Shown piece after piece: positions 1 through 64,000 of a stretch of DNA of 64,000 bases. The translations under genes and the position numbers were made by a program. The stretch comes from Luteibacter aegosomatissinici (lineage in GTDB: Bacteria > Pseudomonadota > Gammaproteobacteria > Xanthomonadales > Rhodanobacteraceae). The notes under the pieces were generated by a model that did not search any database, was not told where the DNA came from, and saw only the letters and a list, made by a program, of their open reading frames with translations. Each line of letters opens with the position of its first letter. Position 1 is the first letter of the stretch. The stretch spans positions 744,001 to 808,000 of the forward strand of contig NZ_CP095742.1 of the NCBI RefSeq assembly GCF_023078495.1. Direction: 5' to 3'.

Positions 1-257
1 CGGGCTCGGGCTCACCCTCTGCGGGTACCGGCGGCGAGCTGGATGCCATCTCGGCCTGTTTCATCGGTGGCACCTCCATGCGTGGCGGTTCCGGCACGGT
101 CTACGGCGCGCTGATCGGCGCCCTGGTCATGGCCAGCCTGGATAGCGGCATGCAGCTGATGGACGTCGACAACTCCTGGCAGATGATCATCAAGGGCGTG
201 ATCCTGGTGCTGGCCGTGTGGGTCGACGTGCTCTCCGGCAGCAACCGCAACGCCTGA
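1..257 (+). CDS. xylH: D-xylose ABC transporter permease, C-terminal part (cut by window start)
   Basis: This is the 3' end of an inner-membrane permease for sugar uptake. The reading frame starts at base 3 and stops with TGA at 255-257. The visible tail of about 84 residues contains [19 protein letters not shown], a small-residue-rich helix ([21 protein letters not shown]) and a closing hydrophobic helix ([15 protein letters not shown]). This is the conserved end of XylH-type permeases of the CUT2 family. The ATPase and binding protein expected in the operon lie outside the window. The family is clear from the tail; xylose rather than another pentose is inferred from likeness to XylH. Confidence 0.8.
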
Positions 258-285
258 TCGCCATCTCGCCGCAGCGTAGACCAGC

Positions 286-379
286 GTAGGAGCCCACCCT
301 GTGGGCGACAGCTTTCACGAAGAGGCCGCATGACCCGCGGCTCCTCGCAAACAGCGTCGCCCACAGGGTGGGCTCCTAC
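286..379. repeat. REP-type inverted repeat, family A
   Basis: A perfect 24-bp inverted repeat lies between xylH and the DUF4142 gene. The left arm is 286-309 and begins GTAGGAGCCCACCCTG; the right arm is its exact reverse complement at 356-379. The 46-bp centre shows no gene. The GTAGGAGC end and paired layout match the REP/REPIN palindromes of pseudomonads and xanthomonads, which are mobilised by RAYT transposases; none is in the window. The convergent position suggests it may also act as a bidirectional terminator, although neither side has a T-tract. Confidence 0.8.
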
Positions 380-388
380 AGATCTGCG

Positions 389-913
389 TTACTTGGGCAG
401 GGCCTTGGCCATCTTCAGGTGCTGCCGGATGGTTGGCAGCGTTTCCTTCGCGAAGGCTTTCATCGCTGGGTTGGAGCCCTTCTCGGCCTCCACCTCGAAC
501 ATCGCCACGGCCTTCTCATGGCCGGCTACCATCACCTTCGCGTACTGGCTGTCGAACTCCTTTCCGTTGAGTAGCTTCAGCGCATTGATGTCTTTCTGGT
601 CATCCGGCGGCGGCGCGGTGGTGGTCGAGTAACCCTTGTCGCCGTTGCGCAGGCTTTCCAGCTTCTCGTTCGCCTTGGTGTGGTCATCCACCATGTGCTG
701 GGCGAACTGTTTCACCTTCGCGGACGAGGCCTGCTTCAGCGCAAGTTGGCTCAGCTCGATCTCGGCCACGTTGGCGCCGGTGGCGTTCTGGTAGAAGCCG
801 GCGTCGGTGGGCGTACCGCCCTGGCTGTCTTTTTCCTGCGCGGCGGTCGCGGTGAAGGGCAGGGCGAGGGCCAGGCCGGCGGCGAGCAGCAGGGGGCGAA
901 GGGGCGTCGTCAT
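389..913 (-). CDS. DUF4142 secreted protein
   Basis: A 174-residue exported protein. A signal peptide is visible (residues 1 to about 25, PLLLAAGLALALPFTATAAQ). The mature part is a helical DUF4142 domain, recognisable from 'FYQNATGANVAEIELSQLAL' near the start and 'VKQFAQHMVDDHTKANEKL' after it. This is a ferritin-like four-helix fold found in many periplasmic proteins and not tied to a defined reaction. The gene stands alone, faces away from metK's promoter and ends just inside the REP element. The family is clear; the role is unknown. Confidence 0.85.
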   Translation of the reverse strand: MTTPLRPLLLAAGLALALPFTATAAQEKDSQGGTPTDAGFYQNATGANVAEIELSQLALKQASSAKVKQFAQHMVDDHTKANEKLESLRNGDKGYSTTTAPPPDDQKDINALKLLNGKEFDSQYAKVMVAGHEKAVAMFEVEAEKGSNPAMKAFAKETLPTIRQHLKMAKALPK

Positions 914-1019
914 GGGGGCGTCTCCGTTTTAGCTGCCCTTGGTGTCTCACTCACGCGATGAAACCGCCGTGACCCTGGCGGCTACGCAACGACCACACGC
1001 CCCCTGGATTCGGCGGCGC

Positions 1020-1044
1020 AAAAAAAACGCGCCCCGTGGGGCGC
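1020..1044 (-). terminator. Rho-independent terminator of metK
   Basis: Read on the minus strand, a 7-bp GCGCCCC/GGGGCGC stem (1044-1038 and 1035-1029) with a 2-base loop is followed by one G and eight Ts (the A-run at 1020-1027). It lies 30 bases past the metK stop codon, so it is a textbook intrinsic terminator for metK or the metE-metK transcript. Confidence 0.9.
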
Positions 1045-1073
1045 CCTTCTTGATCGAACAAGGCAGCCGTCGC

Positions 1074-2294
1074 TTAGCGGCGGGCGACCTTGCCGTTCAG
1101 GCCGGCGGCATCGCGCAGGATGTCGGCCTTGTCGGTCTTTTCCCACGAGAACGCGGTGTACTTGCTGCCGTCGGCGCCGGTGATCTCGTACGGCTTGCGG
1201 CCGAAGTGACCATTCGAAGCGGTCGGCTGGTAGATCGGGTGCACCAGGTCGAGCATCTTGATGATGCCGTACGGGCGCAGATCGAAGTGCTTGCGGATCA
1301 GCTTTTCGATCTTCTCATCGGGGATCTTGCCGGTGCCGAAGGTGGTGACCGAGATCGAGGTCGGCTCGGCCACGCCAATGGCGTAGCTGACCTGGATTTC
1401 GCAACGGTCGGCCAGGCCGGCAGCGACGATGTTCTTGGCGACGTAGCGGGCAGCGTAAGCAGCCGAACGGTCAACCTTGGACGGATCCTTGCCCGAGAAC
1501 GCGCCACCACCGTGACGGGCCCAGCCGCCGTAGGTGTCGACGATGATCTTGCGGCCGGTCAGGCCGCAATCGCCCACCGGGCCACCGATCACGAACTTGC
1601 CGGTCGGGTTGATGTGGAACTTGGTGTCCTTGTGCAGGAGCTTCGCCGGCAGCACGGGCTTCAGGATCAGCTCGCGCACGCCTTCGATCAGGTCCTTCTG
1701 CTTCACGCCCGGATCGTGCTGGGTGGAGAGCACGACGGCGTCGATGGCCACGGCTTCGCCGGCCTCGTTGTAGCGCAGGGTGACCTGGCTCTTCGCATCC
1801 GGGCGCAGCCACGGCAGCGGCGAGTTCTTCTTCTTGCGGACCTTGGTCTGCTGCTCAACCAGGCGGTGGGCGTAGTGGATCGCCGCCGGCATGTATTCGC
1901 TGGTTTCGTTGGTGGCGTAACCGAACATCAGGCCCTGGTCGCCAGCGCCCTGTTCTTCGGGCTTCTTGCGGTCCACGCCCTGGTTGATATCCGGCGACTG
2001 CTTGCCGATCAGGTTCAGCACGCCGCAGGTCTCGCCATCGAAGCCGACTTCCGAGGAGTCGTAGCCGATATCGAGGATGACCTTGCGGGTCAGGGCTTCC
2101 AGGTCGATCCAGGCGCTGGTGGTGATTTCACCCGCGACGATGGCAACGCCGGTCTTCACCAGCGTTTCGCAGGCCACGCGTGCGCGCGGATCCTGGGCCA
2201 GGATGGCGTCCAGAACGGCGTCGGAGATCTGGTCGGCGATTTTATCCGGGTGGCCTTCGGAGACCGACTCGGAGGTGAAGAGGTAGCTGCTCAT
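1074..2294 (-). CDS. metK: S-adenosylmethionine synthase
   Basis: A 406-residue cytosolic enzyme that makes S-adenosylmethionine from methionine and ATP, releasing phosphate and pyrophosphate. The start is set at the ATG giving [18 protein letters not shown], the canonical MetK N-terminus; an upstream in-frame extension to 2411 has no family counterpart. Signature motifs are present: GHPDK (residues 14-18), [11 protein letters not shown] (116-126) and the glycine-rich [15 protein letters not shown] loop. The length is normal for the family. It lies 141 bp downstream of metE in the same direction. A half-site shared with the metE leader lies 26-38 bp upstream of its start, suggesting common control by methionine or SAM status. 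Confidence 0.97.
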
Positions 2295-2301
2295 CGCGGG
2301 G

Positions 2302-2333
2302 ATATATCCTTCTTTACGGATAAAGAGATAAAA
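2302..2333 (-). promoter_or_regulatory. Candidate methionine/SAM operator upstream of metK
   Basis: The 13-mer ATAAAGAGATAAA at 2320-2332 is identical to one half of the 32-bp palindrome in the metE leader (5103-5115). The opposite half (2302-2317) matches the corresponding metE half at about 9 of 16 positions, so the site is a degenerate palindrome. It lies just upstream of the metK start. SahR- and SamR-type ArsR-family repressors are known to control these genes in Proteobacteria; which regulator acts here cannot be read from the sequence. Confidence 0.5.
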
Positions 2334-2357
2334 GGGCGCGCCATGATACACGCCCTT
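2332..2357 (-). terminator. Possible terminator after metE
   Basis: On the minus strand, a 9-bp stem with one G-T pair (2357-2349 with 2340-2332) and an 8-base loop is followed by a short TTTATC run. It lies about 80 bases past the metE stop and just before metK. It may only partly separate metE from metK, because the T-run is weak and overlaps the metK operator half-site. Confidence 0.5.
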
Positions 2358-2435
2358 GTGCCGGTTTGCAGCGGCAAGGGTACGCCCCGGGGGTGACGAT
2401 TGCATGGACATTCAGCCCCGGGGCGGGTGCAACAT

Positions 2436-4721
2436 TTACGCGGGAAGGCGCTCCCGGGCGGCCCTGGCCACCGCCACCATGCCCCTCAGGGCCTCCCCTA
2501 CCTCCTTCCACCCCCGGGTCTTCAGCCCGCAATCGGGGTTGATCCAGAGCTGGTCGGGTTCGAGGACCTGTAGGGCCCGGGCCACCAGGTCGGCCATCTC
2601 GGCCTCGGCGGGCACCCGCGGGGAATGGATGTCGTACACGCCTGGGCCAATGCCGTTGGGGTAGCGGAACCGGGTGAAGGCCTCCAGCAGCTCCATGCGT
2701 GAGCGGCTGGTCTCAATCGAGATCACATCCGCATCCATGGCCGCGACGGCCTCGATGATGTCGTTGAACTCCGAATAGCACATGTGGGTGTGCACCTGGG
2801 TGCTGTCGCTGGTGCCACCCGCCGTGATCCGGAACGCATCCACCGCCCAGGCCAGGTAGGCCTGCCAGTCGGCACGGCGCAGCGGCAATCCTTCGCGAAG
2901 GGCTGGCTCGTCGATCTGCACGATGCCGATGCCGGCGCGTTCCAGGTCGTGCACTTCGTCGCGCAAGGCGAGGGCGATCTGCCGGCACACGTCAGCGCGG
3001 GGCAGGTCATCGCGCACGAACGACCACTGCAACATGGTCACCGGGCCGGTGAGCATGCCCTTCATCGGGCGCTCGGTGAGCGATTGCGCGAAGCTCGACC
3101 ATGCCACGGTCATGGGTGTGGGGCGGGCCACATCGCCGTAGATGATGGGCGGCTTTACGCAGCGCGAGCCGTAGCTCTGCACCCAGCCGTATTTCGTAAA
3201 GGCGTAGCCGGATAGCTGCTCACCAAAGTACTCGACCATGTCGTTGCGCTCGGGCTCGCCATGCACGAGTACATCCAGGCCGGCTTCTTCCTGGAAGCTG
3301 ACGGCGCGGCGTACTTCATCGCGCAGGCGCTCCTCGTAGGCAGCGGCATCCAGCTTGCCCGATCGAAACGCGGCACGTGCGTTGCGCAGGTCATCGGTTT
3401 GCGGGAAGGAACCGATCGTTGTCGTGGGCAGGGCCGGCAAGCCAAAGCGTTCGCGCTGCACGGCGGCGCGGTGTGCGAAACCCGATCGGCGCTGGCTGAA
3501 TTGCGGGGTAAGGCCGCGCACGCGCGCACGTACGTCGGCACGCACGACGTCGGGCGACGTTAGCCGTTGCGCGACGACTTCATGTTGGCGTGCCAGGTGC
3601 TGCACGGCGGATGCGTTTCCAGCGACCGCGTCGGCGTAATGGCGGAGCTCGGCGATTTTTTGCCGCGCGAACGACAGCCATTGTGCGAGATCGCCCGGCA
3701 GTTGCTTTTCTTCCGCCGCATCGATGGGCACATGCAGCAGCGAACACGACGGCGCGATCCACAGGCGTCCGTCGGCAACGCGTGCGCGCAGGGTCTCCAG
3801 GCGCGGGAGAAGTGTAGCCGGATCGCTGAGCCATATATTGCGGCCATCGACAAGGCCGGCGGAGAGCACCCGGCCATCGGGGAGGGCATCGAGTACCGCA
3901 TCGAGTTGCGCCGGGGCGCGTGCGAAATCGACATGCAGGCCCGCAACGGGGAGCGACGTGGCGAGGCCAAGGTTCGATTCAAGCCCACCGAAGTACGTAG
4001 CCAGCAGGATGCTTGCCGGCGAATGGGCGGCCAGCGTCTCGTAGACGCGGCGGAATGCATCGCGCGCACCCACCTCCAGATCGAGCACCAGCGCCGGTTC
4101 GTCGACCTGGATCCAGTCCGCACCCTCGGCGACCAGGGCATCGACAAGGCCAAGCCACGCGGGGAGCAGCGCATCGAGCAGCCCGAGGGGGTGGCTCCCA
4201 TCGACGGTTTTGGAAAGCAGCAGGAAGGTCACCGGACCGAGCAGCACGGGGCGCGCGACGTGGCCGGCAGCGACCGCCTGGCGGTATTCCGCCACCGGCT
4301 TCTCCGGCCGCGCATGGAACACCTGGCCCGCATGTAGCTCAGGCACGATGTAGTGGTAGTTGGTATCGAACCACTTGGTCATCTCGAGCGCACGCAAGTC
4401 GTGGCCGCCTCGCTGGTGGCCGCGTGCCATGGCGAAGTAACCCGCCAGCGGGTCGGCATCGTGCAGGGTGCGATAGCGTGCCGGGATGGCATCGAGCGCG
4501 ACCGCGGCGTCGAGCACGTGGTCGTACAGCGAGAAGTCGTTAACCGGGACGCTGTCGGCGCCGGCGTCGCGGGCGAGTTGCCAGTGACGCTGGCGCAGGG
4601 AGGCTGCGGTGTCGATCAGCTCAGTGGCGGCGCTTTCTCCCTTCCAGTAAGCCTCCAGCGCGCGCTTGAGTTCGCGGCGGCGGCCAATGCGGGGAAAACC
4701 GAGGTAGGTAACGTGTGGCAT
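2436..4721 (-). CDS. metE: Cobalamin-independent methionine synthase
   Basis: A 761-residue enzyme that methylates homocysteine using 5-methyltetrahydropteroyl-polyglutamate, without B12. The start is the ATG giving MPHVTYLGFPRIG, preceded on the minus strand by AAAGAGGAA at good spacing. The zinc and catalytic residues of the C-terminal barrel are all visible: the HMC pair (His646, Cys648), Glu670 in ISIETS and Cys731 in NPDCG. These correspond to His641, Cys643, Glu665 and Cys726 of the E. coli enzyme. The N-terminal duplicated barrel is complete. A cobalamin riboswitch leader sits upstream, as expected for an enzyme dispensable when B12 allows MetH to work. Confidence 0.97.
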   Translation of the reverse strand: MPHVTYLGFPRIGRRRELKRALEAYWKGESAATELIDTAASLRQRHWQLARDAGADSVPVNDFSLYDHVLDAAVALDAIPARYRTLHDADPLAGYFAMARGHQRGGHDLRALEMTKWFDTNYHYIVPELHAGQVFHARPEKPVAEYRQAVAAGHVARPVLLGPVTFLLLSKTVDGSHPLGLLDALLPAWLGLVDALVAEGADWIQVDEPALVLDLEVGARDAFRRVYETLAAHSPASILLATYFGGLESNLGLATSLPVAGLHVDFARAPAQLDAVLDALPDGRVLSAGLVDGRNIWLSDPATLLPRLETLRARVADGRLWIAPSCSLLHVPIDAAEEKQLPGDLAQWLSFARQKIAELRHYADAVAGNASAVQHLARQHEVVAQRLTSPDVVRADVRARVRGLTPQFSQRRSGFAHRAAVQRERFGLPALPTTTIGSFPQTDDLRNARAAFRSGKLDAAAYEERLRDEVRRAVSFQEEAGLDVLVHGEPERNDMVEYFGEQLSGYAFTKYGWVQSYGSRCVKPPIIYGDVARPTPMTVAWSSFAQSLTERPMKGMLTGPVTMLQWSFVRDDLPRADVCRQIALALRDEVHDLERAGIGIVQIDEPALREGLPLRRADWQAYLAWAVDAFRITAGGTSDSTQVHTHMCYSEFNDIIEAVAAMDADVISIETSRSRMELLEAFTRFRYPNGIGPGVYDIHSPRVPAEAEMADLVARALQVLEPDQLWINPDCGLKTRGWKEVGEALRGMVAVARAARERLPA

Positions 4722-4730
4722 GGAAAGATT

Positions 4731-4748
4731 CCTCTTTGATGAAAGAGG
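4731..4748 (-). promoter_or_regulatory. Hairpin covering the metE Shine-Dalgarno (riboswitch expression platform)
   Basis: On the minus strand, CCTCTTT and AAAGAGG form a perfect 7-bp stem with a 4-base loop. The 3' arm contains the AAGAGG part of the metE ribosome binding site, 10 bases before the ATG. The site would be closed when this hairpin forms. Placed downstream of a B12 aptamer, it is a plausible translational off-switch. Whether aptamer folding controls it is inference. Confidence 0.65.
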
Positions 4749-4924
4749 AGGGAAGGGCGGCGCACGCAGACGACCTCGAACCACCACGGCACACCGCGCG
4801 GGCAGGTTGAGCGTCATGCGGGCTGACCGTCGACCTTCGCCCCCGCGGGCGAACCGCCGGGCCACCGTGGGGGCGGCCCGTCAGGTCGGGCAGTGCCCAC
4901 GCCCCCATGACGGGGTACGGGCAC

Positions 4925-5122
4925 CGGCTGGCGGCAGGTCTTCGGGCTCGGGGATGTGGCACGCCGGTGAGCGTACCGCCTTGGACCGTCGCTTCCCGGG
5001 CTTGATGGCCCAGTGCGTGTGACGGACGTCGTCTCCTCATACCGCTGCGGGGCAGCGCCGGATTCACACCGGCTTCCCTCTTAGCTTTATCTCTATATTC
5101 GAATAAAGAGATAAAGACCGCT
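4925..5122 (-). promoter_or_regulatory. Cobalamin (B12) riboswitch in the metE leader
   Basis: Read on the minus strand, the conserved landmarks occur in the right order. First comes AGAGGGAAGCCGGTGTGAATC (about 5084-5063), with GGGAA followed by GGTG-N-GAAT. Next is CTGCCCCGCAGCGGTA (the B12-box core, around 5055-5040). Last is AGCCCGAAGACCTGCC at 4948-4933, the classic 3' signature. A GGTC at about 5120-5117 can pair with the GACC of the 3' signature, as in the closing stems of btuB leaders. The leader continues about 200 bases to metE with GC-rich hairpins. B12 binding should lower MetE synthesis. Confidence 0.92.
5085..5116. promoter_or_regulatory. 32-bp near-perfect palindrome inside the metE leader
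   Basis: CTTTATCTCTATATTC is followed directly by GAATAAAGAGATAAAG. The two halves match in 15 of 16 pairs, with the only mismatch at 5095/5106. It lies between the GGTC of the aptamer closing stem and the GGGAA element, so it is either an operator for a dimeric repressor or an extra RNA hairpin inserted in the riboswitch. The AT-rich half recurs upstream of metK, which has no aptamer, and this favours a DNA operator. Confidence 0.65.
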
Positions 5123-5201
5123 GGCGACGGCGAAATTAGCCGTCCGGACGGCCGAAGTCAAATGCGCGACGATGGAGCCCTGGCGAAGTACGGAGGCGGT
5201 G

Positions 5202-6485
5202 ATGGCGGAACGGCACATCGTGTTTGCGACGGTGGGATCGCAGGGTGACCTGTTCCCGCTGCTCGCCGTGGGCCGTGAGCTGGTCTCGCGCGGCCACCGG
5301 GTGACCGTCGGTGCCCATGCCATCCATCGCGATGCGGTCCTGGATGCAGGGCTCGATTTCGTCATGGCCAGTGGCATCGATGAGCCGGAGGACAAGGCGG
5401 CATTTGCGGCGAAGGCGTTCCATCCGTGGAAGGGACCGCGCTTCGTGGTCCGCGATCTTGCCGCCGCCGACGTTGCGGCGAGCTACCACGCGCTCAAAAC
5501 CTTTTGCAGGGAAGCCGATGCGGTGGTCACCACCACGCTCGCGTTCGCCGGGCAGATCCTTGGCGAAACGCTGCGCGTAGCGTGGCTCTCCGCGGTGCTG
5601 TCGCCGTCGGTATTCCTTTCGCCGTTCGATCCGCCCGCGACGGGCATCGATGGGCTCGATCGATGGCTCCGCGCCTCGCCCCGCCGCGCGCGCTGGCTGA
5701 CACGCGCGGTGGAGCGGCTGACCTATCCATGGACCGCACCGGTACGCGCGTTCCGCAGTCGTCTGGGCCTTGCACCGATCGCGTTCGCAGGCGATCCGTT
5801 CCACCGTGGCCAGCACGGGCGTGACGGCGTGCTCGCGATGTATTCACCGTTGCTGGGTGGCCTGCCGCCTGACGCGCCTGCGAACACGGTGCTCACCGGC
5901 CAGGCCCGCTACCTTCCATTCGATGATGTGCTGGACGGCGCATTGCTGCGCTGGCTTGACGCGGGCACGCCGCCCATCGTGTTCACGTTGGGCTCGGCGG
6001 CTGTACACGCGAGCGAGGGCTTCCTGCGGGAGAGCGTGGATGCGGCCAGGCGGTTGGGCTGTCGCGCCGTGCTTCTGACGGGCTCGCCTGCGCTGCGCGA
6101 GCGCCTCGCCATCAAGGACGATAACGTCTTCGCGGCCGACTACGCGCCGCATGGTGCGCTGTTCGCTCGCGCCGCCGTGGTCGTGCACCACGGTGGCGTA
6201 GGCACCACGCAGGAATCGATGCGTGCGGGTCGCCCATCGCTGGTGGTGCCGCACGGCTTCGATCAACCGGATAACGCGGCCAGGGTGAAGCGGCTGGGCG
6301 TAGGCGAGGTGCTGCCCGCCACGCGCTACCGTGCCGACCGTGCGGCGGCGAAGCTCGCCCTGTTACTTGAAGACGCGCCGCTACGTGCGCGCGCCGAGGA
6401 AGTCGCCCGAAGGATGAAGCAAGAGCAAGGCGCGCGCGTAGCCGCCGATGTCATCGAGGCTGCAATCGAACGCCGCTCTGTGTAG
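5202..6485 (+). CDS. GT1-family (UGT/MGT-like) glycosyltransferase
   Basis: A 427-residue cytosolic GT-B glycosyltransferase predicted to move a sugar from a nucleotide donor to a small hydrophobic or glycolipid acceptor. The N-terminus has HIVFATVGSQGDLFPLLAVG, and the donor-binding signature is HHGGVGTTQESMRAG followed by VPHGFDQPDN at about residues 329-358. This layout is shared with macrolide, rhamnosyl and sterol glycosyltransferases. The start at 5202 is chosen because GGAGG sits 5 bases upstream; an ATG ten codons earlier lacks this. The stop codon TAG is part of the REP element that follows. It is transcribed divergently from metE. The acceptor is unknown. Confidence 0.85.
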   Translation: MAERHIVFATVGSQGDLFPLLAVGRELVSRGHRVTVGAHAIHRDAVLDAGLDFVMASGIDEPEDKAAFAAKAFHPWKGPRFVVRDLAAADVAASYHALKTFCREADAVVTTTLAFAGQILGETLRVAWLSAVLSPSVFLSPFDPPATGIDGLDRWLRASPRRARWLTRAVERLTYPWTAPVRAFRSRLGLAPIAFAGDPFHRGQHGRDGVLAMYSPLLGGLPPDAPANTVLTGQARYLPFDDVLDGALLRWLDAGTPPIVFTLGSAAVHASEGFLRESVDAARRLGCRAVLLTGSPALRERLAIKDDNVFAADYAPHGALFARAAVVVHHGGVGTTQESMRAGRPSLVVPHGFDQPDNAARVKRLGVGEVLPATRYRADRAAAKLALLLEDAPLRARAEEVARRMKQEQGARVAADVIEAAIERRSV

Positions 6486-6549
6486 GAGCGCGCTTGCGCG
6501 CGATGGGTGCTTGCAGCGAGGTCAGATCGCGCGCAAGCGCGCTCCTACA
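6481..6549. repeat. REP-type inverted repeat, family B
   Basis: A perfect 24-bp inverted repeat has arms at 6481-6504 (beginning TGTAGGAGCGCGCTTGCG) and 6526-6549, separated by 21 bp. It lies between two convergent genes. Its TGTAG supplies the stop codon of the upstream glycosyltransferase (TAG at 6483-6485). A half copy identical over 23 bases lies inside a different glycosyltransferase gene at 51205-51227. It probably also helps terminate transcription from both sides. Confidence 0.85.
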
Positions 6550-6559
6550 GGAGGCCTAG

Positions 6560-7540
6560 TTACTCGAAACCAGCGACCGGATGCGGACCGTACGCCGCTT
6601 CCAGCTTCTTCATCTCTTCATCGCTGAGTTTCAGGTCGATCGCGGCTACGGCATCGTCGAGATGGTGTGGTTTCGACGCCCCCACGATGGGTGCCGTGAT
6701 GCCCGGCCGCTGCGCCACCCATGCCAGCGCCACCTGCGCGCGCGGTACGCCACGCTCTTCGGCCACATCCTTCACCGCCGCGACAATCGCTTTGTCGGAC
6801 GCTTCCGTCGCGTTGTACAGCGTACCGCCGAACACATCCTTTTCCTGACGGTCGCTGGTGACGTCCCAGTCACGCGTGAGGCGGCCGCGCGCCAGCGGGC
6901 TCCACGGGATCACGCCAATACCCTGGTCGACGCAGAACGGAATCATCTCCCGCTCTTCCTCGCGCTGGATGAGGTTGTAGTGATCCTGCATGCTCACGAA
7001 CTCGGTCCAGCCATGCAGGCGCGAGGTATAGATCATCTTCGCGAACTGCCACGCATGCATCGAGGATGCGCCGATGTAACGTGCCTTGCCCGCCTTCACC
7101 ACGTCGTGCAGTGCTTCGAGTGTTTCCTCGATGGGAACGCCGTAGTCGAAGCGATGGATCTGCAGCAGGTCGATGTAGTCGGTGCCAAGGCGACCGAGCG
7201 AATCGTCAACCGACTGGAAGATGGCCTTGCGCGACAGGCCTCCCCCGTTGGGGCCCTTGTGCCAGCGGAAGAAGGTCTTCGTCGCGATGACGATCTCGTC
7301 GCGTCGCGCAAAATCTTTCAGCGCGCGGCCCACGATTTCTTCCGACGTGCCATCGGAGTAAGCATTCGCCGTATCAAACGTATTGATGCCCAGGTCGAGC
7401 GCCTTGCGAATGAACGGCCGGCTCTGCTCTTCGTCCAGTGTCCAGAGATGATTGCCGCGCTTGGGCTCACCGTACGTCATGCAGCCCAGGATCACGGGTG
7501 AGATCTCGAGGCCAGTCTTGCCCAGTTTCACGTACCGCAT
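6560..7540 (-). CDS. Aldo/keto reductase, YajO-like
   Basis: A 326-residue cytosolic NADPH-dependent oxidoreductase of the aldo/keto reductase TIM-barrel family. All four catalytic residues are visible: Asp56 in FDTANAYS, Tyr61, Lys88 in IATKTF and His129 in LLQIHRFD. The sequence follows E. coli YajO closely from end to end (ILGCMTYGEPKRGNH near the start, PHPVAGFE at the end). YajO has been linked to xylulose-derived and other aldehydes, but the physiological substrate is unsettled. The start at 7540 has GAGGAA upstream; a 16-codon extension to 7588 does not fit the family. Confidence 0.93.
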   Translation of the reverse strand: MRYVKLGKTGLEISPVILGCMTYGEPKRGNHLWTLDEEQSRPFIRKALDLGINTFDTANAYSDGTSEEIVGRALKDFARRDEIVIATKTFFRWHKGPNGGGLSRKAIFQSVDDSLGRLGTDYIDLLQIHRFDYGVPIEETLEALHDVVKAGKARYIGASSMHAWQFAKMIYTSRLHGWTEFVSMQDHYNLIQREEEREMIPFCVDQGIGVIPWSPLARGRLTRDWDVTSDRQEKDVFGGTLYNATEASDKAIVAAVKDVAEERGVPRAQVALAWVAQRPGITAPIVGASKPHHLDDAVAAIDLKLSDEEMKKLEAAYGPHPVAGFE

Positions 7541-7615
7541 GAAAAGTTCCTCATCGTACAAAGGGTTGATCGACCGATAGGACAGCATGGATTAGCTGTC
7601 GTGGCAATCACCAGC

Positions 7616-7628
7616 TGAGGTCACCTCA
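7616..7628. promoter_or_regulatory. Short palindrome upstream of the aldo/keto reductase
   Basis: TGAGGT-C-ACCTCA is a perfect 6+6 dyad 76 bp upstream of the reductase start, in the 243-bp divergent gap before the small gene at 7784. Its position suits an operator for either gene. No regulator gene is adjacent, so this rests on symmetry alone. Confidence 0.3.
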
Positions 7629-7783
7629 ACGGCCGCGCCTTCTTCTACGAATATTCTCTGATGATCGGTCCTACCTCTGCGTGGGTAGTCAGCTTACGCA
7701 GCGCGTCGTGCATGCCTTACACGGCGTGACGAGCCATTCTCTACTTGGCTCCGTTTACACTTTTCGGACGATTAGGAGGTGGC

Positions 7784-8008
7784 ATGAGCAAGGTATGGTC
7801 TTACCGCGCAGCGTATTCCGAGGAAGTTGTGAAGGAGCTCTCCGCCGGCCCCGATGGCAAGCATGGCGGCATCATTGCCATGCACAAAGCCGTTAGTGAG
7901 GGAAAGGACTCATTCACCTACAACGGCAGGACGTACGTTCGCGGGCCGCGCCCGGTGACAGGATCCCGGCTCGCCCGATTCGTGAAAGAATTCATCCGTG
8001 GGCCTTAG
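7784..8008 (+). CDS. Small hypothetical protein
   Basis: A 74-residue basic soluble protein beginning MSKVWSYRAAYSEEVVKEL. The start is well supported by AGGAGGT three bases upstream. No signal peptide or membrane segment is visible. The middle (DSFTYNGRTYVRGPRPVTG) looks like a short beta-rich segment. The stop codon overlaps the start of the next gene by 11 bases, so the two are probably translated together. The function is not recognised. Confidence 0.65.
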   Translation: MSKVWSYRAAYSEEVVKELSAGPDGKHGGIIAMHKAVSEGKDSFTYNGRTYVRGPRPVTGSRLARFVKEFIRGP

Positions 8009-8732
8009 CGTCGCGGTACTGGCCGCGGTCGTCTTCTTGCTTCCCGGCGCAGCTTTCGTATTCGCCTTCCAGCGTGACGCACCGCAGGCGAGGCAATCGC
8101 CTCTGGATGGGCAGGTATCGGAAACCTTAGCAAAGGCCGTGGTAGCCGCCATCGCCTTGAATGCTCTCTGGTATGGCGTTTGGTGGCGGATATGCGAAGG
8201 CCTCGCGCTCCCATTGCCGGATGCATCCGGTTTCCTCGCGCTTGCCAGTGGAGGGAATGTGCCGCGCGCGGAACGCGCCATACACGACGTAGGCCGATAC
8301 CCCTTACGGATCGCTGCCTATTTCTGCGCGCTTACCATGTTCGGTGGCGCATTCGGAACATTCGCCCGACTCATCCGCGCTCGAATCCGTGGACGAGGTG
8401 ACGCGGCGGTGTGGGGCAGGGTCCTGTCGCCTCTGGGTGTCGAATTCGTTGGCCTGACGCTTGATGTTGACCTGAGTGGCACGACCTTCCTCTATACGGG
8501 GATCTTGCGCGACTATGCTTTGGATCGTAGCGGCGAGTTGGAGCGCGTGGTCCTTGAGACCACCATGCGGAAGCCACTGCCGCTGGGGCACGAGGAGCCG
8601 GACCCCTGGACATCGATCTCTGGGGATTTCGTCGTCATTCGGGTAGGCAAGGCTTCGACCGTCAAGGTTGACTACTTCAGGCCGGGGAGCCCAACGCTCG
8701 CGCTGGCAGCACGGGGTCTCCTGGGGGCTTGA
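7998..8732 (+). CDS. Hypothetical membrane protein (DUF6338-like layout)
   Basis: A 244-residue protein starting at GTG 7998 inside the end of the preceding gene. It has an N-terminal membrane segment (about residues 2-25, VAVLAAVVFLLPGAAFVFAF), further hydrophobic stretches near 45-65 and 100-120, and a soluble C-terminal half. That half contains LSGTTFLYTGILRDYALDRSG and WTSISGDFVVIRVGKASTVK. This layout resembles DUF6338-type proteins sometimes found near restriction or defence genes, but the match is from memory and weak. No defence partner is present here. The coupling to the 74-residue gene suggests a two-protein unit. Confidence 0.6.
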   Translation: MGLSVAVLAAVVFLLPGAAFVFAFQRDAPQARQSPLDGQVSETLAKAVVAAIALNALWYGVWWRICEGLALPLPDASGFLALASGGNVPRAERAIHDVGRYPLRIAAYFCALTMFGGAFGTFARLIRARIRGRGDAAVWGRVLSPLGVEFVGLTLDVDLSGTTFLYTGILRDYALDRSGELERVVLETTMRKPLPLGHEEPDPWTSISGDFVVIRVGKASTVKVDYFRPGSPTLALAARGLLGA

Positions 8733-9157
8733 AACGGTCCTGTCCGCCCCTACGTTAGGTGCCAGCCGCTTGCCCACCCACGTGGGCAGGCGTACGATCC
8801 GCCCCCAATCCATCGAGTCCGAACCATGTTTGCCTGCAAGCACGCATTGAGCCACCTGCCAACGATCGCCCCATGGGCGCGTCGCGGGTGCGCGCGTGCC
8901 ATGGCAGGCCCTACGCCGTAAGGCGCACGGTCTCGAACGTTTACCAAAAGCACCCGCGAGGGTGCTTTTTTTTCGCCCTCGTTTTTTCCAAGCCCTGAAT
9001 TTTCCAAGCCCTTACCCGGAGCACCGTGCCATGAAGAACTGCCGCGATCCCCGATCCTGAACCGTCCTACCCACGCCAGGGGCGACGGTGAAGCCTCGGG
9101 GAATGCCTCGCTCGAAGCGTATCGAGCCCCTGGCGCCCTGAATGGAACTGTTCAACC
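8733..9157. other. 425-bp gap with possible short ORF and terminator
   Basis: No conventional gene lies between the membrane protein and the EF-G paralogue. A 31-codon ORF runs at 8826-8921 (MFACKHALSHLP...), without a strong ribosome binding site. It is followed by a clear intrinsic terminator at 8946-8973. A TGCCCAC/GTGGGCA hairpin lies near 8770. The last 180 bp form the EF-G leader and hold several GC-rich inverted segments but no recognised riboswitch. The section ending at the terminator could be a small RNA or leader-peptide transcript. Confidence 0.4.
8946..8973 (+). terminator. Rho-independent terminator
   Basis: AAAGCACCC, a GCGA loop and GGGTGCTTT form a strong stem, and the 3' arm runs into eight Ts. 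It terminates a plus-strand transcript about 215 bp past the last annotated gene, which suggests that something short is transcribed from this gap. Confidence 0.85.
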
Positions 9158-11224
9158 ATGAGTACCCGCGATACCACCATCCCCGTCGGCCGTTGGCGCA
9201 ACCTCGGCATCATCGCGCACGTCGACGCGGGTAAAACCACGCTCACCGAGCGCCTGCTCTACAAGACCGGCACGATCCATCGCACCGGCGAGGTGCACGA
9301 TGGCGCGACCACCACCGACCATATGGAACTCGAGCGCGAGCGTGGTATCACGATCGGCGCCGCAGCCGTGCGCGCCAGCTGGACGCCGGAAGGTGGCCTG
9401 CCGCATCGCCTTACCCTGATCGACACCCCGGGACACATCGACTTCGCCATCGAGGTGGAGCGTTCGCTGCGCGTGCTCGACGGCGCGGTCGTGGTGTTCT
9501 CCGGCGTGGCCGGTGTGCAGCCGCAATCGGAAACCGTGTGGCACCAGGCGCGTCGCCATGGCGTGCCGCTGATGGCGTTCGTCAACAAGATGGACCGCCC
9601 TGGGGCGGACTTCGATGCGACGCTCGTGCAGATGCGTGAAAAGCTCGGGGCGAACCCCTGGGTGGTCGCGCAGCCGGTGATCGAAGGTGAGCACATCGTG
9701 GGTCTCGTGGACCTGGTGGGTGAGCGCACGTGGCTGTTCGACGAGAAGGGCGCACCCGCGATCACACCGTGGACCGACGAGGAGCGCGCGGCGCATGCGA
9801 ATGCGCGCGCGGAACTCGTCGCGGCCGTGGCCGACAAGGACGAGGCGCTGGCGGAACTGTGGCTGGCAGACCAACCCGTGGACGCAGCGGCGCTGACCGC
9901 GGCGCTGCGCCGTGGCACGCTGGCCGGCATGGGCCAGCCCGTCTTGCCGGGTTCGGCGTTCCGTAACGTCGGTATCGAGCCGTTGCTGGATGCCATGGTC
10001 GCCTATCTGCCGTCCCCGCTCGATCGCCCGTCCGTGGTGGCGCACACCGATCACGGCGACGTACAGGTGGCGCCGGACGCTGATGCACCGCTTTCGGCGC
10101 TGGTGTTCAAGGTAGTGAACCAGTCGCATGGTCCGCTGGCCTTTATTCGCCTGTACTCGGGCCGGCTGCGAGTGGGCGACGCGGTATGGCGTAGCGGCAC
10201 TGATCGCGTCCAGCGCATTGGCCGCCTGGCGGTGGTGCGTGCCGACGATACGGAAGCGGTGGAAGTCGCCGAGGCGGGTGACATCGTGGCGATCATGGGC
10301 TGGAAGGACGTGGCGACCGGTGAAACGCTGGCCGACCAGCATCACCACCTGCGGCTGGAAACCATCCAGGCGCAGCCGGCGGTGCTGTCGTGGCGACTTT
10401 CACCGGAGCGTTCGGCCGACCTGCTCAAGCTCGGCAACGGGCTGGCGCGCCTGGCCCAGGAGGATCCGTCGTTCCGCGTGAGTACCGATCCGGAAACCGG
10501 CGAAACCCTGGTCTGGGGCATGGGCGAACTTCACCTGGAAGTGATGGTGGAACGCCTGCGCCGCGAATGGGGCGTACAGGTCCGCACCGGCTCGCCGCGC
10601 GTGGCCTACCAGGAGACCCCGGCCAAGGCCTCGGGCCCGATCGAAGGCAAGCTCGCCAAGCAGACCGGCGGCAGCGGTCAGTACGCCCGCGTGGTGTTGT
10701 CCGTTTCGCCGATCGAAGGCGATGCGAACCGCTACGAGGACCGTACGACGGGCGGCGTCATCCCCAAGCAGTTCCAGGGTTCCGTACAGAAAGGCGCGGA
10801 ACAGGCGTTGCTGGAAGGTCCGCGTGGCTTCCCGGTGGTGGGTGCCGAGGTCCTGGTGCTCGACGGCCAGGCGCACGCCGTGGATTCGAACGAAGCCGCG
10901 TTCCACCGTGCCGCGCAGATCGCGGTGCGGGCGGCGCTCGAAGCCACCGGTACCGTCCTGCTCGAACCGGTGATGCGCGTGTCGGTTTCGGCGCCGGGCG
11001 TGGCGGTGGGCGATGTACTGGGTGACCTGCAGCGTCGCGGTGGGCAGATCGTGAACCTCACCGACAAGCAGGAGCGCACGGAGATCGAAGCCGATGTACC
11101 GCTGGCCCAGCTCGACGGGTACAGCACCGCACTGCGCAGCCTGAGCCAGGGCCGCGCTTCCGCCACGGTGGCGTTCCACGCCTACCGACCGGCCACGGTG
11201 CAGGAGGCCCGCAAGCAGGCCTGA
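9158..11224 (+). CDS. fusA2: Elongation factor G paralogue
   Basis: A 688-residue translational GTPase with the five-domain EF-G layout. The G domain shows HVDAGKTT (residues 21-28), RGITIGAA in switch I, DTPGHIDF (about 88-97) and NKMD (about 142). Domain IV appears near TGGSGQYARV and domain V at the end. It stands outside any str operon (no rpsL, rpsG or tufA nearby), so it is probably a second copy of the EF-G type rather than the housekeeping fusA. Known paralogues act in ribosome recycling, GTP-independent translocation or drug tolerance; which applies here cannot be told. Confidence 0.88.
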   Translation: MSTRDTTIPVGRWRNLGIIAHVDAGKTTLTERLLYKTGTIHRTGEVHDGATTTDHMELERERGITIGAAAVRASWTPEGGLPHRLTLIDTPGHIDFAIEVERSLRVLDGAVVVFSGVAGVQPQSETVWHQARRHGVPLMAFVNKMDRPGADFDATLVQMREKLGANPWVVAQPVIEGEHIVGLVDLVGERTWLFDEKGAPAITPWTDEERAAHANARAELVAAVADKDEALAELWLADQPVDAAALTAALRRGTLAGMGQPVLPGSAFRNVGIEPLLDAMVAYLPSPLDRPSVVAHTDHGDVQVAPDADAPLSALVFKVVNQSHGPLAFIRLYSGRLRVGDAVWRSGTDRVQRIGRLAVVRADDTEAVEVAEAGDIVAIMGWKDVATGETLADQHHHLRLETIQAQPAVLSWRLSPERSADLLKLGNGLARLAQEDPSFRVSTDPETGETLVWGMGELHLEVMVERLRREWGVQVRTGSPRVAYQETPAKASGPIEGKLAKQTGGSGQYARVVLSVSPIEGDANRYEDRTTGGVIPKQFQGSVQKGAEQALLEGPRGFPVVGAEVLVLDGQAHAVDSNEAAFHRAAQIAVRAALEATGTVLLEPVMRVSVSAPGVAVGDVLGDLQRRGGQIVNLTDKQERTEIEADVPLAQLDGYSTALRSLSQGRASATVAFHAYRPATVQEARKQA

Positions 11225-11242
11225 CCAAGGTAGGCTTCACCC

Positions 11243-12439
11243 ATGCTTACCTACGCTGATGCCCTGGCCTTGCTGTTGAAGGAAACCCACCCGCTCGATA
11301 CCGAGCGGGTGGGCCTTTCCGTTGCCATGGGCCGCATCCTGGCCCAGCCCGTCTCCAGTCCGCTGTCGCTGCCCTCGTTCGATAACTCGGCGATGGATGG
11401 TTACGCGATCCGGCGCGGCGAGGGCGATATTCCCTCTGGGTCGCTGTTCAAGGTCGAAGGCATGCAAGCCGCCGGCGATGACACGACCGCTTACCCCGGC
11501 GCTGACGCTTGCGAGATTGCAACCGGCGCACGCCTGCCCGATGGCTTCGATACCGTCATCCCCGTCGAGCGCTGTGAGCGCGACGGCGAGCAAGTGCGCA
11601 TTGCTCAAGACGAAAAGCGTGGCCAGAACATCCGGCGCGCTGGTGGCGACATCCGCCACGGCGATGCCGCGCTACCTGCGGGGCGCCGGATTGACGCCGC
11701 GGCTGTCATGTTGCTGGCCGCGCTCGGCGTCGAAACCATCGCGGTCGCGCGCAGGCCCCGCGTCGCCATCATCAATACGGGCAGCGAACTGCATGCCAGC
11801 GGCCCCTTGCCGGAAGGTGGCATCCACGACTCGAACGGGCCGTACCTCGAGGCGGCGCTTGCCTCGTGGGGCGTGGAGCTGCTTGCGCGTTCCCGCGTTC
11901 CCGATACCGGTGATGCATTCGGCCGTGCGGTGGACGATGCGAGGCGCGCGGGTGCCGACCTGATCGTCACGACGGGGGCGGTATCCGCCGGGCGGTTCGA
12001 TTTCGTGCCGACGGCCCTGGCGGCGATGGGCGCCAGCGAGCTGTTCCACAAGGTCGCCATCCGCCCCGGCAAGCCATTGCTCGCTGCACGGTTCGACGGC
12101 GGCCCGCTTGTGCTGGGCTTGCCTGGCAATCCGATCGCTGTGGCCGTGGGCTTTCGCTTCTTCGTGGCGCCGGTACTGCGGGGTATGGCCGGTCTGCCAC
12201 CCGAGAGCCCACGTCGCGTGCGGCTTGGCGAAGGTTACGAGGTGCGACCCGGCTTGCATCATTTCGCCCTGGGTTGCGTCGGGGCGGACATCGACGGCCG
12301 GGAGGTCGCGCGCGCGCAGCGCAACCAGGCGGCGTATCGCATACTGCCGTTCACCCAGGCCAACGCATGGCTGACTGCCGATGATGCGTTTGGCGACGTG
12401 GTCGATGCCTGGCCGCTGGATCCGGCGCACGCGCCATGA
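11243..12439 (+). CDS. moeA: Molybdopterin molybdenumtransferase
   Basis: A 398-residue cytosolic enzyme that inserts molybdate into adenylylated molybdopterin to make Mo-molybdopterin. Visible features are DNSAMDGYA near residue 50, NTGSEL and SNGPYL in the central domain, TGAVSAGRFDFV (the GGVSxGxxD motif in variant form) and the LGLPGNPIAV loop near residue 290. The length is normal. It starts a three-gene operon with mobA and a small unknown gene, each overlapping the next by four bases, facing the formate dehydrogenase genes that need the cofactor. Confidence 0.95.
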   Translation: MLTYADALALLLKETHPLDTERVGLSVAMGRILAQPVSSPLSLPSFDNSAMDGYAIRRGEGDIPSGSLFKVEGMQAAGDDTTAYPGADACEIATGARLPDGFDTVIPVERCERDGEQVRIAQDEKRGQNIRRAGGDIRHGDAALPAGRRIDAAAVMLLAALGVETIAVARRPRVAIINTGSELHASGPLPEGGIHDSNGPYLEAALASWGVELLARSRVPDTGDAFGRAVDDARRAGADLIVTTGAVSAGRFDFVPTALAAMGASELFHKVAIRPGKPLLAARFDGGPLVLGLPGNPIAVAVGFRFFVAPVLRGMAGLPPESPRRVRLGEGYEVRPGLHHFALGCVGADIDGREVARAQRNQAAYRILPFTQANAWLTADDAFGDVVDAWPLDPAHAP

Positions 12440-12966
12440 TCGGCGTCATCCTGGCCGGTGGGCTGTCATCACGCATGGGCGAAGACAAAGCCCTGCTGAG
12501 CATCGATGGCCGGACGCTGCTGGACCGTACCCGCGATGTGCTGGTCGAGGCCGGCGCGGAACGTGTCGTGATCAGTGGCTCACGGCCAGGCGGCATCGCA
12601 GATCGCTGGGCAGAAAAAGGGCCCATCGGCGGTATTGCCAGCGTGGCGGCTGAGCTCGATGACGGCGAACTCCTTGTAGTGCCGGTCGATATGCCACGCA
12701 TCGATGCCGCCACGCTCGCGCCCCTGCGCGACGAGCGGCGCATGCGCGCCACCCGCTGGGCGGGCCACCCGCTGCCCATGCGGCTCACGCTCGACGCGCA
12801 CACCCGGGCGACATTGGCTGAACTTATCGGCCTGGATGGGCGCGCTTGCTCCGTGGCCGCCCTGCAGGTCCGCGTGGGCATGGCCGTGCTCTCGGTAGAT
12901 CGGGCCAATCCGCGCGCGCTGGCGAACTGCAATACTCCCGATGAATGGCGCGAGGCGAACGCATGA
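12436..12966 (+). CDS. mobA: Molybdenum cofactor guanylyltransferase
   Basis: A 176-residue enzyme that adds GMP to Mo-molybdopterin to give the bis-MGD cofactor used by DMSO-reductase-family enzymes such as the FdhF-like protein nearby. The nucleotide-binding signature LAGGLSSRMGEDKA is at residues 6-19 and the metal-binding Asp is in VPVDMPRID. It is slightly short for the family (usually about 190-200). The start overlaps the moeA stop (ATGA), which indicates coupled translation. Confidence 0.93.
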   Translation: MIGVILAGGLSSRMGEDKALLSIDGRTLLDRTRDVLVEAGAERVVISGSRPGGIADRWAEKGPIGGIASVAAELDDGELLVVPVDMPRIDAATLAPLRDERRMRATRWAGHPLPMRLTLDAHTRATLAELIGLDGRACSVAALQVRVGMAVLSVDRANPRALANCNTPDEWREANA

Positions 12967-13301
12967 GGGTGCAGCTGGAAAACGACACGATCCGGGTGCG
13001 GATCGATGAGGATGAACTGGGTGAGCTGCTGGATGACGTGGCGCTGCTCGGCTCCACGGCCTTTGGTCGGGCCTTCATCATGCGCTATTCGGTGGATGCC
13101 ATCGAGGCGGCCACCTGCGAGCTGGAAGGCAACGCGCACGAATGGCGCCTGCTGGTGCCGCGCACCCAACTGCTCGAGCTGAAGGCACGCCTACCGAGCA
13201 AAGATGGCCTGGTTTTCGACATCGCCGGCCACGATACGGTGGCGACGACGGTCCTGTTCGACGTGGATGTTAAAGACAGCATCAAACGCCGCCGCTCCTG
13301 A
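12963..13301 (+). CDS. Small unknown protein at the end of the moeA-mobA operon
   Basis: A 112-residue soluble protein beginning MRVQLENDTIRVRIDEDEL. The start ATG overlaps the mobA stop (ATGA), so it is the third gene of the operon. It is acidic near the N-terminus and looks beta-rich, with no cysteines suited to an Fe-S cluster. Position suggests a role in molybdenum-cofactor or formate-dehydrogenase maturation, but the sequence shows no catalytic motif. The family is not recognised with confidence. Confidence 0.7.
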   Translation: MRVQLENDTIRVRIDEDELGELLDDVALLGSTAFGRAFIMRYSVDAIEAATCELEGNAHEWRLLVPRTQLLELKARLPSKDGLVFDIAGHDTVATTVLFDVDVKDSIKRRRS

Positions 13302-13339
13302 GCCCGCCTCATGCGCGCCCCTACAACGGCACGATCCGC

Positions 13340-14212
13340 TTATGGGCCGGGGTTGTGGATTCGCTCGGGACGGTTGTAGACATTGAAGCGGCCGGGGCGG
13401 GCGAAACCGACCAGCGTGAGGCCGCATTCATCGGCCAGCGCCACCGCCAGTGCCGTCGGGGCCGAGATGGCGACCAGCACGGTGATGCCGGCGACGGCCG
13501 CCTTGGTCACCATCTCGTAGCTCGCGCGGCTGGTAATGAGCGCGAAGCCCTCACGCGGGTCGATCCCGCGCCGGGTCATTGCACCGATCAGCTTATCCAG
13601 CGCGTTGTGCCGGCCCACGTCCTCACGCACCACCATCAGCGAGCCATCGGCGCGCGCCCACGCCGCGGCGTGTACCGAGCCGGTAAACGCGTTGATCGGC
13701 TGCTCGGCGCGAAGGGCCTCGAGCGCGCGCTCGATAGCATCTGGCGCCACGTTAGTGCCCGCGGCCACGGGGCGCGGACGGCGGATCACGTCTTCCAGTT
13801 CACGCGTGCCGCAAATGCCGCAGCCACTGCGACCGACGATCTCGCGCTCACCCAGCGGGCCAGCAGGCGCGGCATCGGCCGAAGCCAACTCGGCCACCGT
13901 GGCAGCCGGCGTGACCGTCGCAGCCTCCCGCGTGCGCACGTCGATCGTGATGCCCTCGAGCATCTCCTGCACCTCGATGGATTCAATGTCGCGCGCATCG
14001 CCGACCCGGTTCTCGGTGAGCGCGAAGCCACGCGCGAAGTCTTCGAGGTCGACCGGTGAGGCCATCATCACGGCAAACGGCTTGCCATTGATGTGCACAG
14101 CGACAGGCACCTCCTCGGCGAGACGGTCATCATCGTTGGTCGCCCGCCCGCGCTCGTAGCGGGTGACGGGACGGGTGGCGCTACCCGCCGGGGGAAGCAG
14201 TTCATGCCGCAT
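13340..14212 (-). CDS. fdhD: Sulfur carrier protein FdhD
   Basis: A 290-residue protein that passes sulfur from a cysteine desulfurase to the bis-MGD cofactor of formate dehydrogenases, which is needed for activity. The key CxxC is present as CGIC (Cys131 and Cys134). The C-terminal cofactor-binding half (EDVGRHNALDKLIG, then SRASYEMV) is conserved. The first 11 bases overlap the end of the upstream oxidoreductase gene, so the two are probably translated together. It is convergent with the mobA operon. Confidence 0.96.
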   Translation of the reverse strand: MRHELLPPAGSATRPVTRYERGRATNDDDRLAEEVPVAVHINGKPFAVMMASPVDLEDFARGFALTENRVGDARDIESIEVQEMLEGITIDVRTREAATVTPAATVAELASADAAPAGPLGEREIVGRSGCGICGTRELEDVIRRPRPVAAGTNVAPDAIERALEALRAEQPINAFTGSVHAAAWARADGSLMVVREDVGRHNALDKLIGAMTRRGIDPREGFALITSRASYEMVTKAAVAGITVLVAISAPTALAVALADECGLTLVGFARPGRFNVYNRPERIHNPGP

Positions 14213-16538
14213 GGGTTGCCTTCTTGCGGCGGGTGGCGGGTGCCGGGCCGGTGGCGGCCTCGATGCGTACGGGCACCGATTTGTAAGTGGGTGTGCCCGA
14301 GTGGCTGTCGTGGTTTTCCAGCGAGATGAGCGCGTTCCCTTCGGGGTAATACATGGCGACCGAGCCTTCGGCTATGTCGTATGCCACGGCGGTGAAACTG
14401 CGCACGGCACGCTGGCGGCCGTCGGCGATGTTCCGGCCGGTGGCGAAGATATCGATGCGGTCGCCGTGCTTCAGTCCGCGCGCGGCTAGATCGTTGGCGT
14501 GCATGAACACCACATCGCGCCGGCCCGTTACACCGCGGTAGCGATCGTTCAAGCCATAGATCGTGGTGTTGTACTGATCGTGCGAGCGGATGGTGGTGAG
14601 CATCAGGCCACCTTCTTCCACGCGGTCATCTTCATCCAGCCCGCGTGCCAGCAGGAACCGGGCGCGCTTGCTCGGCGTGGCCCAGTCGCGCTCACTCGCG
14701 GCAACGCGCAAGCGGAAACCACCGGGCACGTTCACGCGCTTGTTGAAGTCGAAGAAGATCGGAAACACGCTCTCGATATCGTCGCGGATGAGGTTGTAGT
14801 CGCCGACCAGACGATCCCAGTTCACCTTGGTGTTGGGCAACGTGGCCTTGGCGATGCCCGCGACGATCCACGGCTCCGACCGCAAGTGTTCCGAGGCAGG
14901 CGTCAACGTGCCCGCGGAGGCGTGCACCATCGACATCGAATCTTCCACCGTCACCGCTTGTGGCCCGGTGGCTTGCTCGTCCAGCTCGGTGCGGCCAAGG
15001 CAGGGCAAGATGAACGATTCCTTCGCCAGGAGCAGATGCGAGCGATTGAGCTTGGTCGCGACGTGCACGGCAAGATCGAGCTTGCGCATCGCCTCGAAGG
15101 TTTCGTCGGTATCCGGCATGGCCACGGCGAGGTTGCCGCCCAGGGCGATCATGGCCTTCGAGCGGCCGTCACGGATGGCGAGCAGCGACGCCACCGCATC
15201 GTGGCCGTGGTCTACTGGCGGCTCGAAACCATACGTACGGCGGATACCTTCGTTGAGATCCGCATTGGGCTTCTCGGTGATGCCCACGGTGCGATCACCC
15301 TGCACGTTGCTGTGGCCGCGCAGCGGGCAGATGCCGGCGCCCTGGCGGCCGATATTGCCGCGCATGAGCAGGAGGTTGGCGATCTGCTGCACGTTCTCGG
15401 TACCGTGCTGGTGCTGGGTAATGCCCATGCCGTAGCAGACGATGACCGCTTTGGCCTTGGCATAGATCGAAGCGGCGTACTCGATCTCACCACGCGACAG
15501 GCCGCTCTTGCGCTCGATGTCAGCCCAGCTCGTCGCACTGACATCCTGCACGAGGGCTTCGAAGCCTTCGGTGTTCTGCGCGATGAACGCATGGTCGATC
15601 ACGGGCGGCCGTCCTGCGTCGCGCGCGATGGCATCTTCTTCCACCAGGTACTTCATCATGCCCTTGAGCACGGCGACATCACCGCCAATCTTCACCTTGT
15701 AATAGGTGGAGGCGATACGCACCGATTTACCGGTGAGCATTTCCGAGGCGTGCTGCGGCGAGGTGAAACGCTCCAGGCCGCGTTCGGGCATGGGGTTCAT
15801 GACGACGATAGGCACGCCGCGCAGGGACGCTTCGCGCAGGGTGGAAAGCATGCGCGGGTGATTCGTCCCCGGGTTGTGCCCGATACAGAAGATGGCATCG
15901 CAGTGGTCGAAATCCTCGAGCAGGACGGTGCCCTTGCCCGAGCCGATCGACTGCGGCAGCCCCACGCTGGTCGCTTCGTGGCACATGTTCGAGCAATCGG
16001 GGAAGTTGTTCGTTCCAAACTCGCGGACGAACAGCTGGTAGAGAAACGCGGCTTCGTTCGAAGCGCGGCCCGAGGTGTAGAACTCCGCCATGTTCGGATC
16101 GGGCAGGGCGCGCAGGGCGGCGCCGATCCGGCGGAAGGCCTCCTCCCACGCAATGGGCTTGAAGGTGTCGCTGCCCGCGTCGTAGGCCATCGGGTGGGTC
16201 AGGCGGCCCAGCCCCTCCAGCGTGTAGTCGCTGAGCTTCCACAGGTCAGCCACGGTGTTCTTCGCGAAGAATTCCGGGCGTACGCGCTTGGCGGTCGCCT
16301 CCCAGGACACGGCCTTGGCGCCGTTCTCGCAGAACTCGAACGACGAGGTCTCCTTGGGGTCCGGCCACGCGCAGCCCGGGCAATCGAACCCGTGCGGCTG
16401 GTTCACCTTGTGCAGTGCGATGGATTCGCGGGCCAGGGCCATCTGGCCGCTCAGCGCGCGTGCAACGGCACCCAGTGCGCCCCAGCCACCCGCCGGGCCG
16501 TCGTACTCGTCGATGCCGGGAACACGCTGGTCGCTCAT
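14202..16538 (-). CDS. FdhF/YdeP-family molybdopterin oxidoreductase
   Basis: A 778-residue formate-dehydrogenase-like molybdoenzyme of the FdhF/YdeP family. Features include an N-terminal CPGC pair (Cys53, Cys56), SNMCHEATS (Cys near residue 185, at the place where E. coli FdhF carries selenocysteine), GICPLRGHSNVQGDRT, and a C-terminal cofactor-cap domain (RSHDQYNTTIYG, MHANDLAARGL). There is no signal peptide, so it should be cytosolic. Members have been linked to formate oxidation and acid resistance, but the substrate of YdeP-type proteins is unproven. The start at 16538 gives MSDQRVPGID; a TTG five codons upstream is possible. fdhD overlaps its end. Confidence 0.9.
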   Translation of the reverse strand: MSDQRVPGIDEYDGPAGGWGALGAVARALSGQMALARESIALHKVNQPHGFDCPGCAWPDPKETSSFEFCENGAKAVSWEATAKRVRPEFFAKNTVADLWKLSDYTLEGLGRLTHPMAYDAGSDTFKPIAWEEAFRRIGAALRALPDPNMAEFYTSGRASNEAAFLYQLFVREFGTNNFPDCSNMCHEATSVGLPQSIGSGKGTVLLEDFDHCDAIFCIGHNPGTNHPRMLSTLREASLRGVPIVVMNPMPERGLERFTSPQHASEMLTGKSVRIASTYYKVKIGGDVAVLKGMMKYLVEEDAIARDAGRPPVIDHAFIAQNTEGFEALVQDVSATSWADIERKSGLSRGEIEYAASIYAKAKAVIVCYGMGITQHQHGTENVQQIANLLLMRGNIGRQGAGICPLRGHSNVQGDRTVGITEKPNADLNEGIRRTYGFEPPVDHGHDAVASLLAIRDGRSKAMIALGGNLAVAMPDTDETFEAMRKLDLAVHVATKLNRSHLLLAKESFILPCLGRTELDEQATGPQAVTVEDSMSMVHASAGTLTPASEHLRSEPWIVAGIAKATLPNTKVNWDRLVGDYNLIRDDIESVFPIFFDFNKRVNVPGGFRLRVAASERDWATPSKRARFLLARGLDEDDRVEEGGLMLTTIRSHDQYNTTIYGLNDRYRGVTGRRDVVFMHANDLAARGLKHGDRIDIFATGRNIADGRQRAVRSFTAVAYDIAEGSVAMYYPEGNALISLENHDSHSGTPTYKSVPVRIEAATGPAPATRRKKATHAA

Positions 16539-16710
16539 GGGGCTGATTCGCAAGAAGTTCTGGGATTGGGCGCCATTCTACGCTGCCCACCTTTCCCGAA
16601 ATAAACGGCCACGTCAGCTACGAACGAAAGTTTCACGCCGATTTGTCGGGCAAACCCCCAACCTCCGCGCCGCTCGGCGTCCCTCCCCAGGCGCCGCAAG
16701 GATCGTTTTT

Positions 16711-17730
16711 ATGTCCATGCCACAGCTCCGGCTTGCGGCCGCGCCCCCCCACGGCCTATCACCGGCCGGCCTCACCATTGGCGATATGCGTGGCTATGGC
16801 CGCGTTTCGGCCGATGCCGCCCTGGTGTCGCTGGCGCTATGGCGAGCGGCAGGCTGCCTGCGCACCTCCTCGCCCGAGCGCCCCTTGCTGAGCCTGCAAC
16901 TCGACGGTGATGTGCAGTGGGTGTCGGCCTACGTGCCAGGGACCAACGTGCTCGAGACGGTGGGGCACGCCCAAGGCGCCGAGCTTCGCGTGGTCGATTT
17001 CATGGCCGTGGCGGAAGGGCGCCCGGGCCAGGCGGAAGCCGTGCCGGCGGGCCGCTTCGTGCGTATCGTGACCTGCACGGAAGGCGAGGCCTCGTTCCGG
17101 CTGGAGTGCGCCACGCCGGCCATGCCTGGAGGCACCCATGACGCGCTCGCTCCAGGGGCCTGGTACTTCGCATGCTCACGGCCCATGGGCACGGGCTCGG
17201 AGGCGGGGATCGCGCATGTGCGCCTGAAAGCGGGTCAAAGCGTGTCGTTCATGATCGGGGATGCCCCGCTCCAGGGCGGCCCTGCGCTTGCGGCCAACGC
17301 CCTGCATGCCTTGGGCGAAACGATTCATTACTGGACCTGGTGGAGCGATCGCTGCCGCTACAAGAGCGAGGACTTCGATGCCCGCCTGCGCGAGGCGCTG
17401 ACACTGAAGCTCGCCTTCGGTGCGGGCTCGCTCTATGCCGCTGAGCCCGGTGTAGCGGGTTTCGCCCATGCCTCGCTCGGCGAAGCCACCCGCGCCGCGG
17501 AAGCCTTCCTTGCCCTCGGCTACCGGAATGAGTGCGCCTCACTGTTGGCCCAGGTGTACGAAGAGGGGCGTGAGGGGGCCAGCCGCGGTCGCTGGTCCTT
17601 CGACGAACCGTTCCTGCAGACGCTGGATGCGTATGTGCTGCGCTACGGCACACTGGGGCTGGCCGATGACCTGCGCCGGGCCGCTGAGGCGCAAGATCCC
17701 GTGCTGCAATGCACAAAACGCATGGCGTAA
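16711..17730 (+). CDS. Truncated GH15/trehalase-like protein
   Basis: A 339-residue protein starting at ATG 16711. It resembles the N-terminal beta domain and first helices of bacterial GH15 glucoamylase/trehalase-like enzymes. The clearest match is IHYWTWWSDRCRYKSEDF followed by REALTLKLAFGAGSL (about residues 205-245), where GH15 proteins read like WRDWxxRCRY...ALTLK. A shortened remainder follows, with no room for the usual (alpha/alpha)6 catalytic barrel and no recognisable catalytic Glu pair. It may be a relic or a repurposed binding protein. It is divergent from the oxidoreductase gene, and its last codons overlap an operator of the porin promoter. Confidence 0.6.
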   Translation: MSMPQLRLAAAPPHGLSPAGLTIGDMRGYGRVSADAALVSLALWRAAGCLRTSSPERPLLSLQLDGDVQWVSAYVPGTNVLETVGHAQGAELRVVDFMAVAEGRPGQAEAVPAGRFVRIVTCTEGEASFRLECATPAMPGGTHDALAPGAWYFACSRPMGTGSEAGIAHVRLKAGQSVSFMIGDAPLQGGPALAANALHALGETIHYWTWWSDRCRYKSEDFDARLREALTLKLAFGAGSLYAAEPGVAGFAHASLGEATRAAEAFLALGYRNECASLLAQVYEEGREGASRGRWSFDEPFLQTLDAYVLRYGTLGLADDLRRAAEAQDPVLQCTKRMA

Positions 17731-17753
17731 GCGAAGACATGCATCAATTGCAT
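17709..17753. promoter_or_regulatory. Tandem LysR-type operator, porin promoter
   Basis: Two 15-bp sites of the form ATGCA-N5-TGCAT lie at 17709-17723 (right half CGCAT, one mismatch) and 17739-17753 (perfect). Their centres are 30 bp apart. The 15-bp spacer matches the galD copy at 13 of 15 bases. The sites contain T-N11-A, the usual LysR box, and the regulator gene lies one gene downstream. The first site overlaps the end of the preceding gene. Confidence 0.75.
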
Positions 17754-17846
17754 ACCTGAAAGATCGTTCATCGCGTTGTTCCCCAGGGCCGGGGCGGCCA
17801 GCATCGCCCCCGCTTTCGCCGTTCTTTCGGCACCGGGGATTTTTCA

Positions 17847-19196
17847 ATGATGCTTCGCCGCTCCATGTTCGCCCTTTTCGCCACGCTGGCCGTCACGGCC
17901 GCGAGCGCGCAGACCACGACCGATGCCCAGCCGCCGCGGCAGACCACGCCAGCGAAGCCGAAAGACGATGGCGGCCCGGTGGATCGCCTGCGCGACATGG
18001 GCATTTCCCTGCGCTTCGTATGGGCCAACGACTGGGCGGCGAGCGTACGTGGCGGTGAGCGCCTGGGCGCTACCAATGGCGGCGGCGCCGTGGGTGGCGC
18101 GGATCTCGACATGGGCAAGCTCGCCGGCATTGAAGGCGGCAAGATGCACATCACGTTCGCCCGTTACTACGGCCACAGCGTGGCGGCCGACGATATCGGC
18201 GTGCTGCAGAAGATCCAGGGCTACTGGTACCCGAAACGCCAGTGGGAACTGGCCCAGCTGAGCTGGGAACAGCAGTTCAAGGATAGCCACATCAATGTAC
18301 TGGCAGGCCGGATCAATGCGACCTGGCAGTTCGCGCGTTCCACGTATGGCTGCCGTTTCGTCAGCGCGCCCGATTGCCCGTACCAGCTCACGAACACATC
18401 GGGTGGCTTCAGCGGCTTCCCCTACGTGAACTGGGGCGCGCGCGTGAAATACCAGCCGGATGCGCGCTACGTATCGATCGGCGCATTCGAAGTGAACCCC
18501 GAGCGCCGAAACAACAACGGCCTGAACTGGGGCCTCAACGATTCCACTGGCGTGATGATTCCGGTGGAAGTCGGTTACGAGACCAGCTTCGCCACGGATC
18601 CGTACCCGAAACACCTGAAGATCGGCGGCTGGTACAACTCCGCGCCCTTCACCGATCCGGAACTCAATACCAAGGGGCTGCACCGCGCGCTCGCGGGCGG
18701 TACGGCACGCAACTATGACGGTGGCCGTTATGGCCTCTACGTGCTTGCCGACAAGGTGATCTGGAAGCCCGACGCCAACAGCAATACACGCAACCTTGCG
18801 GTGTTCGGTTCGCTCACCGGCCCTCTGGATAACGCGGAAAACTACACGCTGCAATCCACCGGTGGTTTCCTGTGGACGGGGCTGTCGCGTGCACGGCCGA
18901 ACGATTCACTAGGATTCCAGGCCACCTGGTTTCGCTTCAGCAAGAAGGCCGTGGGCTACGAAGACGACCTGATCACCAAGAATAAGGGTGACGGCCACTT
19001 CAAGCGCGATGAGCTCATGACCGAGCTCAACTACAGCTACAAGCTGTTCCCGGTGGTGAGCCTGGTGCCGAACCTGCAGTACATCGTGCACCCCGATGTG
19101 CTCGGCAACACGGTCGGTGTACGCAAGGTGCCCGCCAATGCCATCGTCATCGGCCTGCGCGTCATGGTGAACATGGGCGGCCCCGGCAGCCAGTAA
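17847..19196 (+). CDS. Outer-membrane carbohydrate-type porin (OprB family)
   Basis: A 449-residue outer-membrane protein with a signal peptide (about residues 1-21, ending ASAQ) and a beta-barrel of the OprB carbohydrate-selective porin type. The typical parts are visible: an early plug-like DRLRDMGISLRFVWANDW, NVLAGRINATWQFA, FPYVNWGARVKYQP and the terminal strand ANAIVIGLRVMVNM. In this locus it probably admits the aromatic-derived dicarboxylate (PDC or a related acid) rather than sugar. The tandem operator upstream matches the one before galD, which supports that role. Confidence 0.85.
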   Translation: MMLRRSMFALFATLAVTAASAQTTTDAQPPRQTTPAKPKDDGGPVDRLRDMGISLRFVWANDWAASVRGGERLGATNGGGAVGGADLDMGKLAGIEGGKMHITFARYYGHSVAADDIGVLQKIQGYWYPKRQWELAQLSWEQQFKDSHINVLAGRINATWQFARSTYGCRFVSAPDCPYQLTNTSGGFSGFPYVNWGARVKYQPDARYVSIGAFEVNPERRNNNGLNWGLNDSTGVMIPVEVGYETSFATDPYPKHLKIGGWYNSAPFTDPELNTKGLHRALAGGTARNYDGGRYGLYVLADKVIWKPDANSNTRNLAVFGSLTGPLDNAENYTLQSTGGFLWTGLSRARPNDSLGFQATWFRFSKKAVGYEDDLITKNKGDGHFKRDELMTELNYSYKLFPVVSLVPNLQYIVHPDVLGNTVGVRKVPANAIVIGLRVMVNMGGPGSQ

Positions 19197-19234
19197 ACGG
19201 CCCATAATGCCGCTACCACAGGCAACCGCGCACC

Positions 19235-20149
19235 GTGACCTTGGATCTGAAACACCTGCAAAGCTTCATCCGCATCGTCGAATTCGGCAGCCTGACCCGC
19301 GCCGCGGCGACGCTCGATGTCTCGCAGTCCCTGCTCAGCCGCCAGGTGCGCCAGCTGGAGATCGAGCTGGGCACGCACCTGCTGGAGCGCAACGGCCGCG
19401 GGGTGGTCCCCACGGATGCCGGCCGCGAACTGGTGGAACACGGCCGCGGCATCCTGCGCCAGGTCGAGGTCGCCCGGTTGTCCCTGGGCCAAAGCCGCGG
19501 TGTGTACGCCGGTAAGCTCGCCATCGGCTTGCCACCCAGCGTGGGCTCAACGCTCACGGTCGAACTGGTGATGCGCTTCCGCGAGCGCTACCCACAGGCG
19601 CAGATCAGCGTGGTGGAAGCGCTCAGCGCCAGCCTGCTCGAGTGGCTGCAACTGGGGCGGCTCGATTGCGCGTTGCTGTACAACCCCGCGGTGAACGCGA
19701 ACATGCGCTTTCGCCATGTGCATTCCGAAGAACTCAACCTGATTGGCAGCACGCGCGATGGCCACACCGTGCCCGATTCCGTGCCGTTGGCCACGTTGGG
19801 CCAGTACCCGCTGATCATCCCGTCGCCGCTGCATTCGGTGCGCCAGCTGATCGAAACGGATGCGGCGCGTTACGGTGTCGGGCTGGATATCCGCCTGGAG
19901 ATCGATTCGGTACGGTCGCTGCTCGATCTGGTGGAGCGTGGCGTTGGCTACGGCGTGCTATCGCGCAATGCCTTGCTCTCCCGTCGCGGCGAGCACGCCT
20001 TGCGTGCGGCACCCATCGTGATGCCACAGATCACCACGCGGCTGGTCGTGGCCACGCCCACCCAGCGCCCGACCAGCCCGATCACGGAAAAGGCCCTGGA
20101 GATCGTCGACGAACTCATCGCCGAGGGCCGGCTGGACGCTGGCCGCTGA
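19235..20149 (+). CDS. LysR-family regulator of the PDC/gallate genes
   Basis: A 304-residue transcriptional regulator starting at GTG. The N-terminal winged helix-turn-helix is clear (LQSFIRIVEFGSLTRAAATL, SQSLLSRQVRQLE), followed by a periplasmic-binding-protein-like effector domain. It lies between the two promoters that carry matching tandem ATGCA-N5-TGCAT sites and is probably their activator. The effector is likely a pathway acid such as PDC or 4-oxalomesaconate. It follows the porin gene by 38 bp and could be co-transcribed with it. It corresponds by position to GalR-type regulators, but this exact identity is not proven. Confidence 0.88.
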   Translation: MTLDLKHLQSFIRIVEFGSLTRAAATLDVSQSLLSRQVRQLEIELGTHLLERNGRGVVPTDAGRELVEHGRGILRQVEVARLSLGQSRGVYAGKLAIGLPPSVGSTLTVELVMRFRERYPQAQISVVEALSASLLEWLQLGRLDCALLYNPAVNANMRFRHVHSEELNLIGSTRDGHTVPDSVPLATLGQYPLIIPSPLHSVRQLIETDAARYGVGLDIRLEIDSVRSLLDLVERGVGYGVLSRNALLSRRGEHALRAAPIVMPQITTRLVVATPTQRPTSPITEKALEIVDELIAEGRLDAGR

Positions 20150-20157
20150 GTTGTGCA

Positions 20158-20202
20158 ATGCAACATCTGCATGCCGTAAGCAAAGACATGCAATTCGTGC
20201 AT
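20158..20202. promoter_or_regulatory. Tandem LysR-type operator, galD promoter
   Basis: Two perfect ATGCA-N5-TGCAT sites lie at 20158-20172 and 20188-20202 with centres 30 bp apart. The arrangement and spacer match the porin promoter. In both copies the sequence ATCGCGTTGTTC begins 17 bases after the second site (20219-20230 here, 17770-17781 there), which points to a duplicated promoter. Confidence 0.8.
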
Positions 20203-20288
20203 AGCAGATAAGCGTCGTATCGCGTTGTTCGGTCCGGCCGGGATGGCGACCATCGTCCCGGTCCTGGAATACCGTGGCGCACTCGCCG

Positions 20289-21374
20289 ATGTCGTACGAA
20301 ATCCCCTGCTGGTATATGCGTGGTGGCACCTCCAAGGGGCCGTTCTTCCTCGCCCGCGATCTCCCCGCTGACACCGCCACCCGCGATGCCGTGATCCTGG
20401 CCGCGATGGGCTCGCCCGATGAGCGCCAGATCGATGGGCTGGGTGGCGCCAAGCCCCTGACCAGCAAGACCGGCATTCTTTCGCTGCCCACCGACGGCGC
20501 GGCCGATCTCGATTTCCTGTTCGGCCAGGTGGGCATCGCCGAGGGCCGGGTCGACACCACCCCGAACTGCGGCAACATGCTCGCCGCGGCGCTCCCCGCT
20601 GCGATCGAGGCGGGCCTGGTCACCGCGGATGAAGGCACCACCACGCGTCGCGTGCGTACCGTGAATACGGGCGTCATCGCGGAGATCACGATCCAGACCC
20701 CGGGCCGCCGCCCTGCTTACGATGGCGACGCGCGCATCGACGGTGTGCCGCGCCCTTCGGCGCCGGTCACCTGCGGTTTTCTCGACACCGAAGGATCCCT
20801 GTCGGGCTCACTGCTGCCCACCGGCAACCTGCGCGACACCATCGATGGCGTTGAGGTCACCCTGATCGATAACGGCATGCCGGTGATGCTGATTGCCGCT
20901 GCGGACCTGGGTGTGAATGGCGACGAGCGCCCCGATGCGCTGGACGCGAACACCGCGTTGAAAGCGCGCATCGAAGCACTGCGCCTGAAGGCCGGTCCGC
21001 TCATGAACCTAGGCGATGTCTCGGCCAAGCCGGTGCCGAAGATCACCCTGGTGTCGAAGCCGCGCCATGGCGGCGCGCTGGGCACGCGAACCTTCATTCC
21101 GCACGACTGCCATACGTCCATCGGCGTGCTTGGTGCCGTCACCGTCGCCACCGCGGCGGTGATGCCGGGCACCGTGGCCGCGGATGTCGCCGAGCCGGGG
21201 CAGGGCGAGTCGCGCACGCTTTCCATCGAACACCCCACCGGCGAATTCAGCGTGGAGCTCGGCCTTGCCAACGGCCGTGTCGTTCGCGCCGCGTTGCTAC
21301 GTACCGCACGCCTGCTGATGCGCGGCAGCGTGCCGGTTTCATCTTCGATCTGGCCCGGCCCCGCGGCCGGCTGA
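20289..21374 (+). CDS. galD: 4-oxalomesaconate tautomerase (PrpF family)
   Basis: A 361-residue isomerase of the PrpF/DAP-epimerase fold. It is predicted to interconvert keto and enol forms of 4-oxalomesaconate in the lower gallate/protocatechuate 4,5-cleavage route. The family start IPCWYMRGGTSKG is present, as are GSPDERQIDGLGGAKPLTSK and TPNCGNMLAA (the active-site Cys in NCGN). The ATG at 20289 fits the family length; a GTG at 20274 has a better Shine-Dalgarno (CTGGAA) and may be the true start. It is the first gene of a galD-galB-galC-ligI-carrier operon. Confidence 0.9.
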   Translation: MSYEIPCWYMRGGTSKGPFFLARDLPADTATRDAVILAAMGSPDERQIDGLGGAKPLTSKTGILSLPTDGAADLDFLFGQVGIAEGRVDTTPNCGNMLAAALPAAIEAGLVTADEGTTTRRVRTVNTGVIAEITIQTPGRRPAYDGDARIDGVPRPSAPVTCGFLDTEGSLSGSLLPTGNLRDTIDGVEVTLIDNGMPVMLIAAADLGVNGDERPDALDANTALKARIEALRLKAGPLMNLGDVSAKPVPKITLVSKPRHGGALGTRTFIPHDCHTSIGVLGAVTVATAAVMPGTVAADVAEPGQGESRTLSIEHPTGEFSVELGLANGRVVRAALLRTARLLMRGSVPVSSSIWPGPAAG

Positions 21375-21395
21375 TCCCATCCCACGGAGCCCCCC

Positions 21396-22118
21396 ATGTC
21401 TGAGAACAAGACCGCGCTGATCGTAAGCGCCCATTCCGCCGACTTCGTGTGGCGTGCCGGCGGTGCCATCGCGCTGCACGCCGAAAAGGGCTGGAAAGTA
21501 CACATCGTATGCCTCTCGTTCGGCGAGCGCGGTGAATCCGCCAAGCTGTGGCGCGTGCCCGGCATGACGATGGAAAAGGTGAAGACCGACCGCCGCCGGG
21601 AAGCCGAAGCGGCCGCCGCCATCCTCGGCGCCAGCGTCGAGTTCCTGGATATCGGCGATTACCCGATGCGCGCTGATCTGGACGTGGTGTTCCACCTCGC
21701 CAAGGTCTACCGCGAGCTGCGCCCGTCGTTCGTGCTCAGCCATTCGTTGAAGGACCCGTACAACTTCGACCACCCGCTGGCCACCCATGTGGCGCAAGAA
21801 GCACGCGTGGTGGCACAGGCCCATGGCCATGAGCCGGCGGTACCCGTGATCGGCGCGCCGCCGGTGTTCCTGTTCGAACCGCACCAGCCGGAGCAGTGCG
21901 AGTGGAAGCCGGAACTGTTCCTCGACATTTCGTCGGTGTGGGAAAAGAAGCAGGCCGCCTTCGAGACCATGGCCGCGCAGGAGCACCTGTGGGAGTACTA
22001 CACCCGCGTCGGCCTGCAGCGCGGCGCGCAGGCTTCGCGCAACTCCGATTTCAAGATCAAGTACGCCGAAGCCTTCCAGCGCGTCTTCCCGCACGTGACC
22101 CAGGGCACGCTGGCATGA
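21396..22118 (+). CDS. galB: 4-oxalomesaconate hydratase (PIG-L/LmbE fold)
   Basis: A 240-residue zinc enzyme predicted to hydrate 4-oxalomesaconate to 4-carboxy-4-hydroxy-2-oxoadipate. It has the PIG-L deacetylase fold, and its metal site reads SAHSADFVWRAGGAIALH instead of the deacetylase AHPDDE; this variant is typical of GalB. A second histidine cluster is in SHSLKDPYNFDHPLATH. The start has GGAG upstream. It follows galD by 21 bp and overlaps galC by four bases. Confidence 0.9.
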   Translation: MSENKTALIVSAHSADFVWRAGGAIALHAEKGWKVHIVCLSFGERGESAKLWRVPGMTMEKVKTDRRREAEAAAAILGASVEFLDIGDYPMRADLDVVFHLAKVYRELRPSFVLSHSLKDPYNFDHPLATHVAQEARVVAQAHGHEPAVPVIGAPPVFLFEPHQPEQCEWKPELFLDISSVWEKKQAAFETMAAQEHLWEYYTRVGLQRGAQASRNSDFKIKYAEAFQRVFPHVTQGTLA

Positions 22119-22807
22119 TGGGCGTCGTGGTCCGCAATCGCCCCTCCATCACACCTGACCAGGCCGAAACCCTCGCCTCGATGGGTGTAGCCACCGTGCA
22201 CGAGGCGCAGGGCCGCGTTGGCCTGTTCCTGCCGCCGATCCAGCCGATCCAGCGGGATCGTGCGATCGCGGGCTCGGCCGTGACCGTGCTGGCGCAGCCC
22301 GGCGATAACTGGATGCTGCACGTGGCCGTGGAGCAATGCCGTCCAGGTGATGTGCTGGTCGTCGCCTGCACCACCGAGAATACCGATGGGATGTTTGGCG
22401 ACCTGCTCGCCACCTCGCTCATGGCGCGCGGTGTCGTAGGGCTGGTGATTGACGCGGGCGTGCGCGATAGCGCCGAACTGCGCCGCGTGGGCTTCCCGGT
22501 GTGGGCAAAAGCCGTGCACGCGCGCGGCACCGTGAAGGCTACGCTCGGCTCGGTGAACGTGCCCGTGGTGATTGGTGGTCAGCTGGTGAAGGCCGGCGAT
22601 GCGATCGTCGCCGATGATGATGGTGTGGTCGTTGTACCGCATGCCTCCGTGGAGTCGGCGATTGCCGCCTCGCGCAAGCGCGTACTGAACGAAGAAGCCA
22701 AGCGCGAACGCCTTGCGGCGGGCGAGCTTGGCCTGGATATTTACGATATGCGCCCGCGCCTGGCGGAAGCCGGGCTGCGCTATGTGGACGATCTGCCGAA
22801 TGAATAA
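22115..22807 (+). CDS. galC: 4-carboxy-4-hydroxy-2-oxoadipate aldolase (RraA fold)
   Basis: A 230-residue class II aldolase predicted to cleave 4-carboxy-4-hydroxy-2-oxoadipate into pyruvate and oxaloacetate. The RraA-like fold is recognised from VATVHEAQGRVG, GDNWMLHVAVEQCRPGDVLVV and the metal-site motif GLVIDAGVRDSAELR, whose Arg-Asp pair is catalytic in this family. Two adjacent ATG codons (22115, 22118) could start it. The start overlaps the galB stop and its own end overlaps ligI by eight bases, so the whole operon is translationally coupled. Confidence 0.92.
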   Translation: MMGVVVRNRPSITPDQAETLASMGVATVHEAQGRVGLFLPPIQPIQRDRAIAGSAVTVLAQPGDNWMLHVAVEQCRPGDVLVVACTTENTDGMFGDLLATSLMARGVVGLVIDAGVRDSAELRRVGFPVWAKAVHARGTVKATLGSVNVPVVIGGQLVKAGDAIVADDDGVVVVPHASVESAIAASRKRVLNEEAKRERLAAGELGLDIYDMRPRLAEAGLRYVDDLPNE

Positions 22808-23681
22808 CCCGCTCAAGGGCTGCCTGCCGCCCGACCCGAACCCCACGAAGCCGCTGCAGGCGATGCCCGCGAAATCATGCGATGCGCATTGCCATGTATT
22901 TGGCCCGGCGGACCGCTTTCCGTACGCGCCCGATCGCAGCTACACGCCGCCGGATGCACCGTACGAACACCTCGTGGCCCTGCACGACTTCCTGGGGTTC
23001 GATCGTGGTGTGATCGTGCAGGCGAGCTGCCATGGTACCGATAACACCGCCATGCTCGATGCCATTGCGCGCAGCAACGGCCGCTACCGTGGCGTGGCGA
23101 TCGTGGATGACGGCATCGACGAAAAAGGCCTGGCGATATTGAATGACGGTAGCGTGCGCGCTGTTCGCTTCAACTTCGTGCAGCACCTTGGCGGCCGCCC
23201 GGACATGAATGTGTTCTGGCGCGTACTGGATCGCGTCACCGAGATGGGCTGGCACGTGGTGCTCCACCTGGATGCCCAGGACATCGTGGAACTGCAGGAT
23301 GTGCTCGCAAAGATCCGCGTGCCGTTCGTCATCGACCACATGGGCCGCGTGCAGGCCGCGAAGGGCGTTGAACAGGAACCGTTCCGCCTGCTGCTGGCGC
23401 TGATGCGCGATAATCCGCTGGCGTGGGTGAAGGTCTGCGGTGCCGAACGCGTCTCGGTCGGCAAGCGCCCGTTTGACGACGCGATTCCGTTTGCGCACGC
23501 GCTGATCGAAACCGCACCCGATCGCGTGCTGTGGGGTACGGATTTCCCGCACCCGAACATCTCGAAGGACATGCCCAACGACGGCGGCCTGGTGGACCTC
23601 ATGTTCCGCTTCTGCCCCGATGAGGCCCTGCGCCATCGCCTGCTCGTGGATAACCCCGCGCGCCTGTACGACTTCGCCTGA
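22800..23681 (+). CDS. ligI: 2-pyrone-4,6-dicarboxylate hydrolase
   Basis: A 293-residue amidohydrolase-superfamily enzyme that opens the lactone ring of 2-pyrone-4,6-dicarboxylate (PDC) to give 4-oxalomesaconate or its tautomer. It tracks Sphingobium LigI throughout: [16 protein letters not shown] near residue 25, [27 protein letters not shown] and the late [10 protein letters not shown] with its catalytic Asp. As in LigI there is no mononuclear zinc requirement built in. It supplies the entry step for the three enzymes encoded just upstream. Confidence 0.93.
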
Positions 23682-23692
23682 AGAGCGTGACC

Positions 23693-24979
23693 ATGCCCGA
23701 TACCACCACCCTCCCGCCAGCGCGTCCGCGCAAGCCGTTCTACCGCCAGCTGTATGTGCAGGTGCTGGTGGCGGTGGTATTGGGCGTCATCCTCGGTTAC
23801 CTCTCGCCGAAGTACGCCGTGGCCATGAAGCCGTTCGGCGACGCGTTCATCGCGCTCATCCGCATGGTGATCGGGCCAATCATCTTCTGCACCGTGGTGA
23901 CCGGCATCGCCGGCATGCGCGACATGCGCAAGGTCGGCCGTGTCGGCGGCAAGGCGCTCCTGTATTTCGAGATCATCTCGACGGTGGCGTTGTTCTTCGG
24001 CCTGGTGGCGGGGCACATCTTCCACCCGGGTACCGGCTTCAATGTGGATCCGGCCAGCCTCAAGGCGAACGAGGTAGCCTCGTTCGTGGCCCAGGGCCAC
24101 AACATCGAATCGATCGACTTCCTGCTGTCGATCATCCCCACGACGTTCGTGAATGCCTTCGCCAAGGGCGATGTGCTTTCCATCCTGCTCATCTCGGTAC
24201 TGTTCGGCTGCGCGCTGGCGGCAACCGGTGAGCGCGGCAAGCCGGTCTACGATGTGATCGAGGCTGGCGCGCAGGTCTTCTTCAAGATCGTGCACTACAT
24301 CACCGCCGTGTCGTCGATCGGCGCGTTCGGTGCGATTGCCTTCACCATCGGCAAGTACGGCGTGGTGGCCCTGGTGCCGCTCATGGAGCTGATTGGCAGC
24401 TTCTACCTGGTCTGCATCATCTTCGTGGTACTGATCCTTGGCATCGTCGGCCGGCTGTGTGGGTTCAGCATCATTCGCTTCTGTGGGTACATCAAGGATG
24501 AGCTGCTGATCGTGCTCGGCACCAGCTCATCCGAAGTCGTGCTCGCGCCGCTGATGCGCAAGATGGAAGAGGCGGGTTGCCCGAAGGAGACCGTGGGCCT
24601 GGTCGTTCCGACGGGTTACTCGTTCAACCTCGACGGCACCAACATCTACCTCACCATGGCGATCCTGTTCATCGCCCAGGCGCTGAACATCGACCTCACG
24701 ATCGAGCAGCAGATTACCGTGGCGATCGTGGGCATGCTCACATCGAAGGGTGCCTCTGGCGTGGCCGGCGCGGCGCTGGTGATGCTGGCCTCCACGCTCA
24801 GCGTGGTCCCGGTCGTGCCCGTGGCCGGCATGGTCCTGATCCTCGGCATCCACCGCTTCCTCGGCACCGGCCTGGCCATGACCAACCTGGTCGGCAACGG
24901 CGTCGCGGCGATCGTGGTCTGCGCGTGGGAAAAGGAGCTGGACCGCACAAAACTCGCGACTGCCCTCAAAAAATCGTAA
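23693..24979 (+). CDS. dctA: DctA-type dicarboxylate carrier (DAACS family)
   Basis: A 428-residue inner-membrane symporter with about eight membrane segments and the family's re-entrant loops. The signature [20 protein letters not shown] lies near residue 305, and [17 protein letters not shown] precedes it. DctA proteins import C4-dicarboxylates with protons or sodium. Here it closes the PDC operon, so it probably carries PDC or a related pyrone/aromatic acid instead of succinate; that is inferred from context only. An in-frame GTG at 23687 is an alternative start. No terminator is obvious downstream. Confidence 0.85.
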
Positions 24980-25105
24980 AGGTGAGCTTTCCTGGGCGAT
25001 TGGTGCGTACAAGGCAACGCGCCATCGCCGGTGTCGCTACTTCCGGAGCTCTTAGGGCAGGCCTAGCATCGTCACCACAGAAGCGTGGTGATTGCGAGGT
25101 GCCCC

Positions 25106-25870
25106 ATGAATATCGTGGTGATTGGCGGCCATGGCCTGGTGGGGCGGCAGGTCGCCGCGCTGCTGCGCAACGACGGACACAATGTGACTGCGGCATCGCG
25201 TGTGACGGGCGTGGATATCGTCACCGGTGCGGGTCTGGATGACGTCCTGGCGGGTGCCCATGTCGTCGTGGATGCCAGCAACGCGGAGCCGCCCTACGGC
25301 GAGCCGTCGTATGCCTTCTTCACGACAGGCGCGCGCCATCTGCTGGATGCCGAGCAGCGGGCGGGCGTAAAGCACCACGTTTCGATCTCGGTGGTGGGTA
25401 CCGACCGGCTGGAGAGCAGCCCCTATTTTCGCGGCAAGGCCCACGCGGAGGCCATGATCCGGGCCTCAGGCGTGCCTTATACGATCCTGCATGCCACGCA
25501 CTTCTACGAATTCCTGCTGGCGATCGTCGAGGCGGCGATCGCAGACCAGGTCCTGAGGTTGTCACCGGCGCTCATCCAGCCCGTCGCCTCCTCGGATGTG
25601 GCGGAGGCCATGGCTGCGATCGCGGTGGGTGAGCCCTTCAATGCCACGCTGGAGCTGGCTGGGCCCGAGCGGGAACGCATGTCCGACCTCGTGCGGCGCT
25701 TCGTGGGTGATATGGAATCGCCATTCGATGTCGTTACCGACCCGGGCGCGCCTTACTTCGGTGCGCTGCTCGACGATGGCTCATTGGTACCCAGGGCGGA
25801 GGCGCGCTGTTGCACCATGCCGTTCAATACGTGGCTGCGCCGTTCCGAGTACGCTCGGGCAAATTGGTGA
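25106..25870 (+). CDS. NAD(P)-binding NmrA/SDR-like protein
   Basis: A 254-residue atypical short-chain dehydrogenase-like protein. The Rossmann motif is at the very start (IVVIGGHGLVGRQVAALL), followed by DASN and YFRGKAHAEAMIRASGVPYTILHATHFYEFL, the pattern of NmrA-type and quinone-reductase-like proteins that bind NAD(P) but lack the Tyr-x3-Lys catalytic pair. The start has GAGGTG upstream. The next gene begins 12 bases later, so they may be co-transcribed. The substrate is unknown. Confidence 0.85.
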   Translation: MNIVVIGGHGLVGRQVAALLRNDGHNVTAASRVTGVDIVTGAGLDDVLAGAHVVVDASNAEPPYGEPSYAFFTTGARHLLDAEQRAGVKHHVSISVVGTDRLESSPYFRGKAHAEAMIRASGVPYTILHATHFYEFLLAIVEAAIADQVLRLSPALIQPVASSDVAEAMAAIAVGEPFNATLELAGPERERMSDLVRRFVGDMESPFDVVTDPGAPYFGALLDDGSLVPRAEARCCTMPFNTWLRRSEYARANW

Positions 25871-25882
25871 CGAGACGACCCC

Positions 25883-26758
25883 ATGAAGCGCATCCTCCTG
25901 CAGAGCACCATCCCGCCCACGGACGATGACTGGCATATCGGCCGGTTCTCGCTGCTGAAGGAGACCCTGTCCTCCATGGAGGGTGCCGACGGCCAGCCGT
26001 TGTTCGAGGTGACCGCGCGGGATCGCGATCCGGTGGGCGCGCCTGACAGCGTGCTGTCGAGGCTGGATACCTCGGACTACGACCAGCTTTGGCTGTTCGC
26101 CGTCGATGTCGGCGACGGGCTGGCTCCTGAGGATTGCGAGGCGATTGGCCGGTTCCGTGAGCGGGGCGGCGGCATGCTGGTCGCGCGTGACCACATGGAC
26201 CTGGGTAGCTCGGTGTGTACCCTCGGTGGCGTGGGCGCGGCGCACTTCTTCCATTCGAAGAACCCGGACCCGGATACCAGCCGGCACCAGAACGACGACA
26301 CCATCACCACGAGCATCCAGTGGCCAAACTACCACTCGGGCGCGAACGGTGATTACCAGACGATCGAGCCCGTGTTGCCGTTGCATCCCGTGCTGCATGA
26401 CCCGGATGCGCCGGATGGCGCGCTCCGCTTCCTGCCCGCGCACCCACACGAGGGTGCGGTCGGCCAGCCGGCGGGCGATTCCACGGCGCGAATCATCGCA
26501 ACCGGCCGCAGCGAACTTACCGGGCGCACGTTCAACATCGCGGTAGCCTTTGAACCACACGGCCGTACCGGCCCGGCCGTCGCGGAGTCCACGTTCCACC
26601 ATTTCGCCGACTACAACTGGGACCCCGCCCTGGGTTCGCCGAGCTTCGTGAGCGAAGCGCCGGGTGACGGGTTAGCGGGATCCGCGGAAGCCCGCCGGTC
26701 GATCCGGCGCTACGCAGAAAACATCGCGTTATGGCTGGCCGGGTACCCAGTGACCTAG
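25883..26758 (+). CDS. Hypothetical ThuA/glutamine-amidotransferase-fold protein
   Basis: A 291-residue soluble protein with no signal peptide. The order of motifs (ILLQSTIPPTDDDWHIGRFSLL, YDQLWLFAVD, FRERGGGMLVARDHMDLG and later LHPVLHD) suggests the flavodoxin-like fold of ThuA and class I amidotransferase proteins, without a clear nucleophile Cys. It follows the NmrA-like gene closely. Its last four bases overlap the end of the convergent esterase gene. The fold call is tentative and the role is unknown. Confidence 0.55.
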   Translation: MKRILLQSTIPPTDDDWHIGRFSLLKETLSSMEGADGQPLFEVTARDRDPVGAPDSVLSRLDTSDYDQLWLFAVDVGDGLAPEDCEAIGRFRERGGGMLVARDHMDLGSSVCTLGGVGAAHFFHSKNPDPDTSRHQNDDTITTSIQWPNYHSGANGDYQTIEPVLPLHPVLHDPDAPDGALRFLPAHPHEGAVGQPAGDSTARIIATGRSELTGRTFNIAVAFEPHGRTGPAVAESTFHHFADYNWDPALGSPSFVSEAPGDGLAGSAEARRSIRRYAENIALWLAGYPVT

Positions 26759-28413
26759 CGCTGCACGACAGGCCTGGGCGCATCGGGCCGTGCAACGGCG
26801 TACATCTCCCAGGCCATCTCTTTCAGCAAGGCATGCGGATCGCCGTTGCGCGCGTACAGATCCATGTGCGCCTTCCCCGGTAGGAAGCGAATCTCGGAAC
26901 GCGCGCCCAGGCCATCCAGTGCCACCTTGAAACGATGCACGGCGCCGTCCAGGTACCACGTGTCGTCCGTACCCACGGTGATGTGGATCTTGCCGTCCAG
27001 ATGTGGCTTCAATGTATTCCAATGGGTAGTGACATAGCGGCTGATGTCGTAGTGGGCCACCCAGTAATCACGCACCGCGGGATCCACATCGCCGGTGGCG
27101 CGATCAAACAGTGGCATGGGTGAGCCGCTGGGACCACGCGGCGAAAACACCCACTCGTACGATGAGAGCTGGCCGCCATAGGGACCGAGCACGGCCTCAA
27201 GCCGGGCCGCATTCGCGAATGTGCCTTCCGCCTTGAAGCGGACCCGGTCGATCGGCCATGGCGTGCCATTCGGCCTCCTGTACATGTTCGCCTTGGGCGC
27301 ATACAGATCCACGCCCGAGAAGTCATGGAAATCAACGGGGTCGGGTGAGGTTGACCATGTGCCGCCGAATAGATCGGCGTAGTGAGTCTGTAGCCACAGC
27401 GTGGCCCACCCACCGGAGGAGTGGCCGGTAAGGAAGCGCCCCGCTTCACGGGCATCCATGCGGTAACGCGTTTCCAGCCAGGGAATGAGCTCACGCGTCA
27501 GCGCCTCGCCCCACGGTCCGTTGTTCACGGAGTCAGCGAACTCGTGTGTGCCCGTCGGCGTCGATTGGTCGAGGAACACCCAGATCATCGGCGGCATCTC
27601 CCCGCGCTGCATGGCCAGGTGCACGTTGACCAGATCATCGACCAGTGAATCCTCGTCACCACCGTAGCCATGCGTGAAGTACACGGTGGGGTAGCGCGTG
27701 TCGCCCTGCTCGCGGTACCCCGGCGGTACCAGCACCCAACCGCGCAGCGTGGTGGGCCGCCCCCAGAAGGCAGTGAGTGCAGCACTGGGTTCTTCGATCC
27801 GCACGGCGTCCTTCCGCGCCGGCCCGGCATCGGCTTGCACCTCGGGTGTTTCCCACGCCAGTTTCCAGGGTTGCCGGTCGGCCTTGACCTCGTTGAGGGT
27901 GAGTACGGGCGGCTTCAGCGTCGGCAGCGTGACCGGGATGATGCCGCTGACGAGGTCACCGGTGTCACGCCCGCTGTAGTTGTAGTTGTGGTCCTGGTCG
28001 AGCACGGCCTGGGCGAGGTACTCGCCGGGTGGCAGCTTCGAGAAGCCGGTGGGGAAGGCGAGCGCATCGGTGTCGATCTCCACGGTGGCCCCGGGTGTAA
28101 GCCGGAAAACCTCGCGTGCGGCTACGGCAGCCTTATCCGGATGCCACGCATCGGTATCGACCTCGCCGACGGCATGGCCTTTGGCGGCGGCAAGTGCGGG
28201 CTTCGCCGGGGTCACGAACAACAGCAGTCGGCCGGAGACCGGGCCGGACGCCGGGTGATCCAGGCGCACGTGGAAGATGGGCGGCTTCTCGCCCGCTTGC
28301 CGGACCAGCGCCTCGCGCACGGCCACCACCAGCACGACGAGATAGACGGCCGTCACCGCGGCCACGATGTACGCGGTACGGAAGCGGCGGGAGCGGGGTG
28401 GCTGGCTGTTCAT
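26755..28413 (-). CDS. Membrane-anchored or secreted esterase (esterase D-like)
   Basis: A 552-residue alpha/beta-hydrolase with an N-terminal membrane anchor or signal (about residues 12-34, AYIVAAVTAVYLVVLVVAV). The nucleophile elbow is GHSSGG (in FLTGHSSGGWATLW), and a late His is in LPGKAHMDLY. The first 200 residues form a beta-rich domain ahead of the catalytic domain (TVYFTHGYGGDEDSL). Related proteins are annotated as putative esterases of the PF00756 type; the substrate is unknown. The start at 28413 gives a proper signal; an extension to 28521 is unlikely. It is divergent from the AraC regulator. Confidence 0.82.
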   Translation of the reverse strand: MNSQPPRSRRFRTAYIVAAVTAVYLVVLVVAVREALVRQAGEKPPIFHVRLDHPASGPVSGRLLLFVTPAKPALAAAKGHAVGEVDTDAWHPDKAAVAAREVFRLTPGATVEIDTDALAFPTGFSKLPPGEYLAQAVLDQDHNYNYSGRDTGDLVSGIIPVTLPTLKPPVLTLNEVKADRQPWKLAWETPEVQADAGPARKDAVRIEEPSAALTAFWGRPTTLRGWVLVPPGYREQGDTRYPTVYFTHGYGGDEDSLVDDLVNVHLAMQRGEMPPMIWVFLDQSTPTGTHEFADSVNNGPWGEALTRELIPWLETRYRMDAREAGRFLTGHSSGGWATLWLQTHYADLFGGTWSTSPDPVDFHDFSGVDLYAPKANMYRRPNGTPWPIDRVRFKAEGTFANAARLEAVLGPYGGQLSSYEWVFSPRGPSGSPMPLFDRATGDVDPAVRDYWVAHYDISRYVTTHWNTLKPHLDGKIHITVGTDDTWYLDGAVHRFKVALDGLGARSEIRFLPGKAHMDLYARNGDPHALLKEMAWEMYAVARPDAPRPVVQR

Positions 28414-28688
28414 GCGCGCATGGTGCAGGCGGCCTCGGGTGTGCGTTTGCGGGATCGCGCTCCCTTGATCGCAATCGCACGGTGGGCTCGGCGTGAAGCG
28501 GCCAACGCAAAATCTCATCACGGGGGAGACGGGATATCTTGTCAGCGTAAAAATAAATCTTGACAGGGTGTTTCGTGCGGATGCATCCTATCTTTACGCC
28601 GTCAAGAAGGTGTGCACAGGGGCGCACCACGGCGATCACTCATCACCGAATCCATAGGCCCGGCCGCGCGTCCGGGAGGAGAGCGATC

Positions 28689-29627
28689 GTGTCCCCTGCT
28701 GTCTACCATCAAGGTCATCCCGCGTCCGCATCCGCATCCGCCTTCGTGGCCCGCTATACCGCCGGTGACGTGGGCGCACCGCTGGAGGCGCCCCAGGGCG
28801 CCATCGCCCTGCGCTTTCCGTTCGGGCGTTGCCGTATTTCCGTGCACGCGGAAGGACGGTGGATGCCGTGTGGCGAGGCGGCGGCCGGGTATGCGCATGT
28901 GGGGCGCCCCGGCGTCCCGGCCCGCTCCGAATGGCTGAGCGATGGCGAGGAAGTGGTGCTGATGGTGCCGGATGCGTGCTGGGGCGAACACGTGACGCCG
29001 CGCATGCGAACCTTCGCCGCGTCGGGGCTGGCTCGCAAGCACGACGATCCTGTCCTCCAGCAACTTCTCCAGCTGCTGGCGCGCACGATGCTCGACAAGG
29101 GCGAAGCGTTCTTCGTCGCGTCGCTGATCGAAGCGATCCTCATGCGTGGTGTCCTGGCGTGTACGGCGGCACGTGTCGCTACCGACGCGGCGCGCGAACA
29201 GCTGCCCTTGCCAGCGCATCGCCTGGCCCGCACGCGGGACTTCGTCCAGGCCCATCTGGCTGGACCGATTTCGTTGTCGGATATGGCGCGCGCGGCGGGG
29301 CTCTCACCCATGCACTTCGCGGCGCAATTCCGCGCGGCAACCGGCATGCGTCCGCACGACTATTTGCTCGAGCAGCGCATCCAGCGCGCCAAGCAGCTGA
29401 TGGCTGAGACGGCGTATCCGCTGTATGACGTCGCGCTCAGCGTCGGCTTCAGCACGCAGGCACACTTCAGCACGGTGTTCCGCAAGATCGCCGGGACCAC
29501 GCCCACGCGCTGGCGAGCGGACAGCACGCGTCACGGCGGTGCATCGCTAACGCGCGCAACCGCCGCGCATGCCGCTACGCCGCGAGCGACACGCCCGCAG
29601 CCAATGCGTCGAAATACTCGCGCGTGA
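28689..29627 (+). CDS. AraC-family regulator
   Basis: A 312-residue transcription factor. The start is the GTG at 28689 with GGAGGAG about eight bases upstream; a longer in-frame ORF from 28560 lacks this. The C-terminal double helix-turn-helix is clear (ISLSDMARAAGLSPMHFAAQF, then LYDVALSVGFSTQAHFSTVFRKIAGTTPTRWR). The N-terminal half is an unrecognised sensor domain. It is divergent from the esterase across a 275-bp gap and probably controls it. Its end overlaps the convergent dusB gene by 53 bp; the overlapping tail is basic and low-complexity. Confidence 0.88.
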   Translation: MSPAVYHQGHPASASASAFVARYTAGDVGAPLEAPQGAIALRFPFGRCRISVHAEGRWMPCGEAAAGYAHVGRPGVPARSEWLSDGEEVVLMVPDACWGEHVTPRMRTFAASGLARKHDDPVLQQLLQLLARTMLDKGEAFFVASLIEAILMRGVLACTAARVATDAAREQLPLPAHRLARTRDFVQAHLAGPISLSDMARAAGLSPMHFAAQFRAATGMRPHDYLLEQRIQRAKQLMAETAYPLYDVALSVGFSTQAHFSTVFRKIAGTTPTRWRADSTRHGGASLTRATAAHAATPRATRPQPMRRNTRA

Positions 29628-30570
29628 GGCGAAGCTGCGTCGCGGCATCTTCCGCGCGGTTCACGACATGGCGGAACGCCGCGTTCTCTGGGCGATCCTT
29701 CGCGTACCAGCCAAGGTGCTTGCGTGCGATGCGTACACCCATCACTTCGCCGTAGAAGGCGTAGAGGTGTTCGAGGTGGCCGATCAGGATATCGCGCACT
29801 TCCGCAGGCGTCGGCTCGGGTAGGTAACCGCCCGTTTCGAGATGATGGGCGATCTCGCGGAAGATCCACGGCCGCCCCTGCGCGCCACGGCCGATCATCA
29901 CCGCATCGGCGCCGGTCAGCGCGAGCACTTCGCGTGCGCGGTCGGGCGTGGTGATATCGCCGTTCGCCAATACGGGAAGCGAGACGCTGGCCTTTACGGC
30001 GGCGATGGTGGCGAACTCTGCCTCGCCTTCGTATTTGTCGGCACGGGTGCGCCCATGCATGGCCAGTGCGGCGATACCGGCATCCTCGGCGATGCGCGCG
30101 ATGGTCAACGCATTGCGGTTTTCGCGATCCCAGCCGGTACGGATCTTCAGTGTGACGGGAATATCCACCGCCTTGACCACCGCGTTGAGGATGCGGCCGA
30201 CCAGCGGCTCATCCTGCAGCAGCGCCGAGCCGGACCATACGTTGCACACCTTCTTGGCCGGGCAACCCATGTTGATATCGACGATCTGCGCGCCGTTATC
30301 GGCGTTGTAGCGCGCGGCCTCGGCCAGCATGCCGGGATCGTAGCCGGCGATCTGCACGCTTACCGGCTCCGGCTCGCCATCGTGATCCATGCGGCGCAGC
30401 GACTTGCGGGTGTTCCACAGGCGCGGATCGGCGGTCGTCATCTCAGACACGGCGAGACCGGCCCCCATGCGTTTGCAGAGGAGCCGGAACGGCTTGTCGG
30501 TGACGCCGGCCATGGGCGCGAGGACCACGGCGGGCGCGATGGCGTAGGGGCCGATGCGCATGGACGGCAT
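29575..30570 (-). CDS. dusB: tRNA-dihydrouridine synthase B
   Basis: A 331-residue flavoenzyme that reduces uridine to dihydrouridine in tRNA (position 17 in E. coli DusB). FMN-barrel motifs are APMAGVTDKPFR (residues 18-29) and DINMGCPAKKVC with the catalytic Cys103, then HGRTR and ANGDITTP. The length is normal. In many gammaproteobacteria dusB is followed by fis; here the next DNA downstream is the convergent AraC gene, and no fis is seen. Confidence 0.95.
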   Translation of the reverse strand: MPSMRIGPYAIAPAVVLAPMAGVTDKPFRLLCKRMGAGLAVSEMTTADPRLWNTRKSLRRMDHDGEPEPVSVQIAGYDPGMLAEAARYNADNGAQIVDINMGCPAKKVCNVWSGSALLQDEPLVGRILNAVVKAVDIPVTLKIRTGWDRENRNALTIARIAEDAGIAALAMHGRTRADKYEGEAEFATIAAVKASVSLPVLANGDITTPDRAREVLALTGADAVMIGRGAQGRPWIFREIAHHLETGGYLPEPTPAEVRDILIGHLEHLYAFYGEVMGVRIARKHLGWYAKDRPENAAFRHVVNRAEDAATQLRLTREYFDALAAGVSLAA

Positions 30571-30688
30571 TTTAGCCTATCTCGGGCGCTGGCCCATCTA
30601 CTCCCGGACCTTGCCAGCTATTGGCAGCTTGGAGGAAGCGCACGCGGTGCCATGACGGGCGCCGCTTCGTCGTACGGTGTCGTGTCCA

Positions 30689-31291
30689 CTACGAAGAACT
30701 CGAGATTGTCCCGCAATCATAAATTTGTTCAGAACTGCACGTGGATGTAGTCAATGATGGTCGTGTTTCGCGCTCGCTGGGTCCTCCTACGGAGATAACC
30801 ATCTCGTTGGACTTGAGCGTCTGCGCTTCAGTGGTATCGATCGTAAAACGGTGTGCGGCTGGTCGCATGCTGATGTCACGGCGAGCGGCAACGTACTGCA
30901 CGGTGAAAACACCACCGTTCCCGAAATCGTAGGCATGAGAGATGTCTACTTCTTTGACGACGGTTTCGCCTGGCTCGATTCGCCTGAAATGCGAATCGCT
31001 AATCGCGCCCCAGTGGTCCCGTGATCCCGTGTAGCGAACGGGATTTCCGGATGAATCAAAGACGCGAAGAAAATCTGAGGAAGGTACGTTGTCCTCTCGA
31101 CCGAAGGGTGATTCTGGTCGATAAACGAAGGCGGGCTGGTCGCCCGAATTGGTGAACTCGACGCTCACTTTCACGCTCCCCTTCCCGGCGGTTGCGGGTG
31201 GGTGCAACGAAACGACGAGCTGGTCCGAAGCCAGCGCGGGAAGTGGAGCGAATGAGGCAAGCCAGATCGCAAGCAAGGTTACGCGTTTCAT
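30689..31291 (-). CDS. Secreted protein resembling an M35-protease N-domain
   Basis: A 200-residue exported protein with a signal peptide (MKRVTLLAIWLASFAPLPALA). The mature part is one beta-sandwich-like domain (VKVSVEFTNSGDQPAFVYRPESPFG, then FLRVFDSSGNPVRYTG). This resembles the N-terminal domain of peptidyl-Lys (M35) metalloendopeptidases. The catalytic HExxH domain that would follow is absent: the ORF stops after TCSSEQIYDCGTISSSS and only 118 bp remain before dusB. It may be a truncated relic or a stand-alone inhibitor or binding protein. An in-frame GTG at 31312 is an alternative start. Its GC content is lower than that of its neighbours. Confidence 0.55.
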   Translation of the reverse strand: MKRVTLLAIWLASFAPLPALASDQLVVSLHPPATAGKGSVKVSVEFTNSGDQPAFVYRPESPFGREDNVPSSDFLRVFDSSGNPVRYTGSRDHWGAISDSHFRRIEPGETVVKEVDISHAYDFGNGGVFTVQYVAARRDISMRPAAHRFTIDTTEAQTLKSNEMVISVGGPSERETRPSLTTSTCSSEQIYDCGTISSSS

Positions 31292-31453
31292 GAGTCTCGG
31301 CAGTGATGGCACGAGGACTCAGGATTTACGACGGGGCGCCGAAACGATATGGAAGGATTCTGAAAAGACCGATGTATCGTTGCAGAGCGCGATGCGATTC
31401 ACATATCCGATGAGCGGCGCGAAAAATCAGAATGATCGCATTGACTCCGGGCT

Positions 31454-32755
31454 TCAACGTCGAGCGATGGCCTTTTTGGGTACGGCATCGACGGCAGCCG
31501 CGGCATCGACCTGCACCAGGCCGTTGGTAGGCGCGCTGGTGCGCAGCAGGATGTCGTGGACGGCGCGGGCATCCAGGCCGGGGGAGACGGACAGCAGCAA
31601 GGCGACGATGCCGCTGACATGGGCCGTGGCCATGGACGAACCCGAGGTGAAGTCGTAACCGCCGCCGGGCTGGGTGGTGAGGATGTCGTTGCCGGGAGCG
31701 CTGACGACCCCAGGCGGGGCAGGGCCTGTCGCGGTGGTGCGGACAACGATTACGCCGGGCGCGCTATCGGGAAAGCCACGCGGATCGCCATTGGGCGGCA
31801 GCGCAGCGATGACGATGCGGCCTTGGGAAAGGAGCTGGTCGAGCAGCTTGCCGAGCAGGGGATCCGCCGGGCCGCCGAGGCTCAGGTTGATGATCCGTGC
31901 ATCGGTGTCGTTGACGGCGGCCAGTGCCTTGGCCAGCGTAAAGGAATTACAGCGCGCGCCGCTTTTCGCATCCGCGTACCAGCAGGCCTTGTACACGCTG
32001 ACTTCGGCCTTGGGCGCCATGCCCACCATGCCCTGGTGGTTGTTCCCTACGGCCGCGATGATGCCGGCCACTTCGGTGCCGTGGCGATCGGTGGCGAAGG
32101 CGTTGTCGTGGTCGGAGACCTCATCGCGGGTATCGGCGATATGGCCTTTCAGGTCAGGGTGCGAGAGATCCACGCCCGTATCGACCACGGCCACGTGCAC
32201 GCCATCGCCCTGGGTCACCGTGTGCGCTTCCGCGGCGTGCGTTTCCACGAAGCCGCGTTGCAGGTCGGTATAGGGATCGTTGTAGTGCGCTTCGTCCTGG
32301 TCGGAATAAACAGCGTATTCCTGCAGCGGTTGCGCCAGTTCCACGCGTTGGTCTTTCGCCAGCGCGGCAATCAGCGCGTCGCGGTCCATGCCGGCGGGCG
32401 GGCGAAGCACGATGCAGTACACGCCGAGCGCGCGGATGGGCCAGCCGCCCACTTCATTCCAGCCGTACTGGCGGCGCAGATCGGAAAGCAGCGAGCGCGC
32501 ACGCTGGCCTGCGCCGTAGTTAGGTGCCGGTGCATAGCCGAGCAGGCTGGAGCCTGCATGCGTGGCGGCGGGCTCCAGCGGGTTGGAGACGGCAAGCACG
32601 ATGTCACGTGAGCTATCCATGCCCGCCGCCACGCTGGTATCGCCGCTTGCCGGTGCCGATGCGGGTGCGGTCAGCGCAGCGCCGGACGGGCGCGTCGCCG
32701 CGCACCCTGCGAGGGCCAGGGCCGTTGCAAGCAGCAGGAGTACGCGGTGTTTCAT
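31454..32755 (-). CDS. Lipoprotein subtilase (S8 serine protease)
   Basis: A 433-residue subtilisin-like protease with a lipobox signal (LLLATALALAGC, lipidated Cys at about 17), so it should sit in the outer or inner membrane facing the periplasm. The catalytic triad is visible: Asp in VAVVDTGVDLSHPD (about 187), His in DRHGTEVAGI (about 225) and Ser in TSGSSMATAH (about 370). A propeptide-like segment precedes the catalytic domain. The gene overlaps the anti-sigma gene by four bases and is the last gene of the sigma operon. It might cut envelope targets in a stress response. Confidence 0.92.
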   Translation of the reverse strand: MKHRVLLLLATALALAGCAATRPSGAALTAPASAPASGDTSVAAGMDSSRDIVLAVSNPLEPAATHAGSSLLGYAPAPNYGAGQRARSLLSDLRRQYGWNEVGGWPIRALGVYCIVLRPPAGMDRDALIAALAKDQRVELAQPLQEYAVYSDQDEAHYNDPYTDLQRGFVETHAAEAHTVTQGDGVHVAVVDTGVDLSHPDLKGHIADTRDEVSDHDNAFATDRHGTEVAGIIAAVGNNHQGMVGMAPKAEVSVYKACWYADAKSGARCNSFTLAKALAAVNDTDARIINLSLGGPADPLLGKLLDQLLSQGRIVIAALPPNGDPRGFPDSAPGVIVVRTTATGPAPPGVVSAPGNDILTTQPGGGYDFTSGSSMATAHVSGIVALLLSVSPGLDARAVHDILLRTSAPTNGLVQVDAAAAVDAVPKKAIARR

Positions 32756-33396
32756 GGATTCCCGGCGACCGGTTCCGCAAAGCGGATACCCGTGGTGCTA
32801 CGCAGGCGGTCGGAAGCCTGCTTCGCATTCACGGCAGCGTCTTCCGGGACCACGGTGTAGGCACCCACGCCATTCGGGCCATCGACCACGCGCAGGTGCT
32901 GGGCCTGCAGCAGCGCATTCCAGGCGGACATGTTCATGCTCTTGTCCGGCACTACGTGGATCGCTCCTGCGGGCGTGGCCGGGGCGGCATCGCTGAGCGT
33001 CCGGTAAGCACCCACGGGCGTATCGGTGGACCACAGTTTCAGGCCCAGCGCGCCCAGGCCGATCGCCTGCAACACCACGGCGGCGGCCAGCGTACGCAGC
33101 AACCAGCCATGGCTGGCGGCGGGCGCTTCGGGCGCGGACTGCTGCGGGTCATCCACATCCAGGCGGGCGAACAGGCGCTGCAGGCCCTGCTCGGGATCCA
33201 GGGTTACGTTGGGCGGCAGTTGCACGGCGCGCGCGAGCTTGCGTTGCTGCTCGAATTCGCCGCGGCAATCGTCGCAGGTGGCAAGGTGGCTTTCGAGCCA
33301 CGCGGCCTGTTCATGGCTGGCGGTGGCCTGGAGGATCCAGGGCATCGCTTCCCACGCGCGGGCACACTCCCTGCCGGCTGGGGTGGGGCGGGTCAT
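32752..33396 (-). CDS. Anti-sigma factor with zinc finger
   Basis: A 214-residue single-pass membrane protein. The N-terminal cytosolic part has a zf-HC2 anti-sigma motif (ESHLATCDDCRGEF: His-x3-Cys-x2-Cys, about residues 32-40). One membrane helix follows near residue 105 (LLRTLAAAVVLQAIGLGALGL), then a periplasmic domain with VPDKSMNMSAW. It should hold the ECF sigma factor encoded directly upstream. The start has AAGGAG upstream and overlaps the sigma stop (ATGA). Confidence 0.9.
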   Translation of the reverse strand: MTRPTPAGRECARAWEAMPWILQATASHEQAAWLESHLATCDDCRGEFEQQRKLARAVQLPPNVTLDPEQGLQRLFARLDVDDPQQSAPEAPAASHGWLLRTLAAAVVLQAIGLGALGLKLWSTDTPVGAYRTLSDAAPATPAGAIHVVPDKSMNMSAWNALLQAQHLRVVDGPNGVGAYTVVPEDAAVNAKQASDRLRSTTGIRFAEPVAGNP

Positions 33397-33971
33397 GGCA
33401 GTTTCTCCTTGGACGTGGCCGTTTCGCCGGCCAGGCCCGGTAGTACGTTGCGCAGCTTCACGCGCGCATGGAAAAGGCGAGCCTTCACGGTGCCGACGGG
33501 GCATTGCATGATCGCCGCCACGTCGTCGAGCGAATGGCCGATACCGTATACGAGTTCCACCACCACGCGCTGGTCGGCCGAGAGCCGCTCCATGCCGCGG
33601 CCTAGCCAGTCGCGCAGTTCGCGGTCATCACCGGGATCGTGCGAGGGAATGCGGTCCTCTGGCACGCTGTCTTCATCGACCGGTTCGCTGCCGTGCTGGC
33701 GCAGCGATTTGAGGCCGCAGCGGTAGGCGATACCCATGATCCAGGTGGAGACGCGCGATTCGCCCTGGAAGCTGGCCGCCTTCTGCCACACGATCCAGAA
33801 GCAGTCGTTGATCACTTCCTCGATGATGTCGGCCCGGCGGGTCAGGCGGGCCAGGAAACGGGTGAGCCGGCCGTGGTACGCCCGGTACATCACCGTTAGC
33901 GCGGCACGGTCGCCCGCGGACATCCGCTGGAGGAGCAGGCGGTCATTGGCGTCGGTATCGGCCTGGGTCAT
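33393..33971 (-). CDS. ECF RNA polymerase sigma factor
   Basis: A 192-residue extracytoplasmic-function sigma factor. Region 2 is recognised by IIEEVINDCFWIVWQKAASF and region 4 by ADQRVVVELVYGIGHSLDDVAAIM followed by CPVGTVKARLFHARVKLR. It is encoded with its zinc-finger anti-sigma factor and a lipoprotein subtilase, all overlapping by four bases. An outer-membrane protein gene lies just upstream in the same direction. The operon probably senses envelope conditions. Confidence 0.93.
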   Translation of the reverse strand: MTQADTDANDRLLLQRMSAGDRAALTVMYRAYHGRLTRFLARLTRRADIIEEVINDCFWIVWQKAASFQGESRVSTWIMGIAYRCGLKSLRQHGSEPVDEDSVPEDRIPSHDPGDDRELRDWLGRGMERLSADQRVVVELVYGIGHSLDDVAAIMQCPVGTVKARLFHARVKLRNVLPGLAGETATSKEKLP

Positions 33972-34037
33972 GGCTGTGGCTTGCGTGGGGTACCTGGACC
34001 GTAAGTGCGTGCGGCGGGCCCAATGGTTGCCATGGCA

Positions 34038-34817
34038 TCAGAAGGTGCGGGCCAGGGTGGCTACCCAGGGCGAAACCCGCTGTTCGCCCTGGCTGCGCTC
34101 GCGGTTTGTGAAGACATGCATGAGTTCCACCCGCCAGGCGCCGTTTTGCCATACCAGGCCCGCGTGGCCGTAGGTGTAGCGGCTGGACTGGGTCTCCCGA
34201 TGATACTGCCCGTGATAGTACCGGTAGGGCGGCACGAGATATTGCGCGAGGCCCACGCCGCCGGTGGCGGAGACGTGCCAGGCCAGGGGCCAGCGGAAGC
34301 CCACGTCGGCCGCGCCGCGCGGGCCGCCGCCGCGGTGGGCCAGCTGGATGGCCGAGGCGCTCATGGTCAGCACATCACGCCAGAGCACGCTCACGCCCAG
34401 TTCGGTGCGGTCGTAGGTGCGGGTGCCGCTGGCGCTGCCCGGGTAACGGTAATCGAGCAGGCCGGCCTGGAGCTGCCAGTCATCGCTGAGCGACCAGGAT
34501 TTCGCGACCTGGGCCAGGGTCTCGGCGATGCGGCCGGGGGAGCGGGTCTGGTAGCTGGCCGACGCACCGACGGACCAGCCATCGCGGGTCACCCAGCTGA
34601 CGCCCCCCTGCACGATGGGCGCAGGCGGGGTCACGGCGACGCCGCGATCGACCAGCTGCGAGCTGACCGCCAGGGTGCCACCCCAGTCGCCAGCCCAGGC
34701 CTGCAGGGGTGCCAGGCCGCACGCCACCACGGCCACGGCAAGGCGCCACCGCGGCGGGAGTGCGTCGCGGCGGACCATGGGCTTGCCTGGCCTGGCTTGG
34801 GTCAGGTTGTCCGACAT
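34038..34817 (-). CDS. Outer-membrane protein, TIGR02001-like
   Basis: A roughly 260-residue beta-barrel protein. The signal peptide (RWRLAVAVVACGLAPLQAWA) is followed by GTLAVSSQLVDRGVAV, the opening pattern of the TIGR02001/TorF family of small outer-membrane proteins. Alternating strands then run to a terminal aromatic residue (SPWVATLARTF), the usual Bam signal. ATG 34778 would give a shorter n-region and is an alternative start. It lies upstream of the sigma operon in the same direction; its function is unknown. Confidence 0.72.
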   Translation of the reverse strand: MSDNLTQARPGKPMVRRDALPPRWRLAVAVVACGLAPLQAWAGDWGGTLAVSSQLVDRGVAVTPPAPIVQGGVSWVTRDGWSVGASASYQTRSPGRIAETLAQVAKSWSLSDDWQLQAGLLDYRYPGSASGTRTYDRTELGVSVLWRDVLTMSASAIQLAHRGGGPRGAADVGFRWPLAWHVSATGGVGLAQYLVPPYRYYHGQYHRETQSSRYTYGHAGLVWQNGAWRVELMHVFTNRERSQGEQRVSPWVATLARTF

Positions 34818-34873
34818 CACGTCATCTTTTACTTGGCCCGCCCCGTGGCGTGGTTCCGGCGTCTGCTTCCGCC

Positions 34874-35275
34874 TCAGTGCAAGGTGGCGAGGTAGGCAAG
34901 CAGGTCGTCCAGGTCCTTCGCATTGTCGAGGCCATCGTATTTCATCTTGGTGCCGGGGTTGGCCTGTTTCGCTGGCTGGGATAGGTACGTATGTAACTGT
35001 TCGGGCGTCCAGGTCCAGCCGATGTTCTTCAGCGCATCGGAATAGTTGTAATCGGGCAGGCTGCCCGATTTACGGCCCACGATGCCAAACAGGCTGGGGC
35101 CTTTCTTGTTGCGGCCCTGGGCCACGGCGTGGCACTCGGCGCACTCGGACTTGAACACGTCCTGGCCTGCCTTCGCGTTGCCGGCCGCCGCTGGAAGCGA
35201 TGCCAGCAGGGAGCTTGCGATAAAGCCCGCGGCCAACAGGCGCGCGGGCAGGGTGGGGTGGTTTGGGGGAGTCAC
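34874..35275 (-). CDS. Class I cytochrome c
   Basis: A 133-residue periplasmic monoheme cytochrome. The heme site is CAECH (Cys45, Cys48, His49) and the axial Met is in GTKMKYDGL (about Met111). A signal peptide precedes (LLAAGFIASSLLASLPAAAG). The GTG at 35275 has AGGAA upstream and avoids overlap with the preceding gene; longer in-frame starts exist. It is like the mitochondrial-type cytochromes that shuttle electrons to oxidases. It is the third gene of an operon with the barrel-cytochrome and cytochrome b561. Confidence 0.9.
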   Translation of the reverse strand: MTPPNHPTLPARLLAAGFIASSLLASLPAAAGNAKAGQDVFKSECAECHAVAQGRNKKGPSLFGIVGRKSGSLPDYNYSDALKNIGWTWTPEQLHTYLSQPAKQANPGTKMKYDGLDNAKDLDDLLAYLATLH

Positions 35276-35294
35276 GCGTCGTATTCCTGTCGGG

Positions 35295-36644
35295 CTAGAA
35301 GGCGATGCTTGCGGAAACGGTGAAGGCATTCAGGTCGGAGGCGTCCACACCGCGCACGCCGGGTGGCGCACCGAAGATGTTGGAGCCGCGCCCGTTGAAG
35401 CGGGTGACCCGGAACCACGTGGCGGCGAGCTTCAGGTTGCCCTTGGTGATCCAGCTATCGTCCTTGCCGAACGGCGCCCACGTGAGGGTGAACAGGTTGA
35501 TCGTGCTATCCGGATCGCCGAACGGCGGGTAGCGCACATCACTCGCACTACCGGTGCTCTTCAGCTGCGATACCTGGATGCCGTAGGTTTGCCTGAACGT
35601 GTACGTCACCGATGCGACCTGGTCGCGCGCGGACCCGCGGTTCGATTCGAGTGCACCGGGGACGAATGGATTGGGTAACGCGGTACCGTACTTGCGCCGC
35701 TCGTAGATGTTCACGTAGCTGGCCTGCACGATGTGCTCGCGGTTGCCCAGGTACTGGTAGGTGAGGTCGTAGCCGAAGTCGTCGATATCGTCCTTCGACG
35801 CGCCACGCGGCAATTCACGCTTGGTGGTGAGTGCCACGACGCCTGCGGAGAAGAACTGCTTGCGCATGTCCTTCATGTACGCAAAGCGAAAGTAACCCGT
35901 ATCGCTCAGCTTGCCGGGGTCGCCGCCGACGTTGTAGCCGAGGTCATCCTGCGTGCTTCGCTGCAGCGAACGGTAGGTGCCGGCTTCGGCGTACCAGACC
36001 TTGTCGTAAAGCGCGTACACGCTCGCGCCGATCACGCGGTTGGTCAGCGCATTCGGTGCACCCGGGCTCAACAACGTGCCCGTGGCCCCGCCCGGCGCGA
36101 GGAACGACGCGTTTGGCAGGGCGCCGATCGGGTCCTGGAAGCCTGGGCTGTTGTTGACGGTTACGCCGATCGTCGTGTCCTTGCCCGCGATCTTCAGTTC
36201 CTTCGCGACGTAGCGCAGGTCGATATTGCTGAGCCGCGTGTTGTAAGTGTCGTGGCCGGTATGGTCGGCTTCCACCTTGATGTAGCCGCCGACGTTGTCG
36301 GTAAGCCTGCCCGCCAGGTACAGATCGCCTTCGGTCAGCGTGGTATCGCTGGGGCCGGTCTTCGGGTTCACGTGGCTCGCAGTGATCTGCGCGGCGACCG
36401 GTATTTTGGTGCCCTGGCCGTCGGTATCGGTATAGCCATTCAGCTTGAAGCGCATGCCGTAAGGCGTGAGCGCCGGGCCATAAGCCCCCGCGTGGCAATC
36501 GGCGCAGGCCGAGCCCGTCTGCCGTGCGTACGCGGGAATGGCCTGGGCGGTGTGGCTCACCAGCGAAAGCACCAGCGCAAGGGCCGCCCACCACGCGGCG
36601 TGGCCGGGAGTGCGCGGTCGACGTCGAAACGGTAACGGTGGCAT
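35295..36644 (-). CDS. Outer-membrane beta-barrel protein with N-terminal heme c site
   Basis: A 449-residue secreted protein. The signal (AALALVLSLVSHTAQA) is followed by CADCH (Cys47, Cys50, His51), a c-type heme attachment site within the first 12 residues of the mature protein. The remaining 390 residues are beta-rich with alternating aromatic strands and end in SDLNAFTVSASIAF, a typical outer-membrane terminal strand. A single heme on a barrel could pass electrons across or into the outer membrane. It sits between a cytochrome b561 and a cytochrome c. The start has AAGGAG nine bases upstream. Confidence 0.75.
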   Translation of the reverse strand: MPPLPFRRRPRTPGHAAWWAALALVLSLVSHTAQAIPAYARQTGSACADCHAGAYGPALTPYGMRFKLNGYTDTDGQGTKIPVAAQITASHVNPKTGPSDTTLTEGDLYLAGRLTDNVGGYIKVEADHTGHDTYNTRLSNIDLRYVAKELKIAGKDTTIGVTVNNSPGFQDPIGALPNASFLAPGGATGTLLSPGAPNALTNRVIGASVYALYDKVWYAEAGTYRSLQRSTQDDLGYNVGGDPGKLSDTGYFRFAYMKDMRKQFFSAGVVALTTKRELPRGASKDDIDDFGYDLTYQYLGNREHIVQASYVNIYERRKYGTALPNPFVPGALESNRGSARDQVASVTYTFRQTYGIQVSQLKSTGSASDVRYPPFGDPDSTINLFTLTWAPFGKDDSWITKGNLKLAATWFRVTRFNGRGSNIFGAPPGVRGVDASDLNAFTVSASIAF

Positions 36645-36682
36645 GGGGCGGAACTCCTTGTGGTTTGGGGGCAGGCGGACGC

Positions 36683-37237
36683 TTACGCGCCCTTGCGCGG
36701 CCACATCCGGTGCAGCAGGCCGTCACGACGGCCGAAGTGGTGGAAAAGGGCGGCGCCGATATGCAGGCAGACCAGGGCGAGCAGCACCCAGGCCGCATCG
36801 ATGTGCAGTGCCTGCAAGCGATCGGCCAGGTCGTCATCTGGCGCCACCAGGCGTGGCAGCGTCAGGCCGAAGAAATGCACATCGTGGTCACCCGCGCTGC
36901 TCATGGCCCAGCCGATCAGCGGCATGCCCAGCAGCAACAGGTAAAGCGCGACGTGGGTCGCTGCGGCGGCCGCATGCATGATCCTCGGCATGGGGATGGG
37001 CGGCAGGCGCGCGGCGCGCAGGCGCAGCACGACGCGTACGGCGAACAACACGAGCACCAGCAGGCCGAAGTGCCGGTGGCCTTCCAGCAACCACATGCGC
37101 AGGCTTCGCCCGGATACCTCATCACGCAACAGGATGAGCGCCGCCGCGCAAACGACACATACCACGGTGAGCCAGTGCAGCACGCGCAAGGGCCGGGGCC
37201 ACGGTACGGGTCGTTGGTCTTGGGTGTTCCAGGCCAT
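36683..37237 (-). CDS. Cytochrome b561
   Basis: A 184-residue inner-membrane di-heme cytochrome b with four helices. Heme-ligand histidines are seen in LRVLHWLT, GHRHFG, AATHVALY and ALHIDAAW/CLHIGAALFHH. These proteins move electrons from quinol to periplasmic acceptors. It heads a three-gene unit with the barrel-cytochrome (39 bp downstream) and cytochrome c. The start at 37237 gives MAWNTQDQRPVPW; longer in-frame starts are not supported. It is divergent from the sugar-biosynthesis operon. Confidence 0.88.
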   Translation of the reverse strand: MAWNTQDQRPVPWPRPLRVLHWLTVVCVVCAAALILLRDEVSGRSLRMWLLEGHRHFGLLVLVLFAVRVVLRLRAARLPPIPMPRIMHAAAAATHVALYLLLLGMPLIGWAMSSAGDHDVHFFGLTLPRLVAPDDDLADRLQALHIDAAWVLLALVCLHIGAALFHHFGRRDGLLHRMWPRKGA

Positions 37238-37388
37238 GCAGGGCAATCCCCTCCGGCGCCCGCCAGCCGGGCGACGCATGGCCATGAGTGCCAGCCGTGG
37301 CACGGAAAGGTTGCGCCCTGGCGCCCGCAACCTTTCGCGCCGGGCCCTGCACTCATTCGAAGACCACCGCGACACGCCGGGATTCGCC

Positions 37389-37826
37389 ATGGATATAGCT
37401 CGCATACCCTTCCAGATCCACGGCGATAGCCGCGGCATGCTCGTGGCGCTCGAGGGCATGCGCGATGTGCCTTTCGATATCCGCCGCGTCTATTACATCT
37501 TCGCCACGGTCGATGGCGTGCGGCGCGGGCAACATGCCCACCGCACGCTGACCCAGCTGGCCGTGGCGGTCCGCGGTTCCGTGACCTTCCTGCTCGACGA
37601 CGGTACGGGGCCGGCGGAAGTGACGCTGGATGACCCTGCCAGCGGGGTGCTCATCGGGCCCATGGTGTGGCGCGAGCTGCACCATTTCAGCGACGACTGC
37701 GTGGTGATGGTACTTGCCGACCAGGCCTACGACCCCACCGATTACATCGCCGACTACGAGCAGTTCCTGGGCGAAGCCAACGCGCACGCCTTTCCGGGAG
37801 TGGCCGCCGCATGGCCCGGCCGTTAG
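37389..37826 (+). CDS. FdtA/WxcM-like dTDP-sugar 3,4-ketoisomerase
   Basis: A 145-residue cupin that isomerises dTDP-4-keto-6-deoxyglucose to the 3-keto sugar, the first step to dTDP-3-amino-3,6-dideoxyhexoses. Typical residues are IHGDSRGMLVALE, RRVYYIFATVDGVRRGQHAH and the end HFSDDCVVMVLADQAYDPTDYI. The start at 37389 gives MDIARIPFQI. It overlaps the acyltransferase gene by 16 bases. rmlA and rmlB, needed for the precursor, are not in the window. Confidence 0.9.
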   Translation: MDIARIPFQIHGDSRGMLVALEGMRDVPFDIRRVYYIFATVDGVRRGQHAHRTLTQLAVAVRGSVTFLLDDGTGPAEVTLDDPASGVLIGPMVWRELHHFSDDCVVMVLADQAYDPTDYIADYEQFLGEANAHAFPGVAAAWPGR

Positions 37827-38476
37827 TCCTTATCGGTGCGGGCGAGTTCGCCTTGATCGCCCGTGAATACTTTACCCACGACGCCGGCCGCGAGGTCGTG
37901 GCCTTCGTCGTCGAACGTGCATGGCTGGATCGCGATGCTATCGATGGCACGCCGGTTGTCGCGTACGAGGATATCGAGGCGATTTATCCGCCCGACGATG
38001 TCGACGTTTTCGTCGCCATCCCGGCCAGCGGCCTCAATCGGCTGCGTGCCCGGTTCTACCGTGACCTGAAGGCACGCGGCTATCGCTTCGCCCGCTACAT
38101 CAGTTCGCGCGCGTTTGTGTGGCGAAATGCCACGGTGGGCGACAACTGTTTCATCTTCGAAGGCAACGTCATCCAGCCGTTCGTCACGATCGGTGATAAC
38201 TGCATCCTGTGGAGTGGGAACCACATCGGCCACCGCACGGTGATCCGCGATCACGTGTTCATGGCCTCGCATGCCGTGGTGTCGGGTTACTGCGAGATCG
38301 GTGAGCACAGTTTCATCGGCGTCAATAGCACGTTCAACGACAAAGTGCGCGTGGCATCGGACAACATCATTGGCTCAGGCGCGCTCGTCGTGCGCGATAC
38401 CGAGCCTGGCCTCGTCTATGTCGGGTCACCGGCGAAACCCCTGCCAGGCAAGCGCAGCCTGGATGTGGCGCTCTAG
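37811..38476 (+). CDS. NeuD/PglD-type sugar O- or N-acyltransferase
   Basis: A 221-residue two-domain protein. An N-terminal Rossmann-like segment (PLVLIGAGEFALIAREYF) is followed by a left-handed beta-helix of hexapeptide repeats from about residue 95 (VGDNCFIFEGNVIQ, IGDNCILWSGNHIGH, ISEHSF-like runs) with the catalytic His in SGNHIGHRTV. It is expected to acylate the amino sugar made by the neighbouring ketoisomerase and aminotransferase. It overlaps the preceding gene by 16 bases. Confidence 0.88.
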   Translation: MARPLVLIGAGEFALIAREYFTHDAGREVVAFVVERAWLDRDAIDGTPVVAYEDIEAIYPPDDVDVFVAIPASGLNRLRARFYRDLKARGYRFARYISSRAFVWRNATVGDNCFIFEGNVIQPFVTIGDNCILWSGNHIGHRTVIRDHVFMASHAVVSGYCEIGEHSFIGVNSTFNDKVRVASDNIIGSGALVVRDTEPGLVYVGSPAKPLPGKRSLDVAL

Positions 38477-38485
38477 GGGATGCGT

Positions 38486-39409
38486 ATGACGGCATGGACC
38501 AAACGCGGGTTGGTGTTCGATACGCTTCGCCAGGGCGTCGGCGGCTGGATGCGTCATTCCGCGCTCACGCCCACGCCGTGGCGGCGCAATGACGGCACGA
38601 TCCGCGTCTACGCGAGCTTTCGCGATGACGAAGGCATCGGCCGGATCGGCTATGTGGACATGGACGCCGAGCGGCCGGGGGAGGTGGTGCGCGTGAGCGC
38701 ACGGCCGGTGCTCGATGTCGGGCGTGGCGGTTGTTTCGATGACAACGGGATGATCCTTGGCGACCTGGTCGAAGCGCCGGGCGGCCTGCACCTGTTTTAC
38801 GTGGGGTTCCAGCGTGTGGCGCGTGCCAAGTTCCTGGCATTCACCGGGCTTGCCCTTTCCACCGACGGTGGCGACACGTTTGCGCGGGTGCAGGAAACGC
38901 CGGTGCTCGATCGTGGCCCGGGGCGGAGCAGCATCGCGGCGATTCATTCGGCCAGGTACGAGGGTGGCCGCTGGCGGCTTTGGTATGCCGCGGGCGATGG
39001 CTGGGAAATGATCGGCGGCCAGCCGTTTCCCCGGTACCACATTCGCTACCGGGAAACGGATGACCTGCATGGCCAGCCCGCGCGCGACGAGGTGTGCCTG
39101 CTGCCGCAGGGCCAGGAATACCGTATCGGCCGACCGCGTGTTTACCGTGACGGCGACGGCTACCTGATGTACTTCACGCGTGGCGATACCAAAGGCGGTT
39201 ATTTCCCCGGCTGCGCCACGAGTGCGGACGGCATCCATTGGGAGCGGCACGACGAGCGGTTCGGGCTGGCGCTTTCCGAGCGTGGCTGGGATTCCCGCAC
39301 GATCTGCTATCCGGCGTTGCTCGATGATGGCGAGCGCACACTCATGTTCTACAACGGCAACGACATGGGCGTGGATGGCTTTGGCCTCGCGGAGGCGTAC
39401 CGTGCTTAG
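38486..39409 (+). CDS. Glycosidase-like five-bladed propeller protein
   Basis: A 307-residue protein with GH43/GH32-type propeller repeats: NDGTIRVYASFRDDEG, GGCFDDNGMI, LHLFYVGFQ, YEGGRWRLWYAAGDGWE, DGDGYLMYFTRGD and TLMFYNGNDMG. Such genes recur in O-antigen loci. The ATG at 38486 is preferred because GGGGA lies upstream at good spacing; an ATG at 38480 is too close to it. No secretion signal is visible, so it should act in the cytosol, perhaps as a transferase or lectin. Its role in glycan assembly is unproven. Confidence 0.7.
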   Translation: MTAWTKRGLVFDTLRQGVGGWMRHSALTPTPWRRNDGTIRVYASFRDDEGIGRIGYVDMDAERPGEVVRVSARPVLDVGRGGCFDDNGMILGDLVEAPGGLHLFYVGFQRVARAKFLAFTGLALSTDGGDTFARVQETPVLDRGPGRSSIAAIHSARYEGGRWRLWYAAGDGWEMIGGQPFPRYHIRYRETDDLHGQPARDEVCLLPQGQEYRIGRPRVYRDGDGYLMYFTRGDTKGGYFPGCATSADGIHWERHDERFGLALSERGWDSRTICYPALLDDGERTLMFYNGNDMGVDGFGLAEAYRA

Positions 39410-40333
39410 CGTCCGGCCCTATACACCGGCTGACGCGCCGCGCTGGGACGCCGTGGTGGCCCAGTCGCGCAACGGTACGTTCCTGCACAGCCGTGCCTAT
39501 ATGGACTACCACGCGGACCGTTTCACCGATGCCTCCCTTGTGCTTGAGAACGACGGCGAGGTGGTGGCCGTGCTGGCCGCCAATCGCGACGGTGACACGG
39601 TGTGCAGCCACGCTGGCCTGACTTATGGTGGGTTGGTGGCGCTGCGTTCATTGCGCGCGGAAGGCACGCTCGAGGCGTTCGGGCGGATCGGCGAGCATTA
39701 CCGTCGTGACGGCGTCCGCCGCTTCATCTACAAGCCTGTGCCGCACGTGTTCCACACGTGGCCGGCAGAGGAAGACCTCTACGCGCTGCACCGCCTCGGC
39801 GCATCGCTGACCCGGCGTGACCTTTCGTCGGTGCTGGCGCTTGGCGATGCGCCGGCCATGAACACGATGCGTCGCCGTGCCGTGGCAAAGGCGCGTGCGG
39901 CCGGTGTTGTCACGCGTATCGGCACCGACATGGCGCCGTTCCACGCCATGCTGGCCGATGTGTTGCGCCGTCACGACGCCGTACCGACGCATAGCCTGGC
40001 GGAACTGGACCTGCTGCGCTCACGCTTCCCCGGGCAGATCGTGCTGCACGAAGCACACCGCGGTGATGAGCTGCTGGCGGGCGTGGTGATTTATGACTTC
40101 GGGCATACCGTGCACAGCCAGTACCTCGCCGCATCCGCGGCAGGCCGCGATGGCGGCGCCTTGAGTTTCCTGCTGGCCGAGCTGGTGGGCGGCGTGTACG
40201 CGCAACGCCCGCGCTTCAGCTTCGGCATATCGACGGAAGACGAGGGCAAGGTACTCAACGCTGGCCTGGTCGCGCAGAAGGAATCCTTTGGCGCCAGGGC
40301 GGTGGTGCATGACCGCTACGAGTGGGTGTTGTG

Positions 40334-40334
<1 letters not shown>
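39402..40334 (+). CDS. GNAT/FemAB-like acyltransferase
   Basis: A 310-residue protein starting at GTG 39402 inside the end of the previous gene, with GGAGG upstream. The N-terminus SVRPYTPADAPRWDAVVAQ and SRNGTFLHSRAYMDY are typical of GNAT/FemAB-like enzymes (PF13480-type) that add acyl or amino-acyl groups in cell-wall and glycan loci. A C-terminal core with HSQYLAASAAGRDGGALSFLL supports this. Its stop overlaps the start of the aminotransferase gene (TGATG). It may acylate the amino sugar or the assembled repeat unit. Confidence 0.75.
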
Positions 40335-41442
<1,108 letters not shown>

Positions 41443-41446
<4 letters not shown>

Positions 41447-42699
41447 ACATCGTACGCGCGGGCGCCTGGTCGGCCATCGGCACCGCGGCCCGGCTGGGCG
41501 CTGCGCTGGTGCTGGTCAAGCTCGTGGCGTGGCTGGCCGGGCCCGTCGGTGTCGGCAAGCTGGGCCAGTTCATGAGCCTGATGTCGCTGCTTGCGGTGCT
41601 GGCCGGTGGCGGGATCAGTGCCGGGATCGTGAAGTACGTCGCCGAGTACCGTGATGACCCGGAGCGGTTATCGCGTCTGCTGGCATCGGCCCTGGGTTAC
41701 GCCATGGCCGCCTCGTGCACGATGGCTTGCGCAGCGCTGTTGTTCGCGCGCCCGCTGGCAGCGTGGCTGTTGGGTGATCCGTCGTACGGTAGCCTGATCC
41801 GCGTGCTGGCCGTCGCCCAGCTTGGGATCGCCCTGGTGAACTACGTGCTGGCGGTGATCAATGGCTTCATGGATGTGCGCCGGCTAGCGCTCGTGCAGGT
41901 GCTTGGTTCGCTGCTCAGCGTGGCGCTCGCGCTGTGCCTGGCACGCTGGCTCGCGCTTTATGGCGCGTTGCTCGCGGTGGTGCTGGGCCAGCTGTTCTGG
42001 TTGCTGGTCGGCTTGCCGGCGTGGTGGCGCAGCCCCTATTTCCAGCGCGGCATGCTGCGCATGCGCTTCGATCCCGAGATGACCCGGCGGCTGGCAATGT
42101 TCTCCCTTATGAGCCTCTCGTCGGCCCTGCTGCCGCCGCTGGTCAACATTGCCGTGCGTGACCACCTTGCCGGTGCCTATGGCTGGGAGCAGGTCGGGTA
42201 CTGGCAGGCGGTCACCCGGGTATCCGATGCGTACCTGCTGTTCTTCACCACGGCGATCAATATTTACTATCTGCCCAAGCTCGCCTCGACGCAGGACCGC
42301 GCGGCGCTCGCGGCGGAGCTACAGGGGGCGGCACGTATCCTTCTGCCCGCAGTGGCAGCGAGCGCCGCATTGATATACGTGCTGCGCGACTGGGTGACCC
42401 GGCTGCTGTTCAGTACGGACTTTGCACCTGCGAACGACCTTTACGCGGCGCAACTGCTGGGCGATGTCGTGAAGATCGCCGCGTTCGTACTCTCGTACAT
42501 GACGCTGGCCAAGGCGATGACCCGCCTGTTCGTTATCTCGGAGTGCGTCTTCGCCGCCAGCTACCTGGTGCTCGTGTACCTGTGCACGGCGCGCCTTGGC
42601 TTGCCGGGGGCGATGGTTGCCTTCGCCCTCAACTACGTTGCCTACCTGCTGTTCAACCTGGTGGTGGTGCGCCGTTACCTGGGGAGGCTGCCTGCATGA
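41443..42699 (+). CDS. wzx: Wzx-like lipid-linked glycan flippase
   Basis: A 418-residue polytopic inner-membrane protein with about 12 helices and the MATE-like polysaccharide-flippase layout. The N-terminal MNIVRAGAWSAIGTAARLGAALV and GQFMSLMSLLAVLAGGGISAGIVKY resemble WzxE-type O-antigen/ECA translocases. It should flip the undecaprenyl-linked repeat unit to the periplasm, where the Wzy- and Wzz-like proteins act. It starts on the aminotransferase stop (ATGA) and ends on the glycosyltransferase start. Confidence 0.88.
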
Positions 42700-43619
42700 G
42701 CACGTTGCCGCTCGTCTCCATCCTCATCCCGGCGTACAACCACGAAGACTTTGTGGAACGTTGCCTGGATAGCGTGCTGGAAGACCCGTACCCTGCCAAG
42801 GAGATCGTGATCATCGACGATGGCTCCACCGACAAGACCAGTGAGCGGATCCAGGCCTGGATCGCACGGCACGGCCACGAGGTGACCATCGAATTCGCCC
42901 AGCGCGCAAACAAAGGCATTACCGCGACGCTCAATGAACTTGCCGCCCGTGCGCATGGCGAGTTTTACCGTTTGGGTGCGAGCGATGACTACCTGTTGCC
43001 GGGTGGCCTGGAAGCACAGGTCCGGTATCTGTCGAGGCATCCCCGCAAGGGGGCCGTGATCGGTGACTCCGTCGTGGTGGACCGCGAGGGGCGGCAATTG
43101 CACGCCAGCGGGATGAGGGACCTGCATGGCGCTGACAAGCGCCTGTATGCGACGGACCAGGGTATCCGCCGTGCGGTGATCACGCGCTGGGCCATTGGTG
43201 GCCCCGTCGCGCTGCTCCGGCGTAGCGCGCTGGAAACGGTGGCGCGCTGGACGGAAGGGTTGCGCATCGACGACTGGGATCTGTTCCTGCGGCTCGCAGC
43301 GAGCGATGCGCTGGGCTTTATCGATACCCCGGTGTGCGCTTATCGCTTGCACGGTGCCAACCTGAGCAAGACCCGCCATCGGGCTACGCGCATCGTGAAC
43401 CTGGAAGAGTCACGCGAGGTAGCCATCCGCCGGCTGGGCCTGTTCGACGAGCCATGCCGAACCTTGCTGCGCGCACAGATCCATTACATCGGCGCGAAGG
43501 TGGCTTTTCTCCAGGGCAAGCCCGGTCGGGTCGCACTGCGCCTCGGCTGTTATGCCTTGCTGCGCGGCTGGGCGGCCGTGCGGCCCACGGCGGTGCACCC
43601 GCGCCCGGAGGAAGCATGA
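42696..43619 (+). CDS. GT2-family glycosyltransferase
   Basis: A 307-residue GT-A glycosyltransferase of family 2. The nucleotide-sugar site is at the N-terminus (VSILIPAYNHEDFVERCLDS, IIDDGSTDKTS), with ASDDY as the metal/sugar site near residue 90. The start at ATG 42696 overlaps the flippase stop. A hydrophobic C-terminus is lacking, so it is probably peripheral at the inner membrane. It should add one sugar to the lipid-linked repeat unit. Confidence 0.93.
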   Translation: MSTLPLVSILIPAYNHEDFVERCLDSVLEDPYPAKEIVIIDDGSTDKTSERIQAWIARHGHEVTIEFAQRANKGITATLNELAARAHGEFYRLGASDDYLLPGGLEAQVRYLSRHPRKGAVIGDSVVVDREGRQLHASGMRDLHGADKRLYATDQGIRRAVITRWAIGGPVALLRRSALETVARWTEGLRIDDWDLFLRLAASDALGFIDTPVCAYRLHGANLSKTRHRATRIVNLEESREVAIRRLGLFDEPCRTLLRAQIHYIGAKVAFLQGKPGRVALRLGCYALLRGWAAVRPTAVHPRPEEA

Positions 43620-44749
43620 GGGCCCTGTTGCGCATGCCATCCACGTATATCGCGTGGCCGTTACTGCTGGCCTGCGCGGTGACTGGGTCGATCTTTGACC
43701 TGCCCGAAGGCTATGGGCCCGGGGTGGTGCTGTTGGTGCTGGGTGCGGTGTGCCTCATCGTCTGCGATGCCATCGGCCACGATCGCCTCCCCGCATGGCA
43801 GGCGCTGCGTGAGCGCGACTACGCGCACACCCGCGATGGATTCCTTGGCCTGGCGTTTGCCGGCGGTGTGCTATTTTTTTGCGCACTGGACCTCGCGCTG
43901 TTCCCCGTGGCGCTGATCCACGATCCGTCGATGTACGCGACCATGGAGGGCGGCCACGAACATATCCGCCGCATTTCCGATCTGTGCTGGATCCTGCCCG
44001 TGATCGGCATGCTCTGCACGCACAACCGGCCGGTACGTTACGCGCTGGTCGCCTGCGGCCTGTTGTTCCCCGTGCTGGTGGTTGACCGCAACCGCATCTT
44101 TGCGGGCGTGGTGGCGCTCGCGCTGGTGATGATCTTTCGCCGTGACCCGGCCAGGCCTTTGCCGTGGCGGGGCGTGGCACTGCTGGGCGTCATTGGGGTG
44201 ACGGCGTTTTCGTTGCTGGGCATGCTGCGCTCGGGCTCCGTGGCGACAGTGGCGTTGCCGTTCGGCGATGTCTACAAGGCGGCACCCGCCGGCATCCAGT
44301 GGCTGCTGCTGTACATCAGCGCCGGGCCGTACAACTTTGCCTCCATGGTGGCAAAGGGCTACCACAACCCCGATTTCCTCATGAACCAGCTCGTGCCGCT
44401 GCAGGGGTCCATCGCGACCATGGGCACCGATATCCCCCTCGACGCCTCCAACGTGAACGTCGGGACGGAGTTCCTGCCGTTCCTGCTCGCCTGGGGGCCG
44501 CTGGGCGCCATGGCGGCCCTGTTGGCGTTGTACCTGCTGATGCGCTGGAGCGTGCGCCGGATCGCCGCGTCGCGCTCGCTGTTCGCGTTGCTTGTTTTCC
44601 TGCGCATGGCCTATGTCTGCCTCATGGCGCCATTCGCGCCGCAGGCGTTTATCTGGATGAACTTCGGCTTCATCGGGTTGTGCCTGGTGTTGCAACTCGT
44701 GGCGGCATGGCTGCCGAGTCGCCGGTTCCCCTTTTCCTTCTCCCATTGA
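43616..44749 (+). CDS. wzy: Wzy-like O-antigen polymerase
   Basis: A 377-residue inner-membrane protein with roughly ten helices and a large periplasmic loop (about residues 215-280, including AAPAGIQWLLLYISAGPYNFASM and NVGTEFLPFLLAW). Wzy proteins share this topology but little sequence, so the call rests on topology and on its place between a glycosyltransferase and a Wzz-like gene. It would polymerise repeat units in the periplasm. Confidence 0.75.
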   Translation: MRALLRMPSTYIAWPLLLACAVTGSIFDLPEGYGPGVVLLVLGAVCLIVCDAIGHDRLPAWQALRERDYAHTRDGFLGLAFAGGVLFFCALDLALFPVALIHDPSMYATMEGGHEHIRRISDLCWILPVIGMLCTHNRPVRYALVACGLLFPVLVVDRNRIFAGVVALALVMIFRRDPARPLPWRGVALLGVIGVTAFSLLGMLRSGSVATVALPFGDVYKAAPAGIQWLLLYISAGPYNFASMVAKGYHNPDFLMNQLVPLQGSIATMGTDIPLDASNVNVGTEFLPFLLAWGPLGAMAALLALYLLMRWSVRRIAASRSLFALLVFLRMAYVCLMAPFAPQAFIWMNFGFIGLCLVLQLVAAWLPSRRFPFSFSH

Positions 44750-44761
44750 TGGCGGCATAGC

Positions 44762-45661
44762 ATGCAAAACGACGAGGTCTACCTGATCGATATGTGGCGG
44801 CTACTGCGCCGGCAGCGCTGGTGGTTCATCGGCGTGTTCACGATCGTGCTTGCCCTGGTGGTCGGTTACCTGGCCACCGCGAAGCGGCAGTGGGAAGTGG
44901 ATGCGTGGATCCAGATCGGCCAGGTGGGCTCGGCGCCCACCGGTCAGGATCCCAAGGTGGAGTCGCTCCTGCGTGTCATGGAACGCATGAAGACGGACGC
45001 CTTCAAGGATGAAGTACTCACCGCTATCGGCCTGCCGTTGAAAGGGCCAGAGGCCAGGTTGTACCGGTCGAGCATGAAGTTCGATCCACAGCCCTACGCC
45101 AACCTGCTGCACGTAACGGTGCGGGCCTACTCGCCCAGTGATGCCCGCCAGCTCGCGCTCGCCACGGTGACGCATCTGCAGGCGATCCACCAGGCGATTG
45201 GCGCGGCGTTGTTCGCGGGTGCGCACCAGCGCCTGGCCGAGATCGATGGCGAGCTGAAGGCCGCCCTGGCCGATCGCGAGCGCCTGCGTACGGAATTGTC
45301 CGGCGCGCACGGCGAGGGCGCGCTCGCGAGTTTCTCGCTGGCCGGTACCGATGAGGGGATCCGCGATCTGCAGCAGGCACGTAACGAGATCAGCACGCGC
45401 CTGGCCAGGAACTACACGTATGAGACCTCCATGCCGTGGCCTGTCCACGTGTCCGATTTCCCCGTGGCACCGATGATCCCGCTGGTGGGCGGCCTGGGCG
45501 TGCTCGGGGGCCTGTTCCTCGGCGTGCTGGCGGCTATCGCCGCCGATGCGCGGCGCCGTTCAACCCCGGAGCCCAAGGTCGGCACTCACTGGGCAGGTAA
45601 CCGGCACGGCGGAGAACACGATGAGTACGAGGCACGACCTGGCAACGCCGACGCCGCTTGA
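44762..45661 (+). CDS. wzz: Wzz-like chain-length determinant
   Basis: A 299-residue protein with two membrane helices (about residues 22-40, IGVFTIVLALVVGYLA; and 238-262, PLVGGLGVLGGLFLGVLAAI) flanking a periplasmic helical domain with a coiled region (DGELKAALADRERLRTEL). The Pro-rich second helix is typical of Wzz. It sets chain length together with the Wzy-like polymerase. Its last 41 bases overlap the methyltransferase gene, and its tail after residue 270 is polar and variable. Confidence 0.85.
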   Translation: MQNDEVYLIDMWRLLRRQRWWFIGVFTIVLALVVGYLATAKRQWEVDAWIQIGQVGSAPTGQDPKVESLLRVMERMKTDAFKDEVLTAIGLPLKGPEARLYRSSMKFDPQPYANLLHVTVRAYSPSDARQLALATVTHLQAIHQAIGAALFAGAHQRLAEIDGELKAALADRERLRTELSGAHGEGALASFSLAGTDEGIRDLQQARNEISTRLARNYTYETSMPWPVHVSDFPVAPMIPLVGGLGVLGGLFLGVLAAIAADARRRSTPEPKVGTHWAGNRHGGEHDEYEARPGNADAA

Positions 45662-46457
45662 TATCCGCCTGCGCGAGACGCAGGAGGCGTTCGATAGCGT
45701 GGCGGCCGACTACGACGGTCCGCGTGGTAACAATGAACTGATCCAGCGCATGCGCCACACCCTGTGGGCCACCGTGCGCCAGGAACTTCCTGCCGGTTCG
45801 CGCCTGCTCGACCTGGGTTGCGGGACCGGCATCGACGCCGTGGAGTTCGCGCGCAGCCGCTTCCATGTCACCGCCAGCGACTGGTCGCCGCGGATGGTGG
45901 AACGCGCACGTGACCGCGCCGAGGCGGCGGGCGTGACCGAGCGCTTGAACGCCGTGCATGTTGGCGTGCAGGAGCTCGACAAGCTCGAAGGTGAGTTCGA
46001 TGGCATTTACTCGAACTTCGGTCCCCTGAACTGCGCGCCTGACCTGGCACAGGTCGCGGCACAATGCGCGCGGCTGGTTCGCCCGGGCGGCACGCTTGTG
46101 TTCTCGGTGATCGGCCGGGTGTGCCCGTGGGAAGTGGGCCACTACGCGGCACGCGGGCGATTCCGCCGTGCGCTCGTGCGCGGCTCGCGTGGCGTGACGC
46201 CGGTGGGCATGAACCGCCATACCATCTGGACGTATTACTACTTTCCCCGCGAGTTCTACCAGGCCTTCGCGGCGCATTTCGCCCTGAGCCGCTACCGCGC
46301 GCTGAGCCTGTTCCTGCCCCCGCCGTACATGGTGGAGCGCACGCGCCGCCGGCCCGCGTTCTACGAACGGCTGGGCCGGATGGATGACCGCCTGGGCGGC
46401 TTGCCGCTGTTGCGTGACATGGGCGACCACTTCCTGATCGTGATGCACCGCCGTTGA
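45621..46457 (+). CDS. Class I SAM-dependent methyltransferase
   Basis: A 278-residue methyltransferase. The SAM loop is LLDLGCGTGIDAVEFARS (about residues 56-73), followed by ASDWSPRMVERAR. The C-terminal half (IWTYYYFPREFYQAF) differs from ubiquinone-type enzymes and suits a sugar- or natural-product O-methyltransferase. It starts inside wzz with GGAG upstream and ends on the amidohydrolase start. The substrate is unknown. Confidence 0.85.
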   Translation: MSTRHDLATPTPLDIRLRETQEAFDSVAADYDGPRGNNELIQRMRHTLWATVRQELPAGSRLLDLGCGTGIDAVEFARSRFHVTASDWSPRMVERARDRAEAAGVTERLNAVHVGVQELDKLEGEFDGIYSNFGPLNCAPDLAQVAAQCARLVRPGGTLVFSVIGRVCPWEVGHYAARGRFRRALVRGSRGVTPVGMNRHTIWTYYYFPREFYQAFAAHFALSRYRALSLFLPPPYMVERTRRRPAFYERLGRMDDRLGGLPLLRDMGDHFLIVMHRR

Positions 46458-47644
46458 GCGCGCGGCATGCCACGGGTGCGGTATTGCGTGGTGCACTATC
46501 CGTCACCGCGCAGGGGGTATCGCGACACGCACCAGCGCTCTCGGGCGCGCATTTCGCCGCGCGTCCACCGCGCCGCGCGGTGGAGATCGACCTGCGCGGG
46601 CACATCGTGGTGCCCGGCCTGATCAACGGCCATGAGCACCTGCAGGTGAACTGCGTACCACCGCTCCCGGGGGGCACGGTCTTCCCCAACAGTTATGCAT
46701 GGATCGACGCATTCCAGGCCCATTTCGAGGCGCCCGCGGTGAAAGCCGCGCTCGCCGTGCCGAAAGCCGTACGGCTCCGCCATGGCGCGCTGAAGAACCT
46801 GCTTGCCGGGACCACGTGCGTGGTGCACCACGATCCATGGCATGACGCGCTGGACGCGGTGGATTTCCCCGTGAGCCTGTTGCGCGGTCATGGCTGGAGC
46901 TATGCGCTGGGTGGCCCGTCGTACGGCCCGCCGGTACGCGAAAGCTATGCCGCTACGCCATCCGATCGACCGTGGATCATCCATCTTGCCGAAGGCAGTG
47001 ATACCACCGCGCGCGGTGAGCTGGACGCGTTGGAGGCCCTCGGGTGTTTCGCGGCGAACAGCGTGCTGGTGCACGGCGTGGGGCTCGGTGAGGAGGGCAT
47101 GGCCCGGGTCGTGGCACGCGGTGCCGCGGTGGTGTGGTGCCCGGCGAGCAATCGCAACCTGCTTGGCACCACGCTCGATCCACGGGTGCTGGTCGCTGCG
47201 GGGCGCCTCGCGCTCGGCAGCGATTCACGGCTCTCCGGTGCGCGCGACCTGCTCGATGAGATGTGCGGTATCCGCGAGCGCGACGAGCTCCCGGCACCTG
47301 CCTTGCTCGGTACCGTCACGACGGATGCGGCGCGCATCTTTGGCCTGCCGTCGCACGGTTCCCTCGCTGAAGGCGCGTGCGCCAACTTCATGGTGATTGC
47401 TACTCGGGGTGGTGCTGACGCTTCCGCGCTGGACGGCATTCGCCGCGCCGATTTGCGCGCCGTCGTCCACGAGGGACGCCCGTGTATCGCGGACCCGGAC
47501 TTCGCCCATTGGTTTGACGCGGCCGGCATCGATACGGTGCCCGTCACCCTGGATGGCCGGCCGAAACTGGTGGATGCGCGGCTGGCCGATCCCGAGGTCA
47601 TGGCGTTGGAGCCCGGCTTCGAGCGCGCGGGGAGGATGCACTGA
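46454..47644 (+). CDS. Amidohydrolase-superfamily metal-dependent hydrolase
   Basis: A 396-residue TIM-barrel hydrolase. The metal site begins with NGHEHL (His-x-His, about residues 56-58), then VVHHDPWHD, IIHLAEGSD, HGVGL and the late Asp in LGSDSRLSG. This is the cytosine-deaminase/guanine-deaminase-like branch, which acts on C-N bonds of ring or amide substrates. The start is TTG overlapping the methyltransferase stop (TTGA); no ATG or GTG nearby fits. Its position in a glycan or natural-product locus is unusual and the substrate is unknown. Confidence 0.8.
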   Translation: MSARHATGAVLRGALSVTAQGVSRHAPALSGAHFAARPPRRAVEIDLRGHIVVPGLINGHEHLQVNCVPPLPGGTVFPNSYAWIDAFQAHFEAPAVKAALAVPKAVRLRHGALKNLLAGTTCVVHHDPWHDALDAVDFPVSLLRGHGWSYALGGPSYGPPVRESYAATPSDRPWIIHLAEGSDTTARGELDALEALGCFAANSVLVHGVGLGEEGMARVVARGAAVVWCPASNRNLLGTTLDPRVLVAAGRLALGSDSRLSGARDLLDEMCGIRERDELPAPALLGTVTTDAARIFGLPSHGSLAEGACANFMVIATRGGADASALDGIRRADLRAVVHEGRPCIADPDFAHWFDAAGIDTVPVTLDGRPKLVDARLADPEVMALEPGFERAGRMH

Positions 47645-48345
47645 TGTTCGCCGCGCCTGTGCTCGACCCCGCACCCGCTTATGCCTTGTGGGCCGCCTCG
47701 TATCCGGCGCATGCGCACAACCCGCTGATGCAGGCGGAAGAGCGGGCCATGCTTGCCCTCATGCCTACGCGGTTGGATGGACTGCACGTGGTGGATGCCG
47801 GCTGCGGTAGTGGCCGTTACCTGCGCCATGCCATGCAACGGGGCGCGATGACGCTGGTTGGCGTGGATCTTTCCGCCCCCATGCTCACGCGGGCCGCTGC
47901 GTTGTTCGACGATGCGCCCCCGGGTGCACGTATGGCGCTGGCCCAAGGGGACCTGGCGGCGTTGCCGTTACCAGAGGGCAGCGCCGACCTTCTGTTATGC
48001 GGCCTTGCCGTGGGCCATGTGGTCGATCTGGCGAGCGTGCTGTACGAGTTCGCCCGGGTGTCCCGCCCGGGGGCCACGTTGGTCATCAGCGATTTCCACC
48101 CGGTGGGCGCGGCGTTGGGCTGGCAGCGGAATTTCCAGGCGGGCGGGCAACGTTATGCCGTGCGCCACACCACTCACTACTACAGCCACTGGCACGCCGC
48201 ATGCCTGCGCGCCGGCCTGGTCATCGATGCGGTGGCCGAGCCGATGCTCGATCCGGCCGATATCCCGGCCGGCGCACGCTTCGATCCGGTGGCACTCGAT
48301 GTTCCGGTGGCGCTCGTGATGCGCCTGCGCCGCCTTGCGACCTGA
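47644..48345 (+). CDS. Class I SAM-dependent methyltransferase
   Basis: A 233-residue methyltransferase of the UbiE/COQ5-like type. The SAM loop is VVDAGCGSGRYLRHA (about residues 49-63), then VGVDLSAPMLTRA and ADLLLCGLAVGHV. It starts on the last base of the amidohydrolase stop (TGATG), so the three genes 45621-48345 are translated as a unit. The acceptor is unknown. Confidence 0.86.
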   Translation: MFAAPVLDPAPAYALWAASYPAHAHNPLMQAEERAMLALMPTRLDGLHVVDAGCGSGRYLRHAMQRGAMTLVGVDLSAPMLTRAAALFDDAPPGARMALAQGDLAALPLPEGSADLLLCGLAVGHVVDLASVLYEFARVSRPGATLVISDFHPVGAALGWQRNFQAGGQRYAVRHTTHYYSHWHAACLRAGLVIDAVAEPMLDPADIPAGARFDPVALDVPVALVMRLRRLAT

Positions 48346-48355
48346 CAAAGCTCCC

Positions 48356-49861
48356 ATGCCCCACACCCTACTGGTCAACCCGACGATTACCTCCCGCCAG
48401 GGCGCGCGGTTTCCGCTGGCGTTGCTGAACCTCTCGGCGGCGCTCGATCGCCATGGCGAAAGCACGATCGTTGACGGAAATGTCGATCGCGACGTGGTCG
48501 ATGCGACGCTGCGCGCCATCGCACAACATCCCGTGGACGCGGTCGGCATCAGCGTCATGGGCGGCCCGCAGATGGCGCCCTCCATCGCGGTATCGAAAGC
48601 GGTCCGCGAGCATCACCCGCACCTGCCGATCATCTGGGGTGGCTATTTCCCCACGCTCTATACCGATACGGCGCTATCCGCCCCTTACGTGGATTACGCG
48701 GTACGCGGGCAGGGCGAAGAGACCATGCCGGATCTGATCGCCGCGTTGACCCGGCCCGGCCGCGATGTGTCGCGCATCGCCGGCATGTCGTGGAAAGACG
48801 GCGATGGCCACGTCGTGCATAACCCGAACCGCAAGTTCCACCTTGATGACCCTGGCATCGTGCTGCCGTACGAGAAGCTGGGCGATCCCCGCCGGTATCT
48901 GGCGCGTACGTTCCTCGGTCGGCGTACGGCCGCGCACCAGGCGGCGATCGGCTGCCGCTTCCGCTGCACGTTCTGCGGCGTGGCGGCCATGTTCGGCGGC
49001 ACCACGCAGTTGCCGGCGGCCGCACGGCTCGAACGTGACCTTTCGTACCTGAAGTACGAGCTCGGTGCGGACTCCATCCAGTATTTCGACCACAACTTCT
49101 TCGACCGCGAAGAGGACATGGTGCCGTTGCTGGAAGTGATGGCGAAGATGGAACTGCCGTGGTGGTGCTATGCCCGTTCCGATGCGCTGCTGAAACTCTC
49201 CGAGAGCAGCTGGAAGCTCGTGCGCAAGAGCCGGCTCAAAATGGCCTATATCGGTGCGGAATCGCCGAGCGGTGCGATGCTGAAGGAGATCCGCAAGGGC
49301 ACGCGGCCGGACCAGACCCTCGAAGTGGCGGAGCTTTGCCGCCGGCACGGGGTGATTCCGGAACTTTCGTTCATGGTCGCGCCGCCGGAGAACACCGAGG
49401 AAGAAACCGAGCATACGTTCGAGTTCATCCGCGAGCTGAAGCGGATCAATCCGGCCTCGGAAATCATCGTGTACATCTACACGCCGTTGCCGGAGAGCAG
49501 CAAGCACGAGAAGGATCGTGGCAAGCGCGCCTCGATGCCCTTGCTGGATCTGCACGGTGAACCGATGGTGTTTCCGTCCTCGCCGGAGGAATGGACCGAA
49601 AAGCGTTGGGTGGATTACGCCTGCCACGCCGATGCACCGTGGCTTACCGATGACCTGCGCCGGCATATCCAGGATTTCGTCACCGTGCTGCGCTGCCGGT
49701 TCCCCACGGTGCAGGACATGCGTTCGCCGTCGTGGGCCAAGCGCAGCCTGAGTGCATTGGCTGCATGGCGCTACCACCGCCGCCGTTACGACAAGCCGTG
49801 GGAACTGAACCTCGCCAACCGGCTGGTGAAGTTGCGCCTGCCGCAGGTCTCCGGCATCTAG
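48356..49861 (+). CDS. B12-binding radical SAM enzyme (first)
   Basis: A 501-residue protein with an N-terminal cobalamin-binding Rossmann domain (residues about 1-140, VGISVMGGPQMAPS, IWGGYFPTLY) and a radical SAM barrel with CRFRCTFC (CX3CX2C, about residues 200-208), followed by ADSIQYFDHNFFDRE and YIGAESPSGAML. Members carry out C-methylation, ring changes or sulfur insertion on natural products. It follows the methyltransferase by 10 bp. It and the rSAM at 53427 are distinct proteins. The substrate is unknown. Confidence 0.9.
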   Translation: MPHTLLVNPTITSRQGARFPLALLNLSAALDRHGESTIVDGNVDRDVVDATLRAIAQHPVDAVGISVMGGPQMAPSIAVSKAVREHHPHLPIIWGGYFPTLYTDTALSAPYVDYAVRGQGEETMPDLIAALTRPGRDVSRIAGMSWKDGDGHVVHNPNRKFHLDDPGIVLPYEKLGDPRRYLARTFLGRRTAAHQAAIGCRFRCTFCGVAAMFGGTTQLPAAARLERDLSYLKYELGADSIQYFDHNFFDREEDMVPLLEVMAKMELPWWCYARSDALLKLSESSWKLVRKSRLKMAYIGAESPSGAMLKEIRKGTRPDQTLEVAELCRRHGVIPELSFMVAPPENTEEETEHTFEFIRELKRINPASEIIVYIYTPLPESSKHEKDRGKRASMPLLDLHGEPMVFPSSPEEWTEKRWVDYACHADAPWLTDDLRRHIQDFVTVLRCRFPTVQDMRSPSWAKRSLSALAAWRYHRRRYDKPWELNLANRLVKLRLPQVSGI

Positions 49862-49873
49862 GCGGCGCTGCGC

Positions 49874-50998
49874 ATGCGCGTCGTCCAGCTTAACCTGCAC
49901 CCCGCGCCAGCCGGTGTTACACCGGCCGAGCTATTCCTGCGCTGGCCCACGTTGGCGGATATTCCCGAGGCGGTCGCCGCCGGTGGTCCACGCGTGAGCG
50001 TGTTGCAGGCCGCCGACTACGACACGAGGCTCGTTCGTCACGGCATCGACTACCGTTTCGTGGATCTTCGCGAGTACACATCGCCGCGGGCGCGAGGGCG
50101 TCACGTGGCATCCCTGCTACGCGGACACATGCCCGACGTGCTGCACATCCACAGCCTCGCCTGTGCCGAGGAAGCGTACGCGATCGCGCAGCTGCTGCCG
50201 TCGTTGCCGATCGTGCTCCAGGATCATGCTGATCGCGCGCCCTCGTGGTGGCGCCGGCCGGTGTGGCGGCGCTGGATGCGCAGCGTAGATGCGGTGGCCT
50301 TCACCGCGCCTGCGCTCGCACATCGCTTCGAGGCGGCGGGTTTGTTTCCGCCGACGCTGCGCGTGTTCGCCATTCCCGAGTCGAGCAGTCGCTTCACGCC
50401 GGGACCGGCGGAACCTGCGCGCGCGTCCACGGGCGTAACAGGATCGCCGGCCGTAGTGTGGGTAGGGCATCTGAACGAGAACAAGGATCCGGTCACGATG
50501 TTGGAAGGATTCGCTGCACTTGCCGAAGTATTGCCCGATGCCCGGTTGTACTGCGTATTTGGCAGCGCGCCGCTGGGCGATGCCGTGAAGACACGCATCG
50601 CCTCGGATGATCGCCTGCGCGATCGTGTTCACCTGCTCGGAAGGGTCCCGCACGCACAGGTGGAAACGCTGATGCGCGCCGCCGATCTGTTCGTGAGCGG
50701 CAGCCGCGCCGAGAGCTGTGGCTTTGCCTTGCTTGAGGCCATGGCGTGCGGCCTGACGCCCGTCGTCACCGATATCCCTTCCTTCCGCGAACTCACCGGT
50801 AACGGCGCCGTGGGCAGGCTCTACCCCGTGGGTGATGCCGCCCGCTGCGGCGCGGCCCTGATCAGTGCGGCCCGCAAGCGCGCCCCACGCGAGCTCGTGC
50901 GTGAGCACTTCCAGGCACGGCTCGCGTTCCCGGCGCTTGGGCGCCGCTGGGCCGCGGCCTACGCGGAGCTGCACACAGCACGGCGGCGACGCGCATGA
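49874..50998 (+). CDS. GT4-family glycosyltransferase
   Basis: A 374-residue GT-B glycosyltransferase of family 4. The donor-binding half has VVWVGHLNENKDPVTMLEGF, LYCVFGSAPLG and the signature SRAESCGFALLEAMACGLTPVVTD (the E-x7-E motif, about residues 276-292). The N-terminal half contains DVLHIHSLACAEEAYA. It starts 12 bases after the radical SAM stop and overlaps the next glycosyltransferase by four bases. Confidence 0.9.
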   Translation: MRVVQLNLHPAPAGVTPAELFLRWPTLADIPEAVAAGGPRVSVLQAADYDTRLVRHGIDYRFVDLREYTSPRARGRHVASLLRGHMPDVLHIHSLACAEEAYAIAQLLPSLPIVLQDHADRAPSWWRRPVWRRWMRSVDAVAFTAPALAHRFEAAGLFPPTLRVFAIPESSSRFTPGPAEPARASTGVTGSPAVVWVGHLNENKDPVTMLEGFAALAEVLPDARLYCVFGSAPLGDAVKTRIASDDRLRDRVHLLGRVPHAQVETLMRAADLFVSGSRAESCGFALLEAMACGLTPVVTDIPSFRELTGNGAVGRLYPVGDAARCGAALISAARKRAPRELVREHFQARLAFPALGRRWAAAYAELHTARRRRA

Positions 50999-52167
50999 AG
51001 CTTGGCATCATCCTCCCCGGTGGTGTCGACCGCAGCGGCGAAGAGCGCGTCATCCCCGCCTTCCTCGCCCTTATCGAGCGCCTCGCCCGTACCCACGATG
51101 TCCATGTCTTCGTCTTCCACCAGGAACCCCATCCCGCGCGCTGGATGCTCCGTGGCGCCCACATCCACAACATCGGCGATTTCCGCACCAGCGCGGCTAC
51201 CCCCTGTAGGAGCGCGCTTGCGCGCGAAAAACCTGCAACGCGGCGACGCCACCACGCCTGGCTCCGCCTACGCACCACCCGCGCCATTCTCGCCGAACAC
51301 CGGGTTGCCCCTTTCGATGCCCTTCAATCCCTATTCTCCGGCACCTGCGGCCAAGTCGCCGCCATCGCCGCCACCCTCCTGCGCATCCCCTACGCCGTAC
51401 ACATCGCGGGCGGCGAACTCGTGGCGCTCGACGACATCGGCTACGGCGGCCGCCGCCGGTGGCGCAGCCGGTTGAGCGAAGCAGTCGTGCTCCGCGGCGC
51501 GGCGAGTGTCACCGCCGCCAGTGCCCCTATCATTGAATCCCTCCAGGCCATCGGTGTTGATGCGACGCGCGTCCCGCTCGGCGTGGACCTCGACCGCTGG
51601 CCATCGTTGCCACCGCGCCCGCGAAATGGCGGCAGGCTTCGGCTGATCCACGTTGCTAGCCTCAATCCTGTGAAAGATCAGATCACGTTGCTTCACGCGC
51701 TGGCGCTCATGGCGAAGCAGGGCATCGCATTCGAAATGGACGTCGTTGGCGTCGACACACTCGGTGGTCGCATCGAGACCCTTGCGCAGGCGTTGTGCAT
51801 CGCCGACCGGATCCGATTCCTGGGTTTCCGCACGCAAGCCGAGCTAAGGCCGATCCTTGCCGCCGCCGATCTGCTCGTGATGTCCTCACGCCACGAAGCC
51901 GGCCCGCTCGTTCTGCTCGAGGCCGCCGTCGTTGGCGTTCCCGCCGCCGGCACCGCGGTAGGCCACTTCGCCGAATGGTCAACCAACGCGGCGCTGACCG
52001 CGCCACCCGGCGACGCCGCCGGCCTCGCGGCCGCCATTGCGGCCCTCGCCGCCGATGAATCACTCCGTCAACGAATAGCCGCCGAGGCTCAACATCTGGC
52101 CCTTCGTGAAGATGCGGATGCCACCGCCCACGCCTTCAACCACCAATACTCGGCGATGATCCTGTAG
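50995..52167 (+). CDS. GT4-family glycosyltransferase with in-frame REP sequence
   Basis: A 390-residue GT4 enzyme. The donor domain is complete (LIHVASLNPVKDQITLLHAL, RIRFLGFRTQAELRPIL, SSRHEAGPLVLLEAAVVGVPAAG). In the acceptor domain, residues about 70-80 (TPCRSALARE) are encoded by a 23-base copy of the family B REP arm at 51205-51227, read in the one frame that avoids its TAG. The following Arg-rich stretch (KPATRRRHHAWLR) is also atypical. The stop codon TAG is in another REP-like tract. Both insertions may alter but not obviously destroy the protein. Confidence 0.85.
   Translation: MKLGIILPGGVDRSGEERVIPAFLALIERLARTHDVHVFVFHQEPHPARWMLRGAHIHNIGDFRTSAATPCRSALAREKPATRRRHHAWLRLRTTRAILAEHRVAPFDALQSLFSGTCGQVAAIAATLLRIPYAVHIAGGELVALDDIGYGGRRRWRSRLSEAVVLRGAASVTAASAPIIESLQAIGVDATRVPLGVDLDRWPSLPPRPRNGGRLRLIHVASLNPVKDQITLLHALALMAKQGIAFEMDVVGVDTLGGRIETLAQALCIADRIRFLGFRTQAELRPILAAADLLVMSSRHEAGPLVLLEAAVVGVPAAGTAVGHFAEWSTNAALTAPPGDAAGLAAAIAALAADESLRQRIAAEAQHLALREDADATAHAFNHQYSAMIL
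51205..51227. repeat. REP half-copy inside a glycosyltransferase gene
   Basis: This segment begins TGTAGGAGCGCGCTTG and is identical over 23 bases to the left arm of the inverted repeat at 6481. No partner arm follows, so it is a single half. It is translated as C-R-S-A-L-A-R within the gene. Confidence 0.85.
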
Positions 52168-52191
52168 GAGCACCGAGCAGATGGTGCCGCG
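52163..52191. repeat. REP-like half-element at the end of a glycosyltransferase gene
   Basis: TGTAGGAGCACC shares its first nine bases with the other REP arms and then forms a small hairpin (GCACC 52170-52174 with GGTGC 52183-52187). Its TAG at 52165-52167 is the stop codon of the gene. It lies between convergent genes and may assist termination. Confidence 0.55.
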
Positions 52192-52215
52192 AGCGGGTTG
52201 GGCCGTGACCTATCG

Positions 52216-53430
52216 TCAGGCGAGTTCGCCTAAGGCGGCGCGGACGACGTAAAGGGTGTCCATGCGTGGTACCGGGCGGGTCAGGCCGGTGATGAGGCGG
52301 GTGAGGTGGCCGCGGCGGACCCAGGTTTGCCCTTGCAGCCACACCTGCGTGCGCAGCATGTCGGCGCGTTCTTCGCGGCTTTCCCGCGTGGGCCGCACGC
52401 GGTTCATCAGCAGGCGGGTGATGTCGCCGGGCGTGCGTGCCCACTCGGCACCGGGGAGGAGGTTCAGCCATAGCTGCGAGCATGAAACGCTGGTCAGCGT
52501 CTGCCGGCTTGCGGCAAGGCGGAGCAGGCGGGGGCAATCCTGGCGCAGCCGATCGAGGATCGCGCGCGGCACGGTGCCGGGGAAGTAGTGCGCAGCGAGA
52601 CGCAGTGCCGGCCACGCCCACCATGGCGGCATGGGGCCATCCCAGAGTGCGGCCCACTCTTCGCGAGGCATGCGCCGGGCGAGTTGGGCGATGTCGTGCA
52701 GGTGTAGAAGGCGCAGGCTGCGGCCACAGATATTGCCTGCGGCGTGCAGCAGAAGATGTGCCATCAACGCACCACGCGACGGGTACGGGTTGATGCCCGG
52801 CCGTGCATCGGCCGGCCACACCGTCTCGGTGATATCGACGGTGCGGATAGGCAGGCGTTCGTGGATGCGCGTGTGCACCTCGATGTTTACCGGGGTATCG
52901 CGGTGCTCACCCAATCCGCGAATGCTTTCACCCGTGCGTGGCTTGAACACCAGGTGTTTCCACTGGCGGAACGATTCGTCATAGCCGATTTCTTCCAGCA
53001 ACGCGCGCACCACGGGCACATCACGCTGGCGCACGAGCAGATCGATATCGGCCATGGGCCGTTCGCCGGCCACGTAAATGCCAAGGCCGTGTAACGCCGC
53101 GCCCTTCAATGCCACGAGCGGCAAGGCCATTTCGCGAGCGCGCGCATCGATACGCAGGATAAGCGCGGCGATACGCTGCTGCCTGATCTCCACATGTTCA
53201 CGCTGCGTCGCCAGGAAATCCTGCCAACCCGCAGGCGCCCACGTCGAAAAGCCGGCAAGCAATGGTGACACACCATGCGCCACCGCAGCCGCTCCCGCCA
53301 GGCGCCATTCCAGCTCGCTCCATGCAGGCATGGCCGTGCCGGAGCGCGCAAGCGCCAGTTCGTTCGCCAGCGCCTCGGTGGTGAGGGCCAGGCCGCGCTT
53401 CAGGATGGGCAGGGGCGGCAGCATGCTCAT
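52216..53430 (-). CDS. Nucleotidyltransferase-family protein (NTP_transf_5 type)
   Basis: A 404-residue cytosolic protein. The nucleotidyltransferase core motif is near residue 125 (MADIDLLVRQRDVPVVRALLEE, with two metal-binding Asp), preceded by LALVALKGAALHGLGIYV-like sequence. The rest is helical with many Trp and His residues. Homologues are found in lasso-peptide and polysaccharide loci beside HPr-kinase-like genes, with unproven reactions. It starts on the radical SAM stop (ATGA), so the two are coupled. It is convergent with the glycosyltransferase. Confidence 0.82.
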   Translation of the reverse strand: MSMLPPLPILKRGLALTTEALANELALARSGTAMPAWSELEWRLAGAAAVAHGVSPLLAGFSTWAPAGWQDFLATQREHVEIRQQRIAALILRIDARAREMALPLVALKGAALHGLGIYVAGERPMADIDLLVRQRDVPVVRALLEEIGYDESFRQWKHLVFKPRTGESIRGLGEHRDTPVNIEVHTRIHERLPIRTVDITETVWPADARPGINPYPSRGALMAHLLLHAAGNICGRSLRLLHLHDIAQLARRMPREEWAALWDGPMPPWWAWPALRLAAHYFPGTVPRAILDRLRQDCPRLLRLAASRQTLTSVSCSQLWLNLLPGAEWARTPGDITRLLMNRVRPTRESREERADMLRTQVWLQGQTWVRRGHLTRLITGLTRPVPRMDTLYVVRAALGELA

Positions 53431-54863
53431 GCACCTGTCGCCCGGCGCGCCCATGCGGCCGGTGTGGGCTCGTCGTGGCGGTGCTGTTCTTCACGCGCAA
53501 GCAGTTCAGCCCAGTCGTCATCCAGTGCCGCGCCGGGCGCCGTCACCTCACGATGCAGCAGGTCACGCACCTCACGGTAGAACGCCGTGTCGTACGCGCC
53601 ACGGAACATCATGGCCAGGTCGTCGCTATCGTCCCAGTGCGTCTTGCGCCCCAGTTGCGCGCGTACTTCTTCGAAGAACTTCGTGCCCGGCAGCGGGTAC
53701 GACACGCTGACGCCGATGTCGTCGGGTGCCGCAGCCTGTACCAGCGTCCGCGTCGCCAGCAGGTCCTCGAGTTCTTCACCCAGGTAACCCAGCTGGATGA
53801 AGAAGCCCACGCGGATACCGTGCGCGCCAAGGCGCTGCCGTGCGGCGATCAGATCGGGCACCTTGGTGCCCTTGGTCATGCGATCGAGCACGCGCTGGCT
53901 GCCGCTTTCCGCCCCAATCCAGGCCTCCACGCAACCGGCCGCGGCCAGGGCGGTGGCCATGCGTTCGCTGGAGAGATCGGCGCGGGTCTGGATCATGAAG
54001 GGAATGGAACCGTCGGTGGCCTGCAGCTCGCGCGCCAGTTCACTCACCCAATCGACATGGAAGCCGAAGATGTCGTCCGCCATCCAGATATGGTCGGGGG
54101 CGAACGTGCGCTTCAGGTAGGTCATCTCCGCTGCCACGTCCTGTGGCGAACGCTGGTTATAGTGGTTGCCCCAGATCGGCTTGGCGCACCAGTTGCAGCG
54201 GAACGGGCAGCCACGCGAGGCCGCCATGTTCAGGCTGAAATAGCCGTGCCGTTCCATCCACAGCGCGCGGTAACGCGGCATATCGACCAGATCCCAGGCG
54301 GGCAGGCCGGTGATGCGCGGATCGGGTGGCACCACGCCGAGCCGGGTCACCCGGGTGCCGGTGGGGGAGCGCGTCGCGATGCCCGGCACGCCGTCGGTCC
54401 ACGCGTCCGGGTCGATCAGGGGATCGCGCTCCAGGCGGTTCACCAGTTCCATCAGCGCGCCGATGCCCTCGCCGGTCAGCACCGCGTCGGCACCGGCGGC
54501 GAGGAAGGCTTCCGGGTGATCCGAGGCGTCGGAGCCGGCTACCAGCACCCGTGCGCCATCGGCCTTGGCTTCACCGATCATGCGGCAGGCCGCATCGCGC
54601 ATGTTGCCCAGGCACATCTTGGTCAGGAAGTTGAAGTTGTCCTCGTAGAAGACGACCAGGGAGGGCCGCTGCGCATGCAGGGTCGGCGCGTAATCCTCCA
54701 CGCCTTCCGCGAGCATGGCATCGAACAGGCCCACCGCATGGCCCATGCGCCGCAACAGGGCGGCGATATGCAGGGTGGCGAGCGGCGGGTAGGGCTTGCC
54801 GCGCTCCCACTGCTTGCGGTCGTAACGCAGGAAGTAGGAGTGGCCAACCTGGATGTTCAGCAT
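53427..54863 (-). CDS. B12-binding radical SAM enzyme (second)
   Basis: A 478-residue protein with an N-terminal cobalamin-type domain (about residues 1-150, LVAGSDASDHPEAFLAAGADAVL) and a radical SAM barrel with CPFRCNWC (CX3CX2C, about 218-226) inside MAASRGCPFRCNWCAKPIWG, then WMADDIFGF and EAWIGAESGSQRV. The N-terminus LNIQVGHSYFLRYD is unlike the first radical SAM enzyme, so this is not a simple duplicate. The start at 54863 is preferred over a much longer ORF. It is co-directional with the nucleotidyltransferase and divergent from the HPr-kinase-like gene. Confidence 0.9.
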   Translation of the reverse strand: MLNIQVGHSYFLRYDRKQWERGKPYPPLATLHIAALLRRMGHAVGLFDAMLAEGVEDYAPTLHAQRPSLVVFYEDNFNFLTKMCLGNMRDAACRMIGEAKADGARVLVAGSDASDHPEAFLAAGADAVLTGEGIGALMELVNRLERDPLIDPDAWTDGVPGIATRSPTGTRVTRLGVVPPDPRITGLPAWDLVDMPRYRALWMERHGYFSLNMAASRGCPFRCNWCAKPIWGNHYNQRSPQDVAAEMTYLKRTFAPDHIWMADDIFGFHVDWVSELARELQATDGSIPFMIQTRADLSSERMATALAAAGCVEAWIGAESGSQRVLDRMTKGTKVPDLIAARQRLGAHGIRVGFFIQLGYLGEELEDLLATRTLVQAAAPDDIGVSVSYPLPGTKFFEEVRAQLGRKTHWDDSDDLAMMFRGAYDTAFYREVRDLLHREVTAPGAALDDDWAELLAREEQHRHDEPTPAAWARRATGA

Positions 54864-54995
54864 GGGGTGAACGCCTTTCGCGTCATGCGGGATAGGCGTG
54901 AGTGCCCCGGGCCCCCGGGCAGGTTGCCGGGCGGCTGCGCACAACCTTCCGGGCCGGCCACGGCACCTACGCCGGTTATCCGGGCGAACGTGACG

Positions 54996-56021
54996 ATGGC
55001 GACGACTGAATCCTTCGAGGCACACGAGTTCGCCGATCCGTTCAATGAACGGATGCGGCTGCCCTACGCCCGCAGCTGGCCCGTGCTGGGCGCGTCGTTT
55101 GTGTTCGCCAGCAACAGCGAAGCCCTGCTGGCGTTGGCCGCGGTGGCGTACGACGGCCTGCCGGCGCACCGCCTGGGCGCGGTCCCGCCGGTGTTTCACG
55201 TTGAACTGAGGCTCGTGCCCGGCGGGGGCGGCCAGGCGGGCGAGCCACCGCCGGTACGTACGTCCTCGGGTGGCGGCATGCTGGTGGGCATCGTCGACGC
55301 CTCCAACCATGTAGTGGTCTCGCCGGCGCAGCGTCGCGCCGTGGTCACCGTGTCGGAAGACCGCCTCGCGAACGCGTACCACGTCCGCTACGAACTGATT
55401 GAGTTCGCGGTGTACCTGTTGGCCGCACGGGGACAGGACCTGGTCTCACTGCACGCCGCGTGCCTGGGCGGCGAAGGTCGCGGCGTGTTGCTGCTTGGCC
55501 CATCGGGTGCCGGCAAATCCACGCTGACGCTGCAGGCGGCGCTCGATGGCTACGACGTAATGGCCGAGGATGGCGTTTTCGTGGATCCGCGCCACCTGCG
55601 CGCGACGGGCGTTCCGAACTACCTGCATGTGACGGACGATAGCCTTGTTTGGCTCGATGGCCCGTCGCGGCGTGCCGTTACCGCCTTTCCGCGTATCCGT
55701 CGCCGAAGTGGCGTCGAGAAGTTCGAGATCGATCTGCGCTCCGGTCTGTTTCGCCCGGCGCCCCAGCCGCTCGATATCGTCGCCACGATCATGCTTTCGC
55801 CCCAGCGCACCGATGGCCCCCTGCTGGAGCCGCTTGCACGTGACGATGCGATGGTCCGCCTGGCCGCGGATCAGCCGTATGCCGCACGCCAGCCGGGCTG
55901 GCGGCGCTTCGTCGATACCGCGCTGATGCGCGGTGCGTGGGTACTCCGCCGTGGGCCCACGCCACGGGCAACGCTGGATGCGCTGGCGCCGTGGCTCACG
56001 CTGCAGGAAGCCGTAGGCTAG
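54996..56021 (+). CDS. HPr-kinase-like protein
   Basis: A 341-residue protein with a P-loop related to HPr kinase/phosphorylase: GPSGAGKSTLTLQ (about residues 168-180), then YDVMAEDGVFVD and a later basic stretch (FPRIRRRSGVEKF). Unlike HprK it has an N-terminal unrelated domain. Such kinases phosphorylate peptides in some lasso-peptide clusters (PadeK-like) and occur in exosortase loci. A GTG at 54990 is an alternative start. It is divergent from the radical SAM gene and 2 bp upstream of the exporter. Confidence 0.85.
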   Translation: MATTESFEAHEFADPFNERMRLPYARSWPVLGASFVFASNSEALLALAAVAYDGLPAHRLGAVPPVFHVELRLVPGGGGQAGEPPPVRTSSGGGMLVGIVDASNHVVVSPAQRRAVVTVSEDRLANAYHVRYELIEFAVYLLAARGQDLVSLHAACLGGEGRGVLLLGPSGAGKSTLTLQAALDGYDVMAEDGVFVDPRHLRATGVPNYLHVTDDSLVWLDGPSRRAVTAFPRIRRRSGVEKFEIDLRSGLFRPAPQPLDIVATIMLSPQRTDGPLLEPLARDDAMVRLAADQPYAARQPGWRRFVDTALMRGAWVLRRGPTPRATLDALAPWLTLQEAVG

Positions 56022-56023
56022 CC

Positions 56024-57706
56024 ATGCGCGTACCGCCGGCATGGCGTGGCTTGCTGACGCTCCTTCCGCGAGCGGAGCGGGTGTCGCTATCGATGTATGC
56101 GCTGCTCTCCGCGGGGGCGGCCGTGACCGGAAGCGTGTCGGCCGTGTTGCTCGTGCCGCTGGTCCAGCCCGGGCACGCACTGCCTTTCGCAAGCCGTGAC
56201 GTGGTGATCAATGCCGCGTGGTTCGCACTCAGCGGCATCGCGTTCGCGCTGCTGCGCTGGCAATCCGCGCGACTCGGTGCGGCGCAGGTTGCGCGTTTCG
56301 CGGTGCGCCTGCGTGGCGATGTCCACGCGCATCTCCTGCAGGTACCCATGCCGGCACTGGCTGGCACCAGCTCCGCGGAAATCGCCAATGTGCTCACCTA
56401 CAACGGCGAGACGCTGGTGCAGGGCTTCAGCGCCATGCAGCAATTGGCGGTGGCGGTGCTGACCTCGCTGGTGACCCTGGCGTTCGCGTTCTGGATTTCA
56501 CCGGTGCTCATGCTTGCGACTCCCGTGCTGTTGTTGCTCATCGTATTCACGTCCCGTGTTGCGGGACGCGAGCACGCCGAGGTGAGCCGCCGCTATGTGG
56601 CGGACATGACCGGGCTGTTCTGGCATAGCGAGGATTTTCCCCGGCGCCTGCGGCACGTCCGTTCGTTTGGACGGGAGGCCGCCGAGCGCGCGAGCTACGG
56701 CGACGTATCGCGCCGGCTCGGTGAGGGCTATCGCCGCCAGCTCGAACTGATCTCGTCCAGCCGCCTTGTGCTTGAAATGGGCGCGGCGCTCGGCATCCCG
56801 CTGGTGTTCGTGCTGGCTGATCGCTGGCATGGCGTGGACGGTGCGGCGCTCGTCGCGATCGGCCTGCTCCTCGGGCGCCTGCTTCCCTATCTCATCTCCA
56901 CACGGCAAGGCATCCAGCAACTGCGATCCGCTGAACCGGCGCTTGCACTATGGCGGCGCACCATGGCGTTGGATACGCAGGCCGCGACGCCCATCAGCAC
57001 GGAGGCGGCCGACGAGGTCGTGATTGATCACCTGTGCGTGAAGCCGCCGCGTGATGGCGTGACGTTGGAGCATCTTGTGCTGCGCCCCGGTGAACTCGTG
57101 CTGGTCACCGGCGATTCCGGCATTGGCAAGAGCAGTCTCGTGGATGTGCTGGCTGGCATGGCGCCGCCGCAGGCCTTCACGGCCCGCCGGGACGGCGTGC
57201 CAATGACCTTTGCCGAATGGCGGGCGCATGTCTCGCGCGGTGCTTATGTCAGCCAGGCTGCCCGGCCCTGGCAACGCACCGTGCGCGAGGTGCTCCTCTG
57301 GGCTGATCCTGCCGCTGCAGAGGCGGACCTGCACGACGCGCTGCGTACGGTGGGCCTTCATCAGCGCGTGGATGCCGCGGCGGGGGGCCTGGACCTGGAA
57401 CTGCACGGAACCGGCAGCCGCCTTTCCGGTGGTGAACTGCAGCGGTTGATGCTGGCCCAGGTGATCCTGCGCCGCCCGGTGCTGGCGGTGCTGGATGAAG
57501 CCACCAGCGCACTGGATGCGGCCTCCGAGATGGCCGTGCTGCGCGGCGTGAAGGACAGCCTGCCGCACGCGGTGATCGTGGTGGTGTCCCACCGCGAGGC
57601 CGTGGCCGCGCTGGCGAACATACAGGTGCGTGTGGTCGGGAATCGTGCCATGGTCCAGGCCAGCCAGCCCATTCGGACTATTGTTCCTTCACGCTGGCCG
57701 GCCTAA
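56024..57706 (+). CDS. ABC exporter, fused membrane and ATPase domains
   Basis: A 560-residue half-transporter with about six N-terminal membrane helices and a C-terminal ATPase. The ATPase shows Walker A GDSGIGKSS (about 364-372), the signature LSGGELQR (about 467) and Walker B VLAVLDEATSALD (about 486). No peptidase C39 domain is present, so any peptide cargo would need other processing. The gene follows the kinase-like gene by two bases. In paeninodin-type lasso clusters an exporter, a kinase and a nucleotidyltransferase occur together in this way. Confidence 0.9.
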   Translation: MRVPPAWRGLLTLLPRAERVSLSMYALLSAGAAVTGSVSAVLLVPLVQPGHALPFASRDVVINAAWFALSGIAFALLRWQSARLGAAQVARFAVRLRGDVHAHLLQVPMPALAGTSSAEIANVLTYNGETLVQGFSAMQQLAVAVLTSLVTLAFAFWISPVLMLATPVLLLLIVFTSRVAGREHAEVSRRYVADMTGLFWHSEDFPRRLRHVRSFGREAAERASYGDVSRRLGEGYRRQLELISSSRLVLEMGAALGIPLVFVLADRWHGVDGAALVAIGLLLGRLLPYLISTRQGIQQLRSAEPALALWRRTMALDTQAATPISTEAADEVVIDHLCVKPPRDGVTLEHLVLRPGELVLVTGDSGIGKSSLVDVLAGMAPPQAFTARRDGVPMTFAEWRAHVSRGAYVSQAARPWQRTVREVLLWADPAAAEADLHDALRTVGLHQRVDAAAGGLDLELHGTGSRLSGGELQRLMLAQVILRRPVLAVLDEATSALDAASEMAVLRGVKDSLPHAVIVVVSHREAVAALANIQVRVVGNRAMVQASQPIRTIVPSRWPA

Positions 57707-57740
57707 CGTCAATGCCGACGACAGCGGGGGGACCGCCACC

Positions 57741-57941
57741 ATGGCAAACAGGCGCACGATCAGCACACTCTTCGCGGGACTGGCGCTCGCGCTGGCCTGT
57801 GGCGCCGCCGGTGGCGTGGGCCAGCCCTCGTTCGACACGGTGGCAGCACGTCACCGGCCCGATCCGTGGCATAGCGACCCATGCGGTCCGTATCGCCCCA
57901 TCGCGGGTATCTGCCGCATGCTGCGCCCCGTTAGAGGTTAA
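57741..57941 (+). CDS. Small secreted protein
   Basis: A 66-residue protein starting at ATG 57741. A signal-like segment (residues 7-24, ISTLFAGLALALACGAAGG) is followed by a short, Pro-rich mature part (HSDPCGPYRPIAGICRMLRP) with two Cys that could form one disulfide. It lies 34 bp after the exporter and 46 bp before the cupredoxin gene. It is not like a known lasso precursor (no Thr/Gly leader end or Asp/Glu ring acceptor at the expected spacing). It could be a small periplasmic protein. Confidence 0.5.
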   Translation: MANRRTISTLFAGLALALACGAAGGVGQPSFDTVAARHRPDPWHSDPCGPYRPIAGICRMLRPVRG

Positions 57942-57987
57942 GCATGCAACTGGGCTAGGCTAGGGCCCCGCCACCTGGGGAGTCCTC

Positions 57988-58632
57988 ATGCGCTGCCTGT
58001 TCGCCATCGCAACGCTATCCATGCTTACCGCGGGCCCTGCGCTGGCCGGCCGCGTCGCCATCGAAGTCGTCGACCCGGCAGGCAAGCCCATTCCCGATGC
58101 GGTGGTCACGCTGGCGCCCCAGCCCGGCACGCCCGCGCGTACACCTGCGGCGGAAACGCGCTATGTCGACCAGAAGGACGAAACCTTCATTCCCTACGTC
58201 ACGGCGTTGCGCGTGGGCGATAGCGTGGTGTTCCGCAACAGCGACATCACGCGCCACCACGTGTACTCGTTTTCGGAACTGGTGAAGTTCGAGGACATGC
58301 TGGCGCCGGGCGAAAGCTCCGCACCGCTCGTGATGAAGAACCCGGGCAATGCGGCGGTCGGCTGCAACATCCACGACTACATGCTCACGTACCTCTACGT
58401 CACGAAGGACCCGGAGATGGCAGTGACCGATGCGAAGGGCAGGGCGATGATCGATGGTGTGGCGGCGGGACAGTACAAGGCGCACGCGTGGCATCCGCAG
58501 TTGCGCCCCGGCGTCACCCTGCCGATCCAGGGCGTGACGGTGGCTGAGGGCGATCCCACCACGCTGCGTTTCGTGCTCGCGCTGCTGCCCAACCCGCGCG
58601 GGCCGATGGATCGCGAGCACGTCGGGTACTAA
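57988..58632 (+). CDS. Periplasmic cupredoxin-like protein
   Basis: A 214-residue protein with a signal peptide (residues 1-20, CLFAIATLSMLTAGPALA). A plastocyanin-type copper site is visible: His90/His91 in TRHHVYSF, then Cys126, His129 and Met132 in VGCNIHDYML (Cys-x2-His-x2-Met). Similar proteins are annotated as methylamine-utilisation-type copper proteins. It ends six bases before an EAL/GGDEF gene, so the two are in one operon. It may act as a copper or redox sensor for that gene. Confidence 0.83.
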   Translation: MRCLFAIATLSMLTAGPALAGRVAIEVVDPAGKPIPDAVVTLAPQPGTPARTPAAETRYVDQKDETFIPYVTALRVGDSVVFRNSDITRHHVYSFSELVKFEDMLAPGESSAPLVMKNPGNAAVGCNIHDYMLTYLYVTKDPEMAVTDAKGRAMIDGVAAGQYKAHAWHPQLRPGVTLPIQGVTVAEGDPTTLRFVLALLPNPRGPMDREHVGY

Positions 58633-58638
58633 GCGCCC

Positions 58639-60972
58639 ATGCGCGCACCCGGCTTCCGCACGCGGCTGGCGCTGTTCTTCGTCGCCACGCTGGTGTTCGT
58701 GCAGGGCGTCACCGCCGTGCTCGGTTACAACGTGGCGCGCCGCGAGCTGGTGGAGGAAGGCGGCCGCCAGTTGGCCGCCAATGCGCACGCGTTCGTGGCG
58801 CAGATGAATGACCTTTCGGCCAGCGTGGCCGGCGGCGTGCAGATCATGTCGCTGGACTACGGCCTGCGCTCCGCGATCGCGGCCAGTGATCGCGGCACCA
58901 TTCTTTCCGTATTGCGCAACCATGGCCGTCGCGTGGGCGCGTCACGCATGCAGCTGCTGCACCTGGATGGCACCGTGCAGGTGGATACCGCCGGCAGCGA
59001 TGAAGGCAAGCCGTTCGCATGGCCCGATCTGCTGGCGCGTGCCTACGATGAACGTACCGCGGCCATCGCGGTGACCGATGGCAAGGCCTCATGGATGGTC
59101 GTGGTGCCGATCTACGCGCCGCAGCCTGTCGGCCTGGTGGTCGCCAGTATCCCGGTGGACGATGCGCTCATCGCCCATATGCAGCAGCTCTCGGCGTTGC
59201 CCCGTGATGTGGAGCTGGCGACGCCGGTCAAGCAAGGTTACGCGGTGATCGCACGGGGCAGCTCGCATTCCGAGCTCACGGCGCAGTTCGAAGGTGGCGC
59301 GCACCTTCCCGCGCAACCGAGCCTGCTCCGCATCGCGGGGCGCGAATACCTCGTGCTGGCCCAGCCGTTGACGCAACCGCAGGGCGGTAGCGCGGTGTAC
59401 GCCGTACTCGGCTACTCGCTGGATGATGCACTGAAGCCGTTCCAGCCGGTGTGGAATGCGTGGCTCGCACTATTGGTGCTTGCCCTGGTGGCGGGTTTCC
59501 TCGTCGCGTGGCTTGTTGCACGCGGAGTGTCGCGGCCGGTCGAAGCGCTCGCTGAATCCGCACGGCGCATTGCTGGCGGCGACTACCACGACGCACCCGA
59601 AGTACGCCGCAACGACGAGATTGGCGAGCTGGCGACGGCGTTCCGGACCATGGGCGACGCGGTGCGCGAGCGCGAGCAGCACATCCGCTACCAGGCCATG
59701 CACGACACGGTCACCGGCCTGCCGAACCGGGCCGCGGCGGAGGATGCGATCGATGGCGACCTCGCCGCCGCATCGGGACAGACCGGTGCGTTGCTGATCG
59801 TCGGGGTCAGCCGGTTGCCGGACATCGTGAAGACCGTGGGCCACGCGCTGGCCGACCGGCTGATGCACGATGCCGGCCAGCGCCTGTGCCACGCCGCCGG
59901 CCAGCACTTCGTCGGGCGCGCCACCGATACGCAATTCGCGGTGTGGCTGCACGGTGCCGATCGTGCCGAGGCGATCGCCGCGGCCTTCCGCATGGTGGAT
60001 GCGTTAGGCCAGCCGTACCAGGAGGCCGACGTAAGTATCGACATGGGCGCGGCGGTAGGTATCGCGCTGGCGCCCGCGCACGGCGAGCGCGCCGCTCCGC
60101 TCCTGCGCCGCGCGGAGGTGGCCGAGTTCGCGGCGCTGAAATCGACGCGCGGCGTGGATGTGTACGATCCGCAATCGGATCCCCACCGGCCCGAGCGCCT
60201 GGCGCTTATGAGTGAACTGCGCGCGGCGATCGAAGCCGACGCGCTGGAGCTATGGTTCCAGCCCAAGTTGCGGCTGGCCGATGGGCAGACCGATGCGGCC
60301 GAGGCGCTCGTCCGCTGGCACCGGCCCGGCCGCGGCATGGTGCCGACCGACCTGTTCATCACGGTGGCCGAAGAGACCGGCAACATCGGCCGGCTTACCC
60401 GCTGGGTACTGGCACATGGCATCGCCCACGCGGCCGAACTGGCGCACGCCGGCCACGCGGTGAAGGTGTCGCTGAACCTCTCCGCCCGGGATATCGGCGA
60501 CCCCACGTTGCCGGACAGGGTGGGCGAACTGCTGCATGCCCACGGCGTGCCCGCGTCGGCCATCGCACTGGAGGTCACCGAGAGTGCGGTGATCGGCGAG
60601 CCGGAGGCCGCGCTTCAAGTCCTCCGCCGCCTGGCCGATATGGGTATCGAGATGGCGATCGATGATTTCGGCATGGGCCAGACATCGTTCGCCTACCTTC
60701 GCCGGCTGCCCGTTCGTGAACTGAAAATCGACAAGATGTTCGTCCAGCACCTCGCCACCGACCCTACCGACCGGACCATCGTGCGTTCGCTGGTGGAGCT
60801 TGGCCACCGCCTGGGGTACCAGGTGACGGCTGAGGGCGTCGAGGATGCGGAAAGCATGGCCTTTCTCGCTACGGCGGGATGCGACCACGCTCAGGGATAC
60901 CACGTCGGCCGCCCGATGGATTTTGCTTCCTTCGTGGCGCGCCTTGGGGCGCAGGGCCCAGGTGGGGCGTGA
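58639..60972 (+). CDS. Membrane c-di-GMP phosphodiesterase with degenerate GGDEF
   Basis: A 777-residue signalling protein. Two membrane helices (about 8-28 and 274-297) bracket a periplasmic sensor domain, followed by HAMP (about 298-345). The GGDEF domain is degenerate: the catalytic motif is replaced by RATDTQF (about residue 425). The EAL domain keeps its residues: EALVRW (about 554), SLNLSA (612), EVTES (644), IDDFGMG (673), LKIDKMFV (694), AEGVED (731) and QGYHVGRP. It should hydrolyse c-di-GMP. It overlaps the next gene by four bases. Confidence 0.92.
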   Translation: MRAPGFRTRLALFFVATLVFVQGVTAVLGYNVARRELVEEGGRQLAANAHAFVAQMNDLSASVAGGVQIMSLDYGLRSAIAASDRGTILSVLRNHGRRVGASRMQLLHLDGTVQVDTAGSDEGKPFAWPDLLARAYDERTAAIAVTDGKASWMVVVPIYAPQPVGLVVASIPVDDALIAHMQQLSALPRDVELATPVKQGYAVIARGSSHSELTAQFEGGAHLPAQPSLLRIAGREYLVLAQPLTQPQGGSAVYAVLGYSLDDALKPFQPVWNAWLALLVLALVAGFLVAWLVARGVSRPVEALAESARRIAGGDYHDAPEVRRNDEIGELATAFRTMGDAVREREQHIRYQAMHDTVTGLPNRAAAEDAIDGDLAAASGQTGALLIVGVSRLPDIVKTVGHALADRLMHDAGQRLCHAAGQHFVGRATDTQFAVWLHGADRAEAIAAAFRMVDALGQPYQEADVSIDMGAAVGIALAPAHGERAAPLLRRAEVAEFAALKSTRGVDVYDPQSDPHRPERLALMSELRAAIEADALELWFQPKLRLADGQTDAAEALVRWHRPGRGMVPTDLFITVAEETGNIGRLTRWVLAHGIAHAAELAHAGHAVKVSLNLSARDIGDPTLPDRVGELLHAHGVPASAIALEVTESAVIGEPEAALQVLRRLADMGIEMAIDDFGMGQTSFAYLRRLPVRELKIDKMFVQHLATDPTDRTIVRSLVELGHRLGYQVTAEGVEDAESMAFLATAGCDHAQGYHVGRPMDFASFVARLGAQGPGGA

Positions 60973-62150
60973 CGCGGCGACGTTGGTTCGCGTTCGCCCT
61001 TGCATGCACGGTCCCCGCCTTCGTCAACGCGCAGGAGGTGAAGGTGCATGCGTTCGCCGACGCCCGGCTGGTGGATGCCCCTTCCGACGAGAGCTTTATC
61101 GATGGCGGCCCAGGCCGGACCCGTTACGGCGGTGATGCCCATGGCGCCCGCTTCGGTGAGGCCGGGATTGTCGCCACCGCGCAACTGACGCCGTCCGTAT
61201 TCGCACTGGCGGATGTGCAGGTCCAGCGCACCGACCATAACGACTGGCAGGTGCCGGAGGCGTACGTGCGCTACCGGCCCATGTCACTTTCCGCATGGCG
61301 CCTGGCGCTGAAGGGCGGCGTGTACTTCCTGCCCATCTCGCTGGAAAACGATGGCATCGGTTGGACCAGCCCGTGGACGATCACGCCTTCCGCGTTGAAC
61401 AGCTGGGTGGGCGAGGAGATCCGTGGCATCGGCGCGGATCTCCGCGAGGAATGGCGTGGCGAAAGCGGCACGGCCACCTTCGGCGGCGGCCTGGTCAGGC
61501 ACAACGATGTGGCGGGCCGGGTGCTGGCGAAGCGGGGCTGGTCGCTCAGCGACGTCACGATTGGCCTGGGCGGAAAACTCCCCGAACCGTCGGCGGACGG
61601 TGAGCATGAAAGCTATTCGCCGTTCTCGTCGATTGGCGGGCGCACGGGGTGGTATGCCGATGCGGGCTGGAAATCGCCGCAGGGTTTCGAGCTGCGCGCG
61701 CTGCGCTACGACAACCGTGCTGATCCCTCCGCCTTCCATGTGTACGACGGCGATGAACGGATATTCGCCTGGCGCACCCGCTTCTGGTCGCTTGGCAGCC
61801 AGCTGGAAACCGGCCCGGTTACCTGGATCGCGCAGGGCATGGACGGGGATACGGAAATCTGCCCGCCGGGTGGCTGTTTTCGCATGCGTTACCAGTCGGG
61901 CTTCCTGCTTGCCGGGTGGAACCGTGGGGCCTGGCGACCCACGCTGCGCTACGAAACGTTCCGCACCTGGCCCGATGGCGAGCGCGGCCACGCACTCACC
62001 GCCGCGCTCAACTGGCGGCCGCTGGACTGGCTGCGGCTCACGGCCGAATGGCTGCATGTGGATGCCACCCGCGCGGAGCGCACCGATTTTGGCCTGGGCC
62101 CGCGCGAGCGGGGCAACCAGGTGCAGTTGCTGGCGCGGTTGTTGTACTGA
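60969..62150 (+). CDS. Outer-membrane beta-barrel protein
   Basis: A 393-residue secreted protein starting at GTG 60969, overlapping the phosphodiesterase stop (GTGA). It has a signal (residues 4-21, RRWFAFALACTVPAFVNAQ) and an all-beta mature part with TDHNDWQVPEAYVRYRP, FYLPISLENDGIGWT-type turns and the final strand NQVQLLARLLY. It has the look of a porin or OprP/TonB-independent barrel with no family that I can name. Being in one operon with a cupredoxin and an EAL protein suggests a shared envelope function. Confidence 0.75.
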   Translation: MTRRRWFAFALACTVPAFVNAQEVKVHAFADARLVDAPSDESFIDGGPGRTRYGGDAHGARFGEAGIVATAQLTPSVFALADVQVQRTDHNDWQVPEAYVRYRPMSLSAWRLALKGGVYFLPISLENDGIGWTSPWTITPSALNSWVGEEIRGIGADLREEWRGESGTATFGGGLVRHNDVAGRVLAKRGWSLSDVTIGLGGKLPEPSADGEHESYSPFSSIGGRTGWYADAGWKSPQGFELRALRYDNRADPSAFHVYDGDERIFAWRTRFWSLGSQLETGPVTWIAQGMDGDTEICPPGGCFRMRYQSGFLLAGWNRGAWRPTLRYETFRTWPDGERGHALTAALNWRPLDWLRLTAEWLHVDATRAERTDFGLGPRERGNQVQLLARLLY

Positions 62151-62172
62151 CCGCACACCGTCTATCGTGGCC

Positions 62173-62192
62173 GTGCGGGCAGCCGCCCGCAC
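62173..62192. other. Perfect 8-bp hairpin before the diguanylate cyclase
   Basis: GTGCGGGC and GCCCGCAC pair perfectly around the loop AGCC. It is 22 bp past the outer-membrane gene and 26 bp before the cyclase start. There is no T-tract, so termination is uncertain; it may lower read-through or protect RNA ends. Confidence 0.6.
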
Positions 62193-62217
62193 CACCTGAT
62201 CAAGCTTGGGGCATCGC

Positions 62218-63444
<1,227 letters not shown>

Positions 63445-63527
63445 CGCCTGGATCGCGCGGCCCAGCGGGGCGATAACACATCGCACACGCGGATCCGGCC
63501 ATCATCGGTACCGGATTCCTTCAATCC

Positions 63528-63572
63528 CCGGCGCCCCGTCCACAGCCAGACTCGGCGGCGCCGTCTTTTTTT
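63528..63572 (+). terminator. Possible terminator after the diguanylate cyclase
   Basis: A CGGCGCC near 63528 can pair with GGCGCCG near 63558 (7 bp, about 21-base loop), followed shortly by seven Ts. The large loop makes this a weak candidate. Confidence 0.45.
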
Positions 63573-63619
63573 CGACACCAGCTGCTTCGAGCGTCCCCGC
63601 GCTGCCCCAGGAGCCCGCC

Positions 63620-64000
63620 ATGTCCGAGTCATCCGAGAAACCCACCGGCCCCGACTTCACCCAGGGGGTGCCGATCGGGTCGATTCCGGAGGGCGGGGTG
63701 CTGGCCGGCCACGTCGGCGACGATGTCGTGATCATCGGACGAACCGCCGAGGGACTGTCGGCGATCACCGGCACGTGCAGCCACTATGGCGGCGCGCTCG
63801 CGGATGGCCTGCGCGTGGGCGATACCGTGCACTGCCCGCTGCACCACGCCTGCTTTGACCTGGCCACGGGCCGAGCGCTTCGCGCGCCGGCGCTGTCGCC
63901 CGTGGATCGCTGGAAGGTCGATGAGCGCGACGGAAAGGTCTTCATCACCGAAAAGCTCCCGGCCCCCGACCCCGCGGAACCGACCGACACACCCGAGCGG
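63620..64000 (+). CDS. Rieske-domain N-terminus of an oxidoreductase (cut by window end)
   Basis: The first 127 codons of a protein starting MSESSEKPTGPDF at ATG 63620. A Rieske [2Fe-2S] domain is visible: CSHYGG (Cys-x-His) at about residues 54-56 and CPLHHACF (Cys-x2-His) at about 74-77. This spacing with a following acidic, Pro-rich linker (PAPDPAEPTDTPE) is typical of FAD-dependent oxidoreductases of the AIF-like type, in which a flavin domain follows. That domain lies beyond the window, so the full identity is inferred. Confidence 0.75.
   Translation, partial: MSESSEKPTGPDFTQGVPIGSIPEGGVLAGHVGDDVVIIGRTAEGLSAITGTCSHYGGALADGLRVGDTVHCPLHHACFDLATGRALRAPALSPVDRWKVDERDGKVFITEKLPAPDPAEPTDTPER

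What the first reader, a model, noticed from the sequence alone, without database searches (positions are those of the whole stretch)
17709..20230. Two promoters share a duplicated tandem LysR operator
Both the porin promoter (17709-17753) and the galD promoter (20158-20202) contain two ATGCA-N5-TGCAT sites with centres 30 bp apart. The spacers match at 13 of 15 bases, and an identical ATCGCGTTGTTC starts 17 bases after the second site in both. The match in register over 73 bases implies a duplicated regulatory unit, with the LysR gene between the two. The 30-bp spacing is close to three helical turns, so both sites face the same side of the DNA.
Basis: partly seen in the sequence, partly recalled or inferred. 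Interest (0 to 1): 0.72.

Follow-up and report, generated by a model that had tools for sequence, protein, structure and literature searches.

The report
Paired LysR operators at two promoters
Two neighbouring promoters in a Luteibacter-type bacterium carry the same pair of DNA sites, very probably the landing pads of the LysR-type regulator encoded between them, so that an outer-membrane pore and an organic-acid breakdown operon would be switched on together; it is a well-conserved example of a known type of switch.

Summary
The two 73-bp units agree at 50 positions; random 73-mers average 20. The pair is specific. A consensus drawn from the relatives (up to 2 mismatches) occurs exactly twice in each of the 15 family genomes (of 233) in which the LysR was found, and not in the other 218; reversed controls are zero. 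Gene order porin–lysR–galD–galB–galC–LigI-like–dctA is kept in 15 of 15.
A recent duplicated unit is not supported: porin–galD identity within genomes equals that between genomes (51.7 vs 51.4 of 80, p=0.36).
New: TTGT is followed after 17 bp (26 promoters) or 18 bp (4) by [CG]A[CG][CG]AT in 30 of 30, most simply a −35/−10 pair, which puts the site centres at −95 and −65. The sites resemble the predicted GalR site of Pseudomonas; the layout resembles LigR of Novosphingobium. The operon has a LigI-like lactonase, and the only two LigB-type dioxygenases found in the genome look DOPA-type, so it may take up 2-pyrone-4,6-dicarboxylate. Binding and regulation are inferred.

The parts
17709..17723 (+). 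porin promoter, operator site 1 (ATGCACAAAACGCAT), predicted centre about -95
   Evidence: placed in 15 of 15 orthologous porin promoters; only match in the window to the Pseudomonas GalR site at up to 2 mismatches
17739..17753 (+). porin promoter, operator site 2 (ATGCATCAATTGCAT), predicted centre about -65
17756..17761 (+). conserved CWGAWA block after GCATA
   Evidence: 30 promoters compared
17770..17781 (+). ATCGCGTTGTTC; last six bases predicted -35 element
   Evidence: TTGT in 30 of 30, TTGTTC in 26 of 30
17799..17804 (+). CAGCAT, predicted -10 element, 17 bp after TTGTTC; start site about 17811
   Evidence: [CG]A[CG][CG]AT at 17/18 bp in 30 of 30
17847..19196 (+). OprB-family porin gene, target 1
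   Evidence: Pfam PF04966 E=6.2e-69
19235..20149 (+). LysR-type regulator gene, presumed to bind the operators, same direction as both targets
   Evidence: PF00126 and PF03466; found in 15 of 233 family genomes
20158..20172 (+). galD promoter, operator site 1 (ATGCAACATCTGCAT)
20188..20202 (+). galD promoter, operator site 2 (ATGCAATTCGTGCAT)
20205..20210 (+). conserved CWGAWA block
20219..20230 (+). ATCGCGTTGTTC; last six bases predicted -35 element
20248..20253 (+). GACCAT, predicted -10 element, 17 bp after TTGTTC; start site about 20260
20289..21374 (+). galD, 4-oxalomesaconate tautomerase, first gene of target operon 2; likely start ATG 20289
   Evidence: NF033377 494 bits, cut-off 440; ATG in frame at this place in 15 of 15 loci, window included
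21396..22118 (+). PIG-L family gene, presumed galB hydratase from context
   Evidence: PF02585
22118..22807 (+). galC/ligK-type CHA aldolase gene (scanned frame; start codon not refined)
   Evidence: PRK09262 354 bits and TIGR02798 325.7 bits, both over cut-off
22782..23681 (+). LigI-like 2-pyrone-4,6-dicarboxylate lactonase gene
   Evidence: best PDB match 4d8l, E=6.5e-73
23687..24979 (+). DctA-type dicarboxylate transporter gene
   Evidence: NF002461 613.5 bits, cut-off 513

Best explanation
The two elements are the operators, and the only two found, of the LysR-type regulator encoded between them. A tetramer binds two T-N11-A dyads 30 bp apart at each promoter. With effector (inferred: 4-oxalomesaconate or 2-pyrone-4,6-dicarboxylate, PDC) it activates (i) the porin plus lysR, a positive feedback loop, as lysR follows the porin with no operator of its own, and (ii) galD-galB-galC-ligI-dctA. 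The outcome is uptake of PDC or a like dicarboxylate through the porin and DctA and its conversion to pyruvate and oxaloacetate. The sites lie upstream of a -35/-10 pair (TTGTTC-17-SASSAT), poor at -10 and so likely to need the activator, with centres at -95 and -65. Shown: conservation, specificity, co-occurrence, fixed spacing. Inferred: binding, activation, effector, start sites, co-transcription of lysR with the porin.
For: 2 consensus matches in each of the 15 genomes with the LysR and 0 in 218 others. In the genus, LysR and galD are in the same 14 of 23 genomes; the strict pair is in 13 of those 14 and 0 of the 9 without. Gene order kept in 15 of 15. The operator stays beside galD where 0.7-0.9 kb of extra DNA parts it from lysR (L036, L039), and beside the porin where most of the upstream gene is missing (6 of 14 loci). 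TTGT-N17/18-SASSAT in 30 of 30; the looser NANNAT in 30, against a mean of 0.18 and maximum 3 in shuffles. Sites resemble the predicted GalR site. LigI-like lactonase; two LigB-domain proteins in the genome, both nearest to DOPA dioxygenase.
Against: No binding or expression data. LysR and cluster are always together, so co-occurrence cannot separate LysR from another factor. The -10 hexamer matches TATAAT at only 3 of 6, and the hexamer pattern was defined after seeing it. A canonical LysR layout would put the sites at -65 and -35. The 15 genomes are related (LysR 74-96% identical to the window's), so the 30 promoters are not independent. CWGAWA and ATCGCG are unexplained.
Confidence: 0.72

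Rival explanations
1. Canonical LysR layout: site 1 is the recognition site at -65 and site 2 the activation site at -35, with transcription starting about 17781 and 20230; the -10-like block is then in the leader.
For: A recognition site near -65 is usual (PMC4730206 and PMC12016517, passages); predicted OxyR sites at -66 and -35 are 31 bp apart (PMC5002191, passage), nearly this spacing.
Against: I found no -35/-10 pair that fits that start; [CG]A[CG][CG]AT at fixed distance in 30 of 30 has no evident role in a leader, and no conserved RNA fold was found there.
Confidence: 0.25
2. One promoter arose from the other by recent duplication or gene conversion in this genome or its near kin.
For: 50 of 73 identities; spacers 13/15 here, 12/15 in L032, 10/15 in L035; positions 53-60 slightly more alike within genomes, p=0.03, one of eight regions tested.
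Against: Over 80 bp within-genome identity is not above cross-genome identity, p=0.36; upstream flank 7 of 33 here; majority forms of the two classes differ (porin C-T-GA in 15 of 15, galD mostly C-A-GA).
Confidence: 0.1
3. Another TGCA-binding regulator, such as a BoxR/BzdR-type XRE-family protein, owns the sites.
For: BoxR/BzdR bind multiple TGCA repeats, main motif ATGCACTATAGTGCAT, often several turns apart (PMC6449761, passages).
Against: That motif has a 6-bp gap, these 5 bp with the T-N11-A of LysR sites; the sites resemble a predicted LysR-type (GalR) site; presence follows the cluster that contains the LysR in 15 of 15.
Confidence: 0.06

Closest known systems
GalR of Pseudomonas putida KT2440 and strain NGC7 (PMC9942251: section 5 and passages; PMC12314914: passages)
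   Same: LysR-type activator of two gal promoters, one with a porin gene; effector 4-oxalomesaconate; predicted RBS plus ABS. The 60 sites here differ from the predicted RBS ATAAANAAANNGNAT at 2-6 of its 11 named bases, upstream 15-mers at 8.4 on average, and the AACGCAT of its RBS and ABS ends porin site 1 here
   Different: TGCA half-sites, both sites well conserved; regulator not divergent from its target; no gallate dioxygenase in the cluster. Part of the likeness is just the A-T ends and GNAT. Orthology of the proteins not tested
LigR of Novosphingobium aromaticivorans / Sphingobium SYK-6 (PMC12710314, passages)
   Same: LysR-type activator of 4-oxalomesaconate-pathway genes; two DAP-seq sites, both flanking its own gene, upstream of two promoters; binds upstream of -35 (-51 to -85)
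   Different: motif TT-N-GC-N6-TTAT absent here; about 30 bp protected there, two sites over 45 bp here; porin as a target here. Orthology not tested
OxyR/BenM-type paired LysR sites (PMC5002191 and PMC4730206, passages)
   Same: dyads about three turns apart for two dimers of a tetramer
   Different: there one site near -65 and others further down; here the better promoter fit puts both sites upstream of -35

Membership tests
LysR-type (LTTR) operator | T-N11-A core in an interrupted dyad | tested here: met
   T at position 1 and A at 13, T at 31 and A at 43 of the aligned unit; all four invariant in 30 promoters
LysR-type (LTTR) operator | LysR gene adjacent | tested here: met
   15 of 15 loci; the loci were fetched by their LysR
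LysR-type (LTTR) operator | recognition site near -65, activation site near -35 | tested here: inconclusive
   depends on the start site; the -35/-10 fit places centres at -95 and -65
LysR-type (LTTR) operator | regulator transcribed divergently from target (usual, not obligatory) | tested here: not met
   porin, lysR and galD point the same way in 15 of 15
LysR-type (LTTR) operator | binding and effector response | not testable with these tools
   needs protein and DNA
GalR of Pseudomonas | RBS like ATAAANAAANNGNAT | tested here: inconclusive
   porin site 1 is the only match in the window at up to 2 mismatches, but 1.33 are expected by chance; over the 30 promoters porin site 1 has 2-5, porin site 2 2-4, galD site 1 3-6, galD site 2 3-5 mismatches of 11, upstream 15-mers 8.4 on average
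GalR of Pseudomonas | regulates galD, galB, galC and a porin | tested here: inconclusive
   gene content agrees; regulation not tested; no gallate dioxygenase among the genes scanned
LigR regulon | two operators, both flanking the regulator | tested here: met
   2 per genome in 15 of 15
LigR regulon | TT-N-GC-N6-TTAT motif | tested here: not met
   9 matches in the window at up to 1 mismatch, 13 expected, none in either promoter
recently duplicated regulatory unit | copies more alike within a genome than between genomes | tested here: not met
   51.67 vs 51.38 of 80, p=0.36

The most novel reading that the evidence does not exclude
A three-position LysR relay: the tetramer rests on two strong dyads wholly upstream of the promoter (-95 and -65), and effector moves one dimer onto a third conserved element beside -35 (ATCGCG within ATCGCGTTGTTC, centred about 30 bp further down), at promoters kept dependent on it by an invariant G/C-for-T/A -10 (SASSAT, with A-11, A-8 and T-7 kept). 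The regulator amplifies itself through the porin transcript, and the whole serves uptake of plant-made PDC.
Probability: 0.18. Interest if true: 0.55.

Novelty: new member of a known kind. Interest (0 to 1): 0.36.

Why it matters
It gives a clean, testable regulator-operator pair with only two targets found, conserved base by base in 30 promoters, for a branch of aromatic catabolism where the sites of the Pseudomonas counterpart were said to be uncharacterised in 2023 (PMC9942251, section 5). The operon content suggests a bacterium that takes up 2-pyrone-4,6-dicarboxylate directly, a compound reported at 1-1.7% of strawberry leaf dry matter (PMC9415522, passages) and wanted as a polyester building block; the pair could serve as a sensor for it.

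Tried and rejected
RNA hairpin around the -10-like block: arms looked covarying by eye, but longest stems were 5.3 vs 4.5 (galD) and 4.7 vs 4.5 (porin) in shuffles and RNAalifold found 0 pairs in both sets; rejected. A stem before the porin ribosome site seen by eye was folded only singly, with mixed results; unproven. Rfam: 0 matches in 16000-26000.

Operator in more distant relatives: four LysRs 38-47% identical from a class sample of 369 genomes (at most 6 candidates scored per genome) have no such operator within about 6 kb, though one (L061) stands near galC- and LigI-like genes. 26 galD relatives from 23 other genomes, with up to 1.5 kb on each side, have none; four of them have a divergent LysR of only 24-26% identity, and no AACGCAT between the two genes.

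Coding constraint for porin site 1, which overlaps the end of an upstream ORF (stop 17728-17730): rejected, as that gene gives only a short N-terminal match or none in 6 of 14 loci (L036, L040-L044) while the operator stays. L047 was not tabulated for that gene.

A first family-wide consensus search gave 0 of 233 because I had miscounted the gaps; the pattern was corrected, checked on held sequence and rerun. One search is not evidence. The printout says 10 named bases for that motif; it has 11.

Looked for in print: no paper on this operator was seen in those listings; most subscription papers are not held.
Full report
Observation. One of the four sites, 17709-17723, has CGCAT instead of TGCAT. 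Over the 73 bases from site 1 to the end of ATCGCGTTGTTC the two promoters agree at 50 positions; about 20,000 random pairs from the window averaged 20.2 (sd 4.1, maximum 38), and the best off-register match between the two regions was 36. The own genome, 5.0 Mb, has just these two pairs at up to 3 mismatches and none for the reversed control. The 12-mer alone is common: 6 exact copies.

Surroundings. The genes are an OprB porin, the LysR, 4-oxalomesaconate tautomerase (galD), a PIG-L protein (galB by context), a CHA aldolase (galC/ligK), a LigI-like amidohydrolase and a DctA transporter. Of 7 named loci found with the LysR, 6 are Luteibacter; the seventh, an Enemella, matches weakly over half the protein. 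galD most likely starts at ATG 20289: an ATG stands there in frame in 15 of 15 loci, window included, and three show a stop just upstream.

Who has it. LysR relatives at E up to 1e-60 are in 14 of 23 genus genomes (all candidates scored) and 15 of 233 family genomes (at most 10 candidates scored per genome; 192 of the 233 are at least 90% complete and little contaminated). galD is in the same 14 of 23. The strict pair (up to 3 mismatches) is in 13 of those 14 and 0 of the 9 without; one extra match, in G018 far from the cluster, and single control matches in G003 and G009 show the noise level. The consensus TGCNWTGCANNANNNNCA-N16-WTG-N8-GCATANCWGAWA, drawn from these promoters, at up to 2 mismatches gives exactly 2 matches in each of the 15 and none in the other 218, controls zero; 28 of the 30 matches are exact. 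Because the consensus was drawn from these 15 genomes, their matching is partly by construction; what is informative is that there is no third copy and none elsewhere. LysR and cluster always go together, so this ties the operator to the cluster, not to LysR alone.

Anatomy. The 30 promoters were placed on an ungapped template; from position -7 to 72 they need no gap, as invariant bases stand along its whole length: T-7, TGC(-4 to -2), TGC(1 to 3), C12A13, T31G32, G41CATA45, C47, G49A50, A52 and TTGT(67 to 70). The outer half-sites are kept best. TTGTTC is exact in 26 of 30. After TTGT.. comes a stretch of little conserved sequence and then [CG]A[CG][CG]AT, 17 bp on in 26 and 18 bp in 4 of 30. 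The looser NANNAT stands there in 30 of 30, against a mean of 0.18 and at most 3 in shuffles; the hexamer was defined after seeing it. Conserved length without conserved sequence, TTG at one end and A-11, A-8, T-7 at the other, is what a sigma-70 promoter leaves. On that reading the starts are near 17811 and 20260 and the site centres at -95 and -65. A degenerate -10-like box (YANNNT) is on record for HrpX-dependent promoters in Xanthomonas (PMC3285194, one passage). A crude hexamer score also rates GATAAG/GAAAGA at position 49 as a -10 (2.32 vs 2.09); I saw nothing -35-like 17 bp before it, though positions upstream of 40 were not scored.

Duplication. If the unit had been copied recently, the two copies of one genome should be most alike. 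They are not: 51.67 of 80 within and 51.38 between genomes (p=0.36); spacer 7.2 vs 6.9 of 15 (p=0.27). Of eight regions tested, one (positions 53-60) was slightly more alike within genomes, 3.3 vs 2.7 of 8, p=0.03, highest in L034 with 8 of 8; one (site 1 centre) was less alike, 1.7 vs 2.4 of 5. Porin spacers are conserved among themselves (9.95 of 15), galD spacers less (6.09). The 13/15 match here, with 12 and 10 in two relatives, looks more than chance and may be retention of an old shared spacer or conversion in that clade; I cannot tell which.

Function. The two LigB-domain (PF02900) proteins found in the genome have 4,5-DOPA-extradiol-dioxygenase as their best NCBIfam model, at 174 and 170 bits, below its cut-off of 233; so they are of that kind rather than LigB or GalA, without a formal call. 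Other dioxygenase families were not searched. A lactonase, a tautomerase, a presumed hydratase, an aldolase, a porin and a dicarboxylate carrier without ring cleavage suggest that the cell imports PDC or 4-oxalomesaconate. PDC is plentiful in strawberry leaf (PMC9415522, passages); that Luteibacter is plant- and soil-associated is recalled.

Comparison. GalR of P. putida controls two gal promoters and answers to 4-oxalomesaconate (PMC9942251, section 5 and passages; PMC12314914, passages). Its predicted site ATAAANAAANNGNAT fits porin site 1 with 2 mismatches, the only such match in the window, though 1.33 are expected by chance; all 60 sites of the 30 promoters lie at 2-6 mismatches of 11, upstream 15-mers at 8.4 on average, and AACGCAT, reported in both GalR sites, ends 5 of the 60. 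Some of this follows from shared A-T ends and GNAT. LigR of N. aromaticivorans had two DAP-seq sites flanking its gene, at -51 to -85 from two starts (PMC12710314, passages): the same design, supporting a position upstream of -35, with a motif that is absent here. So the mechanism is of a known kind. The consensus was seen only in this clade as far as searched: 233 family genomes and flanks of relatives from 369 class genomes.

Limits. No binding, start-site or expression data; related genomes; orthology to GalR or LigR not tested.

Noticed in passing
window 22782-24979 with 17847-21374: Operon holds a LigI-like PDC lactonase, later pathway enzymes, a porin and a DctA carrier, while the two LigB-domain proteins found in the genome look DOPA-dioxygenase-like: possibly a PDC uptake operon.
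   Followed up: partly
window 20274-20289: The galD ORF listed from GTG 20274 more likely starts at ATG 20289, present in frame in 15 of 15 loci.
   Followed up: yes
L036 4716-5588 and L039 4788-5516 (approximate): About 0.7-0.9 kb of extra DNA separates lysR from the galD operator in two relatives; in L036 its ends look like an inverted repeat by eye; the operator stays with galD.
   Followed up: partly
window 16255-17730: ORF without a Pfam or NCBIfam match whose end overlaps porin operator site 1; its first part lies antisense to a molybdopterin-oxidoreductase gene (14202-16553), and most of it is missing in 6 of 14 loci.
   Followed up: partly
window 17811-17846: Short stem seen by eye before the porin ribosome site in several relatives (leader 26-43 nt on the predicted start); consensus folding of the overlapping stretch found nothing.
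   Followed up: partly
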